Below, in pieces: positions 1 through 64,000 of a stretch of 64,000 nucleotides of DNA. The notes below the pieces were generated by a model. The model was given only the letters and a program-made list of their open reading frames with translations, ran no database searches and was not told where the DNA came from. This DNA is from Candidatus Methylomirabilota bacterium (GTDB lineage: Bacteria > Methylomirabilota > Methylomirabilia > Methylomirabilales > Methylomirabilaceae): assembly GCA_003104975.1 (NCBI GenBank), contig PQAM01000004.1:124001-188000 (forward strand), written 5' to 3'. The position numbers and the translations under genes are program-made. Numbering within the stretch: the first letter of the stretch is position 1; each line of letters opens with the position of its first letter.

Positions 1-660
1 GACGAAATCGGTGAGGTTCCGACCGGTATTCAGACAAAGCTCCTCCGCGTCTTACAAGACCACGGATTTGAGCGTGTGGGGGGAACTCGGGCGATTAAAG
101 CCGATATTCGCGTAATTGCCGCCACGAACAGCGACCTTGAACGGGCCGTACGGGAGGGTCGGTTTCGTGAAGATCTCTACTATCGACTGAATGTCGTCAG
201 TTTGAAGTTACCGCCGCTCAGAGAACGGAAAGAGGATATTCCCGCACTTATACATCACTTTTTGAAAAAATACGCCGGCGAGTTGAAAAAGCCCCTCAAG
301 CAACCGACCCCGGACGCCATGAATGATTTGATCGCATACCATTGGCCGGGCAATGTACGTGAACTGGAAAATGTCATCGAGCGAGCTATGGTATTGAGCG
401 TTGCCGACCAGATCGGCCGGGACGACCTGCCACTCCAAATCACTGCGGGCCCGCACCGCGAATCGTTCAAAGACAAGGGATTTCACGAAACGGTCAAGGA
501 GTTCAAGCGGTGGGTGATTCAGGACGCGCTCAAGCGCTCGCAAGGCAATCAGACCAAAGCGGCCGAGCGTCTTGGACTGCAGCGCACCTACCTCGCTAAA
601 CTGGTTCGCCTGCTTCAGATTAAAGCAGATCCGAGTCTCACCGAAAAAGAGCGCTCTTGA
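1..660 (+). CDS. Sigma-54-dependent transcriptional activator, C-terminal part (5' end outside window)
   Basis: This reading frame is open from base 1 and codes for the last 219 residues of a bacterial enhancer-binding protein. The AAA+ part begins at its Walker B motif (DEIGEV, residues 1-6). It continues with VGGT near residue 26, the AATN sensor and the arginine-finger segment FREDLYYRLN (about 55-64), followed by PLRERKEDIP. The last 50 residues hold a Fis-type helix-turn-helix (GNQTKAAERLGLQRTYLAKL). Such proteins remodel the sigma-54 RNA polymerase after binding upstream enhancer sites. The missing N-terminus would carry the receiver or sensor domain, so the signal is unknown. An inverted repeat and a sigma-54 promoter lie just downstream and are obvious possible targets, but that link is inferred. 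Confidence 0.95.
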   Translation, partial: DEIGEVPTGIQTKLLRVLQDHGFERVGGTRAIKADIRVIAATNSDLERAVREGRFREDLYYRLNVVSLKLPPLRERKEDIPALIHHFLKKYAGELKKPLKQPTPDAMNDLIAYHWPGNVRELENVIERAMVLSVADQIGRDDLPLQITAGPHRESFKDKGFHETVKEFKRWVIQDALKRSQGNQTKAAERLGLQRTYLAKLVRLLQIKADPSLTEKERS

Positions 661-698
661 CCCGATCCGTCATGTTTCATGTATCTCATTCGATTCTG

Positions 699-722
699 TA
701 CTGTATTCAATCAGGTACAGTA
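699..722. promoter_or_regulatory. Perfect inverted repeat, candidate enhancer site for a sigma-54 activator
   Basis: The arms TACTGTA and TACAGTA are exact reverse complements separated by 10 bases. The site lies 128 bases upstream of the -24 element of the sigma-54 promoter at 850-866, which is a normal distance for an upstream activating sequence. It starts 39 bases after the stop of the Fis-type activator gene. Binding by that protein is inferred from position only. Confidence 0.45.
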
Positions 723-849
723 TCGTCGAGCATGCGTTGAGGACGTCCAGTTACAGCATCTCATCAAACCCTGATTTATCGTTGAGAAATTAATGAGTTT
801 TCGCCTACCCCTTCCTGCGGCAAGGGGGTGTGGCTATCGGATCATCGTC

Positions 850-866
850 TGGCACGTCTATTGCTT
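850..866 (+). promoter_or_regulatory. Sigma-54 (-24/-12) promoter
   Basis: TGGCACG, four bases, then TTGCTT matches the sigma-54 consensus TGGCACG-N4-TTGCW at every defined position, with correct GG-N10-GC spacing. Transcription would start near base 876. A 9-bp inverted repeat with a 5-base loop (873-895) spans the predicted start. Downstream there is no normal gene for more than 500 bases, so the transcript may be a small RNA or a very short message ending at the hairpin at 996-1035. Confidence 0.6.
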
Positions 867-875
867 GATATTACG

Positions 876-1035
876 GCCATACGCAATATGGCCGTTGGCG
901 CCGACCACTACGATCGTTTGGCGAAGGGATGCAACCCGAGAGGATCGTTTAGCTGGCGGCCATGTTTTAAAGCCACATCGCGTCCAAGGGGCTAAAGAGG
1001 AGAGCCCTCCGCTACCCCCCGGAGGGTTCTCCTCT
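876..1035 (+). ncRNA. Candidate sigma-54-dependent small RNA or very short message
   Basis: The boundaries are set by the predicted start of the sigma-54 promoter (about 876) and the end of the strong hairpin at 996-1035. Inside lies a 35-codon frame (ATG at 888, TAA at 993-995) that ends exactly where the hairpin begins. It has no visible ribosome binding site and a leader of only about 12 bases. Its product would be basic, with two cysteines and no resemblance I recognise. NrsZ of Pseudomonas is a known precedent for a sigma-54-driven small RNA downstream of an NtrC-family gene. Whether this one is made, and whether the peptide is translated, cannot be told from sequence. A longer frame at 793-1107 overlaps it and does not look like a protein. 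Confidence 0.35.
996..1035 (+). terminator. Strong 16-bp hairpin without a T tract
   Basis: Bases 996-1011 pair with 1020-1035 with a single mismatch or G-U pair and an 8-base loop rich in C. No run of T follows, so it may act as an RNA-stabilising 3' hairpin, or be a repeat, rather than a classical intrinsic terminator. Confidence 0.4.
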
Positions 1036-1454
1036 CCTACCCCACCTTCTCAATTGTCTGTTGCTTTCCACCAGATCCAGCCGACTACTGAGCCCTCGCG
1101 CTGCTGAACCAGCCTTTCATTCTGCTTGACTCACGCGGTGTAGTTCAGATACAGTTATTGTAAGGTAACTTATCGGTTTCATTAAAGAAATTATGTCTGC
1201 GCATACGAGTATGTTCTTGAGACCGCATTTCGTTTCGTGCTTGTGATGGGCGCTCTCCCACGGATATCGAGAAGATCTGTGTCGATGAGGAACTGACAAG
1301 ATGTGTCCGGATGTCGGTCAATCGCGGGGTTTCACTCACGTCCGGTTTAAACGAATAGGTTGATGACGACGTCTTATTCTACACGTTGCGGGACATCCCG
1401 CAGATGATGCGAGGACAGATCATGGACGACAACAGATGTGACAGGGGTACAAAC
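1036..1454. other. Intergenic stretch without a convincing gene
   Basis: I see no credible protein gene here. A possible sigma-70 promoter (TTGACT at 1126-1131, 18 bases, TACAGT at 1150-1155) would give a leader of about 300 bases to the next gene. A 16-bp near-perfect palindrome (TGCGGGA-CA-TCCCGCA, 1387-1402) lies about 50 bases before that gene and could be an operator or hairpin. Both are weak predictions. Confidence 0.3.
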
Positions 1455-1724
1455 ATGGCCACGATAATCGAGTATACTGATCAAAAAAGACCGACGAACA
1501 ATTATCCGAAGCGGATCATCTCACCCCTCGTACCGGGCCCGTGCTGTTACTCAAAAATGGAACAGGTTGGCGCGGAACAGCACGAAGAAGGTTGGAGCTT
1601 CATTTACAAGCGCTGCAAGAAATGCGGATTTGCTGTCCGTCACGTGACCGCCCGAACTCCACAATTATTTGCGAAAAAGGGGATTCGCTTCGATCACCAG
1701 GAGCTGATCGGTTCCCATAATTAG
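1455..1724 (+). CDS. Small conserved-looking Cys-rich protein, unknown function
   Basis: The 89-residue product starts at an ATG preceded by AGGGG at a 7-base distance. An ATG 30 bases earlier (1425), with a GAGGA site, is an alternative start. It has a CC pair (30-31) and a CKKC knuckle (54-57, within KRCKKCG), giving four cysteines suited to one zinc ion. There is no signal peptide or membrane segment. I do not recognise an assigned function. The compact composition and end-of-protein polarity look like a genuine small soluble zinc-ribbon-like protein. It stands alone between the sigma-54 region and nadA, separated from nadA by 94 bases that carry a promoter. Confidence 0.75.
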   Translation: MATIIEYTDQKRPTNNYPKRIISPLVPGPCCYSKMEQVGAEQHEEGWSFIYKRCKKCGFAVRHVTARTPQLFAKKGIRFDHQELIGSHN

Positions 1725-1770
1725 TACGGCCGGAAACTCGGAACTTCACCACCGCATCGGTCTCCAGCTA

Positions 1771-1779
1771 TGCTATACT
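1771..1779 (+). promoter_or_regulatory. Extended -10 promoter for nadACB
   Basis: TGCTATACT is an extended -10 element (TGn-TATACT), 40 bases before the nadA start. No good -35 box is present at 17-18 bases, as is common for extended -10 promoters. Confidence 0.45.
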
Positions 1780-1818
1780 TTGTTTTTGCGCGGACAGGTG
1801 AATTCTGAGAGCTGAGCG

Positions 1819-2781
1819 ATGAACGTCGGTGGCCTTGTGGACGTAACTGAGGTGAGCGCCCTGCTTGATCTCGAAGCCGAGATCAAGCAGCTCAAGAAAG
1901 ATCTACGTGCGGTCGTCTTGGCGCATTACTACCAAGACTCTGAAATTCAGGACGTCGCCGACGTGATCGGCGACAGTCTGCAACTGTCCCAGCAGGCCGC
2001 CAAGACCGACGCCGAGGTCATCGTCTTCGCCGGCGTCCACTTTATGGCGGAGACGGCAAAGATTCTGAACCCCTCGAAGCAGGTCCTCCTCCCAGACTTA
2101 CAGGCGGGGTGTTCGTTGGCGGAAGGCTGCCCGCCAGATCTCTTCGGACGTTTCAAGCAGAAATACCCGGACCACATCGTCATCAGCTACATCAATTGCA
2201 GCGCCCAGGTCAAGGCGATGAGCGATATCATCTGCACCTCCAGCAATGCCGAAAAGATCATCAACCAGATCCCGAAGGAGCAGCCGATTCTTTTTGCGCC
2301 AGATCAGAACCTGGGTCGCTACCTCATCAAGAAGACCGGACGGGATCTGACGTTATGGCCCGGCACCTGCGTGGTTCACGAGATGTTCTCTGAAAAGAAG
2401 CTGATACAGCTTATGCTGCATCACCCTCATGCAAAGGTGCTGGCGCATCCCGAATGCGAAGCCGGCGTGCTGCAACATGCCGATTATATTGGTTCAACGA
2501 GCGGGATCCTGAATTACGTCAAGCAGAGCGCGGATACCGAATTCATCATCGCCACCGAACCCGGCATCATTCATCAGATGGAGCAGGCCTGCCCGAACAA
2601 GGTCTTCATTCCCGCGCCTCCGGATGGGGATTGCGCCTGCAACCAATGCCCCCACATGCGACTCAACAGTTTGGACAAACTGTACCTGTGTATGAAACAC
2701 CGTGCGCCGGAAATTCAACTTAATGAAGAGCTGCGGCTTCGCGCCCTGCGTCCGATCCAGCGTATGCTGGATATGAGTTAG
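1819..2781 (+). CDS. nadA: Quinolinate synthase NadA
   Basis: The enzyme condenses iminoaspartate with dihydroxyacetone phosphate to quinolinate, the second step of bacterial de novo NAD synthesis, using an oxygen-sensitive [4Fe-4S] cluster. The 320-residue product has the family signatures [11 protein letters not shown] (34-44), AGCSLAEGC (96-104), WPGTCVVHE (180-188) and CACNQCPHM (271-279). By family knowledge the cluster ligands are C98, C184 and most likely C276. It is the first gene of a three-gene set, followed after 21 bases by nadC. The oxygen-labile NadA with NadB fits an organism using the aspartate route rather than the kynurenine route. Confidence 0.97.
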
Positions 2782-2802
2782 GACGTTCCTCCCCGTACCC
2801 CC

Positions 2803-3666
2803 ATGCCCCTCTCCCTCGTTCGGTTCAGCCGTCAAGAGGCCCTCAGAAGATTTCTTGAAGAGGACATCGGTCGGGGCGATGTGACAACCCTCGCCATTGT
2901 GCCGCCCGATCAACAGGCAATCGGTCATTTCATGGCCAAGGCGCCCCTTGTCCTGGCCGGCATCGATCTGGTCATCGAGACCCTGACCCTCTTGGATGAA
3001 GATGTCAGGGTCGAGAGCCGGCGCCATGACGGCGATCGGCTCGGTGAAGGCGACCAGGTCGCGTCCGTCCGTGGTCATGCCAGGGCCTTGCTTACCGGCG
3101 AACGGGTCGCGACCAATCTGCTCCAGCGCCTGTGCGGAATCGCCACGATAACCAGACGGTTCGTCGAGACTATTGCGGGAACACAGGCCAAAATTCTCGA
3201 TACACGAAAAACCACGCCAGGGCTGCGGGTCTTTGAGAAATATGCGGTCACCATGGGCGGCGGGGTTAATCATCGCTTTGGACTTGACGACGCCATCCTG
3301 ATCAAGGATAACCACATCAGGTTGGCGGGCGGGATCGGCGCCGCAATTGAAACGGCCAGACGACATGAGAGTCGCGCGCACCGGTTCGAGGTGGAGGTCA
3401 CCACGCTCGACGAGTTGCAAGAGGCGCTTCGATATGAGCTTGACGCGGTGCTGCTCGATAATATGAACCCGGAGACGGTTCGACAGGCGGTCGCCTGCGT
3501 GCGGGCTCACGAACATGGCAGAAAGATCATTGTCGAGGCGTCGGGCGGCATGACCCTCGATACGGTTCGGGCATTCGCCGAGGCCGGCGTCGACTGGATC
3601 TCTATCGGCGCCTTGACCCATACCGCCGCAGCCGTTGATATGAGCTTCAAGATCTACCCCGTATGA
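2803..3666 (+). CDS. nadC: Nicotinate-nucleotide pyrophosphorylase (carboxylating) NadC
   Basis: NadC (quinolinate phosphoribosyltransferase) joins quinolinate and PRPP to nicotinate mononucleotide with loss of CO2. The 287-residue protein is of normal length and carries the family motifs RKTTPGLR (135-142), GGGVNHR (152-158), KDNH (168-171) and the C-terminal ASGGM and SIGALTH segments that bind phosphate. Its stop overlaps the start of nadB in an ATGA, so the two are translationally coupled. Together with nadA it forms the complete aspartate-to-NaMN route in one operon. Confidence 0.97.
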   Translation: MPLSLVRFSRQEALRRFLEEDIGRGDVTTLAIVPPDQQAIGHFMAKAPLVLAGIDLVIETLTLLDEDVRVESRRHDGDRLGEGDQVASVRGHARALLTGERVATNLLQRLCGIATITRRFVETIAGTQAKILDTRKTTPGLRVFEKYAVTMGGGVNHRFGLDDAILIKDNHIRLAGGIGAAIETARRHESRAHRFEVEVTTLDELQEALRYELDAVLLDNMNPETVRQAVACVRAHEHGRKIIVEASGGMTLDTVRAFAEAGVDWISIGALTHTAAAVDMSFKIYPV

Positions 3667-5216
3667 ACACCGACATCCTTATTATCGGTAGCGGCCTGGC
3701 AGGGTACGCTGCAGCGCTTGCGGCTGCCAAACGGGACGTTGAGGTGACGCTGCTCACCCGTTCACCCCACCCGGAGGAAAGCAGCACCTACTGGGCCCAA
3801 GGCGGCATTATCTACCAAGGGGCGGACGACTCTCCCCAAAAGTTGGTGGCCGATATTCTCGCCGCCGGCGCGGGTCTCAGCTCGCCCGAGGCGGCATTAC
3901 TGGTCAGTCGTGAGGGCCCACGGCTGGTGAAGCAGATCCTGATCGATGAGTTGGGAGTTCCGTTCGATGAATCGGCGGATCGTTCGACCCGATGGGATCT
4001 GACGGCCGAGGCGGCACATTCGCTTCGCCGTATTCTGCATCATAAGGACCAGACGGGGTCGGCCATCCAGCGTGCGTTCATCGAACGGATCGCTGCCTAT
4101 CCACGGGTGAAGCTGCTCTGCGCGGCTACCGCTGTCGATCTGCTGACGATTTCTCACCATTCGACCGAACCGCTGGACGTCTACAAGGCCCCAACGTGCA
4201 TCGGGGCGTACGTACTGGATCAGACGAGCGGCGAGATCTTCCCGATTCTCGCGAAAGAAACGATTCTGGCAACCGGCGGACTGGGCCGCGTCTTTCTGCA
4301 CACGAGCAATCCCGCCGGTGCCCGCGGCGACGGAATCGCCATGGCCTACCGCGCCGGCGCCCGGTGTATCAACATGCAGTATGTTCAGTTTCACCCCACC
4401 ACCCTCTTTCATCCCAGCGGCCGGTTCCTCATCTCCGAGGCGATGCGAGGGGAAGGCGCGCGCCTCGTGGACGGCAAGGGTCGCGAGTTCATGACCGATT
4501 ATCACCCCGACGGATCGCTGGCCCCGCGTGACGTTGTTGCCCGAGGAATTCATCAGATGATGTTGGAATCAGGCGAACCGTGCGCCTATCTCGACATCTC
4601 TCACAAACCGGCCGATCAGGTTCGCGAGCGGTTCCCCGGGATCTCTACGCACTGCCTGAGATACGGGATCGACATGACCAGAGAGCCTATCCCGGTTGTC
4701 CCGGCTGCGCACTACAGTTGCGGCGGCATTGCGGTCGACGACTGGGGACGCTCAAACGTACATCGCCTGCGCGCCGTCGGTGAGGTGGCCTGCTCCGGGC
4801 TGCACGGCGCCAATCGTCTGGCCAGTACGTCCCTACTGGAATGTCTGGTGTGGGGAACCCGCGCGGGCGATCAGGCCGCCGCCGGCATCGCCCGGGGCGA
4901 TGCCTATTATTTTCCCCAGATCGCCCTCTGGCGGTATGAACGGGAACCGGTGGATCCCGCACTGATCGCCCAGGATTGGCTCAGCATCCAACAGACCATG
5001 TGGAATTATGTCGGTCTCGTACGCAGCGCCAAACGGCTGAATCGAGCCCATGAAATCCTGCGGGAGCTGAGTCTGGAGATCCTGAGATTTTACGAGAAGG
5101 CCGAGGTCAGCGACGCCATGGTGGGCCTTCGAAACGGCATTCAGACGGCACTGGTTATTCTGTTGGCAGCCATGGAATGTCGCCAGAGTCGCGGCTGCCA
5201 CTACCGTATCGACTGA
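3663..5216 (+). CDS. nadB: L-aspartate oxidase NadB
   Basis: NadB oxidises L-aspartate to iminoaspartate with FAD, feeding NadA. The 517-residue flavoprotein of the succinate dehydrogenase/fumarate reductase family shows the N-terminal dinucleotide fold (GSGLAG, 9-14) and STYWAQGGI near 42-50. It also has the substrate-side segments HPTTLFHPSG and SEAMRGEGA and the conserved H-x-x-x-C-G-G-I (AAHYSCGGIAVD). It overlaps nadC by four bases. In anaerobic or microaerobic bacteria NadB can use fumarate instead of oxygen as electron acceptor; which acceptor is used here cannot be seen from sequence. Confidence 0.97.
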   Translation: MNTDILIIGSGLAGYAAALAAAKRDVEVTLLTRSPHPEESSTYWAQGGIIYQGADDSPQKLVADILAAGAGLSSPEAALLVSREGPRLVKQILIDELGVPFDESADRSTRWDLTAEAAHSLRRILHHKDQTGSAIQRAFIERIAAYPRVKLLCAATAVDLLTISHHSTEPLDVYKAPTCIGAYVLDQTSGEIFPILAKETILATGGLGRVFLHTSNPAGARGDGIAMAYRAGARCINMQYVQFHPTTLFHPSGRFLISEAMRGEGARLVDGKGREFMTDYHPDGSLAPRDVVARGIHQMMLESGEPCAYLDISHKPADQVRERFPGISTHCLRYGIDMTREPIPVVPAAHYSCGGIAVDDWGRSNVHRLRAVGEVACSGLHGANRLASTSLLECLVWGTRAGDQAAAGIARGDAYYFPQIALWRYEREPVDPALIAQDWLSIQQTMWNYVGLVRSAKRLNRAHEILRELSLEILRFYEKAEVSDAMVGLRNGIQTALVILLAAMECRQSRGCHYRID

Positions 5217-5388
5217 AAAGAGTGAACGGGGTCAGGGTTCAGCGATCAGCTCAAGGCGATAGAGGCTGAAGGACGATAGACTGAAGATGTTGAGGATGCT
5301 CCAGGCTTCAGTCTTCAACCTGAATACCTATTTTTCGCGCCGATTGCTGACGACTGAATGCTGACAACATGGAATACGGGGGTACAGC

Positions 5389-6420
5389 ATGAAGGCGGTA
5401 CGATTTCACGAGCATGGTGGACCCGAGGTATTGGGGTACGAAGAGGTCCCTGATCCCGTCATCGCGCCACACGAGGTCCTCGTCACGGTCAAGGCATGCG
5501 CCCTGAATCACCTGGATCTGTGGTGTCGCAAAGGGATGCTGGGGATACAGATCCCCCTGCCCCACATCTCCGGTTCGGACATCGCCGGTGAGGTGGCGGC
5601 GGCCGGCAGCATCGTCACCCGCATCATATCCGGCCAACGGGTCATCGTCTCACCGGGCGTGAGCTGCGGCCAGTGCGCGCACTGTCTCTCCGGTCGCGAT
5701 AACGCCTGCCGCTCGTATGAGATCGTAGGCGGCTATCGGATCGACGGCGGCTACGCAGAGTACGTGAAGGTTCCCGAGGTCAACGTCCTGCCGATGCCGG
5801 AGGGAATAGGCTTCGAGGCCGCAGCGGCGTTTCCGCTGACGTTTCTCACCGCCTGGAATATGCTGGTCAATCTCGCGCGTGTGAGAAGGGGTGATGACGT
5901 ACTGGTGATGGGGGCGGGAAGCGGGGTAGGTACCGCCGCGATCCAGATCGCTAAGCTGTTGGGCGCTCGGGTCATCGCCGCCGCCGGCAGCGATGAGAAG
6001 CTTGACAAGGCGAAAGCGATTGGCGCCGATGAGGGGATCAATTATGCGGGCCGTGATCTGGCCGCCGAGGTGCGGCGCCTTACGGATAAACGCGGGGCGG
6101 ATGTGATCTTCGAGCATGTGGGGGGCGCGATATTTGAAACGCTCATCCCGATTCTGGCCACCGGAGGCCGCTTGGTCACCTGCGGCGCGACAGCAGGCCA
6201 CCTGGCCCGGACCGACATTCGGTATCTCTTCATGCGGCAGTTGTCAATCATGGGTGGCTTCATGGGCCCAAAGGCGGATCTGTTGTCGATCATCCGGGAG
6301 ATCGCACGAGGAGCGCTCACGCCGATCGTGGATCGGGTCTTTCCGCTTGAGGAGGCCGCCGCAGCGCAACGCGCGATGGAGGATCGGCGATTGTTCGGTA
6401 AGCTGGTTCTGGTGATCTAG
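5389..6420 (+). CDS. MDR-family NAD(P)H-dependent dehydrogenase / quinone oxidoreductase
   Basis: A 343-residue medium-chain dehydrogenase/reductase with a GroES-like N-terminal half and a Rossmann half (GAGSGVGTAAIQIAK, about 175-190). The four-cysteine structural zinc lobe is intact (C93, C96, C99, C107). The catalytic zinc ligands of true alcohol dehydrogenases are replaced: N40 stands where the first cysteine would be, and S63-D64 replace the HE pair. It is therefore more likely a zinc-lobe quinone- or enone-type reductase than an alcohol dehydrogenase. The substrate is unknown. Its TAG stop lies within the first four bases of the MITE-like element at 6417-6627, yet the C-terminus KLVLVI is normal for the family. 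Confidence 0.9.
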   Translation: MKAVRFHEHGGPEVLGYEEVPDPVIAPHEVLVTVKACALNHLDLWCRKGMLGIQIPLPHISGSDIAGEVAAAGSIVTRIISGQRVIVSPGVSCGQCAHCLSGRDNACRSYEIVGGYRIDGGYAEYVKVPEVNVLPMPEGIGFEAAAAFPLTFLTAWNMLVNLARVRRGDDVLVMGAGSGVGTAAIQIAKLLGARVIAAAGSDEKLDKAKAIGADEGINYAGRDLAAEVRRLTDKRGADVIFEHVGGAIFETLIPILATGGRLVTCGATAGHLARTDIRYLFMRQLSIMGGFMGPKADLLSIIREIARGALTPIVDRVFPLEEAAAAQRAMEDRRLFGKLVLVI

Positions 6421-6627
6421 TGTAGTGTATCCAACGCTTCCTTACATATCCCGTTCACCCTGAGCCTGTCGAAGGGTGCAGTATTGCAATAGGTTCCGTT
6501 CATGGGTTCGACAAGCCTGTCCTGAGCAACGCAGCCGTCTCCTTCGACACGCTCAGGACGCACGGCTGCGTTGTCGAAGGGCTCACCACGAACGGATTGT
6601 AAAGGTATGTCTGGGACACTACACTAG
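6417..6627. mobile_element. MITE-like element with long terminal inverted repeats
   Basis: The ends CTAGTGTAGTGT (6417-6428) and ACACTACACTAG (6616-6627) are perfect 12-bp inverted repeats. The similarity continues imperfectly inward to about 38 bases (both reach CCGTTC on the inside). The 211-bp interior has no coding frame and holds further inverted segments around CCTGAGCCTGTCGAAGG and GTCGAAGGGCTCA. This is the structure of a non-autonomous miniature inverted-repeat element. The left end coincides with the stop codon of the preceding dehydrogenase gene. Confidence 0.55.
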
Positions 6628-6667
6628 CATCTAATGGCTGAGTACTTATCATATTCCAGCAACCTTA

Positions 6668-6737
6668 TCGTCATTCCGGCGGAAGCCGGAATCCAGTACC
6701 ATAAGCTCCTGGACCCCGGCTTTCGCCGTGGTGACGA
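6668..6737. repeat. REP-like palindromic repeat
   Basis: TCATTCCGGCGGAAGCCGG with its neighbouring bases is mirrored by a degenerate reverse complement ending GGCTTTCGCCGTGGTGAC, giving a roughly 27-bp stem. Such CGGCGAAAGCCGG palindromes are common intergenic repeats in GC-rich bacteria. Confidence 0.5.
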
Positions 6738-6827
6738 CTTTTTGTTGTATCGATGACTTGTGCGGTGAGGCACTAATCAAGTCGCGGACCGGTAGCCAGC
6801 CAAAACATGACGTCGCCGGAGGAGCGT

Positions 6828-7583
6828 ATGACACTGAACGTCGCACATCGAGGAGCCTCGGCGCTTGCGCCGGAGAATACGATGGCCGCCTTCGAAATGG
6901 CGGTCGAACTGGGTGCCGACGCCATCGAGTTGGACCTGCACGTCAGTCTGGACGGCGAGTTGGTCATCATTCACGATCCGACGCTGGATCGGACAACCGA
7001 CGGTCACGGTCCGGTCCATGCCTGCAGCCTGGAGGAACTCAAGCGACTGGATGCGGGCCGTTGGTTCGATGAACGCTTCGCCGGCCAGCGGATCCCGACG
7101 CTTACCGAGGTCCTCGAGCGCTTCGCCGGGACGCTCCCGCTTGCCCTTGAAATCAAGGCCGGGTCGGACTTCTTCGAGGGTATCGAGGAGCGGGTAGTGG
7201 CGATCCTACGTAAATACCAGGTCATTCCCCAGGTCGCCGTCGCGTCGTTCGATCACTACGCACTGCTCAGGCTGAAGGAGCTGGAGCCGTCTCTTCGGAC
7301 TGCCGCCCTGCTCGTAGGGCGACCGGTGTCGATATCGGCTGTCGCGAAGATCTGCCGAGCAGACGCCATGGCGATGGAGTACAGTCTGATCACACACACG
7401 GAGATCGACGCCTGCCGCGCCGCCGGGGTTCAGCTTGTGGTGTGGGTGGTGAATGAGCCGGCCCGAATGCGTCACTTTGTCGACCTGGAAGTCGACGGAA
7501 TGATCACCGACAGACCCGACATCTTGCGTCACGTACTGGCAGAACGCGGTCAGTCGCATTCAGTTCCTACAGGCTGGCGGTGA
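6828..7583 (+). CDS. Glycerophosphodiester phosphodiesterase
   Basis: This enzyme hydrolyses glycerophosphodiesters, the deacylated head groups of phospholipids, to glycerol 3-phosphate and an alcohol. The 251-residue TIM-barrel protein starts at the ATG preceded by GGAGGAG (6818-6824); an in-frame ATG at 6807 lacks such a site. Family active-site residues are visible: HRG (7-9), ENT (16-18), E34 with D36, and HD (49-50). There is no signal peptide, so it is of the cytoplasmic UgpQ type. The position beside repeats and a tiny membrane-protein frame gives no further functional clue. Confidence 0.93.
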   Translation: MTLNVAHRGASALAPENTMAAFEMAVELGADAIELDLHVSLDGELVIIHDPTLDRTTDGHGPVHACSLEELKRLDAGRWFDERFAGQRIPTLTEVLERFAGTLPLALEIKAGSDFFEGIEERVVAILRKYQVIPQVAVASFDHYALLRLKELEPSLRTAALLVGRPVSISAVAKICRADAMAMEYSLITHTEIDACRAAGVQLVVWVVNEPARMRHFVDLEVDGMITDRPDILRHVLAERGQSHSVPTGWR

Positions 7584-7629
7584 ACCGTCATTGTCGGCCG
7601 GCTTCAATGGTCGCACTAAACGGACAGTC

Positions 7630-7743
7630 ATGACCTCTGGTCCGACGCCCAGCGATCCGAACCGGACCTGGTGGCCTTTTGTTCTCTTAATTGGAGCGAT
7701 GATTACTGTTCTGATCGCCGCACTTCTCCTATTGATTTTGTGA
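7630..7743 (+). CDS. Possible 37-residue single-pass membrane protein
   Basis: A short frame (ATG 7630, TGA 7741) encodes a polar 13-residue start followed by one strongly hydrophobic stretch running to the C-terminus. That fits a very small inner-membrane protein. The ribosome binding site is weak and I know no family. It lies 46 bases after the glycerophosphodiesterase gene and could be co-transcribed with it. The clean head-plus-membrane-helix pattern is the only evidence. Confidence 0.35.
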   Translation: MTSGPTPSDPNRTWWPFVLLIGAMITVLIAALLLLIL

Positions 7744-8004
7744 TTCCACGCCCAGAAACAGCGGGTTTTCTGGTTGCGGAGCCGCCTCGCCTTACGCTAT
7801 CTTAAGCATAGAAGCGGTTACAGCGCGCGCCGACCTTAGGTCCGTTGCCATCCGAGTCCGTTGGGAGAATCACATCGCCCCAGAACCTGCCGGCCGTTTC
7901 CTGAAGGTTCCGGTGATCCACATGGGGCGTGAATAGTTTCGTAACCTGCGCACGTGCAGACCGCCATTGAATAACAAGGTGGTGGGAGGTCAGAGAAGGG
8001 TGAA
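7744..8004. other. Intergenic stretch, no feature seen
   Basis: I found no credible frame on either strand, no clear promoter pair and no strong hairpin in these 261 bases before the acyl-CoA ligase gene. Confidence 0.4.
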
Positions 8005-9771
8005 ATGGCGCATATAGAGGCTGCCTCGAACCAAGACCTGGAGCGGCCATGGTTCGCCTACTATGATCCGTGGGTTCCGAAGCGCCTTGAATATCCGGAT
8101 ATTCCACTCCATACTCTCCTGTCACGTTCCGCCCAGAGCTATCCCGATCGAACAGCGATCATCTTCTATGGCACCAGACTGACCTATCGCGACCTGGACG
8201 AGGCGGTGACACGATTTGCCGCCGCCCTCATAAAACGCGGGTTGGCTAAGGGCGATAGGGTTTCGCTTTTTCTTCCGAACTGCCCCCAGATGGTCATCGC
8301 CTACTACGGGACGTTGCGGGCGGGGGGCCTCACGGTCTCGACCAGTCCGCTCTACTCAACGCGGGAGCTGGAGCACCAACTGAATGATTCCGGCGCCGAG
8401 ACCATCGTGGTCTTGTCGAAACTCTACCCGCTTGTCCGCGAGGTCGCCCCAAGGACCAGCCTGAAGCGGATCATCGTTGCGAATATCAAGGAGTATTTCC
8501 CACCGATGCTCCGCCTGCTGTTCACCCTCTTTAAGGAAAAGTCGCAGGGACACCGACCGGCGGTGGAGCCCAGACCCGGAACGGAATGGTTTTCAGAGAT
8601 GCTGACCTCTACGCCGGCGACGCCCCCCGCCGTCACGGTCGGCACTGACGATCCGGCGCTGCTGCAATATACCGGGGGGACGACGGGCCTGGCCAAGGGT
8701 GCCGTGCTGACGCACAAGAATCTGGTCGCCAACACGATACAGGCTGCGGCGTGGATGGTGAAGCCCGACCCGGAGTCGGTCGAAGGACAACCGGGCAAGG
8801 CGGAGGTCTTCCTTGGGGCGATTCCGTTCTTCCACGTCTATGGAATGACTGTCGTGATGAATCTCTGTATCTCGCTGGGCCACACGATGGTACTGTTGCC
8901 GCAATTCAAGGTCCAGGACGTCCTGAAGACGATCACCAAGTACCGGCCCACCTTTTTTCCCGGCGTCCCGACGATGTATGTCGCCATCAATAACTATCCC
9001 GAAATCGGCAAATACGATCTTCATTCGGTCAGGGCCTGCTTGAGCGGGGCTGCGCCATTGCCCCTTGAGGTGGCCAGTAAATTCGAGGCATTGACCGGCG
9101 CCCGCCTAGTGGAAGGGTACGGTCTGACCGAGGCCTCGCCGGTTACACATGCGAACCCCCTGTACGGCGCCAGGAAGGTCGGTACGATCGGCTTACCGCT
9201 CCCGGACACCGACGCGAGGATCGTCGATCTGGAGACCGGCGATCGCACACTGCCGCCGCGCGAGATCGGCGAGGTGGCGGTCAAGGGTCCGCAGGTGATG
9301 GCGGGCTACTGGAATCAGCCCGGCGAGACCGCCATGGTACTGCGGAACGGATGGCTGTACACCGGCGACATCGGCTATATGGACGAGCAGGGCTACTTTA
9401 CCATCGTCGACCGCAAAAAAGAGATGATCATTGCAGGCGGCTTTAACGTCTACCCCCGGGAGGTTGAAGAGCCGCTGTATGAGCATCCGGGGGTGAAAGA
9501 GGCGGTAGCGGTCGGCCTGCCGGACTCGTACCGTGGCGAAACGGTAAAGGTCTATATCGTCCTCAAAGAGGGCGCGCACGCCACCGAACAGAAGATCATC
9601 GACTTTTGCAAGGAGCGAATGGCAAAGCACAAGGTCCCCACCCTGGTTGAGTTCAGGCAGGAGTTGCCGAAAACGCTCGTAGGCAAGGTGCTCCGGCGCA
9701 CCTTGCGCGAAGAGGAGATGGCCAAGCGGCGGTCGCACGATGCCTTAAACGGCTTAGGTGTTGAAAGCTAG
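8005..9771 (+). CDS. Long-chain acyl-CoA ligase (FadD-like)
   Basis: A 588-residue ANL-superfamily adenylate-forming enzyme, of usual FadD length. It has the AMP-binding loop YTGGTTGLAKG (222-232), the YGLTEASPVT motif (about 373-382), the hinge segment YTGDIGYMDEQGYF with VDRKKEMI, and the C-terminal lysine region GKVLRR. The reaction is fatty acid plus CoA plus ATP to acyl-CoA, AMP and PPi, probably at the membrane face. Substrate length is inferred from similarity only. It is followed 24 bases later by a DUF309 gene and then the hopanoid-type RND transporter, so a role in lipid turnover or remodelling is plausible. Confidence 0.92.
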   Translation: MAHIEAASNQDLERPWFAYYDPWVPKRLEYPDIPLHTLLSRSAQSYPDRTAIIFYGTRLTYRDLDEAVTRFAAALIKRGLAKGDRVSLFLPNCPQMVIAYYGTLRAGGLTVSTSPLYSTRELEHQLNDSGAETIVVLSKLYPLVREVAPRTSLKRIIVANIKEYFPPMLRLLFTLFKEKSQGHRPAVEPRPGTEWFSEMLTSTPATPPAVTVGTDDPALLQYTGGTTGLAKGAVLTHKNLVANTIQAAAWMVKPDPESVEGQPGKAEVFLGAIPFFHVYGMTVVMNLCISLGHTMVLLPQFKVQDVLKTITKYRPTFFPGVPTMYVAINNYPEIGKYDLHSVRACLSGAAPLPLEVASKFEALTGARLVEGYGLTEASPVTHANPLYGARKVGTIGLPLPDTDARIVDLETGDRTLPPREIGEVAVKGPQVMAGYWNQPGETAMVLRNGWLYTGDIGYMDEQGYFTIVDRKKEMIIAGGFNVYPREVEEPLYEHPGVKEAVAVGLPDSYRGETVKVYIVLKEGAHATEQKIIDFCKERMAKHKVPTLVEFRQELPKTLVGKVLRRTLREEEMAKRRSHDALNGLGVES

Positions 9772-9795
9772 TCCAAACAGTCCGTCGGATGGGTT

Positions 9796-10434
9796 ATGCG
9801 AACGATTCCGCCGCCGATCCGCAGCGTCGAACTTCGCGACCAACTGAGCGAGCTATTGAGGGAGGCGCTCCAAATGGAGAGTCTGGCCGGATCCCCGTAT
9901 CTCCTCCGCTCGTTCGAGGATATGGTGAGCGGGCGGAGACAGCCGGCTCTTGTAGAGCAGTTACGCGCGGAGCTATCGGCTGTAGCTGATAGGATTGACG
10001 CCTATTGCCGGGTGTTACAGCGAGTGTCACAACCGAGGCGTCACTCGGCCGCCTCGGTGGAGGAAGCACTAGAAAAGGCTGCACATCTTTTTAATGAGGG
10101 ACTATTCTTCGAGGTGCACGAGGTTCTCGAAGCGGTGTGGCTCACGCAACACGAACGGGTGCGTCCTCTCTTGCAAGGACTCATCCAGATCGCGGTCGGG
10201 TTCCATCACTTGGAGAATAACAATCTCAGAGGTTCTCTTTTGCTCCTGAAGGAAGGGATTGAAAAGGTTAAGGGGTACGGGTCAGATCGGTCCGCGCTCG
10301 AGCTGGATCAGTTTCTGGCGCAGGTGGAGCGCGCCCGAGAGTCGATCGAATCGCTTGGAGAAGCGGCCTTCGACCTCTTCGATCGCCGGATGATCCCGAC
10401 AATGCCCTTCGATAGGGTATCCCGTTGGACGTGA
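9796..10434 (+). CDS. DUF309 domain protein
   Basis: The 212-residue protein has a poorly conserved N-terminal half. From about residue 90 to 165 it has the helical DUF309 domain, recognisable by HLFNEGLFFEVHEVLEAVW and the later LLQGLIQIAVGFHH. The histidines and glutamates of the EVHEVLE helix are the hallmark of the family. Its function is not established; the fold is a helical hairpin resembling tetratricopeptide-type proteins. The gene is packed between an acyl-CoA ligase (24 bases) and the RND transporter (10 bases), implying one transcript with lipid genes. Confidence 0.8.
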   Translation: MRTIPPPIRSVELRDQLSELLREALQMESLAGSPYLLRSFEDMVSGRRQPALVEQLRAELSAVADRIDAYCRVLQRVSQPRRHSAASVEEALEKAAHLFNEGLFFEVHEVLEAVWLTQHERVRPLLQGLIQIAVGFHHLENNNLRGSLLLLKEGIEKVKGYGSDRSALELDQFLAQVERARESIESLGEAAFDLFDRRMIPTMPFDRVSRWT

Positions 10435-10444
10435 GGCCCAACGA

Positions 10445-13273
10445 ATGAGTCTTCGGAAGCTGCTGTCCCATACGGTCCTCGCCTACCCCAGGACAACCCT
10501 GGTGATCGCGGGACTGCTGTCATTACTCTCCGTCTGGGTGGCGATTGCACGCTTGCGTTTTACCTCCACGCACCAGGCGCTCTCCCCTATAAGCGGCAGG
10601 GTCGGCCAGGTCCAGGAGCGTTATAACCAGGCATTCGGCGACCCGGACCGGGCGGTCATCGTCATAGAGGCCGCAGATCAGGACCAGGCCAAGCGGTACG
10701 CTACTGTCCTCGCGGGTCGGCTCGAGGCCCTGCCGGATATCGAGGAGGTCATCTATCGCTTTGACCTCACATCGCTGGAAGATCATTTTCTGATGTACCT
10801 GACCCCGGAGCAGATCAGCGATCTGCGTGATAAGCTTCAGGAGCATGTCTCATTACTGGAGGAGTTATCGGCCAGGCCCGGTTTGACCCATCTCTTCCAA
10901 CTGATTCATCGAGAGATCAGTGCGGCGCTGGTCGGCCACCTGTTCACCGGCTTCCTGGGCGAAGAGGAAGAGGGGGAGGTCAGGCGGCCCGTCGAACTTC
11001 AGCCGCTGATCGCGCTGCTGACACAGCTCGAAGCCTGGGCAAGCGCCCCACGGAGCTATACCTCGCCATGGGAGCAGTTTATGGTCGAGGCGAACGGAGA
11101 CGACGAGCGAGAAGGCTACCTGTGGTCGGACAACAAACAGTTTCTGTTCATTCTGGCGACCGTCAAGGCGGATCCCGGGAGCCTGCTCAAGTTTGAACGA
11201 CCGATTCAAGCGATCCGTCAAGAGATTCGGCTGCTGCAAGCCCGATTCCCGGGGGTCAAAGCCGGGGTCACGGGGGGTCCGGCCCTTGAATACGACGAGG
11301 TCACCGCCGCGCAGCGGGATTCCGGCCTGATGACCGCCATTTCATTCGGCGGGGTGGGCCTGCTGGTGGTACTGGTATTTCGCAGCGTCTTCAGACCGGC
11401 CGTGGGGCTGATTGCACTGGTCATGGGGGTCTGCTGGGCCTTCGGATTTGCTGCGGTGACGGTAGGCCATCTGAACATGATGTCGATGGTCCTGGCGCCG
11501 ATGCTGATCGGGATCGGGATAGATTACGGGATCCATCTCGTTGCGCGATACGAAGAGGAACGGGGGACGGGCCACCCCATCCGTGAGGCGTTGGAACGGG
11601 CCTTTGAAGGGGCCGGTCCCGGGATCCTGCACGCCGCACTGACCACCTCCGTCGGCCTGTTCACCCTTGTGTTGACGGGGGTCAGTATATTGCAGGAACT
11701 TGGCCTGATCACGGGTTGTGGGCTCCTCCTGACGCTGGTTTCGACCTTCGTTGTCCTCCCGCCATTGCTCATCTTGTGGGACAAGCGACCGGTCCCGGTC
11801 GGTTCGGCGAGACGTACCGCGGTTCCGCTCGACGGTCCCGCGATTGAAGTGAAGATCGGTGAGGTGCATTTCCCGTTGCCCCATCTGCCGAAACCGCCGG
11901 ATTTCATGGAATTTCTGTATCGCCATCCCCGCACCGTCCTGGTACTGTCGGCCATCGGCACACTGGCAGGCCTCTATGCGATGAGCCGTATCGAATTCGA
12001 CGGCAACGTCCTCCGCCTTCAGGCGGAAGGGACCGAATCGGTCAATTGGGAGCTCAAGATCATCCGACAGTCCGAACGCTCGACCATCTATGGGGTGATC
12101 CTGGCTGAGAGTCTCGAAGAGGTCAGGGCCAAGACAAAGGCCCTGGAAGCGCTGCCCTCGGTGGGCAAGGTTGAGAGTCTCGCCATGCTGATCCCGGAGG
12201 ATCAAGAGCGCAAGCTGCAGTTGGCTCATGGGCTCGGACCGGTGCTGGCCGGGGTGAACCTCTCGACACTCCCCCAGCCGGCGCCGATCGATCTCGACGA
12301 GTTGCTGACAACGCTGCACCGGATCAAGGCGAAAATGCTGACGGAGGAGGATGCGGAGCGATGGACCGGAAAGGAGAAGCCGCCCTTGAAAGAGATGACG
12401 CGGGTTCGAAGGCTGATCGATCAGTTTGAGCGGCGGCTTCAACAACGCGGCTACACGGAGGTCGGCCGAAGACTCGCCATATTTCAGGACAAACTGTTCG
12501 ACGATTTCTTCGATAAGCTGACGCTCCTCCAGAAGGCGGTGACCTCCGGTCCGGTCGGGCTCGATGAAGTCCCCTACGATCTGAAACGGCAGTTTGTGGG
12601 GCGGGACGGCTCGTATCTGCTCCGGGTCTATCCGCGGGGCGACCCGTGGGAGTTCGCCTCTCAAGGCGCGTTCGTACGCGACCTGCGGTCGGTGGATCCC
12701 GACGCCGTCGGTGACCCCGTGAAAGGGTACGAGGTCATCTCGGCGATGAAGCAGGGCTACCAACAGGTCGGGATCTACGCGCTGATCGGTGTGGCTGTGC
12801 TGTTCTTGCTGAGCCTGCGCGATCTGCGCTACTTTCTACTGGCCAAGGTTCCGCTGCTGATCGGCGCCGTCTGGACCGCAGGGCTGATGGAGCTCTTTCA
12901 GTTGAAGTTCAATCTGGCCAACCTGATTATCATTCCCCTGATCGTGGCGCCTGGGGTAGAGAACGGCCTGCTGATCATCCACCGCTTCCGGGAGGAGGGA
13001 GAGGCTGCTATACTGCCGAAGAGCATCGGCAAGGGGGTGGTGCTCTCGTCATTGACAACCATGATCGGCTTCGGCAGCCTCCTGATCGCCCACCACCGCG
13101 GCGCATCCAGCATCGGTCTGCTGGTCACGCTGGGCGTCGGGGCCATCCTGCTCGTCTCGATTACCGTGTTGCCGGCCCTGCTGACCGTTGTGGCCAAACA
13201 GCCGTCAAAGGCCGCGCCGAGTTCCGGGTTCCAGGTTGAGACCGATCGAGGGTATATCGAACCGGAAACATAG
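10445..13273 (+). CDS. hpnN: RND-superfamily (MMPL) transporter, HpnN-like hopanoid exporter
   Basis: A 942-residue inner-membrane protein with two repeated halves. Each half has one N-terminal helix, a large periplasmic loop and a five-helix MMPL block; the first block is around residues 295-445 and the second around 770-930. HpnN proteins move hopanoids toward the outer membrane in Alphaproteobacteria. The assignment here rests on length, architecture and the MlaC-like (HpnM-like) gene 42 bases downstream, the same pairing seen in hopanoid loci. No squalene-hopene cyclase is in the window. An exporter for another polyisoprenoid or lipid cannot be excluded. Confidence 0.75.
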   Translation: MSLRKLLSHTVLAYPRTTLVIAGLLSLLSVWVAIARLRFTSTHQALSPISGRVGQVQERYNQAFGDPDRAVIVIEAADQDQAKRYATVLAGRLEALPDIEEVIYRFDLTSLEDHFLMYLTPEQISDLRDKLQEHVSLLEELSARPGLTHLFQLIHREISAALVGHLFTGFLGEEEEGEVRRPVELQPLIALLTQLEAWASAPRSYTSPWEQFMVEANGDDEREGYLWSDNKQFLFILATVKADPGSLLKFERPIQAIRQEIRLLQARFPGVKAGVTGGPALEYDEVTAAQRDSGLMTAISFGGVGLLVVLVFRSVFRPAVGLIALVMGVCWAFGFAAVTVGHLNMMSMVLAPMLIGIGIDYGIHLVARYEEERGTGHPIREALERAFEGAGPGILHAALTTSVGLFTLVLTGVSILQELGLITGCGLLLTLVSTFVVLPPLLILWDKRPVPVGSARRTAVPLDGPAIEVKIGEVHFPLPHLPKPPDFMEFLYRHPRTVLVLSAIGTLAGLYAMSRIEFDGNVLRLQAEGTESVNWELKIIRQSERSTIYGVILAESLEEVRAKTKALEALPSVGKVESLAMLIPEDQERKLQLAHGLGPVLAGVNLSTLPQPAPIDLDELLTTLHRIKAKMLTEEDAERWTGKEKPPLKEMTRVRRLIDQFERRLQQRGYTEVGRRLAIFQDKLFDDFFDKLTLLQKAVTSGPVGLDEVPYDLKRQFVGRDGSYLLRVYPRGDPWEFASQGAFVRDLRSVDPDAVGDPVKGYEVISAMKQGYQQVGIYALIGVAVLFLLSLRDLRYFLLAKVPLLIGAVWTAGLMELFQLKFNLANLIIIPLIVAPGVENGLLIIHRFREEGEAAILPKSIGKGVVLSSLTTMIGFGSLLIAHHRGASSIGLLVTLGVGAILLVSITVLPALLTVVAKQPSKAAPSSGFQVETDRGYIEPET

Positions 13274-13315
13274 AACAGAAAACGGGCAACCGTACTCAAC
13301 AAAAGGAGAAGTGAT

Positions 13316-13972
13316 ATGACAGGCGCCATCTGGTCGATTGTGCGGATCGGTGTGTGTAGCGGAACCATCGCGCTGATGCTGTCGGTCTTTCCGGTGTTTG
13401 CCTTGGCAGGTGATATGACCGATCAGGTGAAGACCGAACTGGATCAGCTTACCGCGCTTGTCAAGGACCCCGCCTTACAGGATAAAGCACAGGAAGGAAC
13501 ACGCAAGTCGATGGTCAAAGAACGGATCGTACGCTGGTTCGATCTGCACGAGATGGCGCGCCGCTCCCTGGCCAATCATTGGGCCAAGCGATCAGCCCAG
13601 GAACGCAAGGAGTTCGTGGAGCTGTTCGGCGACCTGTTCGTTGAGTCCTATACCACCCTGGTCGTCGATCACCTGGGCGACCAGCAGGTGACCTACCTCT
13701 CGGAGCAGATCGATTCGCAGGACGCCGTCGTCAAGACCAAGTTCCTCTCCAAACGAAATGAGCCGACCTTTGTCGACTTTGCCCTCCTGCGCCGCGGGAA
13801 TGCCTGGATCCCCTACGATGTCGTCATCGATGAGGTCAGTATCGTCGGCAATTACCGCATCCAGTTCGATAAGGTCATCCGGAACCAGTCGTATGAGGCC
13901 CTCGCCAAAAAGATGCGGCTCAAGCGTGAGTCGGAGGGGTTGGGACCGGCGACCAAGAAGGGGTCGATGTAG
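13316..13972 (+). CDS. MlaC/HpnM-like periplasmic lipid-binding protein
   Basis: The 218-residue protein starts 10 bases after AAAGGAG and has a classical Sec signal peptide, with cleavage expected after FALA near residue 32. The mature part matches the MlaC/Ttg2D fold: ERIVRWFDLHEMARRSLANHW, then the FVELFGDLFVESYTTLV region and the NAWIPYDVVIDEVSIVGNYR segment. Such proteins ferry phospholipids or hopanoids across the periplasm. It sits directly behind the HpnN-like gene. The mlaE-mlaF-mlaD genes lie at 40-43 kb and include no mlaC, so this protein could serve either system. Confidence 0.88.
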   Translation: MTGAIWSIVRIGVCSGTIALMLSVFPVFALAGDMTDQVKTELDQLTALVKDPALQDKAQEGTRKSMVKERIVRWFDLHEMARRSLANHWAKRSAQERKEFVELFGDLFVESYTTLVVDHLGDQQVTYLSEQIDSQDAVVKTKFLSKRNEPTFVDFALLRRGNAWIPYDVVIDEVSIVGNYRIQFDKVIRNQSYEALAKKMRLKRESEGLGPATKKGSM

Positions 13973-14006
13973 CCGCACCGCCCCTTCGACACGGCGCGGG
14001 ACAGGC

Positions 14007-15380
14007 TCACGCCCCGCCCATGCCGGCTCGATAGGCATCGCCGGATTCGTAGTAATCGAGTCCCGAGTGGTCGAGCACCTCCTCCCCGACCAAGATACGC
14101 AGGGTGTTGGTCAGCTTCAGATGCTGGATAAACAGGTCGTGCTCCGGCTTCAGGTCGGCCCGGGCCATCGGAGACTTGAAGTAGAACGAGAGCCACTCCT
14201 GAATACCCGACAATCCGGCCCGTTGGGCCAGGTCGAGAAACAGGGTCAGGTCGAGGGCGACCGGCGCCGCCAGGATGGAGTCCCGACAGAGAAAGTTGAT
14301 CTTAATCTGCATCGGCTGGCCGAGCCAACCGAAGATATCGATGTTGTCCCATCCCTCCTTGGCATCGCCGCGCGGCGGGTAATACTCGATCCGGATCTTG
14401 TGGAACACCTGGCCGTACAGCTCGGGATAGAGCTCCGGTTGCAGAATCGCCTCCAGCACCGAGCCCTTGCTGACCTCCTTGGTCCTGAACGATCCCCGAT
14501 CGTCCAGCACCTCGCCGTCCCGGTTGCCCAGGATGTTGGTGGAAAACCAGCCGGTCAGTCCCAACATCTTCGCCTTCAGCCCGGGCGCGACAACGGTTTT
14601 CAGGAAGGTCTGGCCGGTCTTGAAATCCTTTCCGGCAATCGGGACGCGGCGCCGGCCGGCATACTCGACCAGCGCCGGCACATCGACCGCCAGATTGGGT
14701 GAGCCGTTCGCAAAGGGTACCCCGGCCGAGATGGCGGCATAGGCATAGATCATACTCGATGAGATCTCCGGCGCGTTCGCCTTCAGGCCCGCCTCAAACG
14801 CCTCGATAGTCTCGTGGACCGGAGCCGGTTGCATGAAGACCTCGGTCGACCCGCACCAGATCATCACGGCCCGCCGGATCCCCTCCCTTTGACGGAACGC
14901 CTCGATATCCTCGATCAGCATGTCCGCCAGGTGCTTCTTGGTTAAGCCGGACTTCAGGTTCGTCCCCGAGAGCCGTCGCACGTAGGCCTGATCAAAGACC
15001 GCCGGCCACGGCCTGACCGCCTCCAACTGGTCTTTGGCCTGATCCAGCATCTCCTTCGGCAGCACCCCGGCATGGCATGCGGTCTGATAGGCGTTCTCGG
15101 GAAAGATATCCCAGCCCCCGAACACCAGATCGTTCAGATCTGCGAGGGGGACGACCTCTTTGATCAGCGCAAACCGCGGGTTGGTCCGTTTGCCCAGGCG
15201 CATCCGCTGCATCTGTGTCAAGGAGCCGTGCGGTTGGGCAATTCCCTTGTTGATCAGGTGGACTCCGGCGATCAGCGTTGTCGCGACCGCCCCCAACCCG
15301 GGAATCAGCACCCCCAGCTTCCCGGCGGACGGTTGGATCGGTCTGATCAGTTCCGGGTAGAAAGAACTTTTTTCGCTCAT
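14007..15380 (-). CDS. myo-Inositol-1-phosphate synthase family protein
   Basis: MIPS converts glucose 6-phosphate to inositol phosphate with tightly bound NAD. The 457-residue protein begins at the ATG at 15380, which overlaps the stop of the upstream CDP-alcohol transferase gene (ATGA); the longer open frame is spurious. An N-terminal glycine-rich NAD site (PGLGAVATT) is present. So are the catalytic block IKINFLCRDSILAAPV, in which the lysine is the expected active residue, and SFYFKSPM. It is the last gene of the minus-strand cluster and supplies the presumed inositol phosphate for the nucleotidyltransferase and CDP-alcohol transferase. It converges with the mlaC-like gene. Confidence 0.9.
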   Translation of the reverse strand: MSEKSSFYPELIRPIQPSAGKLGVLIPGLGAVATTLIAGVHLINKGIAQPHGSLTQMQRMRLGKRTNPRFALIKEVVPLADLNDLVFGGWDIFPENAYQTACHAGVLPKEMLDQAKDQLEAVRPWPAVFDQAYVRRLSGTNLKSGLTKKHLADMLIEDIEAFRQREGIRRAVMIWCGSTEVFMQPAPVHETIEAFEAGLKANAPEISSSMIYAYAAISAGVPFANGSPNLAVDVPALVEYAGRRRVPIAGKDFKTGQTFLKTVVAPGLKAKMLGLTGWFSTNILGNRDGEVLDDRGSFRTKEVSKGSVLEAILQPELYPELYGQVFHKIRIEYYPPRGDAKEGWDNIDIFGWLGQPMQIKINFLCRDSILAAPVALDLTLFLDLAQRAGLSGIQEWLSFYFKSPMARADLKPEHDLFIQHLKLTNTLRILVGEEVLDHSGLDYYESGDAYRAGMGGA

Positions 15381-16576
15381 ACCGTGACCCTTTCCCTGTG
15401 TGAACTCCACAGCAACATGAAAAAAAAGAGCGGCGAGCCGATTGCCGCCGCCGTGAGAAACCATTGGGCCTTTCCAAAGGCCGACAGGATGACCACAAGA
15501 TAGATAAAATCCCGCCTGGCAAGGGAATCGGCCAGAATGGAGAGGCGGGATGGGGCCTCTGAAGGGGTCACCGAGGTGAACAGCGGCCCCTCGGATTTCT
15601 TGTTCCACATCGTCTGCCCGTAGACGAAGCCGGCCGACAGGAGGGTACCGATCACCGCAGACACCGTCAGGGCCAGTGGGAAGAGGGTCCCGGTTGCCCC
15701 CTGCCATCCCAGGCCGATACACGCAAATACGGCAGAATGTACGACGTTGTCCCCCCAGAAATCCAGCACACCACCAAGGCGCGACTCCAGATACTTGAGC
15801 CTGGCGATCTCTCCATCGCAACCGTCCAGGATCGAATGCAGCAGAAACAAAAGCGCGCCGGTCAATTGGGACGCGGGCGTGGACGAGAGGAAGAACAGGG
15901 CCCCCAGCACGCCGATCCCGACGCTCACCCCCGTCATCTGATTCGGGGTCATGTCCGTACGGACGAGGCGCCGGGTAACCGCCAGTGAGATCTTTCGCTC
16001 GACATGCCTCGACATGAAGCCCTCGGTATCCTTAATCAGACCGTGCAATAACCATCGCTCTGCGCTGTCGAGATCCGCCCGGTTTGTGATTCGAACCCAA
16101 CGCGTATCATCCGTCGAGACATCCGTCCTTCGGTAGACCTGCTCAAGCGCTGAAAACAGGTCCAGCTCATCGTTGGCGCGTCCGATCGTCGACAGGAGGA
16201 GTGCAGGATCGGCCGTCTCAACGGCCGCGATCCCGCTTGCAGGGATCGCCATCGTCTCAGCGCACAGCGGCATCTCGGCCAGACGCGTCAGCAACACGGG
16301 GTGCGGCAGGACGTGTGAGGCGAGTATCAGGATGCGACCGGCGCACGGATGATCGGTGAGCCTGGCCGCAGGCGCCGATACCGCCTTCGTGCCCTCCAGC
16401 AGCCTTTCGTAGCCGACTGACCCGTCATCCGCAACCAGGATATCCCCGTACCCGGCGCGAGAGGCCGCCATGACAATCCGTCGAAGCAACGGGACACCCA
16501 GCACAACGGTATCCGGACCGACCTCGCCCGAACCCTTTGAGATGACGATGATGATGGTAACTGCGTTGCTGACCAT
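15377..16576 (-). CDS. CDP-alcohol phosphatidyltransferase with an N-terminal nucleotidyltransferase-like domain
   Basis: The 399-residue protein probably starts at the ATG at 16576; upstream codons run through a repeat and the neighbouring gene. Residues about 1-185 resemble the nucleotidyltransferase half of bifunctional IPCT/DIPPS enzymes but lack the canonical G-x-G-x-R loop. Residues about 190-399 form a membrane domain with the CDP-alcohol transferase signature: DGCDGEIAR, eight to nine residues, G, then LDFWGD. The four aspartates needed for metal binding are present. Direct coupling to the inositol phosphate synthase gene suggests transfer of a phospho-inositol group, as in di-myo-inositol phosphate or phosphatidylinositol phosphate synthesis. 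Acceptor and product are unknown. Confidence 0.85.
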   Translation of the reverse strand: MVSNAVTIIIVISKGSGEVGPDTVVLGVPLLRRIVMAASRAGYGDILVADDGSVGYERLLEGTKAVSAPAARLTDHPCAGRILILASHVLPHPVLLTRLAEMPLCAETMAIPASGIAAVETADPALLLSTIGRANDELDLFSALEQVYRRTDVSTDDTRWVRITNRADLDSAERWLLHGLIKDTEGFMSRHVERKISLAVTRRLVRTDMTPNQMTGVSVGIGVLGALFFLSSTPASQLTGALLFLLHSILDGCDGEIARLKYLESRLGGVLDFWGDNVVHSAVFACIGLGWQGATGTLFPLALTVSAVIGTLLSAGFVYGQTMWNKKSEGPLFTSVTPSEAPSRLSILADSLARRDFIYLVVILSAFGKAQWFLTAAAIGSPLFFFMLLWSSHRERVTV

Positions 16577-16593
16577 ATAGTTCAGACCGCACT

Positions 16594-16645
16594 GTAGGGG
16601 CGCAGCATGCTGCGCCCCTATGGGCAGGGCTTGCCCTGCCCCTAC
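16594..16645. repeat. Two-hairpin dispersed repeat, copy 1
   Basis: This 52-bp unit begins GTAGGGGCGCAGC and ends GCCCTGCCCCTAC, and consists of two adjacent palindromes (GGGGCGCAGCATGCTGCGCCCC and GGGCAGGGCTTGCCCTGCCC-type). Further copies lie at 41785-41835 (reverse orientation) and 62204-62256 (same orientation). Here it overlaps the last codon of the oxidoreductase gene. Confidence 0.8.
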
Positions 16646-17676
16646 ACGGCTAACGCCTCCCCTCCTTGGCCGTGCGATGCCTTGGCAAGGGACAGCAGTT
16701 GTGCGCAGAGCGACGCCTCGGCCAGATTGGTACCCTGCGGCGCCTCGCCCGAGATCTCGCTGAGAAAATCGTCCCGGACGCGACTGAACCAATCCGGATG
16801 ATGAGAACCCTGTGAAAGGGGGGACTCAAAGGTCCAGTGTTGCTCGTCTCCGGCGCCCGTCAGGCGCAGGATGTCGTCATCAACGGCGATCGTCCCGCGG
16901 GTCCCCTCGATGACGGCGCGGTTGTCCCGTGACGATGAGGCCCATGTCAGAAAGATCTCCGCCGTGGCCTCACGGCAGTCCACCCGGACAGTCGCCGTAT
17001 CCTCAACGGGCCATTCCGGATGCGCCCGCTTTTCCAGCACGGCAGCGACCGTTCGCGGCTTCTGAGCCAGCCAGCGCAGGATGATGTACAGGGCATGCCA
17101 GCCGTGATCCAGCAGGATACCGCCGCCGGCCATCGCGGGATCGAGCCGCCAGTTGTCGGACATCGTCATTCCGGCAGCGCCCTCGACAGGCGCGACCACC
17201 ACCGACGGTTCGCGGCGGCGCACCTGCCAGCGCACGCGTCGCACAGCTCCGATCCGCCCTTGCCGGATCAGATCGGATGCCTTGACGATGATCGGCGCAT
17301 AGCGCCAGTTATGAACGGTGTACAGGACGCGACCGCTGTCCGCCTGCGCGCGCCTCACCAGTTGCAACTCATCGAGCGAGAGGACGAGCGGCTTCTCACA
17401 CAACACATGCAGTCCGTGCTGGAGCGCAAGCCGACTGAGAGAGGCATGGGTTCCTGGAGGCGTACAGACATCCAGGAAATCGAGGGACTCGCCGGCCAGC
17501 ATCGCCGATACATCCGGATAAAAGCGGGCTCCCGGCAGTCGCCGTTGCTCCTGCGCAAGCCTCGACGGCAGGGCATCGACGGCCGCCACGATCCGGGCGC
17601 GCTCACACCCTGCCCATCCGGGCAGATGCCCGTTCACCGCCACATTCCCCAGGCCGACAATGGCACCCTTCAACAT
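16642..17676 (-). CDS. Gfo/Idh/MocA family NAD(P)-dependent oxidoreductase
   Basis: The 344-residue protein has the N-terminal dinucleotide fold (VGLGNVA, 7-13), the CEKPL motif near residue 93-97 whose lysine is catalytic in the family, and the downstream GGGILLDHGWHAL block with the catalytic aspartate and histidine. Members oxidise or reduce hydroxyls on sugars, cyclitols and related compounds, including inositol 2-dehydrogenases. Beside an inositol phosphate synthase and an aminotransferase, oxidation of a cyclitol hydroxyl to a ketone before amination is a reasonable guess; it is not shown by the sequence. The stop codon lies at the edge of the dispersed repeat at 16594-16645. Confidence 0.88.
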   Translation of the reverse strand: MLKGAIVGLGNVAVNGHLPGWAGCERARIVAAVDALPSRLAQEQRRLPGARFYPDVSAMLAGESLDFLDVCTPPGTHASLSRLALQHGLHVLCEKPLVLSLDELQLVRRAQADSGRVLYTVHNWRYAPIIVKASDLIRQGRIGAVRRVRWQVRRREPSVVVAPVEGAAGMTMSDNWRLDPAMAGGGILLDHGWHALYIILRWLAQKPRTVAAVLEKRAHPEWPVEDTATVRVDCREATAEIFLTWASSSRDNRAVIEGTRGTIAVDDDILRLTGAGDEQHWTFESPLSQGSHHPDWFSRVRDDFLSEISGEAPQGTNLAEASLCAQLLSLAKASHGQGGEALAV

Positions 17677-17687
17677 GATTTAAAAGC

Positions 17688-17767
17688 AGGGTTTGGGGTT
17701 TAGGGGCTAGGGTTGAAGGGAAAGTCCCGCGTTTGCCAAAACCCTATACCCCATACCCTACACCCTA
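17688..17767. repeat. Telomere-like G-rich/C-rich inverted array 1
   Basis: Irregular runs of GGGTTT, GGGGTTTA and GGGGCTAGGG on the plus strand (17688-17720) are followed after a spacer by the complementary type CCCTATA, CCCCATA, CCCTACA (17736-17767). The C-rich arm abuts the stop codon of the aminotransferase gene. The transcript could fold into a long imperfect hairpin or a G-quadruplex. Confidence 0.7.
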
Positions 17768-19090
17768 TTTTTTCCACCCTGTCTTTTGCAGTTCGGCGAA
17801 GGCTTCATCGAGGATGGCCAGGCCGTCCAGGGCCTGCGCCTCCGTGATCAGGAGCGGCGGGTTGATTCGAATATTGTAGGAATAGCACATGGCGAGGAGT
17901 CCCCGTTTGAGGCAGGCCTGAAACAGTCGCTGCGCGTGATGTTTCGCAAGCGGCTCCTTCGTCTCCCGATCCTTGACCAGCTCGATCCCCAACAATAGCC
18001 CTCTCCCCCGTACGTCGCCGATGAAGGGGTATTTCTCCTTCAGCGCCTCCAACTGCTTCAGCATGACGACGCCGACGCGCCTGGCGTTCGCCACAAGTTG
18101 ATCCTTCAGAATCACCTCAAGCGTCGCCAGCCCGGCCGTGGCGGCGAGCGGATTGCCTCCATAGCTGGAGGAGCTGCCGCTTGGGTTGCTGAAGGGTGCG
18201 TGCGCCATCAGTTCCTGTGTCGAGATCACCCCGCTGACCGGGAATCCCCCGCCTATTCCTTTGCCGACCGTCATGACATCCGGCACAATCGGCTCGTGAT
18301 CGCACCCCCACATCGACCCGGTACGGCCGAATCCGGTGAGCATCTCGTCGGCGATCAGCAGGGCGTCGTGCTCTTTGGCGACCGCCTGCACAGCGCTCAA
18401 GAATCCTTGAGGCGGAATGACGTTCCCAGCGGTCCCCTGGATCGGCTCCACAATAATCGCGGCGATCTCACCCTGGGTCTGATATCGGATGACATCCCGC
18501 AAGAAATCGGCGCAGGCGATCCCGCAACCGGGATACTGAAGCCTCAGGGGACAGCGATAACAGTTGGCGTATGGCGCGCTATAGAGACCTGGCATAAAGG
18601 GCCCCAACTGCTTCTTAAAGTCATCCCCCAACAGTCCAAGGACCCCGCCGGTCTTGCCGTGGAATCCGCCCCAAAACCCGATAAACTCAAATCGCTTCGT
18701 GACCGACTTGGCCAGTCGGAATGCGGCCTCAACCGCCTCTGCGCCGCCGGAAAACATCTGGATCCGCTTGAGCCCTCGCGGCGTGATCGAAGCCAGCAGC
18801 GCGAGAAACCGCGCGCGGTTCTCGGTGGTAAAGCTGCCGAACGTCAGTCGTTCGACCTGGGCCTTCAGCGCCTCAACGTAGTGCGGGTGCGCATGCCCGA
18901 TGCTCCCGACGCCGATTCCGGCCATGAAATCGAGATATCGATTACCGTCCTCATCAATCAGGGTGCACCCTTCCCCCCTCGCCATTGCCAACCCGGAATA
19001 GAGTGCGATCGACTGCAGGCCCGGCGCCATGTAACGCGCCTCGCGTTTGACGATGGCCCTCGACCGCTTGCCGGGAATAGTACGCTTCAT
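17765..19090 (-). CDS. Class III pyridoxal-phosphate aminotransferase
   Basis: The 441-residue protein starts at the ATG at 19090, overlapping the stop of the ATP-grasp gene (ATGA). It has the fold-type I, class III signature around LLIADEMLTGFGRTG, followed by the PLP lysine in VGKGIGGGFP. It also has the cysteine-rich insertion CYRCP with PGCGIACADF seen in 4-aminobutyrate aminotransferase-like enzymes. Substrates in this class include ornithine, GABA and, for HpnO, a hopanoid aldehyde. The cluster suggests an amine is placed on a lipid head group or cyclitol. HpnO-type amination of a hopanoid is an alternative, given the HpnN-like gene 4.5 kb away. Confidence 0.88.
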   Translation of the reverse strand: MKRTIPGKRSRAIVKREARYMAPGLQSIALYSGLAMARGEGCTLIDEDGNRYLDFMAGIGVGSIGHAHPHYVEALKAQVERLTFGSFTTENRARFLALLASITPRGLKRIQMFSGGAEAVEAAFRLAKSVTKRFEFIGFWGGFHGKTGGVLGLLGDDFKKQLGPFMPGLYSAPYANCYRCPLRLQYPGCGIACADFLRDVIRYQTQGEIAAIIVEPIQGTAGNVIPPQGFLSAVQAVAKEHDALLIADEMLTGFGRTGSMWGCDHEPIVPDVMTVGKGIGGGFPVSGVISTQELMAHAPFSNPSGSSSSYGGNPLAATAGLATLEVILKDQLVANARRVGVVMLKQLEALKEKYPFIGDVRGRGLLLGIELVKDRETKEPLAKHHAQRLFQACLKRGLLAMCYSYNIRINPPLLITEAQALDGLAILDEAFAELQKTGWKK

Positions 19091-19953
19091 TGGACGGTCC
19101 CCTTTCTCACGCGATACAGCAGCCATGCCGCGATCCGGGCGGCGGCCTCCTCGCGGAACAGTGCAAACGACGGCCAGGCGTTAATATCGATGAGGAATAT
19201 CCCGCCGGTAGGCGTGATGATGGCATCCCCCCCGTAGACCTCGAGGCCGATGGCGGCGGCCGCCTGCTGCGTCAGGGCCCGCAGCGCCTCTTCCGAAAAG
19301 GGATAGCGTGCCAGCTCCTGATCCCGGTGATAGAACCATCTGAACCACGTGTCCTTGTCATCGCCCGCATGCGGCATACCGATCCCGTAGAACTTGATCA
19401 GATCCCCGGGGATGTGCTGCTGCGCCACCACACGGGAGATCCCCCTGTCGTGAAGCGCGGCCAGGGCTATCTGGAACTGCTCCGGAGACGGTATCATCTC
19501 AACATCTCCGGATTGGGTATTATGGACATCCGCCCGCTTGATCCAGATCGGAAAAACGGCCCCTTCGAGCGATAGTGAAAGGTCACCGAGGCCGGACGGA
19601 TCGCTCGAAATGATCCGACTCTTTGGAATCGGAATCCCTGAGGCGGCCAGTAGCGGGATCATGCGATCCCGGTAGGTATTCAACACACCCCGCAGAGCAT
19701 TGACATGCGGAACACCTGCTCTCTCCAACGGTTCAAGCCGCTCGAGGGCTGCCATTCGCTCACACATCAAAAACACGAGGGAGGGAATAGGATCGTCGAC
19801 CCCTCCTCCCAGATCCTCCGGTGTTGTGAGGTGTACCTGGTAACCGGCCGCCTCAACATGTTTGGCGACCAGCCGCAGGATCTCAGTATCGTCGAATTCC
19901 CGGCCCGGCGAGTGTTGGCGTTCGCGAAATATCCCCAACAGGTACGGCATCAT
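19087..19953 (-). CDS. ATP-grasp ligase of RimK/D-Ala-D-Ala ligase type
   Basis: The 288-residue protein has the ATP-grasp pattern: a Rossmann-like N-terminus, LNTYRDRMIPLLAASGIPIP (109-128), the lysine-containing FPIWIKRAD strand, a VVAQQHIPGD segment, and a C-terminal metal-binding block ending IDINAWPSF. Such enzymes join a carboxylate to an amine through an acyl phosphate. The following aminotransferase gene is coupled by a 4-base overlap, suggesting the amine it makes is then acylated, for example by an amino acid. Upstream lies a telomere-like repeat array. Substrate identity is unknown. Confidence 0.82.
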   Translation of the reverse strand: MMPYLLGIFRERQHSPGREFDDTEILRLVAKHVEAAGYQVHLTTPEDLGGGVDDPIPSLVFLMCERMAALERLEPLERAGVPHVNALRGVLNTYRDRMIPLLAASGIPIPKSRIISSDPSGLGDLSLSLEGAVFPIWIKRADVHNTQSGDVEMIPSPEQFQIALAALHDRGISRVVAQQHIPGDLIKFYGIGMPHAGDDKDTWFRWFYHRDQELARYPFSEEALRALTQQAAAAIGLEVYGGDAIITPTGGIFLIDINAWPSFALFREEAAARIAAWLLYRVRKGTVQ

Positions 19954-19979
19954 CCGCTATTGCCTCCGCGTGTAAACCA

Positions 19980-20079
19980 GGGGTTGGGGGTTAGGAGTTA
20001 GGGGTTAGGGATACGCGGGTAGTTTTGCTTAGTCCCCATCCCCTAACCCCTATACCCTAACCCCTATCCCCTGTCCCTA
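19980..20079. repeat. Telomere-like G-rich/C-rich inverted array 2
   Basis: The plus strand carries GGGGTTGGGGGTTAGG and GGGGTTAGGG (19980-20010), then CCCCATCCCCTAACCCC and similar units (20032-20079). The C-rich arm contributes the last seven sense codons and the TAG stop of the nucleotidyltransferase gene, so it has entered the coding region. Confidence 0.75.
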
Positions 20080-20938
20080 ATAGGGTTTCAGCCAACTGAA
20101 GATCCTCGGCCCGATCGACATCGATCACCTGATCGATCACCACCCCATAGACCGGTTGCCCGCTGGTGACCAGCCATATCAGAAAGTCCCGCAGCCGGCC
20201 CAGTGTGTCCGGATGTGGAGCATCAGTAAAGAGCGAATCGGATATCAGGTAGAGTCCGGCCGTTACAGCATTACCCGAGATGCCGCCGATGGCCGTAACC
20301 AGCCCGGATGGATCGAGAGTCACCCACAGCGGCTTCTCGTCGGCGACGAACGGCGTCACAGCCAGGACCGCGGCGGCCTGACGGCAGCCCCTGGCCTGTT
20401 CAACGAACCGGCGAAATGCCGGTTCCGGACAGATCCAGTCGACGGTGGACATGAGGATCGCACCCGGGCCGGATCGCGTGCCCACCTCCCAGAAGCTTTC
20501 ATACGATGAACGGGTCGTTTTTATGATGCAGTCTATGTCGAGCTCCGGGAACCGATCCCGGATGAAGGCGGCGCACGCTCGATCATCCTCGTTGAAAATG
20601 ATCCGTAGCCGCGTGATGCCTGCGTTCGCGAAGTTGTCCACCACCCGCTCGATCAGCGGGAGACCGGCAACGGGCACCATCGGCTTCGGCATCGTGAGGC
20701 CGTCCCGTTTTAATCGCGATCCCTCCCCGGCTGCAATAATACCTCCCGTGAGGCCTTCTCCCGATAGCCTCCTGCCCGCGTCATTGCGAGGGAGCGCAGC
20801 GACCGAAGCAATCTCATCGTTGTTCGCACCCTCAAAGGCGGCGAGATTGCCACGCTCCCGTCGGTCGCTCGCAATGACAGAATCGAAGGGACGTTCATGC
20901 GTATGGGTCAGCCGCGAGCCCATGCGGTATGGCCTCAC
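20057..20938 (-). CDS. Sugar- or alcohol-phosphate nucleotidyltransferase with a repeat-derived insert
   Basis: The 293-residue protein probably starts at GTG 20938, overlapping the stop of the HAD gene by four bases. Catalytic features begin only at residue 65: GGIIAAGEGSRL, then MPKPMVPVAG, the canonical nucleotide-binding loop and lysine of the GT-A nucleotidyltransferases. In this cluster it is the best candidate for a CTP:inositol-phosphate cytidylyltransferase; that specificity is inferred. Residues about 20-54 (for example DRRERGNLAAFEG and DEIASVAALPRND) are encoded by the palindromic repeat at 20780-20878. The C-terminal seven residues come from a G-rich array. Both ends of the gene were thus altered by repeats. 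Confidence 0.85.
   Translation of the reverse strand: MRPYRMGSRLTHTHERPFDSVIASDRRERGNLAAFEGANNDEIASVAALPRNDAGRRLSGEGLTGGIIAAGEGSRLKRDGLTMPKPMVPVAGLPLIERVVDNFANAGITRLRIIFNEDDRACAAFIRDRFPELDIDCIIKTTRSSYESFWEVGTRSGPGAILMSTVDWICPEPAFRRFVEQARGCRQAAAVLAVTPFVADEKPLWVTLDPSGLVTAIGGISGNAVTAGLYLISDSLFTDAPHPDTLGRLRDFLIWLVTSGQPVYGVVIDQVIDVDRAEDLQLAETLLGTGDRG
20780..20878. repeat. Palindromic dispersed repeat, copy A (inside a reading frame)
   Basis: It runs from GTCATTGCGAGGGAGCGCAG to the mirror-image end GGTCGCTCGCAATGAC, with inner inverted halves GAAGCAATCTC and GAGATTGCC. The second copy is at 60013-60102. Read on the minus strand it is in frame with the nucleotidyltransferase. Confidence 0.8.
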
Positions 20939-21624
20939 TGCAACACCTCCCGAAGATCCGCTAAGGACTTGATCACGGGATCATCCGGGCAACAGGGCGC
21001 AAGGGCGCCTGACCGATCCGAGGCCAGCCAGATATGGGGCATTCCGAGCGCCTTGGCGCCCTTCATGTCTCGCGGTAACGAATCCCCGACAAAGATCGCC
21101 TCTTGTGGGCCGAGTCGTAACGGTGTGAGCGCGGCCTGAAAGATACGGGGATCCGGCTTGATAAACCCGACGCAGGCCGAGTCAACCATAACGCTCATCA
21201 ATGGCGCAAGCCCCGTTTCGAGACAGACCTGTTCAAGATTCCCGTAAAAGTTCGAGACGATCCCGAGCCGGTATCGCGCCGACAGCCCGCGCAAGGTCTC
21301 CATGTTCGAACGGATCTTATTCACCGAGTCCTGCCAAAACCGGTTGGCCAGACGCGATGCCAGATCGGAATCGCCAATATTCAACGCCTTCAATACGCCG
21401 GTCGCCAACAGCACGATGCTCTCCTGAAACGAGCAACCGGCAAGCCTCTGCGCCACCAGCGCGTCATCGGCCGCATAAAAGGCTCGATCGTACCGATCCT
21501 GATCCAGTACCACCTGTTCAGCGAGGCAGAGCCGACGGAATCGATCTTTCCAGGGGATCCCGTCGGCGTCCAGCGTACCTCCGAAATCGAACAGAATCGC
21601 CTGTGCGCGGCCGTTCATGCCCAT
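20935..21624 (-). CDS. HAD-superfamily hydrolase (phosphatase)
   Basis: The 229-residue protein has HAD motif I in slightly changed form (LFDFGGTLD, 11-19; first aspartate D13, second position G instead of D, then D19). Motif II is in LGIVSNFYG, and the C-terminal motif with IFVGDSLPRDMKGAKALG is close to motif IV. A distinct cap of about 100 residues follows motif I. HAD phosphatases remove phosphate from small metabolites. In this cluster it could act on an inositol or lipid phosphate. It overlaps both neighbours by one to four bases, which implies tight co-translation. Confidence 0.85.
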   Translation of the reverse strand: MGMNGRAQAILFDFGGTLDADGIPWKDRFRRLCLAEQVVLDQDRYDRAFYAADDALVAQRLAGCSFQESIVLLATGVLKALNIGDSDLASRLANRFWQDSVNKIRSNMETLRGLSARYRLGIVSNFYGNLEQVCLETGLAPLMSVMVDSACVGFIKPDPRIFQAALTPLRLGPQEAIFVGDSLPRDMKGAKALGMPHIWLASDRSGALAPCCPDDPVIKSLADLREVLQ

Positions 21625-22643
21625 CAGCCTGCGACCTCACGAGGCGCCCCACCGATTCCCATCTTCATCGCCAGCAGGATGAGCAGACCGGGGATCGCCC
21701 AGGTGACCTCTCTCCCCCGGCGAATAATACTGTAGACGGCGCCCTCCGCAGCGGGCAAACCGAGAACCGAAAAGACAGCGACTCGCACCGTTTCCGCGCT
21801 CCCGACCCGACCAGGGATGAAAAAGATCAGGGTATTCAGGACCATCGCCAGGCTCTCAACAGATACCGCCATCGCCAGGCTCGGCTTCGCCGACAGCCAC
21901 TGCAGCACAATATAGGTCTCCAGCAGCCCGCCGCACCATCCGAGCAGACAGAGAAAGGTCGCCCAGTAGAAGACCGGCATACGGGTCTTGTAGAAGAGCG
22001 CGAGCCATCGATCCAGCGATGCCGTGGCGCGCCATTCCGGGTTGATCTGCTCCGGTTTCAACCCGATCTTGACCAGCCCGCGGATCAACGCCCCAAAGGC
22101 CCCGCGCTTCAGCGCCCAGAAGGCCGCCACGACAGCCACCCCCATACCAGCGGCCAATATCAGCGCGGCAACCTGCAGAGCCGCAGGGAGCGCGAACTGG
22201 GTGACGGCAACGCCCAGGCTGAAACTCAGAAACAGCACCTGCGCCACGATCTCGGCATGCTTGTGGACCATGATCGAGGTCACCGAGCGGCTGAATCCCA
22301 CCGAGCGGCTCAACAGGTGCGCCTTGACCGGCTCTCCGGCCAGGTTGGCGGGCGGCACGAAATAGTTGACCGAATCGCCCACCAGGTAGACGCCGAACAT
22401 CCGCCAGTATCCGATCTGCCTCGCCCTGGAACCGATCAGGACCCACCACCCCGACATAAAGGCCATCTGCGCAAAGAGGTAGAGGACGACCAACAGAAAG
22501 AACCATTGTCCGATGACGGCAATATTCTGCCGAATGGCCGGCCACCCGATCCTCTGGCAGAGCCAGACGATCCCGAGCAACCCCGCAAGCATGAGCAGGG
22601 GCCGCACCACGGAACCGAACCGTTTGAACCACCCGTATATCAT
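21624..22643 (-). CDS. YbhN/AglD-like membrane protein (lysylphosphatidylglycerol synthase TM family)
   Basis: The 339-residue protein has about eight hydrophobic segments and the family signature region GDSVNYFVPPANLAGEPVKA (111-130), in which the N-x-x-x-P and G-E motifs are typical. The later FIIPGRVGS-like block FFIPGRVGSAETVRV is also typical. Relatives include the flippase half of MprF and archaeal AglD; they are thought to move or present polar lipids in the membrane. Being first in the cluster (reading leftward) and overlapping the HAD gene, it is a good candidate for exporting the lipid made by the downstream enzymes. Confidence 0.85.
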   Translation of the reverse strand: MIYGWFKRFGSVVRPLLMLAGLLGIVWLCQRIGWPAIRQNIAVIGQWFFLLVVLYLFAQMAFMSGWWVLIGSRARQIGYWRMFGVYLVGDSVNYFVPPANLAGEPVKAHLLSRSVGFSRSVTSIMVHKHAEIVAQVLFLSFSLGVAVTQFALPAALQVAALILAAGMGVAVVAAFWALKRGAFGALIRGLVKIGLKPEQINPEWRATASLDRWLALFYKTRMPVFYWATFLCLLGWCGGLLETYIVLQWLSAKPSLAMAVSVESLAMVLNTLIFFIPGRVGSAETVRVAVFSVLGLPAAEGAVYSIIRRGREVTWAIPGLLILLAMKMGIGGAPREVAG

Positions 22644-22680
22644 AGGCGATAGGATGATAGACTATTCCTGCGCGCGTCGC

Positions 22681-24234
22681 TCACAACTGTTCCATAAATG
22701 AGGCGATCTCGTCGACGGCAACATTCTGCACCACGATCTCCGGCGTATAGATCACCTCGTCGGCCGCCCAGACCAGGGTACCCTTGACCTCTTTGCCGAC
22801 CGCGACGATATTGGAGAGCATCGAGCGGATATTGTCGTTGATGCGTACCGTATTCGGTTTGAGCGGTGCGACGATCCGTCCGTCCTTAATGATGTAGGAG
22901 TCGCCGACAACCGTACAGGTGAAGTCCCCCGCCCGCAGCCCGTTGATCGGATAGGTGTACCAGATCCGACCGATCAGCAGGCCGTCTTGGACGCCGGCGA
23001 CCAGTTCCTCAAGGCCCTGGTCTCCGCCCTGCACGACGGCATTGGTCGACGCGATGCCGGGTTGGACACCGAACTGCCGGCCGCCGCCGGCCCAGAACCG
23101 GAATCCGTTCCGCGGGACGATTGCGCGGCCCTGTTCGTTCGGGTCTCCCCCCAGCTTCTCTGCCCCTCTGGGATCTTTGAGGATACGCTGCTGTTCATAA
23201 TGACTTGCGAGCAGTCCGACCAGTTTGCCGCGCTGGATCAGCCAAGTCTTCCCGGTCGGCAGTCCCTCGCAGGTAATTCCCTTGCTCCCCATCAGGCCGC
23301 GCTGCGCGCCGTGGTCGTACAGGGTCAATCGACTCGATGCCACGCGCTTGCCAAGCCGGCCCATGAAGGGCGAGCTGTCGCTGTAGAAGTTACTGAGGCT
23401 CACCGACGGCAGGATCAGATTGTTCAGGAGGTCGGCGACCGGCTGACGCCCGAAGATGACCGTATATCGCCCGCCCTTGATCCGCTCTCCGCCCATTGCC
23501 GCCAAGGCATTCTGTGCGGCCTCGACGCCGGCGTCATCGGTGAACTGATCCAGGTGGGTCCCGGCAGAGCAGCCGCTCCCCTTGGAGGCCTTGGCCTCAA
23601 CCATGGCGGTGATAAAGGCCATGATCAGCGTCGATTCGTCGGTCTGGACCTCCGGCATAGCGGTCGAGGCGATGGCGATCCGCTCCTGCTGGATGGTGAC
23701 GTCGCCGCCCACGATGAGACCCAGCTCTTTGATTCGATCCCTCGTGCCTGCCAGCTCCAGCAGCCGTGGGGAGTTGAGAAAGGTCTTGAGGCTTCCCTGC
23801 AACACCCGCCAACCAACCTCGACCAACTCCTCGTCCCGAATCTTCATCAGTTTCGGATCGTGGTAGCGGCGGAGCCTCCGCCGCTCGCCCGTCGGTCTCG
23901 GTAGCGACGAGAACTCGGGGTCGGCAACGGCGCCGCGCCGGGCCTTTTCGAGGGCCCTCTTGACCCCGTCGAGGCTCAGATCGCTCGGTTCGCTCCCGAA
24001 CCCGACCGTGACGCCGGCCTCTGTCTTGAACACCGCCGTGATACCCAGACCGTACGATTCGCTCGACTTCGGCTCTTCGACGCCGTTACAGGGGATGTGC
24101 GAGGTATAGTTCAGCCGGGTCAAGAGATTGCCGTTACTCGCCGCAAACACCTCGACCTCGGTCACCTGATCGGCCGACCCCAGATATCCCAGAGCCTGTT
24201 CGACGGCCTTTGTAAGTTCAGCGGTTGAAATCAT
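22681..24234 (-). CDS. TldD/PmbA (TldE) family metallopeptidase subunit
   Basis: The 517-residue protein belongs to the TldD/TldE family: an N-terminal alpha/beta domain with a fold around VEVFAASNGNLLTR, a middle beta-barrel, and a C-terminal region with RDGLLIGRIWYTYPINGLRAGDF-type sequence (about 420-445). It lacks the zinc-binding HExxxH helix, so it corresponds to TldE/PmbA, the non-catalytic partner of TldD. The pair degrades unfolded peptides and processes ribosomal peptides such as microcin B17. The TldD-like gene lies 103 bases upstream in the same direction, separated by a telomere-like array. Confidence 0.88.
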   Translation of the reverse strand: MISTAELTKAVEQALGYLGSADQVTEVEVFAASNGNLLTRLNYTSHIPCNGVEEPKSSESYGLGITAVFKTEAGVTVGFGSEPSDLSLDGVKRALEKARRGAVADPEFSSLPRPTGERRRLRRYHDPKLMKIRDEELVEVGWRVLQGSLKTFLNSPRLLELAGTRDRIKELGLIVGGDVTIQQERIAIASTAMPEVQTDESTLIMAFITAMVEAKASKGSGCSAGTHLDQFTDDAGVEAAQNALAAMGGERIKGGRYTVIFGRQPVADLLNNLILPSVSLSNFYSDSSPFMGRLGKRVASSRLTLYDHGAQRGLMGSKGITCEGLPTGKTWLIQRGKLVGLLASHYEQQRILKDPRGAEKLGGDPNEQGRAIVPRNGFRFWAGGGRQFGVQPGIASTNAVVQGGDQGLEELVAGVQDGLLIGRIWYTYPINGLRAGDFTCTVVGDSYIIKDGRIVAPLKPNTVRINDNIRSMLSNIVAVGKEVKGTLVWAADEVIYTPEIVVQNVAVDEIASFMEQL

Positions 24235-24253
24235 CGTAAGCCTCCAGCAAAAA

Positions 24254-24338
24254 TAGGGTATGGGGTATAGGGTTTAGGGTGTGCACCTAGACCCAAAACC
24301 CCAAACCCTGTCTTTAGACCCTCCACCCTAAACCCTTT
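24254..24338. repeat. Telomere-like G-rich/C-rich inverted array 3
   Basis: Plus-strand TAGGGTATGGGGTATAGGG (24254-24272, continuing to 24280) is followed by ACCCAAAACCCCAAACCC and related units to 24338. The C-rich arm ends at the stop codon of the tldD gene, the same arrangement as arrays 1 and 2. Confidence 0.7.
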
Positions 24339-25906
24339 CACGATCCTGTCAGACGGGCGCGGCTGCGGATGGTGGGGCCGCCGTTGCCGAGCCGCTTGGT
24401 CTGCATCGGCTGGCCCTTGCCGCAATTCGGGATCGGATAGAGACGGAAATCGTTCCCGACCGCATCGACCTTCATCAGGTAGTCCTTGGTATCGGCCATG
24501 ATCCCGCCGTTACAGAACAGCTCGCCGATCTGGCCGTTCTTGATCTCGTAGACCTTCATGGCGGTAATCCGAAAATTCTCACGCGATTCGGCGATCGAGG
24601 GGGTCCGGTGCCCGACCAGATAGTAACCGTGGGGGATCTCTCGGATGATCTGCTGCGGGTCCTGTTCACCGGGGCCGAACACCGTATTCGACATCCGGAT
24701 TAACGGAACGAGCGAGGCGTCGGTCGCCTTGTATGACCCGTTCGGCGGCACACCCAGCACGGCGGCGGTCTGCCGGCTATTCATGAAGCCTGTAAAGATA
24801 CCGCGATCGATGTGTGTCACGCGTCTGGCCGGCGTCCCCTCGTGATCGTACTTGTAGTGGCCGTACCCGGGGAGAGAGGGATCGGAGAAGGCCGAGACGA
24901 GGGGCGAGGCAATCGGCTTACCCAGTTGGTGCTCGTGCAGATTCTGCAACAGCCAGCTTCGGCCGGCATAGGAGGTCTCCAGTTTGAGCGCGCGATCCAG
25001 CTCGGTCGGGTGGCCGACAATCTCGTGGGCCGTCAGGGTGTTGTAGTGCGGGTCGGTGACGACGACGACCTCGCGATCGGTCGCCTTGAGCGGCCGGGCA
25101 TTACACAGGTTGACGGCGTCCTGCGTGAGGCCTGCGCAGAATGTCCGAAACTCCGGGAACCGAATGGCCTCCTCGTGCACGCCTCTGGTTAAGGTCTCCC
25201 AGCCGCGCTGGTGGCCCATGTAGTCGTACAGCTCCTGGGTCCCTGATTTGCCGTGGGCGACAATGAAGCAGGTCCCCTGCGTCATGGCGAAGGTCTGATC
25301 GATGTCGGCCCCCTCAGAGCTGCAGAACAGCTCCCGGGTCAGCAGGGTGAAGGCAGAGACGAACGTATACTTGACGTGAGGGTCGAGCGCGAGACTGCCC
25401 CTGGAGATCTCGGTCGTCAGGTCGACGAGTTCCTCCAGCGGGACGGTCCGCGGGTCGATCTCGAACTGAGCGGGGACGGTATCCTGATGGATCTCGATGG
25501 GGGCGAGGATGGTGCTGCTCAACGTGTCGGCGATGGGCCCAAACTCGGTCCGGGCCGCCGCCTTGCGCTCGGCATTGGCCATGGCCCGATGATGCGCGTG
25601 GCGGAGCCCCTCCCTGACGACCTGCGCCAGTCGATCCAGGTCGGCCGCACCGAGCGATTGTCCGAAATAGCCCGGCGCCACCATCCCGTCGCCCGACAGG
25701 GCGCGGATGCCGATCGCAAAGCCATAGTCTCTAATGCTGTGTTTGCTCCCCCCGTTCTCTGCCGCCGCCGATTGGCCCTCATCGATCTGCACGCGAATAT
25801 CGGCGTAACGGCAGCCGCGCAGACTTCTCCGGTAGCGGGTCACAAGATCGCGGATCATCGGCCTGATCCGATCGATGATCTGGATGGTTATCGGCTCCAA
25901 CGCCAT
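24338..25906 (-). CDS. tldD: TldD-like metallopeptidase (catalytic subunit)
   Basis: The 522-residue protein carries the zinc-binding helix HEIVGHPTELD (near residues 296-306), matching the HExxxH motif of TldD, and the C-terminal zinc cysteine segment in LFCNGGIMADTKDYL. TldD with TldE forms a heterodimeric protease whose active site lies in a narrow tunnel. The TldE-like gene follows downstream. No ribosomal-peptide precursor or modification enzyme is evident next to it, so a housekeeping peptide-degradation role is more likely than maturation of a specific peptide. Confidence 0.9.
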   Translation of the reverse strand: MALEPITIQIIDRIRPMIRDLVTRYRRSLRGCRYADIRVQIDEGQSAAAENGGSKHSIRDYGFAIGIRALSGDGMVAPGYFGQSLGAADLDRLAQVVREGLRHAHHRAMANAERKAAARTEFGPIADTLSSTILAPIEIHQDTVPAQFEIDPRTVPLEELVDLTTEISRGSLALDPHVKYTFVSAFTLLTRELFCSSEGADIDQTFAMTQGTCFIVAHGKSGTQELYDYMGHQRGWETLTRGVHEEAIRFPEFRTFCAGLTQDAVNLCNARPLKATDREVVVVTDPHYNTLTAHEIVGHPTELDRALKLETSYAGRSWLLQNLHEHQLGKPIASPLVSAFSDPSLPGYGHYKYDHEGTPARRVTHIDRGIFTGFMNSRQTAAVLGVPPNGSYKATDASLVPLIRMSNTVFGPGEQDPQQIIREIPHGYYLVGHRTPSIAESRENFRITAMKVYEIKNGQIGELFCNGGIMADTKDYLMKVDAVGNDFRLYPIPNCGKGQPMQTKRLGNGGPTIRSRARLTGS

Positions 25907-26035
25907 CGCCGCCTCCCCCTCTTATTTCTCATCAGTTGAGACCTCATCGAGAATACGCAGAAAGAACGAATTATACTTCATCAGGATGAGAGCTGGAAAG
26001 CACTTTTGCGCAGGGCTGTACCGCTGCCAGGAATG

Positions 26036-26629
26036 TCAGTCGAGCGGAAAGCTGTGCAGGATGGTGTAGCGGGCGCCGCTCGGGCTCAGGTCGCTTTTCA
26101 TCAGCTCGATCCGGTGAAGCACCATCTCGCCCAGCGGCTCGGCGGTCGCCTCGGTGAGCGCGCGCGCCAACTGCTCCCGATGTCCGGGACCCCGCACCCG
26201 GCCCAGCGTCAGATGCGCGGTGAACAGCCGCGCCTCCCGCGCATATCCGAGCGGCTCAAGCCCCGCCTCGATTCGTGCCTGAAGCGCTGCCAGCGTCTCC
26301 GCGCCGTGGGACAGCCCGATCCAGACGACCCGGGCCGACCGAGGACTCGGAAAGGCGCCAAGCCCCTGAAAGACCAGATGAACCGGACCGCACCCGGCGG
26401 CCGCCGCAGCAACCGCCTCTCCGATGGCGCCGAAGCGATCCTCCTCGACCTGCCCCAGAAACTTGAGCGTCAGGTGCAGGTTCTCCGGCCGCACCCATCC
26501 GACATCGGCCCTGGTGGCCTTCAGCCGATCCTGTACACCGGCCAGCGCCGCCTTGAGGCCCGGATCGAGGTTGGCGGCGATAAAGGCGCGGATGGTTGGG
26601 ATGGACTGGGGGTCAGCTCTGTCCGGCAT
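26036..26629 (-). CDS. thpR: RNA 2',3'-cyclic phosphodiesterase (ThpR / 2'-5' RNA ligase family)
   Basis: The 197-residue protein has the two HxTx motifs that define the 2H phosphoesterase fold: HLTLKFLG (47-54) and HLTLGRVR (136-143). ThpR opens 2',3'-cyclic phosphates at RNA ends and can reversibly ligate 2'-5' bonds. Length and motif spacing (about 90 residues) are normal. The start overlaps the end of cinA by 17 bases; this cinA-thpR arrangement is widespread in bacteria. Confidence 0.93.
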   Translation of the reverse strand: MPDRADPQSIPTIRAFIAANLDPGLKAALAGVQDRLKATRADVGWVRPENLHLTLKFLGQVEEDRFGAIGEAVAAAAAGCGPVHLVFQGLGAFPSPRSARVVWIGLSHGAETLAALQARIEAGLEPLGYAREARLFTAHLTLGRVRGPGHREQLARALTEATAEPLGEMVLHRIELMKSDLSPSGARYTILHSFPLD

Positions 26630-27887
26630 ATCGATGTGACAGCAGGTGTCGGCGGATCATGTCGAGGGCCCTCTGGGAGGCAAGCAGCTTATTGGTCTCC
26701 CGATCCGCCAGGAATCGGTGCTCGTGGCAGGCCACGCCCTCATCCGAGGCCAGCGCAATGAAGGTGAGACCCACCGGTTTCGTCGGTGTCGCCCCTCCCG
26801 GTCCCGCAATACCGGTGATACCCAACGCCAGTTCCGCACCGGCGGTGTGCCGTATCCCGACCGCCATCGCGATGGCGACGGGCCGGCTGACGGCACCCTG
26901 CTCGGCAATCAGTTCATGCGGTACACCCAAGAGGCGCTCCTTGGCCTCGTTGCTGTAGACCACCTCGCCGCGGAAAAAATAGGCGGAGCTTCCCGGGAGA
27001 TTGGTCAGCCGATGGCAGACCAGTCCCCCGGTGCACGACTCGGCGACGGCAATCGTCGCCCGCGCGTCGAGGAGCAGCCGCCCCACGACCTCCTCGAGCC
27101 GCTCGTCATCCCGGCCAAAGATGCGTTCCCCCAGCCGCTCCCGAATCCTATTTTCAAGATCATCGAGCAGCCGGTCGCCCTCCGGCTCTGATTCAACCGC
27201 GACGGTCAGCCGGACATGAATCTCGTCCGGGTAGGCCAGCACCCCGATGGTCGGATTGTCCGAGAGATGGATCAGATCGCTGATCGCCTCGTCGAGGGCC
27301 GATTCCGTAATGCCGCACGCCTTCAGGATACGGGTATGAATTCTTGACCGTACGCCGAACGCCTCGCGCAGGCGCGGGATGACGTGTTCCGTGAGCATCG
27401 GCCGCATCTCTGAAGGCACCCCCGGCACCGCCGCCACCAGCCTGCCATCCGCCAGGCGAATGGCAAAACCGGGGGCCGTCCCGCGCGCATTCGGCAAGAC
27501 GACGGCGCCCTCCGGGATCATGGCCTGCCGCTCGTTGTTCCTGGACATGACAAGGCCGCGCTCCGCGAACCGGCGACGGATCGAATCCAGGATTGCCTGA
27601 TCAAGGCTCAACGGTCGCCCCAACTCGGCGGCGATAGCCCGACAGGTCAGATCGTCCTCGGTGGGACCAAGCCCACCCGTTACAATGACGATCTCGGCCC
27701 GCGTGAGCGCCGTACGCAGCGCCTCCCTGATCCGCGCCTCGTGATCGCCGACGGTGCTCTTCCAGCGGACCTCGATCCCCGCTGCCGCAAGCGCTTGACC
27801 GATGTAGGCTGAGTTGGTATCGATGGTGTGGCCCAGCAGCAGCTCCGTCCCGACCGTGAGGATCTCGGCCTGCGCCTGTCGCTTCAC
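26613..27887 (-). CDS. cinA: CinA-family nicotinamide mononucleotide amidohydrolase
   Basis: The 424-residue protein has two domains. An N-terminal molybdopterin-binding-like domain (AEILTVGTELLLG, 8-20; VTGGLGPTEDD, about 69-79) acts as an ADP-ribose pyrophosphatase in homologues. A C-terminal CinA domain (VAESCTGGLVCHRL, about 275-288; GITGIAGPGG, about 358-367) deamidates nicotinamide mononucleotide. It salvages NMN produced by DNA ligase and so complements the nadACB operon at 1.8-5.2 kb. The following thpR overlaps it by 17 bases. Confidence 0.94.
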   Translation of the reverse strand: MKRQAQAEILTVGTELLLGHTIDTNSAYIGQALAAAGIEVRWKSTVGDHEARIREALRTALTRAEIVIVTGGLGPTEDDLTCRAIAAELGRPLSLDQAILDSIRRRFAERGLVMSRNNERQAMIPEGAVVLPNARGTAPGFAIRLADGRLVAAVPGVPSEMRPMLTEHVIPRLREAFGVRSRIHTRILKACGITESALDEAISDLIHLSDNPTIGVLAYPDEIHVRLTVAVESEPEGDRLLDDLENRIRERLGERIFGRDDERLEEVVGRLLLDARATIAVAESCTGGLVCHRLTNLPGSSAYFFRGEVVYSNEAKERLLGVPHELIAEQGAVSRPVAIAMAVGIRHTAGAELALGITGIAGPGGATPTKPVGLTFIALASDEGVACHEHRFLADRETNKLLASQRALDMIRRHLLSHRYAGQS

Positions 27888-27950
27888 GACGTGATCCCCC
27901 TGAGCCGATCGATCAAGCGACCGCCGTCCGACCTCACGATCCCACCGTCA

Positions 27951-29213
27951 TCAACAGCCCGGTCGTGGGCCTGCGGATGGGTGGAACCCACCACACGATT
28001 CGGACACGGAGGTTTGATTGCCCCCGGCGGCCTTGGCACAATACAGCGCCTGGTCCGCAGCCCGGACCAGATCCTCGGTCTTGTGCATATCCGGTCCCAG
28101 ACAGGCGACGCCAAGGCTGACGGTCAGTCTGGGACCATCGGCCGCTTCCTCTCCCCCCAGCGACTCGCGCTCCATCACGATGCGGATCCGTTCCGCCTGT
28201 GCCCACGCCTGCCGCGGATCGGTTTCCGGCAGAATAATGCCGAACTCATCCCCCCCGTATCGCGCAACAATGTCGGTGCCTCGTGTGCTGTTTTTCAACC
28301 GGGCAGCAATCAGGCGCAACGCCTCATCACCGGCCAGGTGACCCTTGAGGTCGTTATACTGCTTGAAAAAATCGATGTCCAGCATGATCAGTGAAAGCGG
28401 GTGCCCGTAGCGCCGGGTGCGCCTCAACTCCTGGTCGAGCTGGCGATAGAAGTGGCGATGATTGAAGAGATCCGTCAACTCGTCCGTGATCGCCAACCGA
28501 TGCACCTCTTGAAACAGGCGACCGGTTTCGATGGCAATCGCCAATTGCTCAGCCAGCGGCAGCAGCAGATCGATCTCCCGCTCCCCATAACAGCGAGGCG
28601 TCGTACTATCCAGACAGAGAGCCCCGATCGACTCCCCCTTCACCATGAGGGGGAGGCGGATGCAGGATCGAATACCCGACTCGAACAGCGCCTCATCCTC
28701 GGTGAACTGCTTCGATTCCGCCAGGTCCGCCTCGACATGAGGACGTCGTTGCGACATCACCCATCCGATGCCGGTCCCCTCCCCAAGGGCGCACTCCCCG
28801 TCAGGCCACCCGGTGGCAGGCCGATCGGCCATCAGCCGGAGCACCCGTAACCCGGGGCCCGCATCGTTCCGCAGCGCGAGGACCATCCGATCGTAATGGA
28901 TGAGGTGGCCGACCTCCGCGGCGAAGGCCTGATAGACCTCGCCGAGGTCGAGGGAGGCGCCGATGATCCCGGTCAATCGATGCACGGCTGCCAGACGATC
29001 GGTCCGCTGCTGCAGTGCAACGTACGAGCCGGCATCCACCATCACCAGGTGCGAGCCGCCGTTACTGAGGACAGCCAGCGCCTCCTGTTCGGATGCGGCC
29101 TGCAGGACGGAGAATCCTTGACGCGTGAGCAGCTCACGAAGCCGGAGGGTCAAATCGGCGCCGTCGGTAACAATGAATACTGTCGCGCGCTTATCTTGAC
29201 GAGACTCAGACAT
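27951..29213 (-). CDS. GAF-GGDEF diguanylate cyclase with receiver-like N-terminus
   Basis: The 420-residue protein has three parts. Residues 1-60 resemble a receiver fold (VFIVTDGADL; LVMVDAGS) but the phosphoacceptor region looks degenerate. About residues 75-225 form a GAF sensor domain. Residues about 245-405 form a GGDEF domain with an intact GGDEF catalytic motif. An RxxD inhibition site (RGTD) stands exactly five residues before it, so product feedback control is likely. It makes cyclic di-GMP from two GTP. It lies 58 bases downstream of yajQ, whose homologues can bind cyclic di-GMP. Confidence 0.93.
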   Translation of the reverse strand: MSESRQDKRATVFIVTDGADLTLRLRELLTRQGFSVLQAASEQEALAVLSNGGSHLVMVDAGSYVALQQRTDRLAAVHRLTGIIGASLDLGEVYQAFAAEVGHLIHYDRMVLALRNDAGPGLRVLRLMADRPATGWPDGECALGEGTGIGWVMSQRRPHVEADLAESKQFTEDEALFESGIRSCIRLPLMVKGESIGALCLDSTTPRCYGEREIDLLLPLAEQLAIAIETGRLFQEVHRLAITDELTDLFNHRHFYRQLDQELRRTRRYGHPLSLIMLDIDFFKQYNDLKGHLAGDEALRLIAARLKNSTRGTDIVARYGGDEFGIILPETDPRQAWAQAERIRIVMERESLGGEEAADGPRLTVSLGVACLGPDMHKTEDLVRAADQALYCAKAAGGNQTSVSESCGGFHPSAGPRPGC

Positions 29214-29271
29214 GCGGTTCCTTCAGGTTTGTCGCGCCGTTGGCGTCCATGACCGTCACACACTGTCCCCG

Positions 29272-29763
29272 TTACCGATAGTTGCCGAACTGCAGGTCGA
29301 TGCCGAAATCGCGCCCTCGTAGCGTCTGAATCACCGCCTGCAGATCGTCTTTACTCTTGGCCGAGACCCGTATCTGATCACCCTGGATCTGTGTGGTCAC
29401 CTTCACTCCGAGCCCTCTGACGACCTTGGTGATCTCTTTGGCCTTCTCGGCAGGGATCCCCTGTTGCAGGGTGACCCGCTGCCGAACGGTCCCCTTCGCG
29501 GCGGGCTCCGGGGTGTTGTAGGTGAGCGCCCTCAGAGACACCTTTCGCCGCACCAGTTTGGATTCCAGCAGCTCTACCACGGCCTTGAGCTTGTAGGCAT
29601 CATCGGCGTACAGCAGGATGCCTTGTTCGTCCCGTGTCACACGACTGGCACTTCCCTTGAAATCGAACCGCTGCTGAATCTCTTTCGTGACCTGCTGCAC
29701 CGCATTATCGACCTCCTGCAGATCTACTGTCGAACTGATATCGAAGGATGCCTCATTAGACAC
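29272..29763 (-). CDS. yajQ: YajQ family nucleotide-binding protein
   Basis: The 163-residue protein begins with the typical SFDISSTVDLQEVDNAV (6-22), followed by QQRFDFKGS, and ends DFGIDLQFGNYR, all hallmarks of YajQ (DUF520). The family has two ferredoxin-like halves that bind nucleotides; a Xanthomonas member is a cyclic di-GMP effector. The next gene downstream is a diguanylate cyclase, so a local signalling pair is plausible. A ribosome binding site (AAAGGAG) precedes the start. Confidence 0.95.
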   Translation of the reverse strand: MSNEASFDISSTVDLQEVDNAVQQVTKEIQQRFDFKGSASRVTRDEQGILLYADDAYKLKAVVELLESKLVRRKVSLRALTYNTPEPAAKGTVRQRVTLQQGIPAEKAKEITKVVRGLGVKVTTQIQGDQIRVSAKSKDDLQAVIQTLRGRDFGIDLQFGNYR

Positions 29764-29781
29764 GTACGATCTCCTTTTGGC

Positions 29782-30504
29782 TTACGGTACGGTAGGTTTG
29801 AGAGGGGTGATCACCTCCGTCCCCGGCGGTGGCGAGAAACGAAACAGATCGTCTTTCAGATTGGTGTTGACCTGCTGCCTGGACAGCTCGACCGTCGTGG
29901 TATTGTCGTACAGATCAAAGACCGTCAGCCGTTGGATGAGAAAGCTGCCCCGGTCCACCCCCAGGATCACCCGTTTGAACGCAAGGCCTTTCCTCTTAGG
30001 GGTCAGCTCCAGGAGCGACTCAGGGCTCTCCTTTGTCCCGGCATGGACGATCGGCCGGACCTGAAAGTCTCGTCGAAGGCTGCTCATCCCGAATAAGATC
30101 CCGATCGGGCTCGTCGTCAGCACGCCGCTCACATCCTGCGCGATCGCCTGCCGTTCGGACGGGCTGTAGCTCCACAGGGTCTTCCCATCGATCAGGAACA
30201 GCCGCGATTCCGGCTTCTCATACTCCCAACGCATCCTCCCGGGCCACTTCAGGAAGAGCCGACCCGAGGCCTCCTGCGTCATCCCGCTCAACCGGTTGGT
30301 GGCGCGTTGGAAGAAGGCGCTCCGGAGATCCGAAAAGCCCTGATAGGTTACCTGGACCTTGTCGGCCAACTCTTCCGCCGTGAGGGCGGACACGACACCG
30401 GGGGTTGGGGGTTGGGGGTTGGGGGTTGGGTCAAGGGCAAAAACGGGTGAACCGATCAACGCCACCGTCCCCACCACGATCAGAATCGAATTACGAACCC
30501 GCAT
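29782..30504 (-). CDS. lolA: LolA-like outer-membrane lipoprotein carrier protein
   Basis: The chosen ATG at 30504 gives a Sec signal peptide cleaved near FA-LD (residue about 24) and a 240-residue periplasmic protein; the longer frame starts inside ftsK. LolA shuttles lipoproteins from LolCDE to the outer membrane. Family features are FSDLRSAFFQRAT, GRLFLKWPGRMRWEYEKPE and KTLWSYSPSERQ. The segment right after the signal peptide (DPTPNPQPPTPG) is encoded by a GGGGGTT-type repeat array. It overlaps the end of ftsK by 14 bases and is followed by yajQ 18 bases later. Confidence 0.9.
   Translation of the reverse strand: MRVRNSILIVVGTVALIGSPVFALDPTPNPQPPTPGVVSALTAEELADKVQVTYQGFSDLRSAFFQRATNRLSGMTQEASGRLFLKWPGRMRWEYEKPESRLFLIDGKTLWSYSPSERQAIAQDVSGVLTTSPIGILFGMSSLRRDFQVRPIVHAGTKESPESLLELTPKRKGLAFKRVILGVDRGSFLIQRLTVFDLYDNTTTVELSRQQVNTNLKDDLFRFSPPPGTEVITPLKPTVP
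30400..30430. repeat. G-run repeat inside lolA (array 4)
   Basis: Four consecutive GGGGGTT-type units on the plus strand (30400-30430) correspond to a C-rich coding strand for the Pro-rich segment behind the LolA signal peptide. Only one arm is present, unlike the paired intergenic arrays. Confidence 0.75.
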
Positions 30505-32785
30505 TACGCGGCTCAATGAGAACCTCCCGCGGTCCGCCCCCTTCAATCCGACCGACAATCCGTTCGTGCTCCATCCGCTCGATCAATCGTGCCGCCCGGT
30601 TAAAGCCGATCCTCAGCCGCCGCTGAATCAGCGAAATCGAGGCCTGGCGGGTCGTCACGACCAGATCGACCGCCTGCCGGTACAGTTCATCGTCTTCGTC
30701 CCCTGACGACTCCGGCTCCTCCTCGGCCGGCGTCAGCAACCACGGAAACTCCTCGGCCTTCCCCTGCGCCTTCAGAAAATCGACGACACGCTTGATCTCG
30801 ATGTCCGAGACGAACGATCCGTGAATCCGGTGCGGTTTCGAACTCCCTGGCGGGATAAACAGCATATCGCCGTCGCCCAACAACTGCTCGGCGCCGTTCA
30901 TATCGAGAATCGTCCGTGAATCGACCTTCGACGAGACCTGGAATGCAAGCCGAGCCGGAAAATTGGCCTTGATGATCCCCGTAATCACATCGACCGATGG
31001 GCGCTGCGTCGCCACAATCAGATGAATACCGACCGCGCGAGCCATCTGGGCCAGTCTGGCAATGGCCCGCTCGACATCGGCGGCCGCGGTCAGCATCAGA
31101 TCGGCCAGTTCGTCGATCACCACCACCAGATAGGGAAGCGGTTGAAAGACCTCGCCGCCCCCTTCCCGTCTGGCGATTCGAACCAGCCGATTGTAGCTGA
31201 CGATATTTCTGGCCCCCAGCCTAGCAAACAGCTTATAGCGCCCCTCCATGTGGATCACCAGGCGTTGAAGCCGCTTTGCCGCCTCTTTCGGATCGCAGAC
31301 GACCCGTTCGGCCAGATGCGGGATCCCCTCATAGATGGAGAGTTCGACCCGTTTCGGATCGATCAGCAGTAAACGGATACTGTCGGCCGTCGCCTTGTAC
31401 AGGAGGCTCACGATCAGCGCATTGAGACAGACACTCTTGCCGGAACCGGTCGCCCCGGCGATAAGCAGATGCGGCATCTGCCCCAGATCGACCACATAGG
31501 GATCGCCGGCGATATCCTTTCCCAATGCGAGGGGAAGATGCGCCGCAGATCCCTCGAAGCCCCTGGATGCCAGCACCTCGCGCAGGTGCACGACGACGCG
31601 GCGGCGATTCGGGATCTCCACGCCGACCACCGCCTTCCCGGGAATCGGCGCCACAACCCGCACACTTAATGCGCGTAGGGCCAACGCCAGATCGTCGGCC
31701 AGCGCAACGATCCGGTTGATCTTGATCCCGGGACCGGGTTCGATCTCATATCGGGTAATGACGGGTCCAGGCTGGGCCTGTGTGACCCGTCCCTCGACCC
31801 CGAAGTCCAGCAGCTTGCGTTCGAGGATCGCGGCATTGGCCCCCCGCTCTTCGTCGGAAAGCTCGCTTTCCGCCGTCGTCGGCAGATCGAGCAACGACAA
31901 CGGGGGGGGCTGAAAGCCTGCTTCCGGAGTCACAAACGGAAAGGACCCTTGAGGAGGCAGGTCGCCGGTGGTTGTGGGCTCAAGTTGTCGCGGAATCGGT
32001 TCGCGAACCGTCGAGACCGCAACAGGTTCGACGACCACAACGGACGTCGGTCTGGCTTCAACCGCGGGCCCGTCCTCGGTGGGAGGGGTGTAGGGCGGCC
32101 GGATTCGGCCCGGCTGGTGCGCCCGCGACGCCCGCCGTTCCTTGACGCGAGCCGCCACCCGCTCGACGACGGTTCGGCACCTCGCAGAGAGGCTCGCAAG
32201 CGGCCGGCTGCTCAGGCACACGACGCCGAGCAGGAGGGTCGTCAACCCCAATAACGGCAGACCCGCGCGGCCCACCAGCGGGCTGAAGATCCGATGCAGC
32301 TCTTCGCCGACAAAACCGCCGGGACGCTCCCACGTCCGGCCGTCAAGCAACCCGGTCTCGACGAACAGTTTGGCCACCAACGCGAGACTTGCCAGGAGTA
32401 ACGCGCACCCGACCAGCTTCCACGCGGTACCTGGAGCGGTCCTGGCGCTGAGAAAACGCCAACTGAGCAGGGCACAAAAGACGGGTAAGGCCAGCGCGCC
32501 GACGCCCAACAACTCCAGAAGATCGCCGGCAAGTTCCGCCCCCCATCGTCCCCCATAATTGCGCACCTGATGCTCGGGTCCGCCGCCGGAACTGAAGAAC
32601 GAGGGGTCGAGGGCATCGTACGACAGCAGACTCGCCAACAGGTAGAGGGCGAGGGCAATCCCAAGGATACCCAATACCTCATGGGACTTCGGATGTGTAA
32701 GGACGGGGGTCTCCGGCGATCGATCGCCCCTGTTCGACTCCCGTCGGATCGATACCGACTCCGGCATGCTGTCAGTCGCCATCAC
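30491..32785 (-). CDS. ftsK: DNA translocase FtsK/SpoIIIE
   Basis: The 764-residue protein has four N-terminal membrane helices (about 30-185) and a short low-complexity linker. The RecA-like motor follows, with Walker A GATGSGKS (about residues 448-455), Walker B VVIDELADL and IVATQRPSVDVITG. The C-terminal gamma winged helix (about 695-760; IQRRLRIGFNRAARLIERME) reads KOPS-like sequences. It pumps chromosome ends through the division septum and activates XerCD. It is shorter than E. coli FtsK because the linker is short. It ends 14 bases inside lolA, and RNase J lies 14 bases upstream. Confidence 0.95.
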   Translation of the reverse strand: MMATDSMPESVSIRRESNRGDRSPETPVLTHPKSHEVLGILGIALALYLLASLLSYDALDPSFFSSGGGPEHQVRNYGGRWGAELAGDLLELLGVGALALPVFCALLSWRFLSARTAPGTAWKLVGCALLLASLALVAKLFVETGLLDGRTWERPGGFVGEELHRIFSPLVGRAGLPLLGLTTLLLGVVCLSSRPLASLSARCRTVVERVAARVKERRASRAHQPGRIRPPYTPPTEDGPAVEARPTSVVVVEPVAVSTVREPIPRQLEPTTTGDLPPQGSFPFVTPEAGFQPPPLSLLDLPTTAESELSDEERGANAAILERKLLDFGVEGRVTQAQPGPVITRYEIEPGPGIKINRIVALADDLALALRALSVRVVAPIPGKAVVGVEIPNRRRVVVHLREVLASRGFEGSAAHLPLALGKDIAGDPYVVDLGQMPHLLIAGATGSGKSVCLNALIVSLLYKATADSIRLLLIDPKRVELSIYEGIPHLAERVVCDPKEAAKRLQRLVIHMEGRYKLFARLGARNIVSYNRLVRIARREGGGEVFQPLPYLVVVIDELADLMLTAAADVERAIARLAQMARAVGIHLIVATQRPSVDVITGIIKANFPARLAFQVSSKVDSRTILDMNGAEQLLGDGDMLFIPPGSSKPHRIHGSFVSDIEIKRVVDFLKAQGKAEEFPWLLTPAEEEPESSGDEDDELYRQAVDLVVTTRQASISLIQRRLRIGFNRAARLIERMEHERIVGRIEGGGPREVLIEPRNAGS

Positions 32786-32798
32786 CAGCCTCCATCCA

Positions 32799-34455
32799 TT
32801 ATACCTCCATGATCATCGGTAGAATCATCGGCCGCCGGTCGAACTCCTTCTGCAACTGCTTCTTGATCGCCGTCTTGATCCGCTGCTCCATCAGACGCAG
32901 ATCGGCCCGGTCCGCGTCAGGGGTGCTCTCCAGGACGGAACAGACCAGGGTTTGGATACCATCCGTGAGTGCCTTCGAATCCTGGGCATGGACGAGCCCG
33001 CTACAGATAATCTGCGGTCCCGTGACCAACTTATGACCCTGATGATCGACCGCAAGGACGATGACGACAACCCCCTCCTGCGCCAGCCGCTGCCGGTCGC
33101 GAATAACGGCGTCGCCGACGTCGCCCATCCCCCTTCCATCGACGAAGATCCGACCGACCGGCGCCCTGCCGACAATCCGGGCATGGATATCATCGAACTC
33201 CAGAATGTCGCCGTCCTCGATCACGAGGGTTCCAGCCTCCGATACCCCGACCTCCCGTGCCAACTGCGCGTGCAGGCGCAGGTGACGGTACTCCCCATGA
33301 ATCGGCACAAAGCAGGTGGGACGGGTCAGGTTCAACATCAGCTTCAGCTCTTCCCGACTGGCATGCCCGGACACATGAACCTCCGCCGTCTCCTCGGTAA
33401 TGACGCGGGCACCCTGCCGGTACAGGCCGTTAATCGTCCGAGCGATCGACTTCTCGTTGCCGGGAATGACGCGCGCCGAAAAGATCACGGTGTCACCGGG
33501 CGAGATCTGCACCTGTTTGTGCTCCGCAACGGCCATTCTGGCAATGGCGGAGAGCGGTTCACCCTGGCTCCCGGTGGTCACGATGACCTGCCGGCTGACC
33601 GGCAGACGCTCCAGTTCATCCAGACTCACCAGCACATCCTCTGGAATGCGGAGACGCCCCAACTCCGCAGCGATCCGGGTATTCGCCACCATGCTCTTGC
33701 CGCACACCGCCACCTGCTTCCCCATGGCGGCTGCCGTATCGAAGATCTGTTGGACTCGATGAATGTTAGAGGCAAAGCAAGCGACGATGATGCGCCCCTG
33801 CGCCTCTCGAAAGATGGCGTCGAAGGCCCGCCCCACCACCTGTTCCGACGGCGTGAACCCATCCCGGCCCGCATTCGTACTGTCTGAGAGCAGGGCGCGG
33901 ACACCGCTGTCCCCGAGCTCGCCCAGTCGCCGGTAATCGGTCAGTTGCCCGTCAACCGGGCTCTGATCGAACTTAAAATCGCCGGTGTGCACAATCATCC
34001 CGGCGGGCGTCCCAATCGCCAGCGCGACACCGTCGGGAATACTGTGGCACATCTGAAGGAATTCAACCTCGAAGCAACCGAACCGAATACGGTCGCGTGG
34101 CCGAACCGCCTTGAGGTCGGCATCAGCCGGCAGATTCGCCTCCTTCAGTTTTTCCGCCGCCAGCCCGAGTGAAAGGCGCGTACCGTAGACCGGCGCCTTG
34201 ATCTCCCGCAGCAGATAGGGGAGCGCGCCGGTGTGATCCTCATGGCCGTGCGTCAGCAGCACGGCCCGGATCTGCTCCCGACGGGCCAGCAGATAACTCA
34301 TGTTCGGAATCACGTGGTCGATGCCGAACATCTCCTCGTCCGGAAACATCAACCCGGCGTCGATCACCAGCAGATCGTCCGCGGCCTCGACGACCATCAT
34401 ATTCAACCCGATCTCCCCCAGTCCTCCCAAGGGAACGATGCGGACAGTTCGGGTC

Positions 34456-34463
<8 letters not shown>
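32799..34463 (-). CDS. rnj: Ribonuclease J
   Basis: The product is 554 residues when started at GTG 34463, which has AGGGGAG upstream and overlaps the lon stop by eight bases; the longer frame to 34592 runs back into lon. It is a metallo-beta-lactamase/beta-CASP nuclease with LTHGHEDH (zinc site, about 70-77), [14 protein letters not shown], and beta-CASP motifs to [10 protein letters not shown]. RNase J is a 5'-exo- and endoribonuclease for mRNA decay and rRNA maturation. RNase J fits a non-proteobacterial Gram-negative lineage. Confidence 0.94.
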
Positions 34464-37092
<2,629 letters not shown>

Positions 37093-37954
37093 CCAGGCTG
37101 AGCGTTCTCAGGTATTCCCGCAATCCCGGCGCCAGGTCCGGACGTTTGAGCGCAAACTGCACGGTCGCCTTTAAAAATCCCAGCTTACTCCCGGCATCAT
37201 ACCGGCGCCCGGAAAATGCGAATCCATACATGGTTTGCGCACCCAGCAATACCCGCAAGCCGTTCGTAAGCTGAACCTCCCCGCCTGCGTCAGGGAGGGT
37301 CTGTTCGAGCGCATCAAAAATTTCGGGTGTCAGAATATAGCGTCCGATAATGGCCAGGTCGGACGGAGCCGCGGCCGGGGATGGCTTCTCCACCAGATCC
37401 AGGATCTCGTAGATTGAATCCTCAGTCATCTTGGGGTCGATGATTCCGTAGCTGCTGGTTTCCTCCCTGCTGACCTGCTGCACAGCAATGATCGAGGCCC
37501 GATACCGCTCAAATACGGAGATCATCTGCGCCAGACAGGGGACCTCGGCATCGATAATGTCGTCGCCAAGCAAGACCGCAAAGGGCTCATTTTCTACAAA
37601 GTCTTTTGCCACCAGGATCGCATGCCCCAAGCCGAGGGGCTCCTCCTGGCGGAGGTAGCAAAACGACGCCAACTCGGAGATCCGTTCGATCTCCCGCAAC
37701 TGCTCTTCCTTACCCTGCCGCCCGAGTGCAATTTGCAGCTCCAGCGATCGATCAAAGTGGTTTTCGATCGCATCCTTTCCCCGGCCGGTCACAATGATGA
37801 TGTCCTCGATCCCCGATGCGGCGGCTTCCTCCACGACGTACTGGATCGTCGGCTTATCGACGATCGGGAGCATCTCTTTTGGCTGCGCCTTCGTCGCGGG
37901 CAGAAACCGTGTCCCCAAACCGGCAGCCGGAATGACGGCCTTACGGATTCGCAT

Positions 37955-38227
37955 CGGTCACACCCGCTCCGATGTGAAGTGAACGGTACAAGACGGCACA
38001 CTCTCCTGAACAACGCTTGCGGGAAACCAAGGAGGACCCATACCGGCGACACCCGCCCTGCCACAGCCGGCGTTGAGGGTGGTGACCATCATAGCGAGGC
38101 GCATTCCCTTCCCGCCCAGGCGGGCAAGAATAGCCGCAGGCGACCGAACGCGACACGACTGTACTTTCGCGAAAGATGTTCAGCTCTTTCGATTCATACG
38201 CCCTTGAAACGGTGATGAGCCGTCTAG
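37955..38227. other. Long leader of galU, nothing else recognised
   Basis: If the minus-strand promoter at 38228-38257 is used, about 265 bases of untranslated leader precede galU. I saw short GC-rich inverted segments but no known riboswitch pattern and no credible frame. Confidence 0.35.
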
Positions 38228-38257
38228 TTTATATCGCATCTTTCTCCGTAAAGTCAA
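38228..38257 (-). promoter_or_regulatory. Sigma-70-type promoter for the galU-lon run
   Basis: On the minus strand TTGACT (38252-38257), 18 bases, TATAAA (38228-38233). It is the best-scoring sigma-70-like element I saw in the window. Confidence 0.55.
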
Positions 38258-38326
38258 GCAGCCGGCGGGCCGGAGTCGGTTGGCGACGGCGACCGATATG
38301 CTTGGGGGTATCGGCGAACTTTTATA

Positions 38327-38353
38327 TTGACAACGACCCTGTCCCGATATACA
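38327..38353 (+). promoter_or_regulatory. Sigma-70-type promoter for the OmpA-like lipoprotein
   Basis: TTGACA (38327-38332) and TATACA (38348-38353) are separated by 15 bases, slightly short. The gene starts about 95 bases downstream. Confidence 0.45.
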
Positions 38354-38446
38354 AGACGTTGACTATTTCGGTGCGTCGATCGTCTTAGGATGATCGAGAT
38401 CGCAGCCATTGCGGTGAACGGCTTGCACGCGATGAGAGGAGAGCGT

Positions 38447-39373
38447 ATGAAGCAATTACAGGCGGTGCTGATTATTGCGGTGCTGTTTGTGACGGGCTGC
38501 GCCACCGGCCGACCATGGTATAATGCGGCCATATGCTCGGTCGCCGGCGCCGCCGTCGGCGCCGGAATTGGGGCGGGCGCCGAGGGGGGAAAGGAGGCCG
38601 GATATGGGGCGGCTGCCGGTGCGGTGGCGGCCGGACTGCTGTGCGCAGCGTTGACCCCCAAGGCGGCCCCTGATTCGGATGGAGACGGCGTCCCGGACAG
38701 CATCGACAAGTGTCCGAATACCCAGGTCGGTGTAAAGGTTGACGCCGATGGCTGCCCGCTGGACAGCGACAAAGATGGTGTGCCGGACTACAAAGATCGG
38801 TGCCCGAACACCCCGGCAGGCGTGAAGGTCGATGCGACCGGGTGTCCATTGGACAGCGACGGGGATGGTGTGCCGGACTACTTGGATAAATGTCCGAATA
38901 CCCCTGCCGGCATGAAGGTCGATGCGACCGGGTGTCCATTGGACAGCGACGGGGATGGTGTGCCGGACTATAAAGATCAGTGCCCCGGTACCCCAGCCAG
39001 TGTACAGGTAAATCAACTTGGCTGTCCGAAACGGGAACCCATTGTTCTGAAGGGCGTCAACTTTGAGTTTAATTCGGCGGTGCTGACCCCGCAATCGCTT
39101 ACGATTCTGGACGGCGTGGCCGAGATTCTCACTAAGCACCCGGACGTGCAGGTCACAATTGCCGGCCATACGGACAGTGTCGGTACGGCACCATACAATA
39201 AGAAGCTGTCGCAGCGGCGGGCCGAGTCCGTCAGAAACCATCTGATCTCGCGCGGTGTGAATGCAGCCAATCTCACTGCCGTGGGGTTCGGGGAAGAACA
39301 GCCGATTGCATCGAATGATGAGGCTGAGGGTCGCGCGAAGAATCGGCGGGTAGAGTTACAACCGAAAGAATAA
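38447..39373 (+). CDS. OmpA-family outer-membrane lipoprotein with thrombospondin type 3 repeats
   Basis: The start at 38447 follows GGAGAG and gives a lipoprotein signal (LFVTGC, lipidated C18). Then come a Gly/Ala-rich glycine-zipper stretch (about 34-72) and four acidic calcium-binding type 3 repeats (from about 76 to 188; DSDGDGVPDYLDKCPNTPAG type, 30 residues each). The C-terminus is an OmpA peptidoglycan-binding domain (about 197-308; HTDSVGT, SQRRAESV). It ties the outer membrane to the cell wall. The 90-bp DNA repeats are nearly identical, so copy number could vary between strains. It ends shortly before the hairpin at 39403-39438. Confidence 0.93.
   Translation: MKQLQAVLIIAVLFVTGCATGRPWYNAAICSVAGAAVGAGIGAGAEGGKEAGYGAAAGAVAAGLLCAALTPKAAPDSDGDGVPDSIDKCPNTQVGVKVDADGCPLDSDKDGVPDYKDRCPNTPAGVKVDATGCPLDSDGDGVPDYLDKCPNTPAGMKVDATGCPLDSDGDGVPDYKDQCPGTPASVQVNQLGCPKREPIVLKGVNFEFNSAVLTPQSLTILDGVAEILTKHPDVQVTIAGHTDSVGTAPYNKKLSQRRAESVRNHLISRGVNAANLTAVGFGEEQPIASNDEAEGRAKNRRVELQPKE
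38672..39010 (+). repeat. 90-bp tandem repeats encoding type 3 thrombospondin units
   Basis: Four consecutive 90-bp units; the stretch GTCCATTGGACAGCGACGGG recurs exactly 90 bases apart (about 38845 and 38935). Confidence 0.85.
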
Positions 39374-39402
39374 CCGGTACCTTAAGAGCGAAAGCCTGCA
39401 AT

Positions 39403-39438
39403 GGTCCTGGCGGAGACACCATGGTCTCCGCCAGGACC
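39403..39438 (+). terminator. Perfect 15-bp hairpin downstream of the OmpA-like gene
   Basis: GGTCCTGGCGGAGAC (39403-39417) pairs perfectly with 39424-39438 around a 6-base loop. It lies 30 bases after the stop. No T tract follows, so it may terminate weakly or protect the 3' end. An ATG at 39401 touches the hairpin and is therefore unlikely to be a real start. Confidence 0.6.
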
Positions 39439-39574
39439 CATCCCACGAATGGTCCCTCACCCCGCACGTGTAGACCTCTCTTCCGGACGCTCCCCGAGCC
39501 CCCTTGCCCACACAGATTCCTTCCCGAGTCGTTCGTTTATCCGTCATCCGAATATCGCCGCGTATGCCGGTGGC

Positions 39575-39604
39575 TTGACGCTTCAACCCCTTATCCAGTA
39601 TGCT
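39575..39604 (+). promoter_or_regulatory. Sigma-70-type promoter for the lipid-transport operon
   Basis: TTGACG (39575-39580), 18 bases, TATGCT (39599-39604). It lies just before the lipoprotein-mlaE-mlaF-mlaD genes. Confidence 0.5.
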
Positions 39605-39622
39605 TTATGTGTAGTTGTCTGT

Positions 39623-40204
39623 GTGGTTGTCCGCGATTATGCCTCACCGAAGAACATATACGTCTGGAGGGGGCACATCTTCCCATACGCCCGGCGCTTT
39701 GATGGCGCCTTCGTACTGATCTTGTTCGCGCTCACGGCCTGCGCGTCTCACCACATCGTAGATGGCTTCCTGGTCGATAAGGCGCGCGGGTTCAGAATCC
39801 CGTTACTGCGCGACGGTTGGCGACAGCTTGAGGTGGAAGGGACCGATCTGGCCTTCCAGGCCGAACCGGACGGACAGGTGGCTGCTCTGTTTGTCAGTTG
39901 TGAAGAGCGGCAGGTGACACCGCTTCACGTACTGGCCAGGCATCTCTTCTTCGGGATCAGCCTAAAACGGGTGGTATCCCAGCAGATGATCACGCTCAAC
40001 GGTACGAATGCGGTTCATACGGTGCTCTGGGGTCAACTGCACGAGACCGACGTCATGGTCAGCAGTTACGTCGCCAGGGATGACCGGTGTGCGTATGACC
40101 TTGTGTACGTCGCCTCGCCGGAGGCCTTTCAGGACCGGCTGCCGGAGTTTGAGCGGTTTGTCCGGGGCTGGGAGTTGACCCAAAAGGACTCCAGGTCAAG
40201 GTAA
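39623..40204 (+). CDS. Probable lipoprotein of the MlaEFD operon, start uncertain
   Basis: The conserved-looking part starts with a hydrophobic segment ending in a lipobox (FALTAC), then about 155 residues of soluble protein with no family I recognise. The frame is open from 39401, but the hairpin at 39403-39438 and the promoter at 39575-39604 argue for a later start. GTG 39623 is the first in-frame candidate after the promoter (193 residues) but lacks a ribosome binding site. A strong GGAGGGGG at 39666-39673 precedes only rare start codons. It sits 22 bases before mlaE and may be an auxiliary lipid-binding lipoprotein. Its end matches the operon. Confidence 0.7.
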   Translation: MVVRDYASPKNIYVWRGHIFPYARRFDGAFVLILFALTACASHHIVDGFLVDKARGFRIPLLRDGWRQLEVEGTDLAFQAEPDGQVAALFVSCEERQVTPLHVLARHLFFGISLKRVVSQQMITLNGTNAVHTVLWGQLHETDVMVSSYVARDDRCAYDLVYVASPEAFQDRLPEFERFVRGWELTQKDSRSR

Positions 40205-40226
40205 AGACCGGTAGTAGGGACATACA

Positions 40227-41012
40227 GTGCGGAATGTAGCTGTCGCAGTCGGGGGCCGATCGATTCGATTACTCGAATTGTTGGGAGGGCTCTCGCAGCT
40301 AACCTATGACACCGTCTCGTGCGCCTTCAGGCCTCCGTTTACATTCCGTGAACTCGTCCGGCAAGCCGATCATATCGGCGTGCAATCTATCTCAATCGCC
40401 GGCGTCGCCGCGGTCTTTACCGGCCTTGTCCTGGCGCTGCAAACCGCATACGGTCTGAGCCGATTCGGGGCGAAGGGGTATGTCGGGATTATCGTCTCAC
40501 TGTCGATGGTCCGCGAGTTGGGGCCGGTGCTGACGGCCCTGTTGGTCGGAGGGCGAGTCGGCTCAGGGATCACCGCCGAGCTCGGGTCGATGCGGGTTAC
40601 GGAGCAGATTGATGCCATGCGGGCCATGGGCGCGAATCCGGTCAAAAAGCTGGTAGTGCCCCGGGTACTGAGCACGATGCTGGTCCTGCCGCTGCTGACG
40701 GTGATGGCGGATATCCTGGGCATTCTCGGGGGCATGGTCATCTCTCGATATGAGTTTCAGATCGATTATCAGCTCTACTACAATACCGTGACACGCAACC
40801 TGACGCCGGCCGATATCCTCAGCGGCCTTGGCAAGACCGTGGTCTTCGGCTTCATCATCGCCATCGTGGGCTGCTACAAAGGGCTGGAGACGGTGGGCGG
40901 GACAGAAGGTCTGGGCAGGGCGACAACCGCGACGGTGGTCACCTCGGCTATCGCGGTCATCATCTCGGATTTCTTTCTGACGAAGTTCTTCTGGTGGCTG
41001 GAGGGCTGGTAA
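40227..41012 (+). CDS. mlaE: MlaE-family ABC transporter permease
   Basis: The 261-residue membrane protein starts at GTG 40227 and shows the MlaE pattern: an N-terminal amphipathic part, then five to six helices with ELGPVLTALLVGGRVGSGITAELG (about 92-115) and the conserved EQIDAMRAMGANP cytoplasmic loop. MlaE works with the MlaF ATPase and the MCE-domain MlaD to move phospholipids between inner and outer membranes. The order lipoprotein, mlaE, mlaF, mlaD is unusual only in lacking mlaC, which may be supplied by the MlaC-like gene at 13.3 kb. Confidence 0.94.
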   Translation: MRNVAVAVGGRSIRLLELLGGLSQLTYDTVSCAFRPPFTFRELVRQADHIGVQSISIAGVAAVFTGLVLALQTAYGLSRFGAKGYVGIIVSLSMVRELGPVLTALLVGGRVGSGITAELGSMRVTEQIDAMRAMGANPVKKLVVPRVLSTMLVLPLLTVMADILGILGGMVISRYEFQIDYQLYYNTVTRNLTPADILSGLGKTVVFGFIIAIVGCYKGLETVGGTEGLGRATTATVVTSAIAVIISDFFLTKFFWWLEGW

Positions 41013-41013
41013 G

Positions 41014-41754
41014 ATGAGCAGTCCGGCCATCCAGTTCCGCCAGGTCTACAAGTCGTTCAACCATATCCCGATTCTGGCCGGAATGGATTTCACCATCCGG
41101 TCCGGCGAGACGGTGACCATTATCGGCGGAAGCGGAATCGGCAAAAGCGTCACCTTGAAGCTGATCGTCGGCCTGCTCAAGCCGGAGGCGGGTCAGATTC
41201 TGATTGAGGGGGAGGATATTGTGCCGATGGGGGAGGACCAACTCATCACGATCCGAAAGAAGATCGGAATGGTCTTTCAGAGTTCGGCACTCTTTGATTC
41301 TCTTTCGGTCGCTGAGAACATCGCCTATCCCCTCCGGGAACATACCGCTATGTCGGAACGGGAGATCCGGGAACGGATCGCGGCGACGCTCCACCTTGTC
41401 GGACTCGAGGGGACCGGGGAGAGGGCGCCCGCCGACCTGTCTGGCGGAATGCGAAAGCGGGTCGCCTTGGCCCGAGCGATCGCGCTGACGCCAAAGATTA
41501 TCCTGTATGACGAGCCGACGACCGGCCTGGACCCTACCAACACGGAAAAGATCAACGAGCTGATTGTGGACCTGGACCACAAGCTTGGGGTGACATCGGT
41601 GGTGGTCACACACGATATGCGGAGCGCATTTAAAATCTCTGATCGGATCGGCCTGCTGGACAAGGGCAAGATCGTCGCTGTCGGAACGCCACAGGAGATC
41701 CAACGTATCGATCTGCCACTGGTGCGCCAGTTCATCAACGGCACGATGGCATGA
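41014..41754 (+). CDS. mlaF: MlaF-family ABC transporter ATPase
   Basis: The 246-residue ATPase has Walker A GGSGIGKSVT (36-45), the Q-loop in VFQSSALFDSL, signature LSGGMRKRVALARA, Walker B LYDEPTTGLDP and the switch histidine in VTHDM. The M-R-K after the signature is typical of MlaF. It starts two bases after mlaE stops. It powers lipid transport together with mlaE and mlaD. Confidence 0.96.
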   Translation: MSSPAIQFRQVYKSFNHIPILAGMDFTIRSGETVTIIGGSGIGKSVTLKLIVGLLKPEAGQILIEGEDIVPMGEDQLITIRKKIGMVFQSSALFDSLSVAENIAYPLREHTAMSEREIRERIAATLHLVGLEGTGERAPADLSGGMRKRVALARAIALTPKIILYDEPTTGLDPTNTEKINELIVDLDHKLGVTSVVVTHDMRSAFKISDRIGLLDKGKIVAVGTPQEIQRIDLPLVRQFINGTMA

Positions 41755-41784
41755 CGGTATCGGCTGATGCATTCGAGAATCGTT

Positions 41785-41835
41785 GTAGGGGCAGGGCTTG
41801 CCCTGCCCGAATAGGGCGCAGCAAGCAGCGCCCCT
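41785..41835. repeat. Two-hairpin dispersed repeat, copy 2 (reverse orientation)
   Basis: GTAGGGGCAGGGCTTGCCCT begins the unit, which then carries the GCGCAGCAAGCAGCGCCCCT palindrome. It is the reverse-complement layout of copies 1 and 3 and lies inside an operon, between mlaF and mlaD. Confidence 0.8.
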
Positions 41836-41880
41836 CCATGGTCCCACCGAAAGTTTGCCGAGAATACAAGGAAAAAAGAG

Positions 41881-42843
41881 ATGACGGACGGTGAGCAGTG
41901 GATTCGGTTGCGGGTAGGCGTCTTTGTCCTGGGACTCCTGGGTCTGTTCATGGTCTTTGTCCTGACGATCGGAAGTCAGAGCACAATCTTCGGCCGTCGT
42001 TACATGCTGCACGCCTTCTTCAGCAACATCGAGGGACTCAATGTCGGTGCGCCGGTCCGTCTAGCCGGCACCTCCATCGGCTCGGTGGACGATATCACCT
42101 TCAGTCAGGACCTCGCCAGCAAGAAGATCCGGGTCACCATAAGCCTGGATGCCAGGCTTCAGGACCGGATTCGGGAGGATTCGATCGCAAGCATCGGGAC
42201 CATCGGTCTGGTGGGCGACAAGGTGCTCGAGTTGACGGTAGGCAGTCCCGATGAGCCGGTTCTCCCCCCATGGTCGACGGTAACCAGCGTCGATCCACCG
42301 GACTATGCCAAGCTGCTCCAGAAAGGCGACCAGATCGTCAGCAACGTCGTACGGATCTCGGATGCCCTGAGCCGGCTTGTGGGCGGCGGCGCGGGCGCCG
42401 ACGCACGGCGGGATCTGGCCGATGGCATTGCCGCCTTTAACCGGATTATGGGAGAGATCGAAGGGGGAAGCGGATTGCTCCACGCGCTGGTCTATGAAAA
42501 GCGCGCAGGCAACATCCTGAAAGAGCTGTCGGAGGCGACAACCGCCCTTGAGCAGTTGGCGAACCTGATGAAACAATTTCAGCATCAAAAGGGGTTGGCG
42601 CACATCCTCTTTGCGGATCCGCGTGCCGAATCGATCATGGCCGATCTCGAGCACACCTCCAGGAATTTGAGGTCGGTCTCCGACCGGCTGGCTCAAGGAG
42701 AGGGAACGCTCGGTGCGCTGATCGACGACCCTACGTTGTACGAGGACCTGTCGTCCCTTCTGCGCGGAGCGAATCGCAGCCGAATTCTTCGGAACCTGAT
42801 CCAATCTACCCGGCGATCCGGCGCCGCCGGCGAGCCGCAATGA
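41881..42843 (+). CDS. mlaD: MCE-domain protein MlaD
   Basis: The 320-residue protein has a single N-terminal membrane helix (about 12-33) and one MCE domain (about 40-115; GLNVGAPVRLAGTSIGSV), followed by a helical C-terminal tail rich in charged residues (about 150-315). MCE proteins form hexameric rings that pass lipids across the periplasm. The C-terminal tail is longer than in E. coli MlaD (183 residues) and resembles those that form tubes or needles. The stop overlaps the next gene by four bases. Confidence 0.94.
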   Translation: MTDGEQWIRLRVGVFVLGLLGLFMVFVLTIGSQSTIFGRRYMLHAFFSNIEGLNVGAPVRLAGTSIGSVDDITFSQDLASKKIRVTISLDARLQDRIREDSIASIGTIGLVGDKVLELTVGSPDEPVLPPWSTVTSVDPPDYAKLLQKGDQIVSNVVRISDALSRLVGGGAGADARRDLADGIAAFNRIMGEIEGGSGLLHALVYEKRAGNILKELSEATTALEQLANLMKQFQHQKGLAHILFADPRAESIMADLEHTSRNLRSVSDRLAQGEGTLGALIDDPTLYEDLSSLLRGANRSRILRNLIQSTRRSGAAGEPQ

Positions 42844-45323
42844 GCACACCAGCTACCGCATCGGTGATCGTTCACGGGCATTTCTACCAGCCGCCGCGCG
42901 AAAACCCCTGGACCGACGAGGTTGAGCGGCAACCGTCCGCCGCCCCGGCCCACGATTGGAACGAGCGGATTACGGCGGAGTGTTATTGCCCGAATGGATG
43001 GGCTCGACGTCTGGACCGCGAAGGACGGATCGTAAGTTTGATCAATAACTACGCCGGCATGAGCTTCGATATCGGACCGACGCTGTTCCGCTGGCTTGAT
43101 CGCAAAGCCCCCGGCACCGTTCGCCGCATTGTCGAGGGCGATCGCGACAGCGTCGTCCGGCGCGGCGGCCACGGCAATGCGCTGGCCCATCCCTACGTCC
43201 ATGCGATTTTGCCGCTGGCCCACTCAACAGACCGCGTGACACTGATCACGTGGGGGATTGCCGAGTTCAAGGCCCGCTTCGGCCGGGCGCCGGAGGGGAT
43301 GTGGCTGCCGGAAACGGGCGTGGATCTATCGACGCTCATGTTGCTCCATGAGTATGGGATCCGTTACGCCGTCCTGGCGCCGTGGCAGGCGACCCGCGTC
43401 CGTCCCCTCGAGGGCGAGCGATGGCGCGAACTGGGCTCGAACTGGATCGATCCCTCGCACCCGTACAGGTGTCGCCTCCCGCACAAGGGCGCCATCGATC
43501 TGTTCTTCTATGATGCGGGCCTCTCCCGCGCGATCGCCTTCGAGGACCTGCTGCAGGAGCCCGGTCGGCTGGCCGGTCGGCTGACCGAGGTCGCCCGCAA
43601 CTCGCCATCACGCTTGCATATCCTCTGTACCGACGGCGAGTCGTACGGTCATCACACCAGATTCGGGGAGCGCGCGATGGCCGTTGTGGTGGCGCAGGCC
43701 ACGACGTCGAAGGAATTTTCACTCACCAACTTTGGGGCCTACCTTGCACATACGCCCCCCACACATGAGGTGGTTATTCGGGAGGGGAGCGCCTGGAGCT
43801 GCGCCCATGGCCTGGGGCGGTGGAAGGAGGACTGCGGATGCAGCACCGGCGGCCAACCGGGCTGGCGTCAGCGCTGGAGAGCCCCATTTCGAGAGGCCAT
43901 CGATGGCCTTCGGGGCGATCTGCACCGGCTCTTCGCGGAACAGGCCGATCGATTCTTCATTGATGTCTGGGCCGCAAGGAACGATTACATCACCATACTC
44001 CTTGATCGCAGCGACGCTTCGATTGGGGCGTTCTTCGGCACACATGCCCGACGGCCGCTCTCACAGCAGGAGAGAGCAACGGCGCTGCAACTGCTGGAGA
44101 TGCAGCGGCATGCCCTGCTGATGCAGTCCAGTGACGGCTGGTTCTTCAGCGATATCTCCGATATCGAGGCCGCACAAAACCTCAAACACGCGGCGCGGGC
44201 CCTCGACCTCGCCTCTGCCTTTCGGACGGCGCACATAGAGGCGCGGTTCCTGGCCCGACTGCAGGCCGCCAGGAGCAACGTCCCCGCCGAACGCGACGGC
44301 CGGCGTATCTGGGAGAGCCGGGTTCGCCCGACGCGGGTCGATCTGACCCGTCCGGCGGCGATCTACGCCATCCGGTCGCTGGCCGCACACCTGCCCGCCC
44401 CCTACCGCATATACACCTTCGATCTACATCGGTTGGTCCTTGAGCGCCTTCCCTCCATCAATGGGATGGCAGTTGCCGGCGGCGTCGCGGTCTCTTCGTC
44501 CCTTACCCTCGAGCGGAAGGAGTTCGGATTTGTCCTGAAGTGGTCGGATGCCGATGGAATAGACGGCTATCTGTTTCCATGGAGGGGACCGGACGATCTT
44601 TACCGATGGCAGGAGATATGTGCGGGTCAGACCGATGGGGGGTCGTTGTCGAGCGACACGCAGGCGACGCCGATTACGTTGCAGGCGCTTTCCTCGGACG
44701 AGTGTCAAGAGATCCTCATGACGCTCTATCGCGAGTGGGAGGCACTCCGCAAACGCTATGATGAGCTGGCGGCCCACTCTCGAGGGTTACTCCGCGCCTT
44801 TTTCGATGCAGGACTCGCTCCGCCCCAGGCGCTGAGGGCCCCGGCTGAGTTCACTCTAACCCGCAACCTGGAGGAGGCGCTACAGCAATGGCTCTCCGAC
44901 GGCGGGGCCGGCCTCTTTCGCAGTCTGCTGCTGCTGGCCGACGATGCCAGGCGGCTGAACCTGCCGCAGCAGCAGGGCGTTCAGGATCTGCTCTCCAGGA
45001 CATTCACGATACGGCTGGATCGACTCCGCACACATCCCGACCCGGATAGCCTGCGGGAGGTCCAGGAGGTGCTCGACCTCACCGACCGGCTGGGCTACAC
45101 TATCGATCAACCGGAATCTGTCGTCCTGATGCACGAACTCCTCATACACGATGTGGCGCCGCTGGTTGAGCGGGTCGTCCGAACCGAGTCTACGGAGGAG
45201 TGCGATCTGGTCTCGGCCATCCTTCGTCTCTGCGACCGGTTCGGATTATCGACAGAAGGGTTTCGACAGCGCCTTCATCCGATTGAGGAACGACTGGCGG
45301 CCGATCCCGGCCTGTGGCCGTAA
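42840..45323 (+). CDS. Glycoside hydrolase family 57 protein with DUF3536 region
   Basis: The 827-residue protein has an N-terminal GH57 catalytic barrel: HGHFYQPPRENPW (13-25), GNALAHPYVHAI, and the catalytic-type segment EGMWLPETGVD, in which E is the likely nucleophile and D the acid. The DUF3536 region follows. The family acts on alpha-glucans, often intracellular glycogen-like polymers, and has no signal peptide here. Its start overlaps the mlaD stop (ATGA), so it is translationally coupled to lipid-transport genes, an unexpected pairing. The function in that context is unknown. Confidence 0.9.
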   Translation: MSTPATASVIVHGHFYQPPRENPWTDEVERQPSAAPAHDWNERITAECYCPNGWARRLDREGRIVSLINNYAGMSFDIGPTLFRWLDRKAPGTVRRIVEGDRDSVVRRGGHGNALAHPYVHAILPLAHSTDRVTLITWGIAEFKARFGRAPEGMWLPETGVDLSTLMLLHEYGIRYAVLAPWQATRVRPLEGERWRELGSNWIDPSHPYRCRLPHKGAIDLFFYDAGLSRAIAFEDLLQEPGRLAGRLTEVARNSPSRLHILCTDGESYGHHTRFGERAMAVVVAQATTSKEFSLTNFGAYLAHTPPTHEVVIREGSAWSCAHGLGRWKEDCGCSTGGQPGWRQRWRAPFREAIDGLRGDLHRLFAEQADRFFIDVWAARNDYITILLDRSDASIGAFFGTHARRPLSQQERATALQLLEMQRHALLMQSSDGWFFSDISDIEAAQNLKHAARALDLASAFRTAHIEARFLARLQAARSNVPAERDGRRIWESRVRPTRVDLTRPAAIYAIRSLAAHLPAPYRIYTFDLHRLVLERLPSINGMAVAGGVAVSSSLTLERKEFGFVLKWSDADGIDGYLFPWRGPDDLYRWQEICAGQTDGGSLSSDTQATPITLQALSSDECQEILMTLYREWEALRKRYDELAAHSRGLLRAFFDAGLAPPQALRAPAEFTLTRNLEEALQQWLSDGGAGLFRSLLLLADDARRLNLPQQQGVQDLLSRTFTIRLDRLRTHPDPDSLREVQEVLDLTDRLGYTIDQPESVVLMHELLIHDVAPLVERVVRTESTEECDLVSAILRLCDRFGLSTEGFRQRLHPIEERLAADPGLWP

Positions 45324-45386
45324 AGGCAGTAGTCAGTTTTTAGTGGTCAGTTTACCGTGAACGCGAACAGCTAAAAAAGGAGTTGT

Positions 45387-46730
45387 ATGATAGAAGGCTT
45401 AGGCGGCGGCACGCTCGTACTCGAGACACTGTTCATCTTCGTGTTGATCCTGATTAACGGGTTCTTTGCCGGCTCTGAGGTTGCGGTGATCTCGCTGCGT
45501 CGCAGCCGGGTGCAGGAACTTGTAGAGGCGGGGGACGGCCGGGCATCGGCGGTTCAGCGGCTGAAGGATGACCCGGATCGGTTCCTGGCCACGATCCAGA
45601 TCGGGATCAATTTCGTCAGCACGCTCGCGTCCGCTATCGGCGGGGCGCTGGCGGTGCGCGTCATTCGGCCCCTGCTCGATCGCCTGCCAGGCGACGGCCT
45701 GGGGGTGGCGGGTGAGCTGGTCGCGCTCGGGATCGTCGTTGTCGTCATCACCTATCTCACCATCGTCTTCGGCGAACTGGTCCCTAAATCGCTCGGCCTG
45801 CGTTATGCCGAACAGGTGGCCCTTGCGCTCGCCGGACCCCATGAGACCCTGGCCCGCTGGTTCTCATTGATCGGCCGTCCGCTCACCGCATCCAGCCGAC
45901 TCATCCTGTCGATCTTCCGCGCTGCCCCCCAGGGAACGACTGGGTTTGTCAGCGAGGAGGAGATCAAACTGATGGTTCAGGAGGGAAAGGAAAAGGGGAT
46001 CTTCGACCAGACCGAGCAGGAGTTGATCCACAGCGTCTTCGAATTTACGGAAACCTCGGTCAAGGAGGTCATGATCCCTCGCCCCCAGATCGATGCCATC
46101 GAACTGGATACCCCACTGGAAGAGGCGCTGCAACACATCGTCGACACCGGCTACTCCCGGTATCCGGTCTACCGCAAGAGTCTCGACGATATCTGCGGCG
46201 TCCTCTACTACAAGGACCTGCTGCGCCTGCAGTTGGAGCATCGACAGGCCCCGCTCCAGACGATGATCCACCCTGCCTTCTTTGTTCCGGAAACGATGCA
46301 GGTCAGTCAGCTTCTGAAGGAGCTTCAGCGGCGGCATACGTCGATGGCGATCGTGGTCGATGAGCATGGCGGTGTGGATGGATTGGTGACGATCGAAGAC
46401 CTGATCGAGGAGATCGTGGGCGAGATTCATGATGAATACGAACCGGCCGAAAGGTCTGTGGAACGGCTGAAGGACGGCTCGCTCATCGTCGACGCCTCGC
46501 TCAGCATCAAAGACCTGCGCGACGAGCATGAACTACCGTTCCCCGAATCACCGGAGTATGAGACGCTGGCGGGCTTCATGCTGACTCAACTTCAGCGGGT
46601 GCCGAAGGGCGGCGACAACATCACCTATCAGGGCAAGAAACTGACGATCGTCGATATGGAGGGCCGGCGGATCGCCCGAATCAAGATCGAAGAGCTGCCG
46701 GCCGTACATCATACAGAGGGCGGCGCATGA
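45387..46730 (+). CDS. CNNM/CorC family transporter (hemolysin-like)
   Basis: The 447-residue protein has a DUF21 membrane domain (about 10-200; three to four helices, NGFFAGSEVAVISLRRSR). Two CBS domains follow (about 215-335; MIPRPQIDAIE, VVDEHGGVDGLVTIEDLIEEI), then a C-terminal CorC_HlyC FAD-like domain (about 350-440). Such proteins are linked to magnesium or sodium efflux. The start follows AAGGAG. The last four bases overlap the next gene. Members were once called hemolysins; no lytic activity is implied. Confidence 0.94.
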   Translation: MIEGLGGGTLVLETLFIFVLILINGFFAGSEVAVISLRRSRVQELVEAGDGRASAVQRLKDDPDRFLATIQIGINFVSTLASAIGGALAVRVIRPLLDRLPGDGLGVAGELVALGIVVVVITYLTIVFGELVPKSLGLRYAEQVALALAGPHETLARWFSLIGRPLTASSRLILSIFRAAPQGTTGFVSEEEIKLMVQEGKEKGIFDQTEQELIHSVFEFTETSVKEVMIPRPQIDAIELDTPLEEALQHIVDTGYSRYPVYRKSLDDICGVLYYKDLLRLQLEHRQAPLQTMIHPAFFVPETMQVSQLLKELQRRHTSMAIVVDEHGGVDGLVTIEDLIEEIVGEIHDEYEPAERSVERLKDGSLIVDASLSIKDLRDEHELPFPESPEYETLAGFMLTQLQRVPKGGDNITYQGKKLTIVDMEGRRIARIKIEELPAVHHTEGGA

Positions 46731-47026
46731 ATCAGTTCTCTCTCATCGGTTTCCTCTTGCTCGCGATGATCGTCGCCATCTTTTCCATTCAAAACTCCGG
46801 CGAGGCGATCGTCACATTCGGCTGGTGGCAGTTTCAGAGCTCGTTGGTGGTCGTAATCCTGATCTCAACCGCCCTCGGCGCGATCATGGCACTCATCCTG
46901 AACCTCCCAGGGACTCTCCGGCTACGCATACGGATACGGCACCAGGCGCAGCGGATCGCCGAGCTCGAACAGCGCCTTCAGGAACGTGACACCCAACGCC
47001 CCCAGGATCGATTGGAATCCCATTAA
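46727..47026 (+). CDS. LapA/DUF1049 domain membrane protein
   Basis: The 99-residue protein has two membrane helices (about 4-22 and 42-62) and a short coiled C-terminal tail (about 66-95, RIRIRHQAQRIAELEQRLQE). It matches the LapA domain (DUF1049), in E. coli involved in lipopolysaccharide assembly control with LapB/YciM. It overlaps the CNNM gene in an ATGA, so both are made together. Confidence 0.85.
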   Translation: MNQFSLIGFLLLAMIVAIFSIQNSGEAIVTFGWWQFQSSLVVVILISTALGAIMALILNLPGTLRLRIRIRHQAQRIAELEQRLQERDTQRPQDRLESH

Positions 47027-47122
47027 ACTGAACAGTAGAAAATAGTACGCGGTTTGGTGTAGAATACACATAATGAAATTGTTGGCAGTAGCAATCTGTG
47101 TAATTGCTGAAGGAGGGGTTGC

Positions 47123-47902
47123 ATGGTGAAACACCTGATGTCGGTATGTTGTGCGATGCTTTTGCTCGTGGCCTGGACGTCTCAGGCTCGCGCCCACGGC
47201 GGTGAGGGGATGGGCGGCATGGACAAAATGGACGCGTGTGTCCAAAAGAAGGGCCACTACACGGTGCACTTTTCGGCCTACCAGCAACAGTACGGCGAAG
47301 CGGCGCTCGGCATGCTGCAGGAAGTCGGGTCCGAGGGACTGAAGCGGGAATTCCAGTCGTATTGCGAAGCGGTTCCGAAGACGGGTAAGATGGCGATTAC
47401 CTTTGACCTGCTCAATGAGGAGATGCGGGAGTTGCCGATCTCCGTCCAGATCGTAGAAGCCAACGAAGAGCCGGGTAAAACTCACGGCGAGGGTCACGGC
47501 GACCATTCCCACGCTATCATCTCGCTGCCGCCGGCGGTGTACCGGGATGGATCGGTCAGAGTTGTTGCCGATATTCCGACATCCGGTCATTATAAGGCCA
47601 TTATGAAGCTGGAAGGTGTCGGGCCGGGAATTGCCCATAAGCCCCATACCGCCTCTGACCCGGGAGAGTGGGACCTGGTCAAACACAGCCACGGCAGTGG
47701 CGGCGATCCGACACAAGCGGAAATTCAGGCTGTTGATCCGACGTTCACTATGCCCTTTACGGTCGGCCTTCAGACACAGGCGGCCGGTTCTTCATTTTTG
47801 TCCAAGGTCGGGCTCCAGGTGGTCGGTATCGTGTTTGGCCTGACCGTTCTTGTCGGCGGCCTGATATTCTTCAGGAACGGCAAGCAGAAGAAGGCGGCCT
47901 GA
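47123..47902 (+). CDS. His-rich exported protein with C-terminal membrane anchor, possible metal-binding
   Basis: The 259-residue protein follows AAGGAGG. It has a signal peptide with an AxA site (A22-R-A24), so cleavage would expose H25 as the first residue. The mature start HGGEGMGGMDKMD is His/Met-rich, and a second His cluster lies at about 117-128 (GEGHGDHSH). Two cysteines, about 70 residues apart, could form a disulfide. A C-terminal helix (about 230-252) anchors it with a short basic tail. An N-terminal histidine is the hallmark of copper histidine-brace proteins (CopC, PmoB subunit), and copper handling would suit a methanotroph; this is inference only. I do not recognise the family. 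Confidence 0.8.
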   Translation: MVKHLMSVCCAMLLLVAWTSQARAHGGEGMGGMDKMDACVQKKGHYTVHFSAYQQQYGEAALGMLQEVGSEGLKREFQSYCEAVPKTGKMAITFDLLNEEMRELPISVQIVEANEEPGKTHGEGHGDHSHAIISLPPAVYRDGSVRVVADIPTSGHYKAIMKLEGVGPGIAHKPHTASDPGEWDLVKHSHGSGGDPTQAEIQAVDPTFTMPFTVGLQTQAAGSSFLSKVGLQVVGIVFGLTVLVGGLIFFRNGKQKKAA

Positions 47903-48025
47903 GGGACGGCCGGAGTCGTCCGGCTACCCACGTCGTACACGAGCACTTCATTGCGCTCTTGGCGCGGGAACGACCTGTACTCCGTGCCGAGACGATGTTC
48001 CTCTGTCGCTGGTCGCTCCCCATTA

Positions 48026-48050
48026 CAGATACGGCGCCTTACCGTATCTG
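48026..48050. other. Perfect 9-bp hairpin upstream of the guanine deaminase gene
   Basis: CAGATACGG (48026-48034) and CCGTATCTG (48042-48050) are exact inverted arms with a 7-base loop, about 105 bases before the guanine deaminase start. It may be an operator, a terminator for the upstream His-rich gene without a T tract, or a repeat remnant. The remainder of 47903-48154 shows no credible frame. Confidence 0.35.
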
Positions 48051-48154
48051 TGGCACAATCTTGCGTCAACCCACACGCAATAGAAAGTGCCGGAGCATCC
48101 TGTCTCCGTCATCAGCATGACCTTCGGCCGGTTAAGGTTGACACGAGCGTACAG

Positions 48155-49486
48155 ATGCAGCCGATAAGACTGTTCCGCGGGTGCATCGTCAATCCGATGG
48201 CGGAAGATCGGTACGCGGTCCATACCGACGGAGGACTCGTCGTAGACGGGGGCGGCTGTATCCTCGGGGTTGGCGAATATCGTGCACTGCAAGATCACTA
48301 CCCGCACGCCGTGTTGGTTGACCGCTCAGGACGCCTGATCCTGCCCGGCTTCATCGATACCCACACCCATCTGCCGCAATATGCCGCCGTCGCGCTGTAC
48401 GGTAAAGACCTGTTGGAGTGGCTGAACGCCTATATCTTTCCTTGCGAAAGCCGGTTCACCGCTGAGACAGCCGACATCCTGTGCCCTATCTTCTTCCGTT
48501 CGCTCCTCGCCCATGGCGTGACAACCGCCGCCGTCTATTGCTCAATCCAAAAGGCCGGTGTCGACATGGCCTTTCGGTGGGCGGAGCAGACAGGCATCAG
48601 AGCGATCATCGGAAAGGTGATGATGGACCGGAACGCCCCGGACTACCTCCTGGAAAATACCTCGGAGTCGCTTCAGGCCGGCGAGGAGTTGTGCCGAAGG
48701 TGGCACGGCGCGGCCGATGGACGATTACTCTATGCCTTCACCCCAAGATTTGCGCCAATGTGCAGTCGGGCGCTCATGAAGGGTGTGAGCGACCTCGCAG
48801 GTCGGTACGGCGCGTACATTCAGACCCATTTAGCCGAAAGTCCTGCAGAGGTACAGTGGGTGAGGGAACTGTTCCCAGAGGCGTACAGCTACACCGATGT
48901 CTACCTCCGATCCGGCCTCCTGGGACCGAAAACTCTACTGGCCCACGCCATCTATGTCGGCCGGGATGAGCGGCGCCTGCTTGCACAGACGCAGAGCCGT
49001 TTGGCCCACTGCCCTACCTCAAACCTCTTCCTCAAGAGCGGACTCATGCCGTTGCGCGAACTGCTGGATATGGGGCTGCATATCGGTTTAGGATCGGATG
49101 CAGGGGGTGGGCCGACCCTTGCACCATTTGAAATCATGCGTACGACGATATATACGCACACCGCCCGCAGGTTTTTCCCTGGCTCCGGCGGCGGAGAGAT
49201 CTTCCCTTCAACTGTCTTGTACATGGCGACGCTCGGAGGCGCCCGGGCCTTAGGACTCGACGACAAGATCGGCAGCCTTGCGCATGGCAAAGAGGCGGAC
49301 TTCATCGTCGTGAACCCGCAGAGACTCAGCCCCTTGGCGTCGGAAACCGGACTGAACATCGCGCCTGACACGCTGCTTTCGCGCATGATCTTTCGTGGAG
49401 ATGACCGCATCGTCGAACAGGCCTACGTGCGCGGCGCCCTCTGCTACGACCGCCGGTCCGGCGACACCTGCGAGGGGCAAGGTTGA
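48155..49486 (+). CDS. guaD: Guanine deaminase / amidohydrolase
   Basis: The 443-residue protein, started at ATG 48155, is a metal-dependent amidohydrolase with the zinc motif PGFIDTHTHLPQYA (about 64-77), HLAESPAEV, and the C-terminal SDAGGGPTLAPFEIM. The HTHLPQYA form with PQ after HxHL is characteristic of guanine deaminase, which converts guanine to xanthine for nitrogen salvage. The longer open frame upstream (from 47951) runs through the hairpin region and is not supported. It stands alone between the His-rich protein and glyQ. Confidence 0.88.
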   Translation: MQPIRLFRGCIVNPMAEDRYAVHTDGGLVVDGGGCILGVGEYRALQDHYPHAVLVDRSGRLILPGFIDTHTHLPQYAAVALYGKDLLEWLNAYIFPCESRFTAETADILCPIFFRSLLAHGVTTAAVYCSIQKAGVDMAFRWAEQTGIRAIIGKVMMDRNAPDYLLENTSESLQAGEELCRRWHGAADGRLLYAFTPRFAPMCSRALMKGVSDLAGRYGAYIQTHLAESPAEVQWVRELFPEAYSYTDVYLRSGLLGPKTLLAHAIYVGRDERRLLAQTQSRLAHCPTSNLFLKSGLMPLRELLDMGLHIGLGSDAGGGPTLAPFEIMRTTIYTHTARRFFPGSGGGEIFPSTVLYMATLGGARALGLDDKIGSLAHGKEADFIVVNPQRLSPLASETGLNIAPDTLLSRMIFRGDDRIVEQAYVRGALCYDRRSGDTCEGQG

Positions 49487-49576
49487 GATCACTTTTCTCG
49501 CGGACCCGTCAACACTGTCCGCGGCCTATCGCCTGTCGCATCCGGGTGGAAACGCCCATGTTTCCTAGGTTTTTCC

Positions 49577-49606
49577 TTGACAGGTGGGAGGCGATGTTGC
49601 TACTGT
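49577..49606 (+). promoter_or_regulatory. Sigma-70-type promoter for glyQS
   Basis: TTGACA (49577-49582), 18 bases, TACTGT (49601-49606), about 110 bases before glyQ. I see no T-box leader. Confidence 0.45.
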
Positions 49607-49717
49607 TCAGCGGGGTTGGGCTTTTCAAGGAATCCGCCGTATTGTAGGTGATACACTTCTCCCTTTCACTTTCTCAAACGTACACGCATGATCGTGAAGA
49701 GTTCGACAGGACACGCC

Positions 49718-50596
49718 ATGACGTTCCAGGAGTTGATTCTCGCGCTGCAACGATTCTACGCAGAGCATGGTTGCGTCATTCAGCAGCCGTATGACGTGGA
49801 GGTGGGCGCAGGGACGATGAATCCGGCGACCTTCCTGCGTGTCCTGGGCCCTGAGCCCTGGAATGTCGCCTATGTCGAGTCGACCCGGCGTCCGGCAGAC
49901 GGACGATACGGGGAAAACCCGAATCGCCTCCAGCATTACTACCAATACCAGGTCATTCTGAAGCCGTCTCCGGACGACGTTCAGGAGATCTACCTGGAGA
50001 GCCTCCGGAGTCTGGGCATCGATCCGCTCAAACACGACATCCGTTTCGTGGAGGATGACTGGGAGTCGCCGACCCTCGGCGCCTGGGGTCTGGGCTGGGA
50101 GGTGTGGTTGGACGGCCTGGAGATTACGCAGTTCACCTACTTCCAACAAGCCGGGGGTATCGACCTGAAACCGATCTCTGCGGAACTGACCTACGGAATC
50201 GAACGGATTGCCATGTTCCTGCAGGGGGTCGACAACGTCTACGATTTGACGTGGGTCAAGGGCGTCACCTACGGTGACATCCATCACAAGGGCGAGGTTG
50301 AATGGTCGGTCCACAATTTCGAGGAGGCCGATGTGGCGCTCCAGTGTGAACTGTTTGACAAGTACGAGCAGGAGGGACTCCGCCTGATCGACAAGGGGTT
50401 GATCCTGCCGGCCTACGATTACTGTCTCAAGTCCTCCCATACGTTCAACCTGTTGGACGCCAGGGGGGCCATCGGTGTCACCGAGCGAACCGGCTTTATC
50501 GGTCGCGTCCGTAACCTCGCCCGCCGCTGCGCCGAGGCCTATGTGAAGCAGCGTGAAGAGGCGGGTTACCCGCTTCTCAAGGCATGGCCGTCATAA
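49718..50596 (+). CDS. glyQ: Glycyl-tRNA synthetase alpha subunit
   Basis: GlyQ holds the class II catalytic core of the bacterial alpha2beta2 glycyl-tRNA synthetase and charges tRNA-Gly. The 292-residue form starting at 49718 ([10 protein letters not shown]) matches the usual N-terminus; an in-frame ATG at 49688 adds ten residues. The family sequences [33 protein letters not shown] and [10 protein letters not shown] are present. It is followed by glyS after 24 bases. Confidence 0.97.
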
Positions 50597-50620
50597 CAGC
50601 ATCGCACGCACGCATCTATC

Positions 50621-52690
50621 ATGACCCAAGAACTGTTGTTTGAAATCGGCATCGAAGAGATCCCCTCCGGCTACCTGATGCCGGCCCTGAAGGATCTGGA
50701 GGCGCAGGCGCGTCGTCTGTTCGAAGAACAGCGTATCGCGTTTAAGGACGTGCGTACGTTCGGGACGCCGCGTCGCCTGGTCTTATATGTTGAGCGGCTG
50801 GAGCAGAACCAGGGTGACCTGGTGCGCGAGGTCGTCGGACCGGCCAGGGCGGCGGCATTCGATCCGGAGGGCCGTCCGACCAAGGCGGCACTCGGCTTCG
50901 CCAGGGCGCAGGGGGTCCCGGTCGAAAACCTCTACGTGAAGACCCTCGACCGGGGCGAGTATGTCGTTGCGACGATTGTGGAGCGGGGCATGCGTCTGGA
51001 GGAGTTGCTGCCGGTTGCCCTCCCCCGCCTGATCACGTCCCTCTCCTTTCCCAAGTCGATGCGATGGGGACAGGGTACGTTCCGGTTTGTCCGTCCCATC
51101 CGGTGGCTCGTGGCGCTGCACGGCGGTCGGGTGATCCCCTTCGACATTGACGGAATCACAAGCGGCAATAAGACGTTCGGTCACCGGTTCCTGAGCCGCG
51201 GCCAGGTGCGCGTTCGAAGCTTCCAGGATTATATCGAGAAACTGGAGGAACGGTATGTCGTGGTGAACCAGCACCACCGTCGGGAATTGGTCATGCGGCT
51301 GGCGGTCGATGCCGCCGCCACGGTCGGCGGTAAACCGGTCTTCGACGACGACCTGGTGGAGACGGTAGCCGGTCTGGTCGAGTATCCGACCGTCGTCTGC
51401 GGGCGTTTTGAGCGGGAGTATCTCAGCCTGCCGCGCGACGTGATCATGACCCCTATGCGAAAATACCAACGGTATTTTCCGGTGACCGATGAGGCCGGCA
51501 CGCTCCTCCCCTATTTCGTGGCGATCTCCAACATGAAGGCGAAGGATATGGACCTGATCCGCGCCGGCAATGAGCGGGTCCTACGGGCGCGGCTGAAGGA
51601 CGCCGCCTTCTTTTTCGAAGAGGATCGCAGGCTCCAACTCCACCAGCGGATTCCTCACCTGAAAGGGATCACGTTTCAGGAGCGACTCGGCACGATGTCC
51701 GATAAGGTCGAGCGGCTTACGCAGCTTACCGCCCACCTGGCCGAACAGGTCGCCCCGCACCTGGTCCGGGATGCCTGTCGGGCGGCACAGCTCTGCAAGG
51801 CCGACCTCGTCACCACGATGGTCAAGGAGTTTCCTACCCTGCAAGGGGTCATGGGACGCGAATACGCGCAGCTCTCCGGAGAGTCTGCCATCGTCGCTCA
51901 GGCGATCGAAGAGCACTACCTGCCTCGCTTTTCCGGCGACAGGCTGCCGGAGAGTCTGGTGGGCGCACTGGTGGGGCTGGCGGACCGGCTCGATACCATC
52001 TGCGGCTGTTTCGGGATCGGTCTGATACCGAGCGGCTCAGAGGATCCGTACGCCCTCCGCCGGCACGGGCAGGGGATCGTGCAGATCCTGCTCAATGCAG
52101 GCGTCGATCTACCGCTCTCGCAGCCGATCGGTAAGAGCCTGGAACTGTTCGGCGACCGATTGGCGCTACCCCGTGAACGGGTTGCCCGGGAGGTCATGGA
52201 GTTTCTGTCGGCCAGACTGCAGGCGGTCCTGATGGAACGGGGGGTCCCCGGTGATCTCGTCGAGGCCGCCCTTTCTGTTGATGCCGAGCGGGTCGCCGAC
52301 GCCGGCAAACGCGCCGAGGCCCTGGCCGCCTTCAGGCGGGAGTCCGATTTTGCCGAACTGGCCGTCACCTTCAAACGGGTGATCCGAATCCTGCCCAAGG
52401 GCTTCTCGAAGCCGGTCGATCCGCAGCGGTTCGTAAGCAGTGCAGAGCGGGCGCTGCATGGTGAGGCGACTACGCTGCGGGCTGAGACGGCGCACCTGAT
52501 ACAGGCCGGCGACTACGTGCGGGCCCTGCAACTCATCGCTGCGATTCGTCCCATTGTGGATATGTTCTTTGAAGAGGTCCTGGTGATGGCGGACGATCGA
52601 GACCTACAGGACAACCGTCTGGCCATCCTGAAGGAGGTTGCCGATCTGTTTTGCGGGATCGCAAATTTCAGCAAGGTCACGGCGGCGTGA
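50621..52690 (+). CDS. glyS: Glycyl-tRNA synthetase beta subunit
   Basis: The 689-residue beta subunit carries tRNA-binding and HD-like domains. It starts with LLFEIGIEEIPSGYLMPAL (5-23), typical for GlyS, and continues with MRWGQGTFRFVRPIRWLV (about 149-166) and EDPYALRRHGQGI (about 474-486). The C-terminal DALR-like anticodon-binding part includes FFEEVLVMADDRDLQDNRL. The length is normal. The separate alpha and beta genes are the bacterial type, in contrast to the single-chain form of archaea and many Firmicutes. Confidence 0.97.
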   Translation: MTQELLFEIGIEEIPSGYLMPALKDLEAQARRLFEEQRIAFKDVRTFGTPRRLVLYVERLEQNQGDLVREVVGPARAAAFDPEGRPTKAALGFARAQGVPVENLYVKTLDRGEYVVATIVERGMRLEELLPVALPRLITSLSFPKSMRWGQGTFRFVRPIRWLVALHGGRVIPFDIDGITSGNKTFGHRFLSRGQVRVRSFQDYIEKLEERYVVVNQHHRRELVMRLAVDAAATVGGKPVFDDDLVETVAGLVEYPTVVCGRFEREYLSLPRDVIMTPMRKYQRYFPVTDEAGTLLPYFVAISNMKAKDMDLIRAGNERVLRARLKDAAFFFEEDRRLQLHQRIPHLKGITFQERLGTMSDKVERLTQLTAHLAEQVAPHLVRDACRAAQLCKADLVTTMVKEFPTLQGVMGREYAQLSGESAIVAQAIEEHYLPRFSGDRLPESLVGALVGLADRLDTICGCFGIGLIPSGSEDPYALRRHGQGIVQILLNAGVDLPLSQPIGKSLELFGDRLALPRERVAREVMEFLSARLQAVLMERGVPGDLVEAALSVDAERVADAGKRAEALAAFRRESDFAELAVTFKRVIRILPKGFSKPVDPQRFVSSAERALHGEATTLRAETAHLIQAGDYVRALQLIAAIRPIVDMFFEEVLVMADDRDLQDNRLAILKEVADLFCGIANFSKVTAA

Positions 52691-52763
52691 TCTTGCAGCA
52701 GTGAGCCGTCAGCACACAACCTATTGCTGAGGGCCGAGCGGCGATCATGCGTGAGGGGTAGTC

Positions 52764-53414
52764 ATGGACGCGGAGATCTTGGAACGGATCAACCGGGGTA
52801 TCATCCTCCGGACCGGAGCGTATCTGACCAACGATCACTTCGTGTTACCCTCAGGGCGTCATGCCCACGAGTATGTGGAGAAGGCATTGGCCACGACCGA
52901 ACCGGCCTTTACGGAAGGGCTGGGAGACGTCATCGCAAAACATTTTGCGGACGAACCGATCGATCTGGTCCTGACCACCGGCTATGGAGCCGCCCTGCTG
53001 GGCCATTGCGTCGCGCGCGCCCATCCGCTGCGACCTCGCTTTATCTATGCCAACAAGCAACGGACCGACTCGGGCAGCACCCAGGTCGTATTGCCGAGAG
53101 AGTTCCGACAGTATTTTGTCGGCGGTCCCAGGGTACTGATCGTCGAAGACATCGTGACCACCGGCGAGACGGTCAAGGGGCTGATTAAATTGGTCAAATC
53201 GCTTGGCGGTACGGTGGTCGGGATCGGGACGCTGTGGCGGCGCATCCGAAAGGTGAACTTCAAGTTCCCATTTTTCACGCTGGTCGATCGGGAATTCCCG
53301 ACATATACCCCGAAGGACTGCCCGATGTGTCGAAGGGGAATACCGATCAATCAAGAATTTCTACCGGCGCCTGGACCACAGAAACCGCGCCGAGTGAGAA
53401 CCGGTGCCAACTGA
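52764..53414 (+). CDS. pyrE: Orotate phosphoribosyltransferase-like PRTase
   Basis: The 216-residue protein has the type I phosphoribosyltransferase fold with the PRPP motif VLIVEDIVTTGETVK (about 129-143) and N-terminal LPSGRHAHEYVEKAL (about 29-43), similar to PyrE. PyrE converts orotate and PRPP to OMP. The C-terminal YTPKDCPMCRRG with two cysteines is an addition typical of a PyrE subgroup and suggests a small metal or redox knuckle. No other pyrimidine gene is adjacent, so assignment as the main PyrE is likely but not certain. Confidence 0.85.
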   Translation: MDAEILERINRGIILRTGAYLTNDHFVLPSGRHAHEYVEKALATTEPAFTEGLGDVIAKHFADEPIDLVLTTGYGAALLGHCVARAHPLRPRFIYANKQRTDSGSTQVVLPREFRQYFVGGPRVLIVEDIVTTGETVKGLIKLVKSLGGTVVGIGTLWRRIRKVNFKFPFFTLVDREFPTYTPKDCPMCRRGIPINQEFLPAPGPQKPRRVRTGAN

Positions 53415-53419
53415 CGGTC

Positions 53420-53818
53420 GTGGCCCGAATCAATGACCTCGGGAAGCGGTTTCCGACCGTCGACACGGTCACCGTCGAGTGGAAGGCGTACCGTCGACCG
53501 GGAGAGGGAACGCTTGCCGAAGACGGAATTTTTTCACATTCCATCCGAGCGGCGGCTGGAGCATTCGACCCCTTGCTCCCCTGTTCCAATCCCGACTGTC
53601 GGGATGGCGGATTCGAGATCCTGGAGGTCGTCGAGTCGATGATCGGCAGCCGGCAGCAGGAGAAGGCCGGCCTGCTGGTCTGCATCGGTTGGGAAGGCAC
53701 ACGGGCGAGGCGGACGGAACCGACACCATGCACTCGTGTGATCGATTATCGAGTGCGATTAACCTATCGGAAAAAAGACGATTCGCGGCGTCCAACAGGA
53801 CATCAACGGAATGCATGA
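53420..53818 (+). CDS. Hypothetical protein with CxxxxC knuckle
   Basis: The 132-residue product starts at GTG 53420, six bases after the pyrE stop; no strong ribosome binding site is seen, so it may depend on translational coupling. It has a CSNPDC knuckle followed by GGFEILEVVESMI, then a single-cysteine LLVCIGWEG and a CTRVIDYRVRLTY strand near the C-terminus, a beta-rich pattern. It overlaps the open frame of the PagL-like gene's upstream codons but not its chosen start. I recognise no family. Confidence 0.55.
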   Translation: MARINDLGKRFPTVDTVTVEWKAYRRPGEGTLAEDGIFSHSIRAAAGAFDPLLPCSNPDCRDGGFEILEVVESMIGSRQQEKAGLLVCIGWEGTRARRTEPTPCTRVIDYRVRLTYRKKDDSRRPTGHQRNA

Positions 53819-53858
53819 GATAAAACCCAAGAGACCCACACCCAAGAGGAGACCTCTT

Positions 53859-54587
53859 ATGATCCACGGACTGAGGCGTGTACCGATGTATGTCTGGCTG
53901 ACCGTATTCGCAATCCTGTCACCTACCCTCGCGTGGGCTGAAACCGCTCGAGAGGCCGTTGAGCTCGGGCGAGAGACTGAACTGATCGCTATCCGGACCC
54001 TCGCCTTTGCCGGCCAGGACGGCCCCCCAGCATCAGGTGAAGGGCGGTCACGATCCGCCATCCGCCCCGAAGAAGGGTTCCAGGCTGGAACATGGCACCT
54101 CGGGGTCAAGACCGGCGGCGCCGACACCGTCAAGATCTTTGCCAATAGAGCACCCGATGTTCAATTTGTTCCGGTGTTCTTCCAGATCGGCTACACAGTC
54201 ACCGATGTCCACGGCCCATTCCCGGTCCGCGGGAGCCTGGAGGTGATCTTTGAGCCGACCTTACTCTTCGTAACAAACCCGGAAACAGAGGTCGGGGGGG
54301 GCGCAAACCTTCTCTTCCGTTATAATTTCGTAACGGGCACCCGGTGGGTGCCGTTCTTCGAGGTCGGCGTCGGCATCGTCGACGTGGATCTGAATGTCCC
54401 ACGGGACCTCAACAGCCAATTTAACTTCACCATCCTGGGGGGACCGGGCATCAATTACTTCTTGACCGATAACCTGTCTATTCTGGCACAAGTGGGTCTG
54501 CACCACATCTCGAACGCCGGCCGCAAAAGCCCCAACGTCGGCGTCAATTCGGTGATGGGTCTGCTGGGGGTCTCGTATTACTTCTAA
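53859..54587 (+). CDS. PagL-like lipid A 3-O-deacylase / outer-membrane beta-barrel
   Basis: Started at ATG 53859, which follows GAGGAG, the 242-residue protein has a signal peptide (cleavage near LAWA, residue about 27) and about eight amphipathic beta strands. The C-terminal HHISNAG holds the histidine and serine of the PagL catalytic pair, and it ends in YYF, an outer-membrane insertion signal. PagL removes the 3-position acyl chain of lipid A. It fits the envelope-lipid theme of the window. A general barrel protein without deacylase activity remains possible. Confidence 0.82.
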   Translation: MIHGLRRVPMYVWLTVFAILSPTLAWAETAREAVELGRETELIAIRTLAFAGQDGPPASGEGRSRSAIRPEEGFQAGTWHLGVKTGGADTVKIFANRAPDVQFVPVFFQIGYTVTDVHGPFPVRGSLEVIFEPTLLFVTNPETEVGGGANLLFRYNFVTGTRWVPFFEVGVGIVDVDLNVPRDLNSQFNFTILGGPGINYFLTDNLSILAQVGLHHISNAGRKSPNVGVNSVMGLLGVSYYF

Positions 54588-54967
54588 GCGCTGCTCTTTT
54601 CCTGACTGCCGCCGCGGACCCATTTGTTAGGCGTCCCGTCAAGGGGGGAACTTTCTCCCGGCCGCCACAGAACCGACTGCTCGATCTGCTTGGCTAGGGC
54701 AAAGTCCTTGTCGGTGATCCCCCCGGCGGCATGGGTTCGGAGCTTCACCCAGACCTTCCCCCACGTGACCTCCAGGTCCGGGTGATGCCAGGCGGCCTCG
54801 GCCAGATAGCCGATCGTATTGACCAGCATCAGGGTCGTCGGCCAGCCGTCGGTATTATACTTTCTTCGAATCCATCGCCCCTCGAGGTACCATCCCGGCA
54901 GCTCCTGCGCCAGGCGTTTGACCACATCCTCATCCGGAATCACCGGATATTTCTTCTCTTGTGACAT
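54584..54967 (-). CDS. phhB: Pterin-4a-carbinolamine dehydratase
   Basis: The 127-residue protein, started at ATG 54967 after GGAGGAGG, has the PCD/DCoH family signature AAWHHPDLEVTWGKVWVKL (about 58-76), including the HHP and a later H in LRTHAAGGITDKD. PCD dehydrates 4a-hydroxytetrahydropterins. It converges with the PagL gene by a 4-base overlap and lies 3.7 kb from a pterin synthase homologue. In methylotrophs, PCD-like genes occur with one-carbon pterin genes, so a role beyond aromatic amino-acid metabolism is possible. Confidence 0.93.
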   Translation of the reverse strand: MSQEKKYPVIPDEDVVKRLAQELPGWYLEGRWIRRKYNTDGWPTTLMLVNTIGYLAEAAWHHPDLEVTWGKVWVKLRTHAAGGITDKDFALAKQIEQSVLWRPGESSPLDGTPNKWVRGGSQEKSSA

Positions 54968-55192
54968 GGCCTCCTCCTTTTTGCTGAACTGATGACCTCC
55001 CACCCCTTGTTTGAATGTAGGATATGGTCTTCCGCCGGGCAAGTGGATTCGGACACCTGACGTCAATCCGATCACCGTGGATCCGCCATCGCACTCTCCC
55101 ATTGCCGGGTGGGTGTCTACTCTTGGTGTAGAGGATCGAAGGATCACCCCGGTTGAAGGATAGGGTGCAGTCCCGAGTTTTCAGTTCGAGAT

Positions 55193-57214
55193 TCAGGCCA
55201 GAAGCTCCATGGCTCGGGATACGACATGCTCAGCCGTAAAGCCGAATTGCTTCATGAGGACCTGATAGGGGGCTGACGCGCCGAATCGTGTCATGCCGAC
55301 CACACCTCCGTGCAGACCGACATACCGGTGCCAACCATGCGGGGAGCCGGTCTCGATGGCCAGTCGAGCGGTCACCGCCGGGGGGAGCACCTCGTTCCGA
55401 TATGCCTCAGATTGCCGATCAAACAGCTCCCAACTCGGCATGCTGACGACGCGAGCCGAAATCCCCTCGTCGGCCAGCCGTCCCCACGCCTCCAGGGCCA
55501 GGTGCACCTCCGACCCGGTCGCAATAAGGATAATTCGCGGATGACCCTGATCGGCATCAGCCAGGATATACGCTCCCTTCAGAAGGAGGTCGGCGGACGG
55601 ATATTTTGTGCGGTCAAGGGTCGGAAGCTTCTGTCTGGTCAGCGCCAGCACTACGGGCCCGCCACGATGTTCGAGAGCGGCGCGCCAGGCGACCGCCGTT
55701 TCAGTCGCATCGGCTGGACGGATGACGGTGAGGTTCGGCATGGCCCGGAGCGAAGACAGGTGCTCGATCGGCTGATGGGTGGGACCATCCTCCCCCAGGC
55801 CGATGCTGTCATGGGTAAATACATAAATCACGTGGATGTGCGACAGCGCAGCCACTCGAATGGCGGGTCGCATATAATCGGAAAAGATCAAAAAGGTCCC
55901 CGCATACGGGATGACCCCCTGATGCAACGCCATCCCGTTCAGGATCGACCCCATCGCATGCTCTCGCACCCCAAAATGAATATTTCGGCCTCCAGCGTTC
56001 GATTTCTGGAAATCGCCGTCGCCCTTCAGGTACGTGTTGTTCGATGGGGTCAGATCGGCTGAACCCCCGATAAGGGTCGGGACGGTTGAGGCAATCGCAT
56101 TCAGCACCTTGCCCGAGGCCTCACGGGTGGCCAGGCCCCCTCCGGCGGGGGTGAAGGTCGGAATCTTTTCAACCCAACCCTCCGGGAGCCCACCACTCAT
56201 GACCCGGTTCCACTCGTCCGCCAGCTCAGGATATACCGCCGCATAGGCATCGAATGCGGCCTGCCACTCGGCCTCCCAGATCCGGCCCCGCTGCAGGGCC
56301 TCTCGAAAATGGGCCAAGGCCTCGTCGGGGATATGAAATGCAGGTTCGAGCGGCCAGCCCAACGCCTCCTTGGTCAGCCGTATCTCCTCATCTCCCAACG
56401 GCGACCCATGCGCCTCCGCCGTATCCTGCTTGTTCGGGCTGCCGTAAGCGATATGGGTCCTGGCCATAATGAGCGATGGCCGATCATGTTCGGCCTGGGC
56501 CGTGCTCAGCGCAGCCTCGATCATCTTGACGTCGTTGCCGTCTACCCGTTGGACATGCCACCCGTAGGCCTCGAAGCGCTGTCCGACGTTCTCCGTAAAG
56601 GCCAGGTCGGTGCTGCCGTCGATTGTGATCCGGTTGTCGTCGTACAGGTAGATCAGTTTGCCCAGTCCAAGATGCCCGGCCAGCGAGGCCGCCTCGGAGG
56701 TCACCCCCTCCATGAGGTCGCCGTCGCTCACGACGGCATAGGTGTAGTGATCGACAATCGGATAGCCCGGTCGATTAAAGTGATGGGCCAAAAATCGCTC
56801 GGCCATCGCCATCCCGACACCGTTTCCGAAACCCTGACCAAGGGGTCCCGTCGTCGTCTCTACGCCAGGCGTCATGCCATGTTCCGAATGTCCCGGTGTG
56901 CGGCTTCCCCATTGCCGAAATTGCTTCAGTTCATCCAGGGTAAGATCATAACCGGTCAGATGCAGGAGGCAATACAGCAGCATACAGCCGTGGCCGGGCG
57001 ACAGGATGAACCGATCCCTGTTGGGCCAGGAGGGATGGACCGGATTGTGCCTGAGCGCACGTGTCCAAAGGGTGTACGCCATGGCGGCTGCCCCCATCGG
57101 GAGTCCCGGATGGCCGGAATTGGCCTTCTGAACCCCATCCATAGCCAGCGTACGGATGGTATTGATACACAACTGGTCGAGCGATTCCTGAATGTTTTCC
57201 ACTGATCCCCCCAT
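55193..57214 (-). CDS. tkt: Transketolase
   Basis: The 673-residue thiamine-diphosphate enzyme moves two-carbon units between sugar phosphates. It starts with [20 protein letters not shown] (16-35) and has the ThDP loop [20 protein letters not shown]-like region ([13 protein letters not shown]). The central pyrimidine domain has [13 protein letters not shown] (about 467-479) and the C-terminal domain is complete. It is paired with gap 45 bases upstream. Together they serve the Calvin cycle or the pentose phosphate pathway, which fits an autotrophic NC10-type methanotroph. No ribulose bisphosphate carboxylase gene is in the window. Confidence 0.96.
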
Positions 57215-57258
57215 TTACCTACCCTCTTCTCCTCACTCCCCTCAATCTTCCACGCTTA

Positions 57259-58317
57259 CTATGCCGGCTGTTCGCCCTTCGCAACACCCCAGAGCCGCTG
57301 CTGATCGCGTTTGAGATCCTGATCGGCCACATACGCAGCCAGATCGGCCATCCGGCACGAATACCCCCACTCATTGTCGTACCAGGCCACCACCTTTACG
57401 ATCCGATCCTTCAGGACCAGGGTCATCAGGGCGTCCACAATGGACGAGTGCGGATTGCCCTTGAAGTCCATGGAGACCAGCGGCCGGTCGCACACCTCCA
57501 GAATTCCCCGGAGACGTCCCGTGGTCGCGGCCCTGAACGCGGCATTGACCGTCTCGGGGGTCACATCACGACCGAGCTCCGCGACGAGATCGACGACGGA
57601 AACCGTGGGTGTCGGCACCCGGTAGGCCATGCCGTTAAAGCGGCCGGCAAGTTCCGGGATCACCTTCACCAAGGCTCTGGCAGCGCCGGTATCGGTCGGA
57701 ATGATATTGAGGGCGGCGGCCCGCGACTCCCGCACATCCTCCGCCCCGCGATCATGGATGGCTTGCGAATTAGTATAGCTGTGGACCGTACTCATGAATC
57801 CCCATTCGATCCCGAAGGCGTCAAGGAGGACCTTCGCAACCGGCGCAAGGCAGTTGGTCGTGCATGATCCGTTCGAGATGATCCGGTGTTGTCCCGGATC
57901 GTACCGTTCTTCGTTGACCCCCAATACGACGGTCAGATCCTCGCCCTTCCCCGGGGCAGAGATGAGCACCCGTTTTGCCCCTGCCGCGAGGTGCTTTTCG
58001 GCCTCCGGACGATTCGTTCCCCGACCGCTGCACTCCAGGACGATGTCGACCCCCGCATCCGACCAGTTCAGCTTGGTCCAATCCCGCTCGCGGAAGACCG
58101 TAATCCGCTTCCCGTCGACCCGCATGCTGCCCTCGTCACTCTCGACCTTTGCCGGGAAGGGTCCGTAGTTTGAGTCGAATTCCAGCAACAGGGCGTCGGT
58201 GCGGGCCCCGGCCGGATCGTTGATCGCCACGACATCAAGCGCCCGCTTCTGTTCCCACGCGGCGCGAAACGCCAGCCGGCCGATTCGTCCAAAACCGTTG
58301 ATCGCGATTCTCACCAT
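57259..58317 (-). CDS. gap: Glyceraldehyde-3-phosphate dehydrogenase
   Basis: The 352-residue enzyme has the N-terminal NAD fold INGFGRIGRLAFRAA (5-19) and the catalytic cysteine in SNGSCTTNCLAP (about 148-159). The later HSYTNSQ and WYDNEWGYS motifs are also present. It interconverts glyceraldehyde 3-phosphate and 1,3-bisphosphoglycerate. The NDPAG sequence after the first beta-alpha-beta unit (33-37) places it near NAD- or dual-specificity forms. It precedes tkt, as in Calvin-cycle operons. A palindrome and promoters lie in the divergent region upstream. Confidence 0.96.
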   Translation of the reverse strand: MVRIAINGFGRIGRLAFRAAWEQKRALDVVAINDPAGARTDALLLEFDSNYGPFPAKVESDEGSMRVDGKRITVFRERDWTKLNWSDAGVDIVLECSGRGTNRPEAEKHLAAGAKRVLISAPGKGEDLTVVLGVNEERYDPGQHRIISNGSCTTNCLAPVAKVLLDAFGIEWGFMSTVHSYTNSQAIHDRGAEDVRESRAAALNIIPTDTGAARALVKVIPELAGRFNGMAYRVPTPTVSVVDLVAELGRDVTPETVNAAFRAATTGRLRGILEVCDRPLVSMDFKGNPHSSIVDALMTLVLKDRIVKVVAWYDNEWGYSCRMADLAAYVADQDLKRDQQRLWGVAKGEQPA

Positions 58318-58691
58318 CGGTTATCCCTCAGCAATAGCTGCAGAATCCTTCCTGTGGAACTTTCTGGGGCTCGATGTGCCTCCGGATGTCATTCGGCCGG
58401 GCGTGCTTGCTCATGAAGGCCATGTTGTTGGCCGCAGAATTCCAGGATCCAGGTCGGTTCAGAACAATCTCGCCGCTCTCTCGCACCGAGCAGTGCCGGC
58501 ATCGGCTTTCTTTTTACGGCGATGGTCATCACGTTCACGCATCCCTATTTCGCGCGGACGGGATTTTATCACTTGCCCCATTATCTGTCTAGCGGTTGTT
58601 TCGAAACAGATAGCAAATCGGTCTTGACAGCCGACACATCGGTGCGATAGCTTCCACCTACGCTCTTTGGGGGCGCTAGTGAGGAGGTATC
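58318..58691. promoter_or_regulatory. Divergent intergenic region between gap and the pterin synthase gene
   Basis: This 374-base gap contains no credible gene. A 12-bp perfect palindrome TGTTTCGAAACA lies at 58597-58608. A possible promoter for the rightward gene is TTGACA at 58624-58629 with a weak GATAGC (58646-58651) 16 bases later. The palindrome is well placed to control both directions, but its regulator is unknown. Confidence 0.4.
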
Positions 58692-59180
58692 ATGGCTGCG
58701 TTTCGCATTAGGATTGATCACGAGAATCTGAAGTTCAGCTCGGCCCATTTTGTGCTTTTCGGCAACGGCAAATGCGAGGGCCTGCACGGGCATAACTACA
58801 GGGCCTGGGTGGAACTGGAAGGGTCGCTTCAGCCGAACGATTATGTCCTCGATTTCCTCGCCGTCAAGCCGCTTATGAAAGCGATCTGCGAGCAGCTCAA
58901 CCACAAGGTCATGCTGCCGACCGAGAATGCGGGCCTGCGGATCGAAAGCGGCGACATGATTGTCGATGCGGTCTACGGTAAGAAGCAGTACCGCTTTCCG
59001 ATTGAAGACGTCCTCTTGCTGCCGATCCATAACACCAGCGCAGAGCTGTTAGCCAGGTATATCTGCGGACTATTGCGGGAAGAGATCAAGCGTCAATACG
59101 GGGGCGAGGGGGTCGTCACTATCAGGGTCGGCGTACAGGAATCGTTTGGGCAGGAAGCCTCCTACGAAGAGGCCTTCTAG
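58692..59180 (+). CDS. 6-pyruvoyltetrahydropterin synthase / QueD family protein
   Basis: The 162-residue enzyme of the PTPS fold has the zinc histidines in FSSAHF (15-20) and LHGHNY (about 32-37), and the catalytic cysteine in GKCEGLHG. PTPS family members make 6-pyruvoyl- or 6-carboxy-tetrahydropterin from dihydroneopterin triphosphate. In methylotrophic bacteria a PTPS-like gene occurs beside tetrahydromethanopterin genes. Here it starts the one-carbon cofactor locus and converges with the HisA-like gene with a 4-base overlap. A queuosine precursor role (QueD) is the alternative; no other queuosine gene is nearby. Confidence 0.88.
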   Translation: MAAFRIRIDHENLKFSSAHFVLFGNGKCEGLHGHNYRAWVELEGSLQPNDYVLDFLAVKPLMKAICEQLNHKVMLPTENAGLRIESGDMIVDAVYGKKQYRFPIEDVLLLPIHNTSAELLARYICGLLREEIKRQYGGEGVVTIRVGVQESFGQEASYEEAF

Positions 59181-59953
59181 GTCTCTGCCTCCAGGCGATC
59201 CAAGGCCGTCCGCGTGATCGCCCCGCTGTGGAGCGTAGTGGCAAGCAGCGCCCCCGACGCGCCGGCGCGCTGCAGGCCTGTCAGGTCCGCGACCGATGCG
59301 ACGCCGCCGCCTACAATGAATCGCATATCGGGGGCGGCCGCCGTGACCCTGCCGAGTAACGCTGTATTGGGGCCGCCGCCCGTACCGATCCGGTCCATCT
59401 CGAGGAGAATCGCCTCACGACATCCGAGTGACAGCAGGCGTAAGGCTGCTGCGACCGGGTCGTTCGACTCGGTGGACGGTCTTTGCCAAACCACGGCTTG
59501 TGCTTTCAGATCGAGGCTGAAAAGCGCGCGCTCCGGACCCAGCGCGGCGAGAAGCCCGGATGCTGCATCACAACCCGCCAGTGACTCAGAGGCGATAATG
59601 ACCTTCTTTACGCCGGCATCCAACAGCCGCCTCGCCTGCTGGATATCGTGAATGCCGGCATCGACCAGCAACTGAAGCTGCGGCTCGGCAGCGGCCATCT
59701 TCTTGATCAGGGCCAGATTATCGCCGCCGCCCATGATCGCATCCAGATCGGCAACATAGACCGATGCGCTCTTAAGCGTTTCACAGTACGCCCGCAGGAG
59801 GATAACGGGATCGGCCCCTTGCAACAGAACGCTCTGGATCGGTTCGTATGCCCACCGCTCCCCTCTGCGCGCATGAACCGCAACCCCTCGCATGATATCG
59901 ATGACCGGTATGATCTGCACAGCAGCGATCGTCGCTTCTCCACAATACCCCAT
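59177..59953 (-). CDS. HisA-like TIM-barrel protein of one-carbon cofactor loci
   Basis: The 258-residue protein has the HisA/HisF-type barrel: PVIDIMRGVAVHARRG (16-31), VYVADLDAIMGGG (65-77), VDAGI, and the C-terminal phosphate site FIVGGGVASVADL. It sits among methanofuran genes, not in a histidine operon. HisA-like proteins of unproven function recur in bacterial tetrahydromethanopterin/methanofuran clusters. It probably acts on a phosphorylated sugar or pterin-type intermediate rather than in histidine synthesis. Confidence 0.8.
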   Translation of the reverse strand: MGYCGEATIAAVQIIPVIDIMRGVAVHARRGERWAYEPIQSVLLQGADPVILLRAYCETLKSASVYVADLDAIMGGGDNLALIKKMAAAEPQLQLLVDAGIHDIQQARRLLDAGVKKVIIASESLAGCDAASGLLAALGPERALFSLDLKAQAVVWQRPSTESNDPVAAALRLLSLGCREAILLEMDRIGTGGGPNTALLGRVTAAAPDMRFIVGGGVASVADLTGLQRAGASGALLATTLHSGAITRTALDRLEAET

Positions 59954-60012
59954 GCGCCGGCGGCCTACGCATGGGCTAAAAGTCTGTTGCGAGATCGTCC
60001 CGTCACTGGCTC

Positions 60013-60102
60013 GTCATTGCGAGCGACCAACGGGAGCACGGCAATCTCACCGTAGTTATCCCGAACGACTGTGAGATTGCTTCGGCTGCGCCTCGCAATG
60101 AC
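60013..60102. repeat. Palindromic dispersed repeat, copy B
   Basis: It begins GTCATTGCGAGCGACCAACG and ends CGCCTCGCAATGAC, with inner GGCAATCTCAC and GTGAGATTGCTTC halves. It is related to the in-frame copy at 20780-20878 and lies just before the mfnD-like gene. Confidence 0.75.
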
Positions 60103-60121
60103 ACGGGAGACATTCTAAGCG

Positions 60122-61171
60122 ATGAAGATATTCGTGCATGAGTGTATCACGGCCGGCGGGTTGGGTGAAGGCCCGGTCCCGGCGACGCTGCTGGCAGAGG
60201 GGCGCATGATGCTCCAGGCGCTGCTGGCCGATCTGCTTGACCTTCAAGAGCATCGGCTGGTCGTGCAGGTCGATCGGCGGTATCTGCCGCAACTGCGCCC
60301 TCACCCCGGTCTTCAGATCGTTGACAGCAGGGACGGCTACCATCACACCTTCCGACAGATGGTCGTAGAGGCGGATGCCACGTTTCTGATCGCCCCGGAG
60401 ACAGACGGCCGACTCGAGGCGATCACGGCAATAGTCGAACGTTGCGGCAAGTTGGTCGTAGGATCCGGCACTGCCGGCGTCAAGGTTGCCGGCAACAAGA
60501 TGCTCACCCATCGATGGCTGGAGGAGCACGGTATCTCCACCCCCGAGACGATTCATCTTCGCCCTGTTGATGACCCGCTGTCTATAGATCGGCGGCTTAG
60601 CTATCCTGTGGTCGCAAAACCGATAGACGGGGTCGGGTGTGACGGTGTATTCATTGCGCAAAGACCATCGGAATTGGAGCGGACGGCCGCGACCGCCAGG
60701 CAGACGACACCGGGTAAGGACCTCCTGTTGCAACACTACATCGACGGCGTTCATGCCAGCGTCTCCCTTTTGACCGACGGGAGCCGGTCTGTCCCGCTCA
60801 CCTTGAACCACCAGGAGATTAGAGGGCGAAGCCGACTGACGTATTACGGGGGGTGCGTCCCGTTTGAGCACCCGCTCCGTACCCTGGCGTTTCATCGGGC
60901 GGCGGAGGTCGTCCAGGCGATCCCCGGCCTCAAAGGGTATGTGGGAATCGATCTGGTCCTGACTGATGACGACGCCGTGGTTATCGAGGTGAATCCTCGC
61001 CTCACAACCTCGTACGTCGGGCTTCGAAAGGTCCTTCGACAGAATTTGGCTGCCCTGATGCTCGACGCAGCGGCAGGCAAGCTCCCGGACCCTGCCGACA
61101 TCGACATCATCGGGTCGGCGCACTTTACCACGCGGGACGGTACGATAACAGTCTCAGAGGGCGTACGGTGA
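60122..61171 (+). CDS. mfnD: ATP-grasp ligase, MfnD-like (tyramine-glutamate ligase type)
   Basis: The 349-residue protein is an ATP-grasp enzyme with the metal-binding end EVNPRLTTSYVGLRKVL (about 304-320) and an N-terminal FVHECITAGGLGE (4-16), both seen in the MfnD family. MfnD ligates glutamate to tyramine in methanofuran synthesis. The gene is followed at a 4-base overlap by an MfnF-like gene. In methylotrophic bacteria the homologue contributes to methylofuran, whose side chain differs from archaeal methanofuran. The ligase specificity is inferred from neighbourhood and motifs. Confidence 0.85.
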   Translation: MKIFVHECITAGGLGEGPVPATLLAEGRMMLQALLADLLDLQEHRLVVQVDRRYLPQLRPHPGLQIVDSRDGYHHTFRQMVVEADATFLIAPETDGRLEAITAIVERCGKLVVGSGTAGVKVAGNKMLTHRWLEEHGISTPETIHLRPVDDPLSIDRRLSYPVVAKPIDGVGCDGVFIAQRPSELERTAATARQTTPGKDLLLQHYIDGVHASVSLLTDGSRSVPLTLNHQEIRGRSRLTYYGGCVPFEHPLRTLAFHRAAEVVQAIPGLKGYVGIDLVLTDDDAVVIEVNPRLTTSYVGLRKVLRQNLAALMLDAAAGKLPDPADIDIIGSAHFTTRDGTITVSEGVR

Positions 61172-62199
61172 TTCGCATAATTGGATGGGACATCGGCGGC
61201 GCGAACGTGAAGGCCGCCCGCCTGCTGTGTGCCGACGGGCGTGCGGAAAGCGGGCGCGCGGTTCGCCGCCATTTCGAGCTGTGGCATAACAGCAATAGCC
61301 TCCACTCACTCCTGCAAACGATCTATGCCGAGCTGGGACCTACGGATGCCATGGTGGTGACGATGACCGGAGAGCTCTGTGATGCGTTCGCCGACAGGGC
61401 CGAAGGGGTCGCGTTCATCATCAACGCGGTGAGAGCGGCGGTCCCCGACATCCCGCTGTACGCGATCGATCTTGATGGTCGGCTTATGTGTTTAGACACG
61501 GGGGAGGTCGAGCTGCTCACACTCGCGCCGACCAATTGGATCGCCGAGGCGATGGTCCTGGCAACCCGGCAACCGGACTGCCTGATGATGGATATCGGCA
61601 GCACCACGACCGATCTGATTCCGATCATGGGCGGCAGGCCGATCGCACGGGGCAAGCGGGACATCGAGCGGTTGGCGCACGGAGAGCTGATCTACACCGG
61701 CGCACTCCGCACGCCGGTCGCTGCCATCGCATCCGGCATCCCTGTGCGAGGTGTGATCTGTCGAATATCGGCCGAATACTTCGCCATCTCTGCCGATGTG
61801 TATCTGGCGTTGGGACAGCTCACCTCGGACGACTATACCTGCGCAGCGCCAGACGGGGGCGAGAAAACGAGCGAGGGGGCGCTGCGTCGGCTGGCCAGAG
61901 TAGTCTGCGAAGACAGCAAGCACCTCACAGCGAGCGAGCTTCACACTATGGCCGCCTATATCGCCGAACAGCAGATCCAACAGATTACGGAGGGGATGTT
62001 TCAGGTCCTCTCCAGGATCGAGAACGGTCTCCATTTCCCTGTCGTACCGGTGGGGATCGGCGCCTTCCTGGGGGAGACCTGCGCAAGACGACTGGGCCTT
62101 ACAGTGTGTGACGCCCCGGCACTCATCGACAGCGGGGCGGTGTCATTGAGTCCTTGCACGGCAGCCGCCTACCTGTTGGGACGCGAATTGTCCCGATAG
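61168..62199 (+). CDS. mfnF: H4MPT-linked C1 pathway protein, MfnF-like
   Basis: The 343-residue protein belongs to the hydantoinase/actin-like ATPase superfamily, with IGWDIGGANVKAARL (3-17) and the phosphate-loop type DIGSTTTDLIPI (about 142-153). MfnF joins the furan and tyramine-glutamate parts of methanofuran. Translational coupling with mfnD and the mfnE-like gene 107 bases downstream supports the assignment. In the literature this family was first called an H4MPT-linked C1-transfer pathway protein. Confidence 0.85.
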   Translation: MIRIIGWDIGGANVKAARLLCADGRAESGRAVRRHFELWHNSNSLHSLLQTIYAELGPTDAMVVTMTGELCDAFADRAEGVAFIINAVRAAVPDIPLYAIDLDGRLMCLDTGEVELLTLAPTNWIAEAMVLATRQPDCLMMDIGSTTTDLIPIMGGRPIARGKRDIERLAHGELIYTGALRTPVAAIASGIPVRGVICRISAEYFAISADVYLALGQLTSDDYTCAAPDGGEKTSEGALRRLARVVCEDSKHLTASELHTMAAYIAEQQIQQITEGMFQVLSRIENGLHFPVVPVGIGAFLGETCARRLGLTVCDAPALIDSGAVSLSPCTAAAYLLGRELSR

Positions 62200-62203
62200 C
62201 AAT

Positions 62204-62256
62204 GTAGGGGCGCTGCTTGCTGCGCCCAGGATGGGCAGGGCAAGCCCTGCCCCTAC
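62204..62256. repeat. Two-hairpin dispersed repeat, copy 3
   Basis: A 53-bp unit GTAGGGGCGCTGCTTGCTGC to GCCCTGCCCCTAC in the same orientation as copy 1, located between the mfnF-like and mfnE-like genes. Confidence 0.8.
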
Positions 62257-62306
62257 GATAGCGATCCGATCTTGCACATACAGAGCCGAGCGCCGATAGG
62301 TGATTC

Positions 62307-62972
62307 ATGAAAATCGACACTGTCATCAAGGTGGGCGGCAGTCTCGGCCGGTGGCGAGGGATCGGAAAGCTGCTCGATTCCATTGAGCAGTGGAGAGGCT
62401 CCGCTAACGTATTGGTCGTTCCGGGCGGCGGCGTCTTTGCCGATCTGGTGCGGACCGAGTATCGCCGATCACGGCTTACCGAACGCACCGCGCATCGGAT
62501 GGCCATCCTGGCGATGGATCAGTACGGTCTTCAACTGTGCGATCTCGCCTCTCTGGCCACGCCCGTCTCCAGTCTGCATCAGATCACGAGGGTTGTCCGA
62601 GACGGTCGCCTTCCGGTCTACCTCCCCTCCCGATCCCTCTTACGTTGGGATCCCTTTACGCCGTCGTGGGGTGTGACCTCGGATTCGATCGCCGCCTACA
62701 TCGCCGGCCTCGTAAAGGCCGATACCCTACTGCTCTTGAAGTCTGTAGACGGACTCTTCGCGCAGGATCCGAAGGCGAACCTATCGGCGCCCCTGCTGCC
62801 GAGCATTACGCGTGTACAGCTCCAGCGTTACGGCGGTGTGGATCGTGAGTTTGGCGGATGGCTGAACGGGATCGCGTGCTGCTGGATCATCAACGGGACG
62901 CATCCCGCTCGTGTGAAAGAGTGGCTGGAATGCAGGAGAACAGTCGGGACCTGCGTGGTTATGCGGCAATAA
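62307..62972 (+). CDS. mfnE: Amino-acid-kinase family protein, MfnE-like
   Basis: The 221-residue protein has the amino-acid-kinase fold: VIKVGGSLGRW (6-16), VVPGGGVFADLVR (about 37-49), and LLLKSVDGLF near 143-152. MfnE phosphorylates aminomethylfuran phosphate to the diphosphate used by MfnF. The position between mfnF- and mfnB-like genes supports the assignment; an unrelated aspartate/uridylate-type kinase is the alternative. Confidence 0.82.
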   Translation: MKIDTVIKVGGSLGRWRGIGKLLDSIEQWRGSANVLVVPGGGVFADLVRTEYRRSRLTERTAHRMAILAMDQYGLQLCDLASLATPVSSLHQITRVVRDGRLPVYLPSRSLLRWDPFTPSWGVTSDSIAAYIAGLVKADTLLLLKSVDGLFAQDPKANLSAPLLPSITRVQLQRYGGVDREFGGWLNGIACCWIINGTHPARVKEWLECRRTVGTCVVMRQ

Positions 62973-63030
62973 GCTGTCAGCCGTCAGCTTACAGCTCTTA
63001 GCTGACCGCTAATGGCTGATAGCTGAGCAC
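62972..63030. repeat. Short GCTGA-type repetitive sequence at the mfnB 3' end
   Basis: Irregular AGCTGT, AGCTTA, AGCTGA, GGCTGATAGCTGA units fill the gap and run into the last codons of mfnB. Shorter stretches of the same style occur near 5240, 45330 and 52700. Confidence 0.5.
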
Positions 63031-63720
63031 CGAACGCAGGAGCTTCACCTGTTCGGCAGACAACGCCCCACGCCGCTCCCCCCCTGCACATGCTGCACCT
63101 CGCACACCGACAATATCGGCGCCGAGCGCCAGCGCCCTGGGAAGATCCGCCAACTGTAGGGAGCCCGCCAGACCGCAGAAGAGACCTCGATCGTGGCATG
63201 CCTGAACGAACCGGGCGATGGCGTCTTCTGAAAGACACTGAAAGAGCGAACGCCCGTCTTTGATGGCGGTATCGATGAGGCATCCCTCAACAAAGGGGAC
63301 AGCAGCATCAGGCAGCTCAAACGGATCAAGCGAGCCCACGCGGGCGGCATCGGCGTACGCACAGGCCACCAGACCCACGGTACTGTTCATCATCCGCAAC
63401 GCGCCGCTGACGGCACCAAGCAGGCAGGCGGCCTCCGCCCCTGTCCGAGCGCCCAACAGTCCCACCTTGACGTATCGGACCCCGCAGGTAGCCGCCCCCA
63501 GACCGGCGAGGGCGACAGTTCCCGGCAGATTCGGAACATCGCCGATCGCTGCGCTGACAGGGGTTGCGCCCCGGACCGCTCGAACGATTGCCGTGATCGT
63601 CTCCGGCCGCGCCGCCCCCAGCGATCCCTCGGCCGGGTTCTTGACATCAATGATATCCGCCCCACCGGCCAAGGCGGCTGCCGCCTCGTGCTCGTCCCGT
63701 ACGCTGATCATCAGCTTCAT
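62998..63720 (-). CDS. mfnB: (5-formylfuran-3-yl)methyl phosphate synthase, MfnB-like
   Basis: MfnB condenses two glyceraldehyde-3-phosphate units to the furan ring of methanofuran. The 240-residue TIM-barrel protein starts at ATG 63720 (GGAG upstream); ATG 63747 adds nine residues. Family features are SVRDEHEA (5-12), ADIIDVKNPAEGSLGA (about 22-37), KVGL, and the active-site-type KDGRSLFQ (about 155-162). It converges with mfnE. The C-terminal residues are encoded within a short repetitive sequence (GCTGATAGCTGA type). Confidence 0.92.
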   Translation of the reverse strand: MKLMISVRDEHEAAAALAGGADIIDVKNPAEGSLGAARPETITAIVRAVRGATPVSAAIGDVPNLPGTVALAGLGAATCGVRYVKVGLLGARTGAEAACLLGAVSGALRMMNSTVGLVACAYADAARVGSLDPFELPDAAVPFVEGCLIDTAIKDGRSLFQCLSEDAIARFVQACHDRGLFCGLAGSLQLADLPRALALGADIVGVRGAACAGGERRGALSAEQVKLLRSVLSYQPLAVS

Positions 63721-63929
63721 CGCGCTCTCCACAAACTGTGCCTTCATGCGTAACCGTTGGTTTGTATCGGAAAGCGCCGGGAGGTGTCAAGGAAGAAATG
63801 CGTGAGCGGTCGCAAGAGGGCTTCGACAGGTTCCGGAAGGAACTCCCAAGAAGCTTCCCAGCCGTGACGAAAGGAGACGACAGATCGTAGACAGTATCCT
63901 GAGGTTCATTCACTTGAGCGGAATACCTC

Positions 63930-64000
63930 ATGATGTTAAGCTGGGTTCGCATTCGGCGTGACTCGATGATGTGGGAAACCAAGCGCCGGATCGAGATTGT
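63930..64000 (+). CDS. Possible start of a gene running off the right end
   Basis: ATG 63930 opens a frame for 23 residues (MMLSWVRIRRDSMMWE and onward) that remains open at the window end. The ribosome binding site is unclear (GAGCGG 13 bases upstream). The rest of 63721-63929 holds no gene that I can see; it is the upstream region of mfnB. Confidence 0.2.
   Translation, partial: MMLSWVRIRRDSMMWETKRRIEI

Follow-up and report, generated by a model that had tools for sequence, protein, structure and literature searches.

The window analysed here, a stretch of 64,000 nucleotides (G000:C4:124001-188000), comes from a 3.0 Mb genome whose genus was taken, by inference, to be Candidatus Methylomirabilis, in which methane oxidation is coupled to nitrite reduction. 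Near its beginning, the end of a response regulator gene is followed by an enhancer-like dyad, a sigma-54 promoter and a predicted small RNA with two hairpins:

1 to 660, + strand: 3' portion of a sigma-54-dependent response regulator gene (PF00072, PF00158 and PF02954 on the full gene, G000)
699 to 722, no strand assigned: enhancer-like dyad TACTGTATTCAATCAGGTACAGTA, with the conserved core GTATTCAATCAGGTAC inside it
850 to 865, + strand: sigma-54 promoter TGGCACGTCTATTGCT, with transcription predicted from about 876
876 to 1046 (predicted extent), + strand: predicted small RNA (z = -4.97; covariance model match)
889 to 965, + strand: helix 1, a long hairpin (helix and tip together hold 13 pairs changed on both sides)
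977 to 989, + strand: linker between the hairpins, consensus ACGUCGCGUCCAA, conserved and mostly unpaired (alignment A1, columns 93-105)
988 to 1035, + strand: helix 2 hairpin with a near-invariant C-rich loop, CUACCCCC (7 pairs with two-sided change)

The genus set used for comparison comprised 15 genomes, nine of them of good quality, and 13 loci bearing the RNA, that of the window genome (G000) and those of 12 relatives, were fetched and compared. Searches of a large open library, which does not extend to subscription papers, gave only incidental mentions of small or noncoding RNA in Methylomirabilis, and the structured small RNA of this genus is previously undescribed.

The regulator gene starts 5' of the window and ends at 660, directly upstream of the dyad, where the first-pass annotation had placed a Fis-type sigma-54 activator gene. 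Its domains are ordered receiver (REC), AAA+ and Fis-type helix-turn-helix (HTH_8), and the protein carries the motifs GAFTGA and LLDLQMP and the receiver aspartate. RpoN was found in 14 of the 15 genomes, the remaining one being 81% complete, and GAFTGA is the motif by which the regulator could contact it. The score with the NtrC model TIGR01818 was 453 bits, under the cut-off of 558.6, which rules out an identification as NtrC. The regulator was likewise under the cut-offs of the LuxO model (375 bits, cut-off 800) and the GlrR model (383 bits, cut-off 763) and under the curated AtoC and ZraR cut-offs, and a search of the genome contigs with its sequence gave distant homologues only. It is presumed to be the activator of the RNA promoter.

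The usual gene order in the genus begins with a methyltransferase, a YbjQ-like protein, an outer-membrane protein (PF13557) and a binding protein (PF04392), and continues in most genomes with the HAMP histidine kinase, the CheY-like receiver and the response regulator of this two-component signalling operon, after which comes the RNA. The histidine kinase of several species (among them G008 and G014) has about 150-160 additional residues between HAMP and HisKA that are absent from the window genome and from M. oxyfera.

The inverted repeat and the consensus-perfect sigma-54 promoter of the first-pass annotation were both found in place. The repeat, TACTGTA-N10-TACAGTA at 699-722, is the sole copy in the window at up to three mismatches (shuffle mean 0.20), but the part that is conserved is an inner dyad, GTATT-N6-GGTAC at about 704-719, which shares its centre with the longer repeat; the outer TAC arms were specific to the window genome and were not kept among the 13 genomes. 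In all 13 genomes the core, as GTAYN-N6-GGTAC, was located 126-131 bases 5' of the promoter. The promoter reads TGGCACG-TCTA-TTGCT in the window genome (850-865); its consensus, TGGCAYG-N4-TTGC, was present in all 13, and TGGCA, the next G and TTGC were invariant. Mean column identity in the same alignment was 0.86 for the enhancer core and 0.93 for the promoter, while that of the intervening spacer was 0.63. Perfect TGGCACGNNNNTTGCW sites numbered three in the 3.0 Mb window genome, compared with none in the control, and the other two were located 5' of flagellar flgF/flgG-type genes and of a receiver-domain gene. The layout required of a sigma-54-dependent small RNA, a -24/-12 promoter with an enhancer about 80-200 bases upstream, was therefore seen in every one of the 13 genomes, and at the level of sequence comparison the promoter and the enhancer are established. 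The C of the -12 GC falls at 864, so that transcription is predicted to start near 876.

Two other blocks lie close to the enhancer. A conserved GTAYC..TTTGATYCT block immediately 5' of the core may be a second activator site. Most relatives also carry, upstream of the position equivalent to 699, an A+T-rich AAATAAATCAATAAG block that may be an IHF-like bend site.

The model structure was derived from the single-sequence fold of G011 together with the consensus of hairpin 2. In alignment A1 (13 sequences), 21 of the 51 pairs showed two-sided compensatory change, compared with at most 10 in slid controls, and none of 500 shuffles reached any of five covariation measures. Compensatory change beyond chance, which marks a structured non-coding RNA, is therefore present; because the shuffles preserve relatedness, the slid control and the types of compensatory change carry more weight. 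Helix 2 was paired in 95.4% of cells even though its stem sequence varies. Since the structure was taken from the fold of one sequence, the percentage paired is biased towards G011, while the covariation depends less on that choice. Most sequences gave a similar shape when folded singly, G012 being the worst. M. oxyfera (G006, so taken) and G003 have lost the inner part of helix 1 but keep a short GGUCG..CGACC hairpin.

Hairpin 2 of the window genome is GAGGAGAGCCCUCC-GCUACCCCCC-GGAGGGUUCUCCUC (988-1035). Its loop is CUACCCCC in 11 of the 13 sequences, with UUACCCCC and AUUCCCCC occurring once each, and the 3' end of the loop is CCCCC in all of them. The first-pass annotation had taken this hairpin for the end of the transcript and had looked to relatives for its conservation. 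The hairpin is indeed conserved, as part of a structure that covaries in 13 genomes, but it has no U-tract and was not called as an intrinsic terminator. The excess of G-U over A-C cells in the alignment (88 versus 22) supports the + strand; folding energies did not separate the strands (z = -4.97 for the + strand, 200 shuffles, versus -4.76 for the other). Structure and strand are thus established by comparison, as properties of a predicted molecule.

A DNA search showed that the region 941-1099 is conserved in 12 genus genomes beyond the window's own. The covariance model R1 matched the window genome at G000:C4:124889-125043 (E = 4.7e-28) and found a single copy per genome in 13 of the 15 genus genomes, including all nine of good quality; the same 13 have enhancer, promoter and hairpin. 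In M. oxyfera the locus is at G006:C1:2229965-2230111. The two genomes lacking the RNA, G001 (8% contaminated) and G010 (83% complete), also lack a regulator orthologue. Among 80 further genomes of the phylum the model gave nothing convincing under stricter filters that weak relatives may escape, the best match outside the genus being a single weak one (E = 0.052). Rfam 15 yielded no family match, only chance animal-microRNA matches under their gathering scores. With enhancer, promoter and covarying structure kept in 13 genomes, the proposal of a small RNA adjoining its sigma-54 activator gains support.

One genome retains the RNA although most of the operon is gone. In G005 (G005:C29:19000-33000) the outer-membrane protein, binding protein, kinase and receiver are missing, the regulator is a 3' remnant, and ruvC/yebC-type genes are now located upstream of the RNA. 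Genes of this type are found beside the operon in G011 too, evidence against misassembly. Still present in G005 are the enhancer, 129 bases from a perfect promoter, and hairpin 2, with all its pairs and its loop. Persistence of the RNA without an adjoining activator indicates that the activator is dispensable or replaceable by another protein, and another enhancer-binding protein may drive the RNA in this genome; either the RNA is useful without the adjoining operon or the loss is recent. G005 is therefore a natural experiment on activator cross-talk.

We consider it probable that the locus encodes a trans-acting structured small RNA, controlled by sigma-54 and a two-component system, that pairs with mRNAs through its C-rich loop independently of Hfq. 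The outer-membrane protein and the periplasmic binding protein would signal to the HAMP histidine kinase with its CheY-like receiver, and the kinase would phosphorylate the response regulator. The phosphorylated regulator would bind GTAYN-N6-GGTAC about 130 bases 5' of the sigma-54 promoter and activate transcription from near 876. The product would consist of a long 5' hairpin, an unpaired conserved linker and a 3' hairpin exposing the C-rich loop, and this loop, perhaps together with the linker, would pair with G-rich mRNA leaders and alter their translation without Hfq. In this scheme we infer the transcription, the activation by the neighbour and the base-pairing action. If it holds, the locus provides a well-defined regulatory RNA whose input, two-component control through sigma-54, is already in place.

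That the C-rich loop hardly varies while its stem does suggests that it pairs with G-rich leaders. Such pairing of a hairpin loop with G-repeats is known for RepG of Helicobacter pylori, a C-rich-loop RNA that acts on G-rich leaders and adjoins a response regulator gene (PMC8295292). The Methylomirabilis RNA is similar in its possible loop pairing and in its adjacent response regulator gene; it differs in that its loop lies outside any U-tailed terminator and that target searches found no conserved G-repeat target. G-rich mRNA leaders are most likely the targets, bound by base-pairing through the loop.

The searches themselves gave the following results. With one mismatch allowed, the loop complement CCGGGGGGTAGCGG recurrently matched the MPGGSG codons of ffh, a coincidence of coding that was rejected, and its further matches were other coding sites. 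Matches to the linker complement TTGGACGCGAC were scattered, with no common gene. The motif GGGGGTAG preceded ATG 150 times, versus 150 for a reversed-pattern control, and gene starts with this motif were common to three species at most, none being widely shared. The near-invariant loop makes the target search directly testable.

That the RNA acts instead by binding protein, as a sponge or mimic with the conserved loop and linker as protein sites, is unlikely, and of the alternatives it fares best. The large stable helices, the conserved loop and linker and the failure of the complementarity searches to give a target are all in its favor. RNAs of this kind include CrcZ, which acts on Hfq/Crc, and RsmY/Z, which act on RsmA. 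However, a search for Hfq (PF17209) in the 15 genus genomes gave no match, whereas the control search was positive in five reference genomes; the AANAANAA motifs, of the A-rich CA type of CrcZ, CrcY and CrcX, were absent from the 13 sequences, and no repeated protein-binding motif like those of known sponge RNAs was seen. With no gene found in the genus for Hfq, the usual RNA chaperone, RNA regulation there would rely on other helpers or none.

Several known systems share the arrangement. Qrr with LuxO in Vibrio and GlmY with GlrR in enterobacteria are sigma-54-dependent small RNAs with NtrC-type regulators, and the chain of substrate-binding protein, kinase and regulator recalls the layout of LuxPQ-LuxO. 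The present regulator, in contrast, is under the LuxO and GlrR cut-offs, the RNA has no sequence relation to Qrr or GlmY, and Qrr depends on Hfq, which was not found in Methylomirabilis. NrsZ of Pseudomonas aeruginosa lies directly 3' of ntrC and has a sigma-54 promoter under two-component activation (PMC9308961). The parallel to NrsZ drawn earlier stands for the arrangement, a small RNA with a sigma-54 promoter after an NtrC-type regulator gene, but goes no further: the regulator is under the NtrC cut-off, the NrsZ motif ACAGGCAG was absent from all 13 sequences, and the RNAs are related neither in sequence nor through Rfam. CrcZ of Pseudomonas and Azotobacter is a separate unit just 3' of cbrB, a sigma-54 response regulator gene, with conserved synteny (PMC8871633). 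The Methylomirabilis RNA would likewise be a unit of its own downstream of such a gene, but CrcZ sequesters Hfq/Crc, and here no Hfq was found. The RNA thus resembles NrsZ and CrcZ in arrangement and control, not in descent, and is a member of neither family. Small RNAs placed directly after the gene of their regulator would then also arise beyond the Proteobacteria, in cells whose genomes yielded no Hfq.

The coding potential of the locus bears on the remaining explanations. A frame containing WSLVAxxAI encodes a hydrophobic peptide of 45-49 codons in G011, G002 and G005, where it has an ATG or GTG start and a Shine-Dalgarno-like sequence, overlaps helix 1 and ends before helix 2. In G004, G007, G008, G009, G012 and G013 it has a stop, a frameshift or an early end, and G000, G003 and G006 have lost it, while the RNA pairs are kept in both groups. 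The short membrane-type frame in three relatives makes a dual-function RNA possible, and the frame is possibly an ancestral small protein. It is nonetheless doubtful that the RNA is an Hfq-independent dual-function RNA, under sigma-54 and two-component control, with an ancestor that coded for a small membrane protein as well, and of which most species, including the operon-less one, keep the RNA function alone. A dual-function RNA as such, or an mRNA whose small protein was lost in most species, is very unlikely, since the frame with its start and Shine-Dalgarno-like sequence is confined to three genomes and is broken or lost in the nine others named, while the RNA pairs persist.

Less probable still is that the structure forms a long 5' leader for genes further downstream and not a separate small RNA. 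Several genomes have same-strand genes downstream, but the next gene varies by species (TetR-type, a cysteine-pair protein, a kinase or unrelated genes) and is usually hundreds of bases distant. The 35-codon frame at 891-995, open between promoter and hairpin in the window genome, is almost certainly not the product. The first-pass annotation had named its conservation in relatives as a check, and in 12 relatives the same frame runs to 21-148 codons and shares neither start nor stop. The preferred reading therefore remains that of the small RNA pairing through its loop.

Downstream of the RNA, the window encodes at 1456-1724 a small protein with CC and CxxCGF motifs (IEY..NxYPxxIxxP) that matches no family in Pfam or NCBIfam. 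G000:C19 carries a paralogue, preceded by a receiver-domain gene and then a further perfect sigma-54 site.

What the first reader, a model, noticed from the sequence alone, without database searches (positions are those of the whole stretch)
58692..63720. Bacterial methanofuran-type cofactor gene set
PTPS-like, HisA-like, mfnD-, mfnF-, mfnE- and mfnB-like genes lie within 5 kb. This indicates methylofuran (and pterin) synthesis for formaldehyde or formyl transfer, as in methylotrophs. Genes for tyrosine decarboxylase (MfnA) and the furan aminotransferase (MfnC) are missing here.
Basis: partly seen in the sequence, partly recalled or inferred. Interest (0 to 1): 0.55.

Follow-up and report, generated by a model that had tools for sequence, protein, structure and literature searches.

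The report
Methylofuran gene cluster, methane-oxidising bacterium
This is a set of genes, probably for making the formyl carrier that a methane-eating bacterium uses to oxidise formaldehyde; the pathway is known, but an enzyme usually tied to a tRNA modification seems to have taken over a standard vitamin-synthesis step here.

Summary
Six genes at 58692-63747 encode a PTPS protein, a HisA-like protein, and MfnD-, MfnF-, MfnE- and MfnB-like proteins. The genome is a 3.0-Mb NC10 (Methylomirabilota) genome. The HisA-like gene corresponds to orf17, which a published deletion shows is needed for methylofuran, role unknown. The core order equals that of a proteobacterial island, so most of this is known. 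No PF00282 (MfnA-type) gene was found; MfnC cannot be assigned. The least ordinary part is the PTPS gene. It is the only PTPS hit in the genome and carries CExxHGH, the published PTPS-I/III hybrid motif. FolB and archaeal DHNA gave no hit; HPPK and QueC did. Across 70 Methylomirabilota genomes, 12 of 12 with MfnF lack FolB; 56 of 58 without MfnF have it. In one distant member PTPS adjoins CitG-RimK genes, where a proteobacterial island has an annotated dihydroneopterin aldolase. I infer that this PTPS replaces FolB for folate and H4MPT, perhaps also serving as QueD. No activity was tested.

The parts
58692..59180 (+). PTPS (COG0720) with motif C-E-G-L-H-G-H; inferred replacement of dihydroneopterin aldolase, possibly also QueD
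   Evidence: PF01242 8.8e-21; nearest solved structures are annotated 6-pyruvoyl tetrahydropterin synthases, E about 1e-20 (that they are Plasmodium proteins is recalled); only PTPS hit in the genome; motif conserved in all 16 mfn-type PTPS sequences read
59177..59953 (-). HisA/HisF-like TIM-barrel protein, counterpart of Orf17 of proteobacterial methylotrophs; convergent with PTPS, stop codons overlapping
   Evidence: PF00977 1e-38; separate HisA and HisF lie on contig C19; same place beside the MfnD-type gene in four of four proteobacterial islands
60122..61171 (+). ATP-grasp ligase of the MfnD (Orf1) type, presumed tyramine/tyrosine:glutamate ligase; not MyfA
   Evidence: NF040722 1.6e-43; 28.7-34.8% over nearly full length to the MfnD-slot proteins of four islands, only partial matches to the MyfA-slot proteins
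61168..62199 (+). MfnF homologue (H4MPT-linked C1 pathway protein), start overlapping the mfnD stop
   Evidence: TIGR03123 333.3 bits, cut-off 244.1; NF040623 1.8e-59; solved archaeal homologue 3c0b 4e-45
62307..62972 (+). MfnE homologue (amino-acid-kinase family)
   Evidence: NF040622 7e-36; PF00696 2.1e-17
62998..63747 (-). MfnB homologue, (5-formylfuran-3-yl)methyl phosphate synthase; alternative start at 63720
   Evidence: PF04476 1.9e-73; NF002575 4.8e-70

Best explanation
This is the methylofuran branch of H4MPT-linked formaldehyde oxidation in an NC10 methanotroph, with the pterin-aldolase gene attached. Proposed working, from the named families: MfnB condenses two glyceraldehyde-3-phosphates to the furan phosphate; an unassigned aminotransferase makes the amine; MfnE makes the diphosphate; MfnD joins tyrosine or tyramine to glutamate; MfnF joins furan and phenol parts; MyfA and MyfB, encoded elsewhere, lengthen the glutamate chain; methylofuran then carries formyl groups in Fhc. 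The Orf17 protein is needed at an early, undefined step. The PTPS protein releases 6-hydroxymethyl-dihydropterin in place of FolB, for HPPK and so for H4MPT and folate. Shown here: genes, order, genome content, motif, co-occurrence. Inferred: every reaction.
For: Families. Fhc/fae/mtdB-type/mch/RimK-type genes. MyfA- and MyfB-like ligases (up to 31.7% and 39.0% over nearly full length to the proteobacterial slot proteins). Same core order orf17(-) mfnD(+) mfnF(+) in four of four proteobacterial plasmid islands, and the full orf17-mfnD-mfnF-mfnE-mfnB order with the same orientations in Aquabacterium olei. PTPS role: one PTPS, no FolB, no archaeal DHNA, HPPK present; 12 of 12 MfnF-positive genomes lack FolB against 2 of 58 others; Glu at the PTPS-III position in 16 of 16 mfn-type PTPS sequences and 0 of 53 motifs in 30 other PTPS loci. 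In G061 the PTPS gene adjoins the CitG-RimK pair, as the annotated dihydroneopterin aldolase adjoins CitG in A. olei. Published: PTPS-III motif and role (PMC5041015); Plasmodium Glu38 needed for 6-hydroxymethyl-dihydropterin (PMC2229834).
Against: The four mfn homologues score below the curated NCBIfam equivalog cut-offs. No MfnC assigned; no PF00282 hit. mfnE and mfnB were not seen near mfnF in three relatives for which 5.6-6.3 kb downstream was fetched (L074, L075, L077), so the set is not one fixed operon. G017 has both FolB and a CExxHGH PTPS and no MfnF hit. The FolB association is phylogenetically clumped: nine of the 12 MfnF genomes are one genus. No chemistry was tested.
Confidence: 0.82

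Rival explanations
1. The PTPS gene is an ordinary QueD for queuosine that happens to sit beside the methylofuran genes; an unknown enzyme does the aldolase step.
For: CxxxHGH is contained in the motif and the genome has a strong QueC (253 bits) and no other PTPS.
Against: It scores below the QueD equivalog cut-off (60 of 89.25 bits). It carries the PTPS-III Glu. FolB and DHNA families gave no hit. G006 and G010 keep the same motif without a convincing QueC hit (22.4 bits; none), and G061 keeps it although it has another PTPS on the contig that carries its QueC.
Confidence: 0.15
2. The furan genes make something other than methylofuran, for example a furan natural product.
For: MfnB homologues also occur on Streptomyces plasmids (11 of 43 records), where I did not check for an Fhc complex.
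Against: MfnD, E, F and Orf17 homologues accompany it, and Fhc, Mch, Fae and MyfA/MyfB-like proteins are in the genome.
Confidence: 0.04
3. The cofactor is the tyramine form, with tyramine made by a decarboxylase unrelated to MfnA. A candidate is the fold-III PLP decarboxylase whose gene overlaps that of the MyfA-like ligase on contig C8.
For: MfnD-type ligase present, no PF00282; the two genes overlap by 4 bases; it falls below the lysA cut-off (213 of 297.9 bits) and has C-T-P-S-E where the aligned diaminopimelate decarboxylase 2p3e has C-E-T-G-D.
Against: In G005 the MyfA-like gene lies beside PTPS and no such decarboxylase is among the L068 neighbours scanned. I could not look for the pair in other genomes, nor for a second lysA. 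The tyrosine form needs no decarboxylase, and a strain with an MfnD-like gene, M. album, makes the tyrosine form (PMC8141765).
Confidence: 0.12

Closest known systems
Methylofuran biosynthesis set of proteobacterial methylotrophs (MfnB/Orf22, MfnE/Orf21, MfnF/Orf9, MfnD/Orf1, Orf17, MyfA/OrfY, MyfB/Orf5)
   Same: All listed members have a counterpart in this genome; the core order and orientations equal those of the Aquabacterium olei plasmid island
   Different: Split over at least three contigs (C3, C4, C8); PTPS is attached to the mfn set, where the A. olei island has an annotated dihydroneopterin aldolase; the window proteins are only 28.7-41.7% identical to those of the four islands
PTPS-I/III hybrids of COG0720 (PMC5041015)
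   Same: CExxHGH motif; here no FolB, QueC present, single PTPS
   Different: Linked here to methylofuran and H4MPT genes in a bacterium, so it should feed H4MPT too; activity untested
PTPS-III of Plasmodium (PMC2229834)
   Same: Best solved-structure matches over about 150 residues, with the same Glu (source organism of those chains recalled)
   Different: Here the Cys is kept beside the Glu; the Plasmodium enzyme has Glu in place of the active-site Cys
HisA / HisF
   Same: Fold family PF00977; the strand-1 and strand-5 Asp are kept in 16 of 16 sequences read
   Different: Gly-Gly of the strand-3 loop is replaced (Asp in 16 of 16) and a Glu stands in the strand-4 loop (16 of 16); true HisA and HisF are separate genes

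Membership tests
Bacterial methylofuran biosynthesis set | MfnB homologue (PF04476) | tested here: met
   1.9e-73; below the NCBIfam equivalog cut-offs
Bacterial methylofuran biosynthesis set | MfnF homologue (TIGR03123) | tested here: met
   333.3 bits against cut-off 244.1; MfnF equivalog model 202 of 520 bits
Bacterial methylofuran biosynthesis set | MfnE homologue | tested here: met
   NF040622 7e-36, best model, below cut-off
Bacterial methylofuran biosynthesis set | Glutamate ligases: MfnD type, MyfA type, MyfB type | tested here: met
   window gene groups with the MfnD slot, C8 gene with the MyfA slot, C3 gene with the RimK (MyfB) slot
Bacterial methylofuran biosynthesis set | Orf17 (HisA-like) counterpart | tested here: met
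   same place in four of four islands, 29.7-34.0% identity
Bacterial methylofuran biosynthesis set | Fhc complex that uses the cofactor | tested here: met
   fhcB, A, D, C all over cut-off
Bacterial methylofuran biosynthesis set | MfnA tyrosine decarboxylase (expected only for the tyramine form, and not defining) | tested here: not met
   no PF00282 in the genome; 8 of 14 controls ring. Three strains that make the tyramine form also lack it (PMC8141765)
Bacterial methylofuran biosynthesis set | MfnC aminotransferase | not tested
   not assignable by similarity; still unassigned in M. extorquens too (PMC8141765)
Bacterial methylofuran biosynthesis set | Methylofuran present in cells | not testable with these tools
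   needs LC-MS
PTPS-III / PTPS-I/III hybrid | ExxHGH motif, with CxxxHGH for the hybrid | tested here: met
PTPS-III / PTPS-I/III hybrid | Stands in for a missing FolB | tested here: met
   FolB and DHNA families absent; genomic evidence only
PTPS-III / PTPS-I/III hybrid | Forms 6-hydroxymethyl-dihydropterin | not testable with these tools
   needs an enzyme assay or folB complementation
QueD equivalog (TIGR03367) | Score over the curated cut-off | tested here: not met
   60 of 89.25 bits
HisA equivalog (TIGR00007) | Score over the curated cut-off | tested here: not met
   93 of 228.95 bits; own HisA and HisF elsewhere

The most novel reading that the evidence does not exclude
In this NC10 lineage one PTPS enzyme with both catalytic motifs is the only entry from dihydroneopterin phosphates into three end products: queuosine (as QueD), folate and tetrahydromethanopterin (as the FolB replacement). 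It sits in the methylofuran cluster so that both C1 cofactors are supplied together.
Probability: 0.45. Interest if true: 0.5.

Novelty: new variant of a known kind. Interest (0 to 1): 0.36.

Why it matters
It completes the methylofuran part of the C1 pathway in nitrite-dependent methanotrophs, fills the aldolase gap of their folate and H4MPT synthesis with a testable candidate, and strengthens Orf17, a gene of known need and unknown chemistry, as a core part of the set across distant phyla. Its conserved acidic residues opposite a retained glycine loop give a concrete handle on its substrate.

Tried and rejected
Window annotation as tRNA or RNA families: one odd ARAGORN call and no Rfam match, nothing relevant.

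MfnA by Pfam PF00282 in the own genome: none. MfnC was not searched, because its aminotransferase family has many paralogues and no diagnostic feature is known to me.

I asked whether the mfnD-like gene could be MyfA instead: rejected. I asked whether the Cys in CExxHGH is kept only where queuosine needs it: not so. G006 and G010 lack a convincing QueC hit, and G061 has another PTPS on its QueC contig, yet all keep Cys and Glu. The link to queuosine is therefore not shown.

Plasmid search with the C8 decarboxylase gave mostly annotated diaminopimelate decarboxylases at 27-31% identity in the 15 of 251 records listed, and did not decide its role. The tBLASTn of MfnB in plasmids gave Streptomyces and Azospirillum records and was used only for the rival reading. 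Structure prediction was not run: sequence matches to solved structures already gave the folds.

In one search the row labelled own_HisA was in fact HisF; one search gives the true HisA (240 aa, row HisA1) and HisF (276 aa, row HisF2) beside other frames of the same loci. In one search the Orf17 rows of G021 and G022 read only 6 residues because my ranges began before an early stop; they are left out of the 16 sequences counted. The 70 genomes are all that the phylum search returned at completeness 85 or more. The eight genomes with weak MfnF hits only (19.4-23.2 bits, none over cut-off) were counted as MfnF-negative.
Full report
What the window is. It lies at G000:C4:124001-188000 of a 3,001,605-base genome in 19 contigs, 99.99% complete. 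The MfnF-like protein finds only two records in genome contigs, both Methylomirabilota, at 75 and 78% identity. It is thus a Candidatus Methylomirabilis-like NC10 genome; records of the genome itself may be hidden from that search.

The six genes. Families and scores are in the observation check. PTPS (+) and the HisA-like gene (-) converge with overlapping stops; the HisA-like and mfnD genes diverge; mfnD and mfnF overlap; mfnE follows after 107 bases; mfnB faces them.

The rest of the pathway. On contig C3, L005 holds, in one direction, fae, a gene with the methylene-H4MPT dehydrogenase N-terminal domain, fhcB, fhcA, fhcD, fhcC, mch, a RimK-type ligase and a CitG-like gene. That H4MPT-dependent formaldehyde oxidation occurs in NC10 is in print (PMC6094997, passages; PMC5020050, first part of the text and passages). 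The ligase matches the RimK-type ligases of proteobacterial islands at 33-39%, the place of MyfB. A second ATP-grasp protein on contig C8 (L016:9076-10230) matches the MyfA-slot proteins over nearly full length (25-32%) and the MfnD-slot proteins only in part. The window gene behaves the other way round. So the genome has all three ligase types. That the slot beside mch is MyfA and the RimK slot MyfB follows from the descriptions in PMC8141765; the island records themselves say only 'ATP-grasp' and 'RimK family'.

Orf17. PMC8141765 (abstract, first part of Results, Discussion, and passages seen) reports that deletion of orf17, a HisA-family gene, abolishes methylofuran in M. extorquens while methenyl-dH4MPT is still made, and leaves its role open. 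In the four proteobacterial islands read here the HisA/HisF-related gene stands directly beside the MfnD-type gene, divergent from it, as in the window. In 16 sequences (12 NC10, 4 plasmid), aligned with the genome's own HisA and HisF, the strand-1 and strand-5 Asp and the strand-7 Gly-Gly are always kept. The strand-3 Gly-Gly has become Asp-Ala (Asp in 16 of 16, Ala in 15 of 16), and the strand-4 loop always has a Glu. That strands 3/4 and 7/8 carry the two phosphate sites of HisA and that the two Asp are its catalytic pair is recalled, not from a call. If so, Orf17 should bind one phosphate at the strand-7/8 end and a hydroxyl or amine at the other. That would suit a furan methyl phosphate of the MfnB-MfnE branch. 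This is inference.

Gene order in relatives. Of 18 relative loci searched with window proteins, 14 contain both PTPS and the HisA-like gene, and in 13 the two are adjacent; in L071 (G061) a pabB-type gene lies between them. mfnE and mfnB follow mfnF in five relative loci (L002, L068, L070, L071, and L072 after an extra 1.5 kb). They were not seen in L074, L075 and L077 although 5.6-6.3 kb downstream was at hand; other loci end too early to tell. Transketolase and GAPDH genes precede the set in the genus.

The PTPS gene. The genome has one PTPS hit, no FolB (10 of 14 controls ring), no archaeal DHNA (3 of 14 controls ring), one HPPK and a QueC at 253 bits. The motif is C-E-G-L-H-G-H. PMC5041015 (passages) states that ExxHGH marks PTPS-III and CxxxHGH marks QueD, that CExxHGH hybrids exist and can serve folate and queuosine, and that some archaeal PTPS-III act in H4MPT synthesis. 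PMC2229834 (passages and one section) shows that the Plasmodium enzyme makes 6-hydroxymethyl-dihydropterin and that changing its Glu abolishes that product. All 16 mfn-type PTPS sequences read (14 genomes, plus L002 and a second copy in G020) have CExxHGH. In the 30 other PTPS loci returned (L017-L046), 53 motifs were found, none with the Glu and 27 with the Cys.

Co-occurrence. In 70 Methylomirabilota genomes MfnF is over cut-off in 12. FolB is absent from all 12 and from 2 of the 58 others (G009, 88% complete; G010, where the contig ends inside the set). Taking the CExxHGH PTPS instead: 13 of 14 lack FolB, against 1 of 56 others; the exception is G017, which has both. The Fisher values near 1e-11 ignore kinship: nine of the 12 are one genus, two a second genus of the same order, and one (G061) lies in another family of the class. 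In G061 the PTPS gene adjoins CitG- and RimK-type genes. In the Aquabacterium olei island, an annotated dihydroneopterin aldolase adjoins the CitG- and RimK-type genes. This is the best single sign that PTPS fills the FolB place. In G005 the PTPS gene lies beside the MyfA-like gene, with a dihydropteroate-synthase-like gene beyond mfnB.

Against and open. That the Cys serves queuosine is weakened by G006, G010 and G061 (see rivals). MfnC is unassigned. Whether the core holds tyrosine or tyramine cannot be told; a fold-III PLP decarboxylase overlapping the MyfA-like gene is a candidate for a non-MfnA decarboxylase, with weak support.

In print or not. Searches of the held open library listed no paper whose title or opening abstract treats methylofuran synthesis genes or PTPS in Methylomirabilis. 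Listings and the parts named above are all I saw, so this is no proof of absence; Ettwig et al. 2010, Pribat et al. 2009 and the hybrid-PTPS paper cited in PMC5041015 were not read.

Verdict. The pathway is known in kind and in this phylum; the variant is the PTPS-for-FolB exchange tied to the C1-cofactor genes.

Noticed in passing
L016:9076-11534 (G000:C8): A MyfA-like ATP-grasp gene overlaps by 4 bases a fold-III PLP decarboxylase gene that is below the lysA cut-off and has C-T-P-S-E in place of the C-E-x-x-D motif; a TonB-dependent receptor gene follows. Possible non-MfnA decarboxylase, or part of a metallophore set.
   Followed up: partly
window 58318-58691: In L002 a phosphoribulokinase gene (L002:4382-5389) lies between GAPDH and PTPS; in the window only 374 bases remain there, so it seems lost or moved.
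   Followed up: no
window 59954-60121, 62200-62306, 62973-62997: Repeat-like sequences sit at three junctions inside the set; each core motif occurs once more elsewhere in the window (the third with two mismatches), more than shuffles give.
   Followed up: partly
L017-L045 (PTPS loci of other Methylomirabilota): Many genomes carry tandem PTPS genes, one with CxxxHGH and one with an L-T-x-x-H-G-H motif that has neither Cys nor Glu; role unknown.
   Followed up: no
L005:5483-6940: A multihaem protein matching the hydrazine dehydrogenase model (365.6 bits, below its cut-off of 900) lies just past the CitG-like gene of the Fhc island; probably a hydroxylamine-oxidoreductase relative.
   Followed up: no
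window 23913-24008: ARAGORN calls a tRNA with a four-base anticodon inside a PmbA/TldD-family gene; probably false.
   Followed up: no
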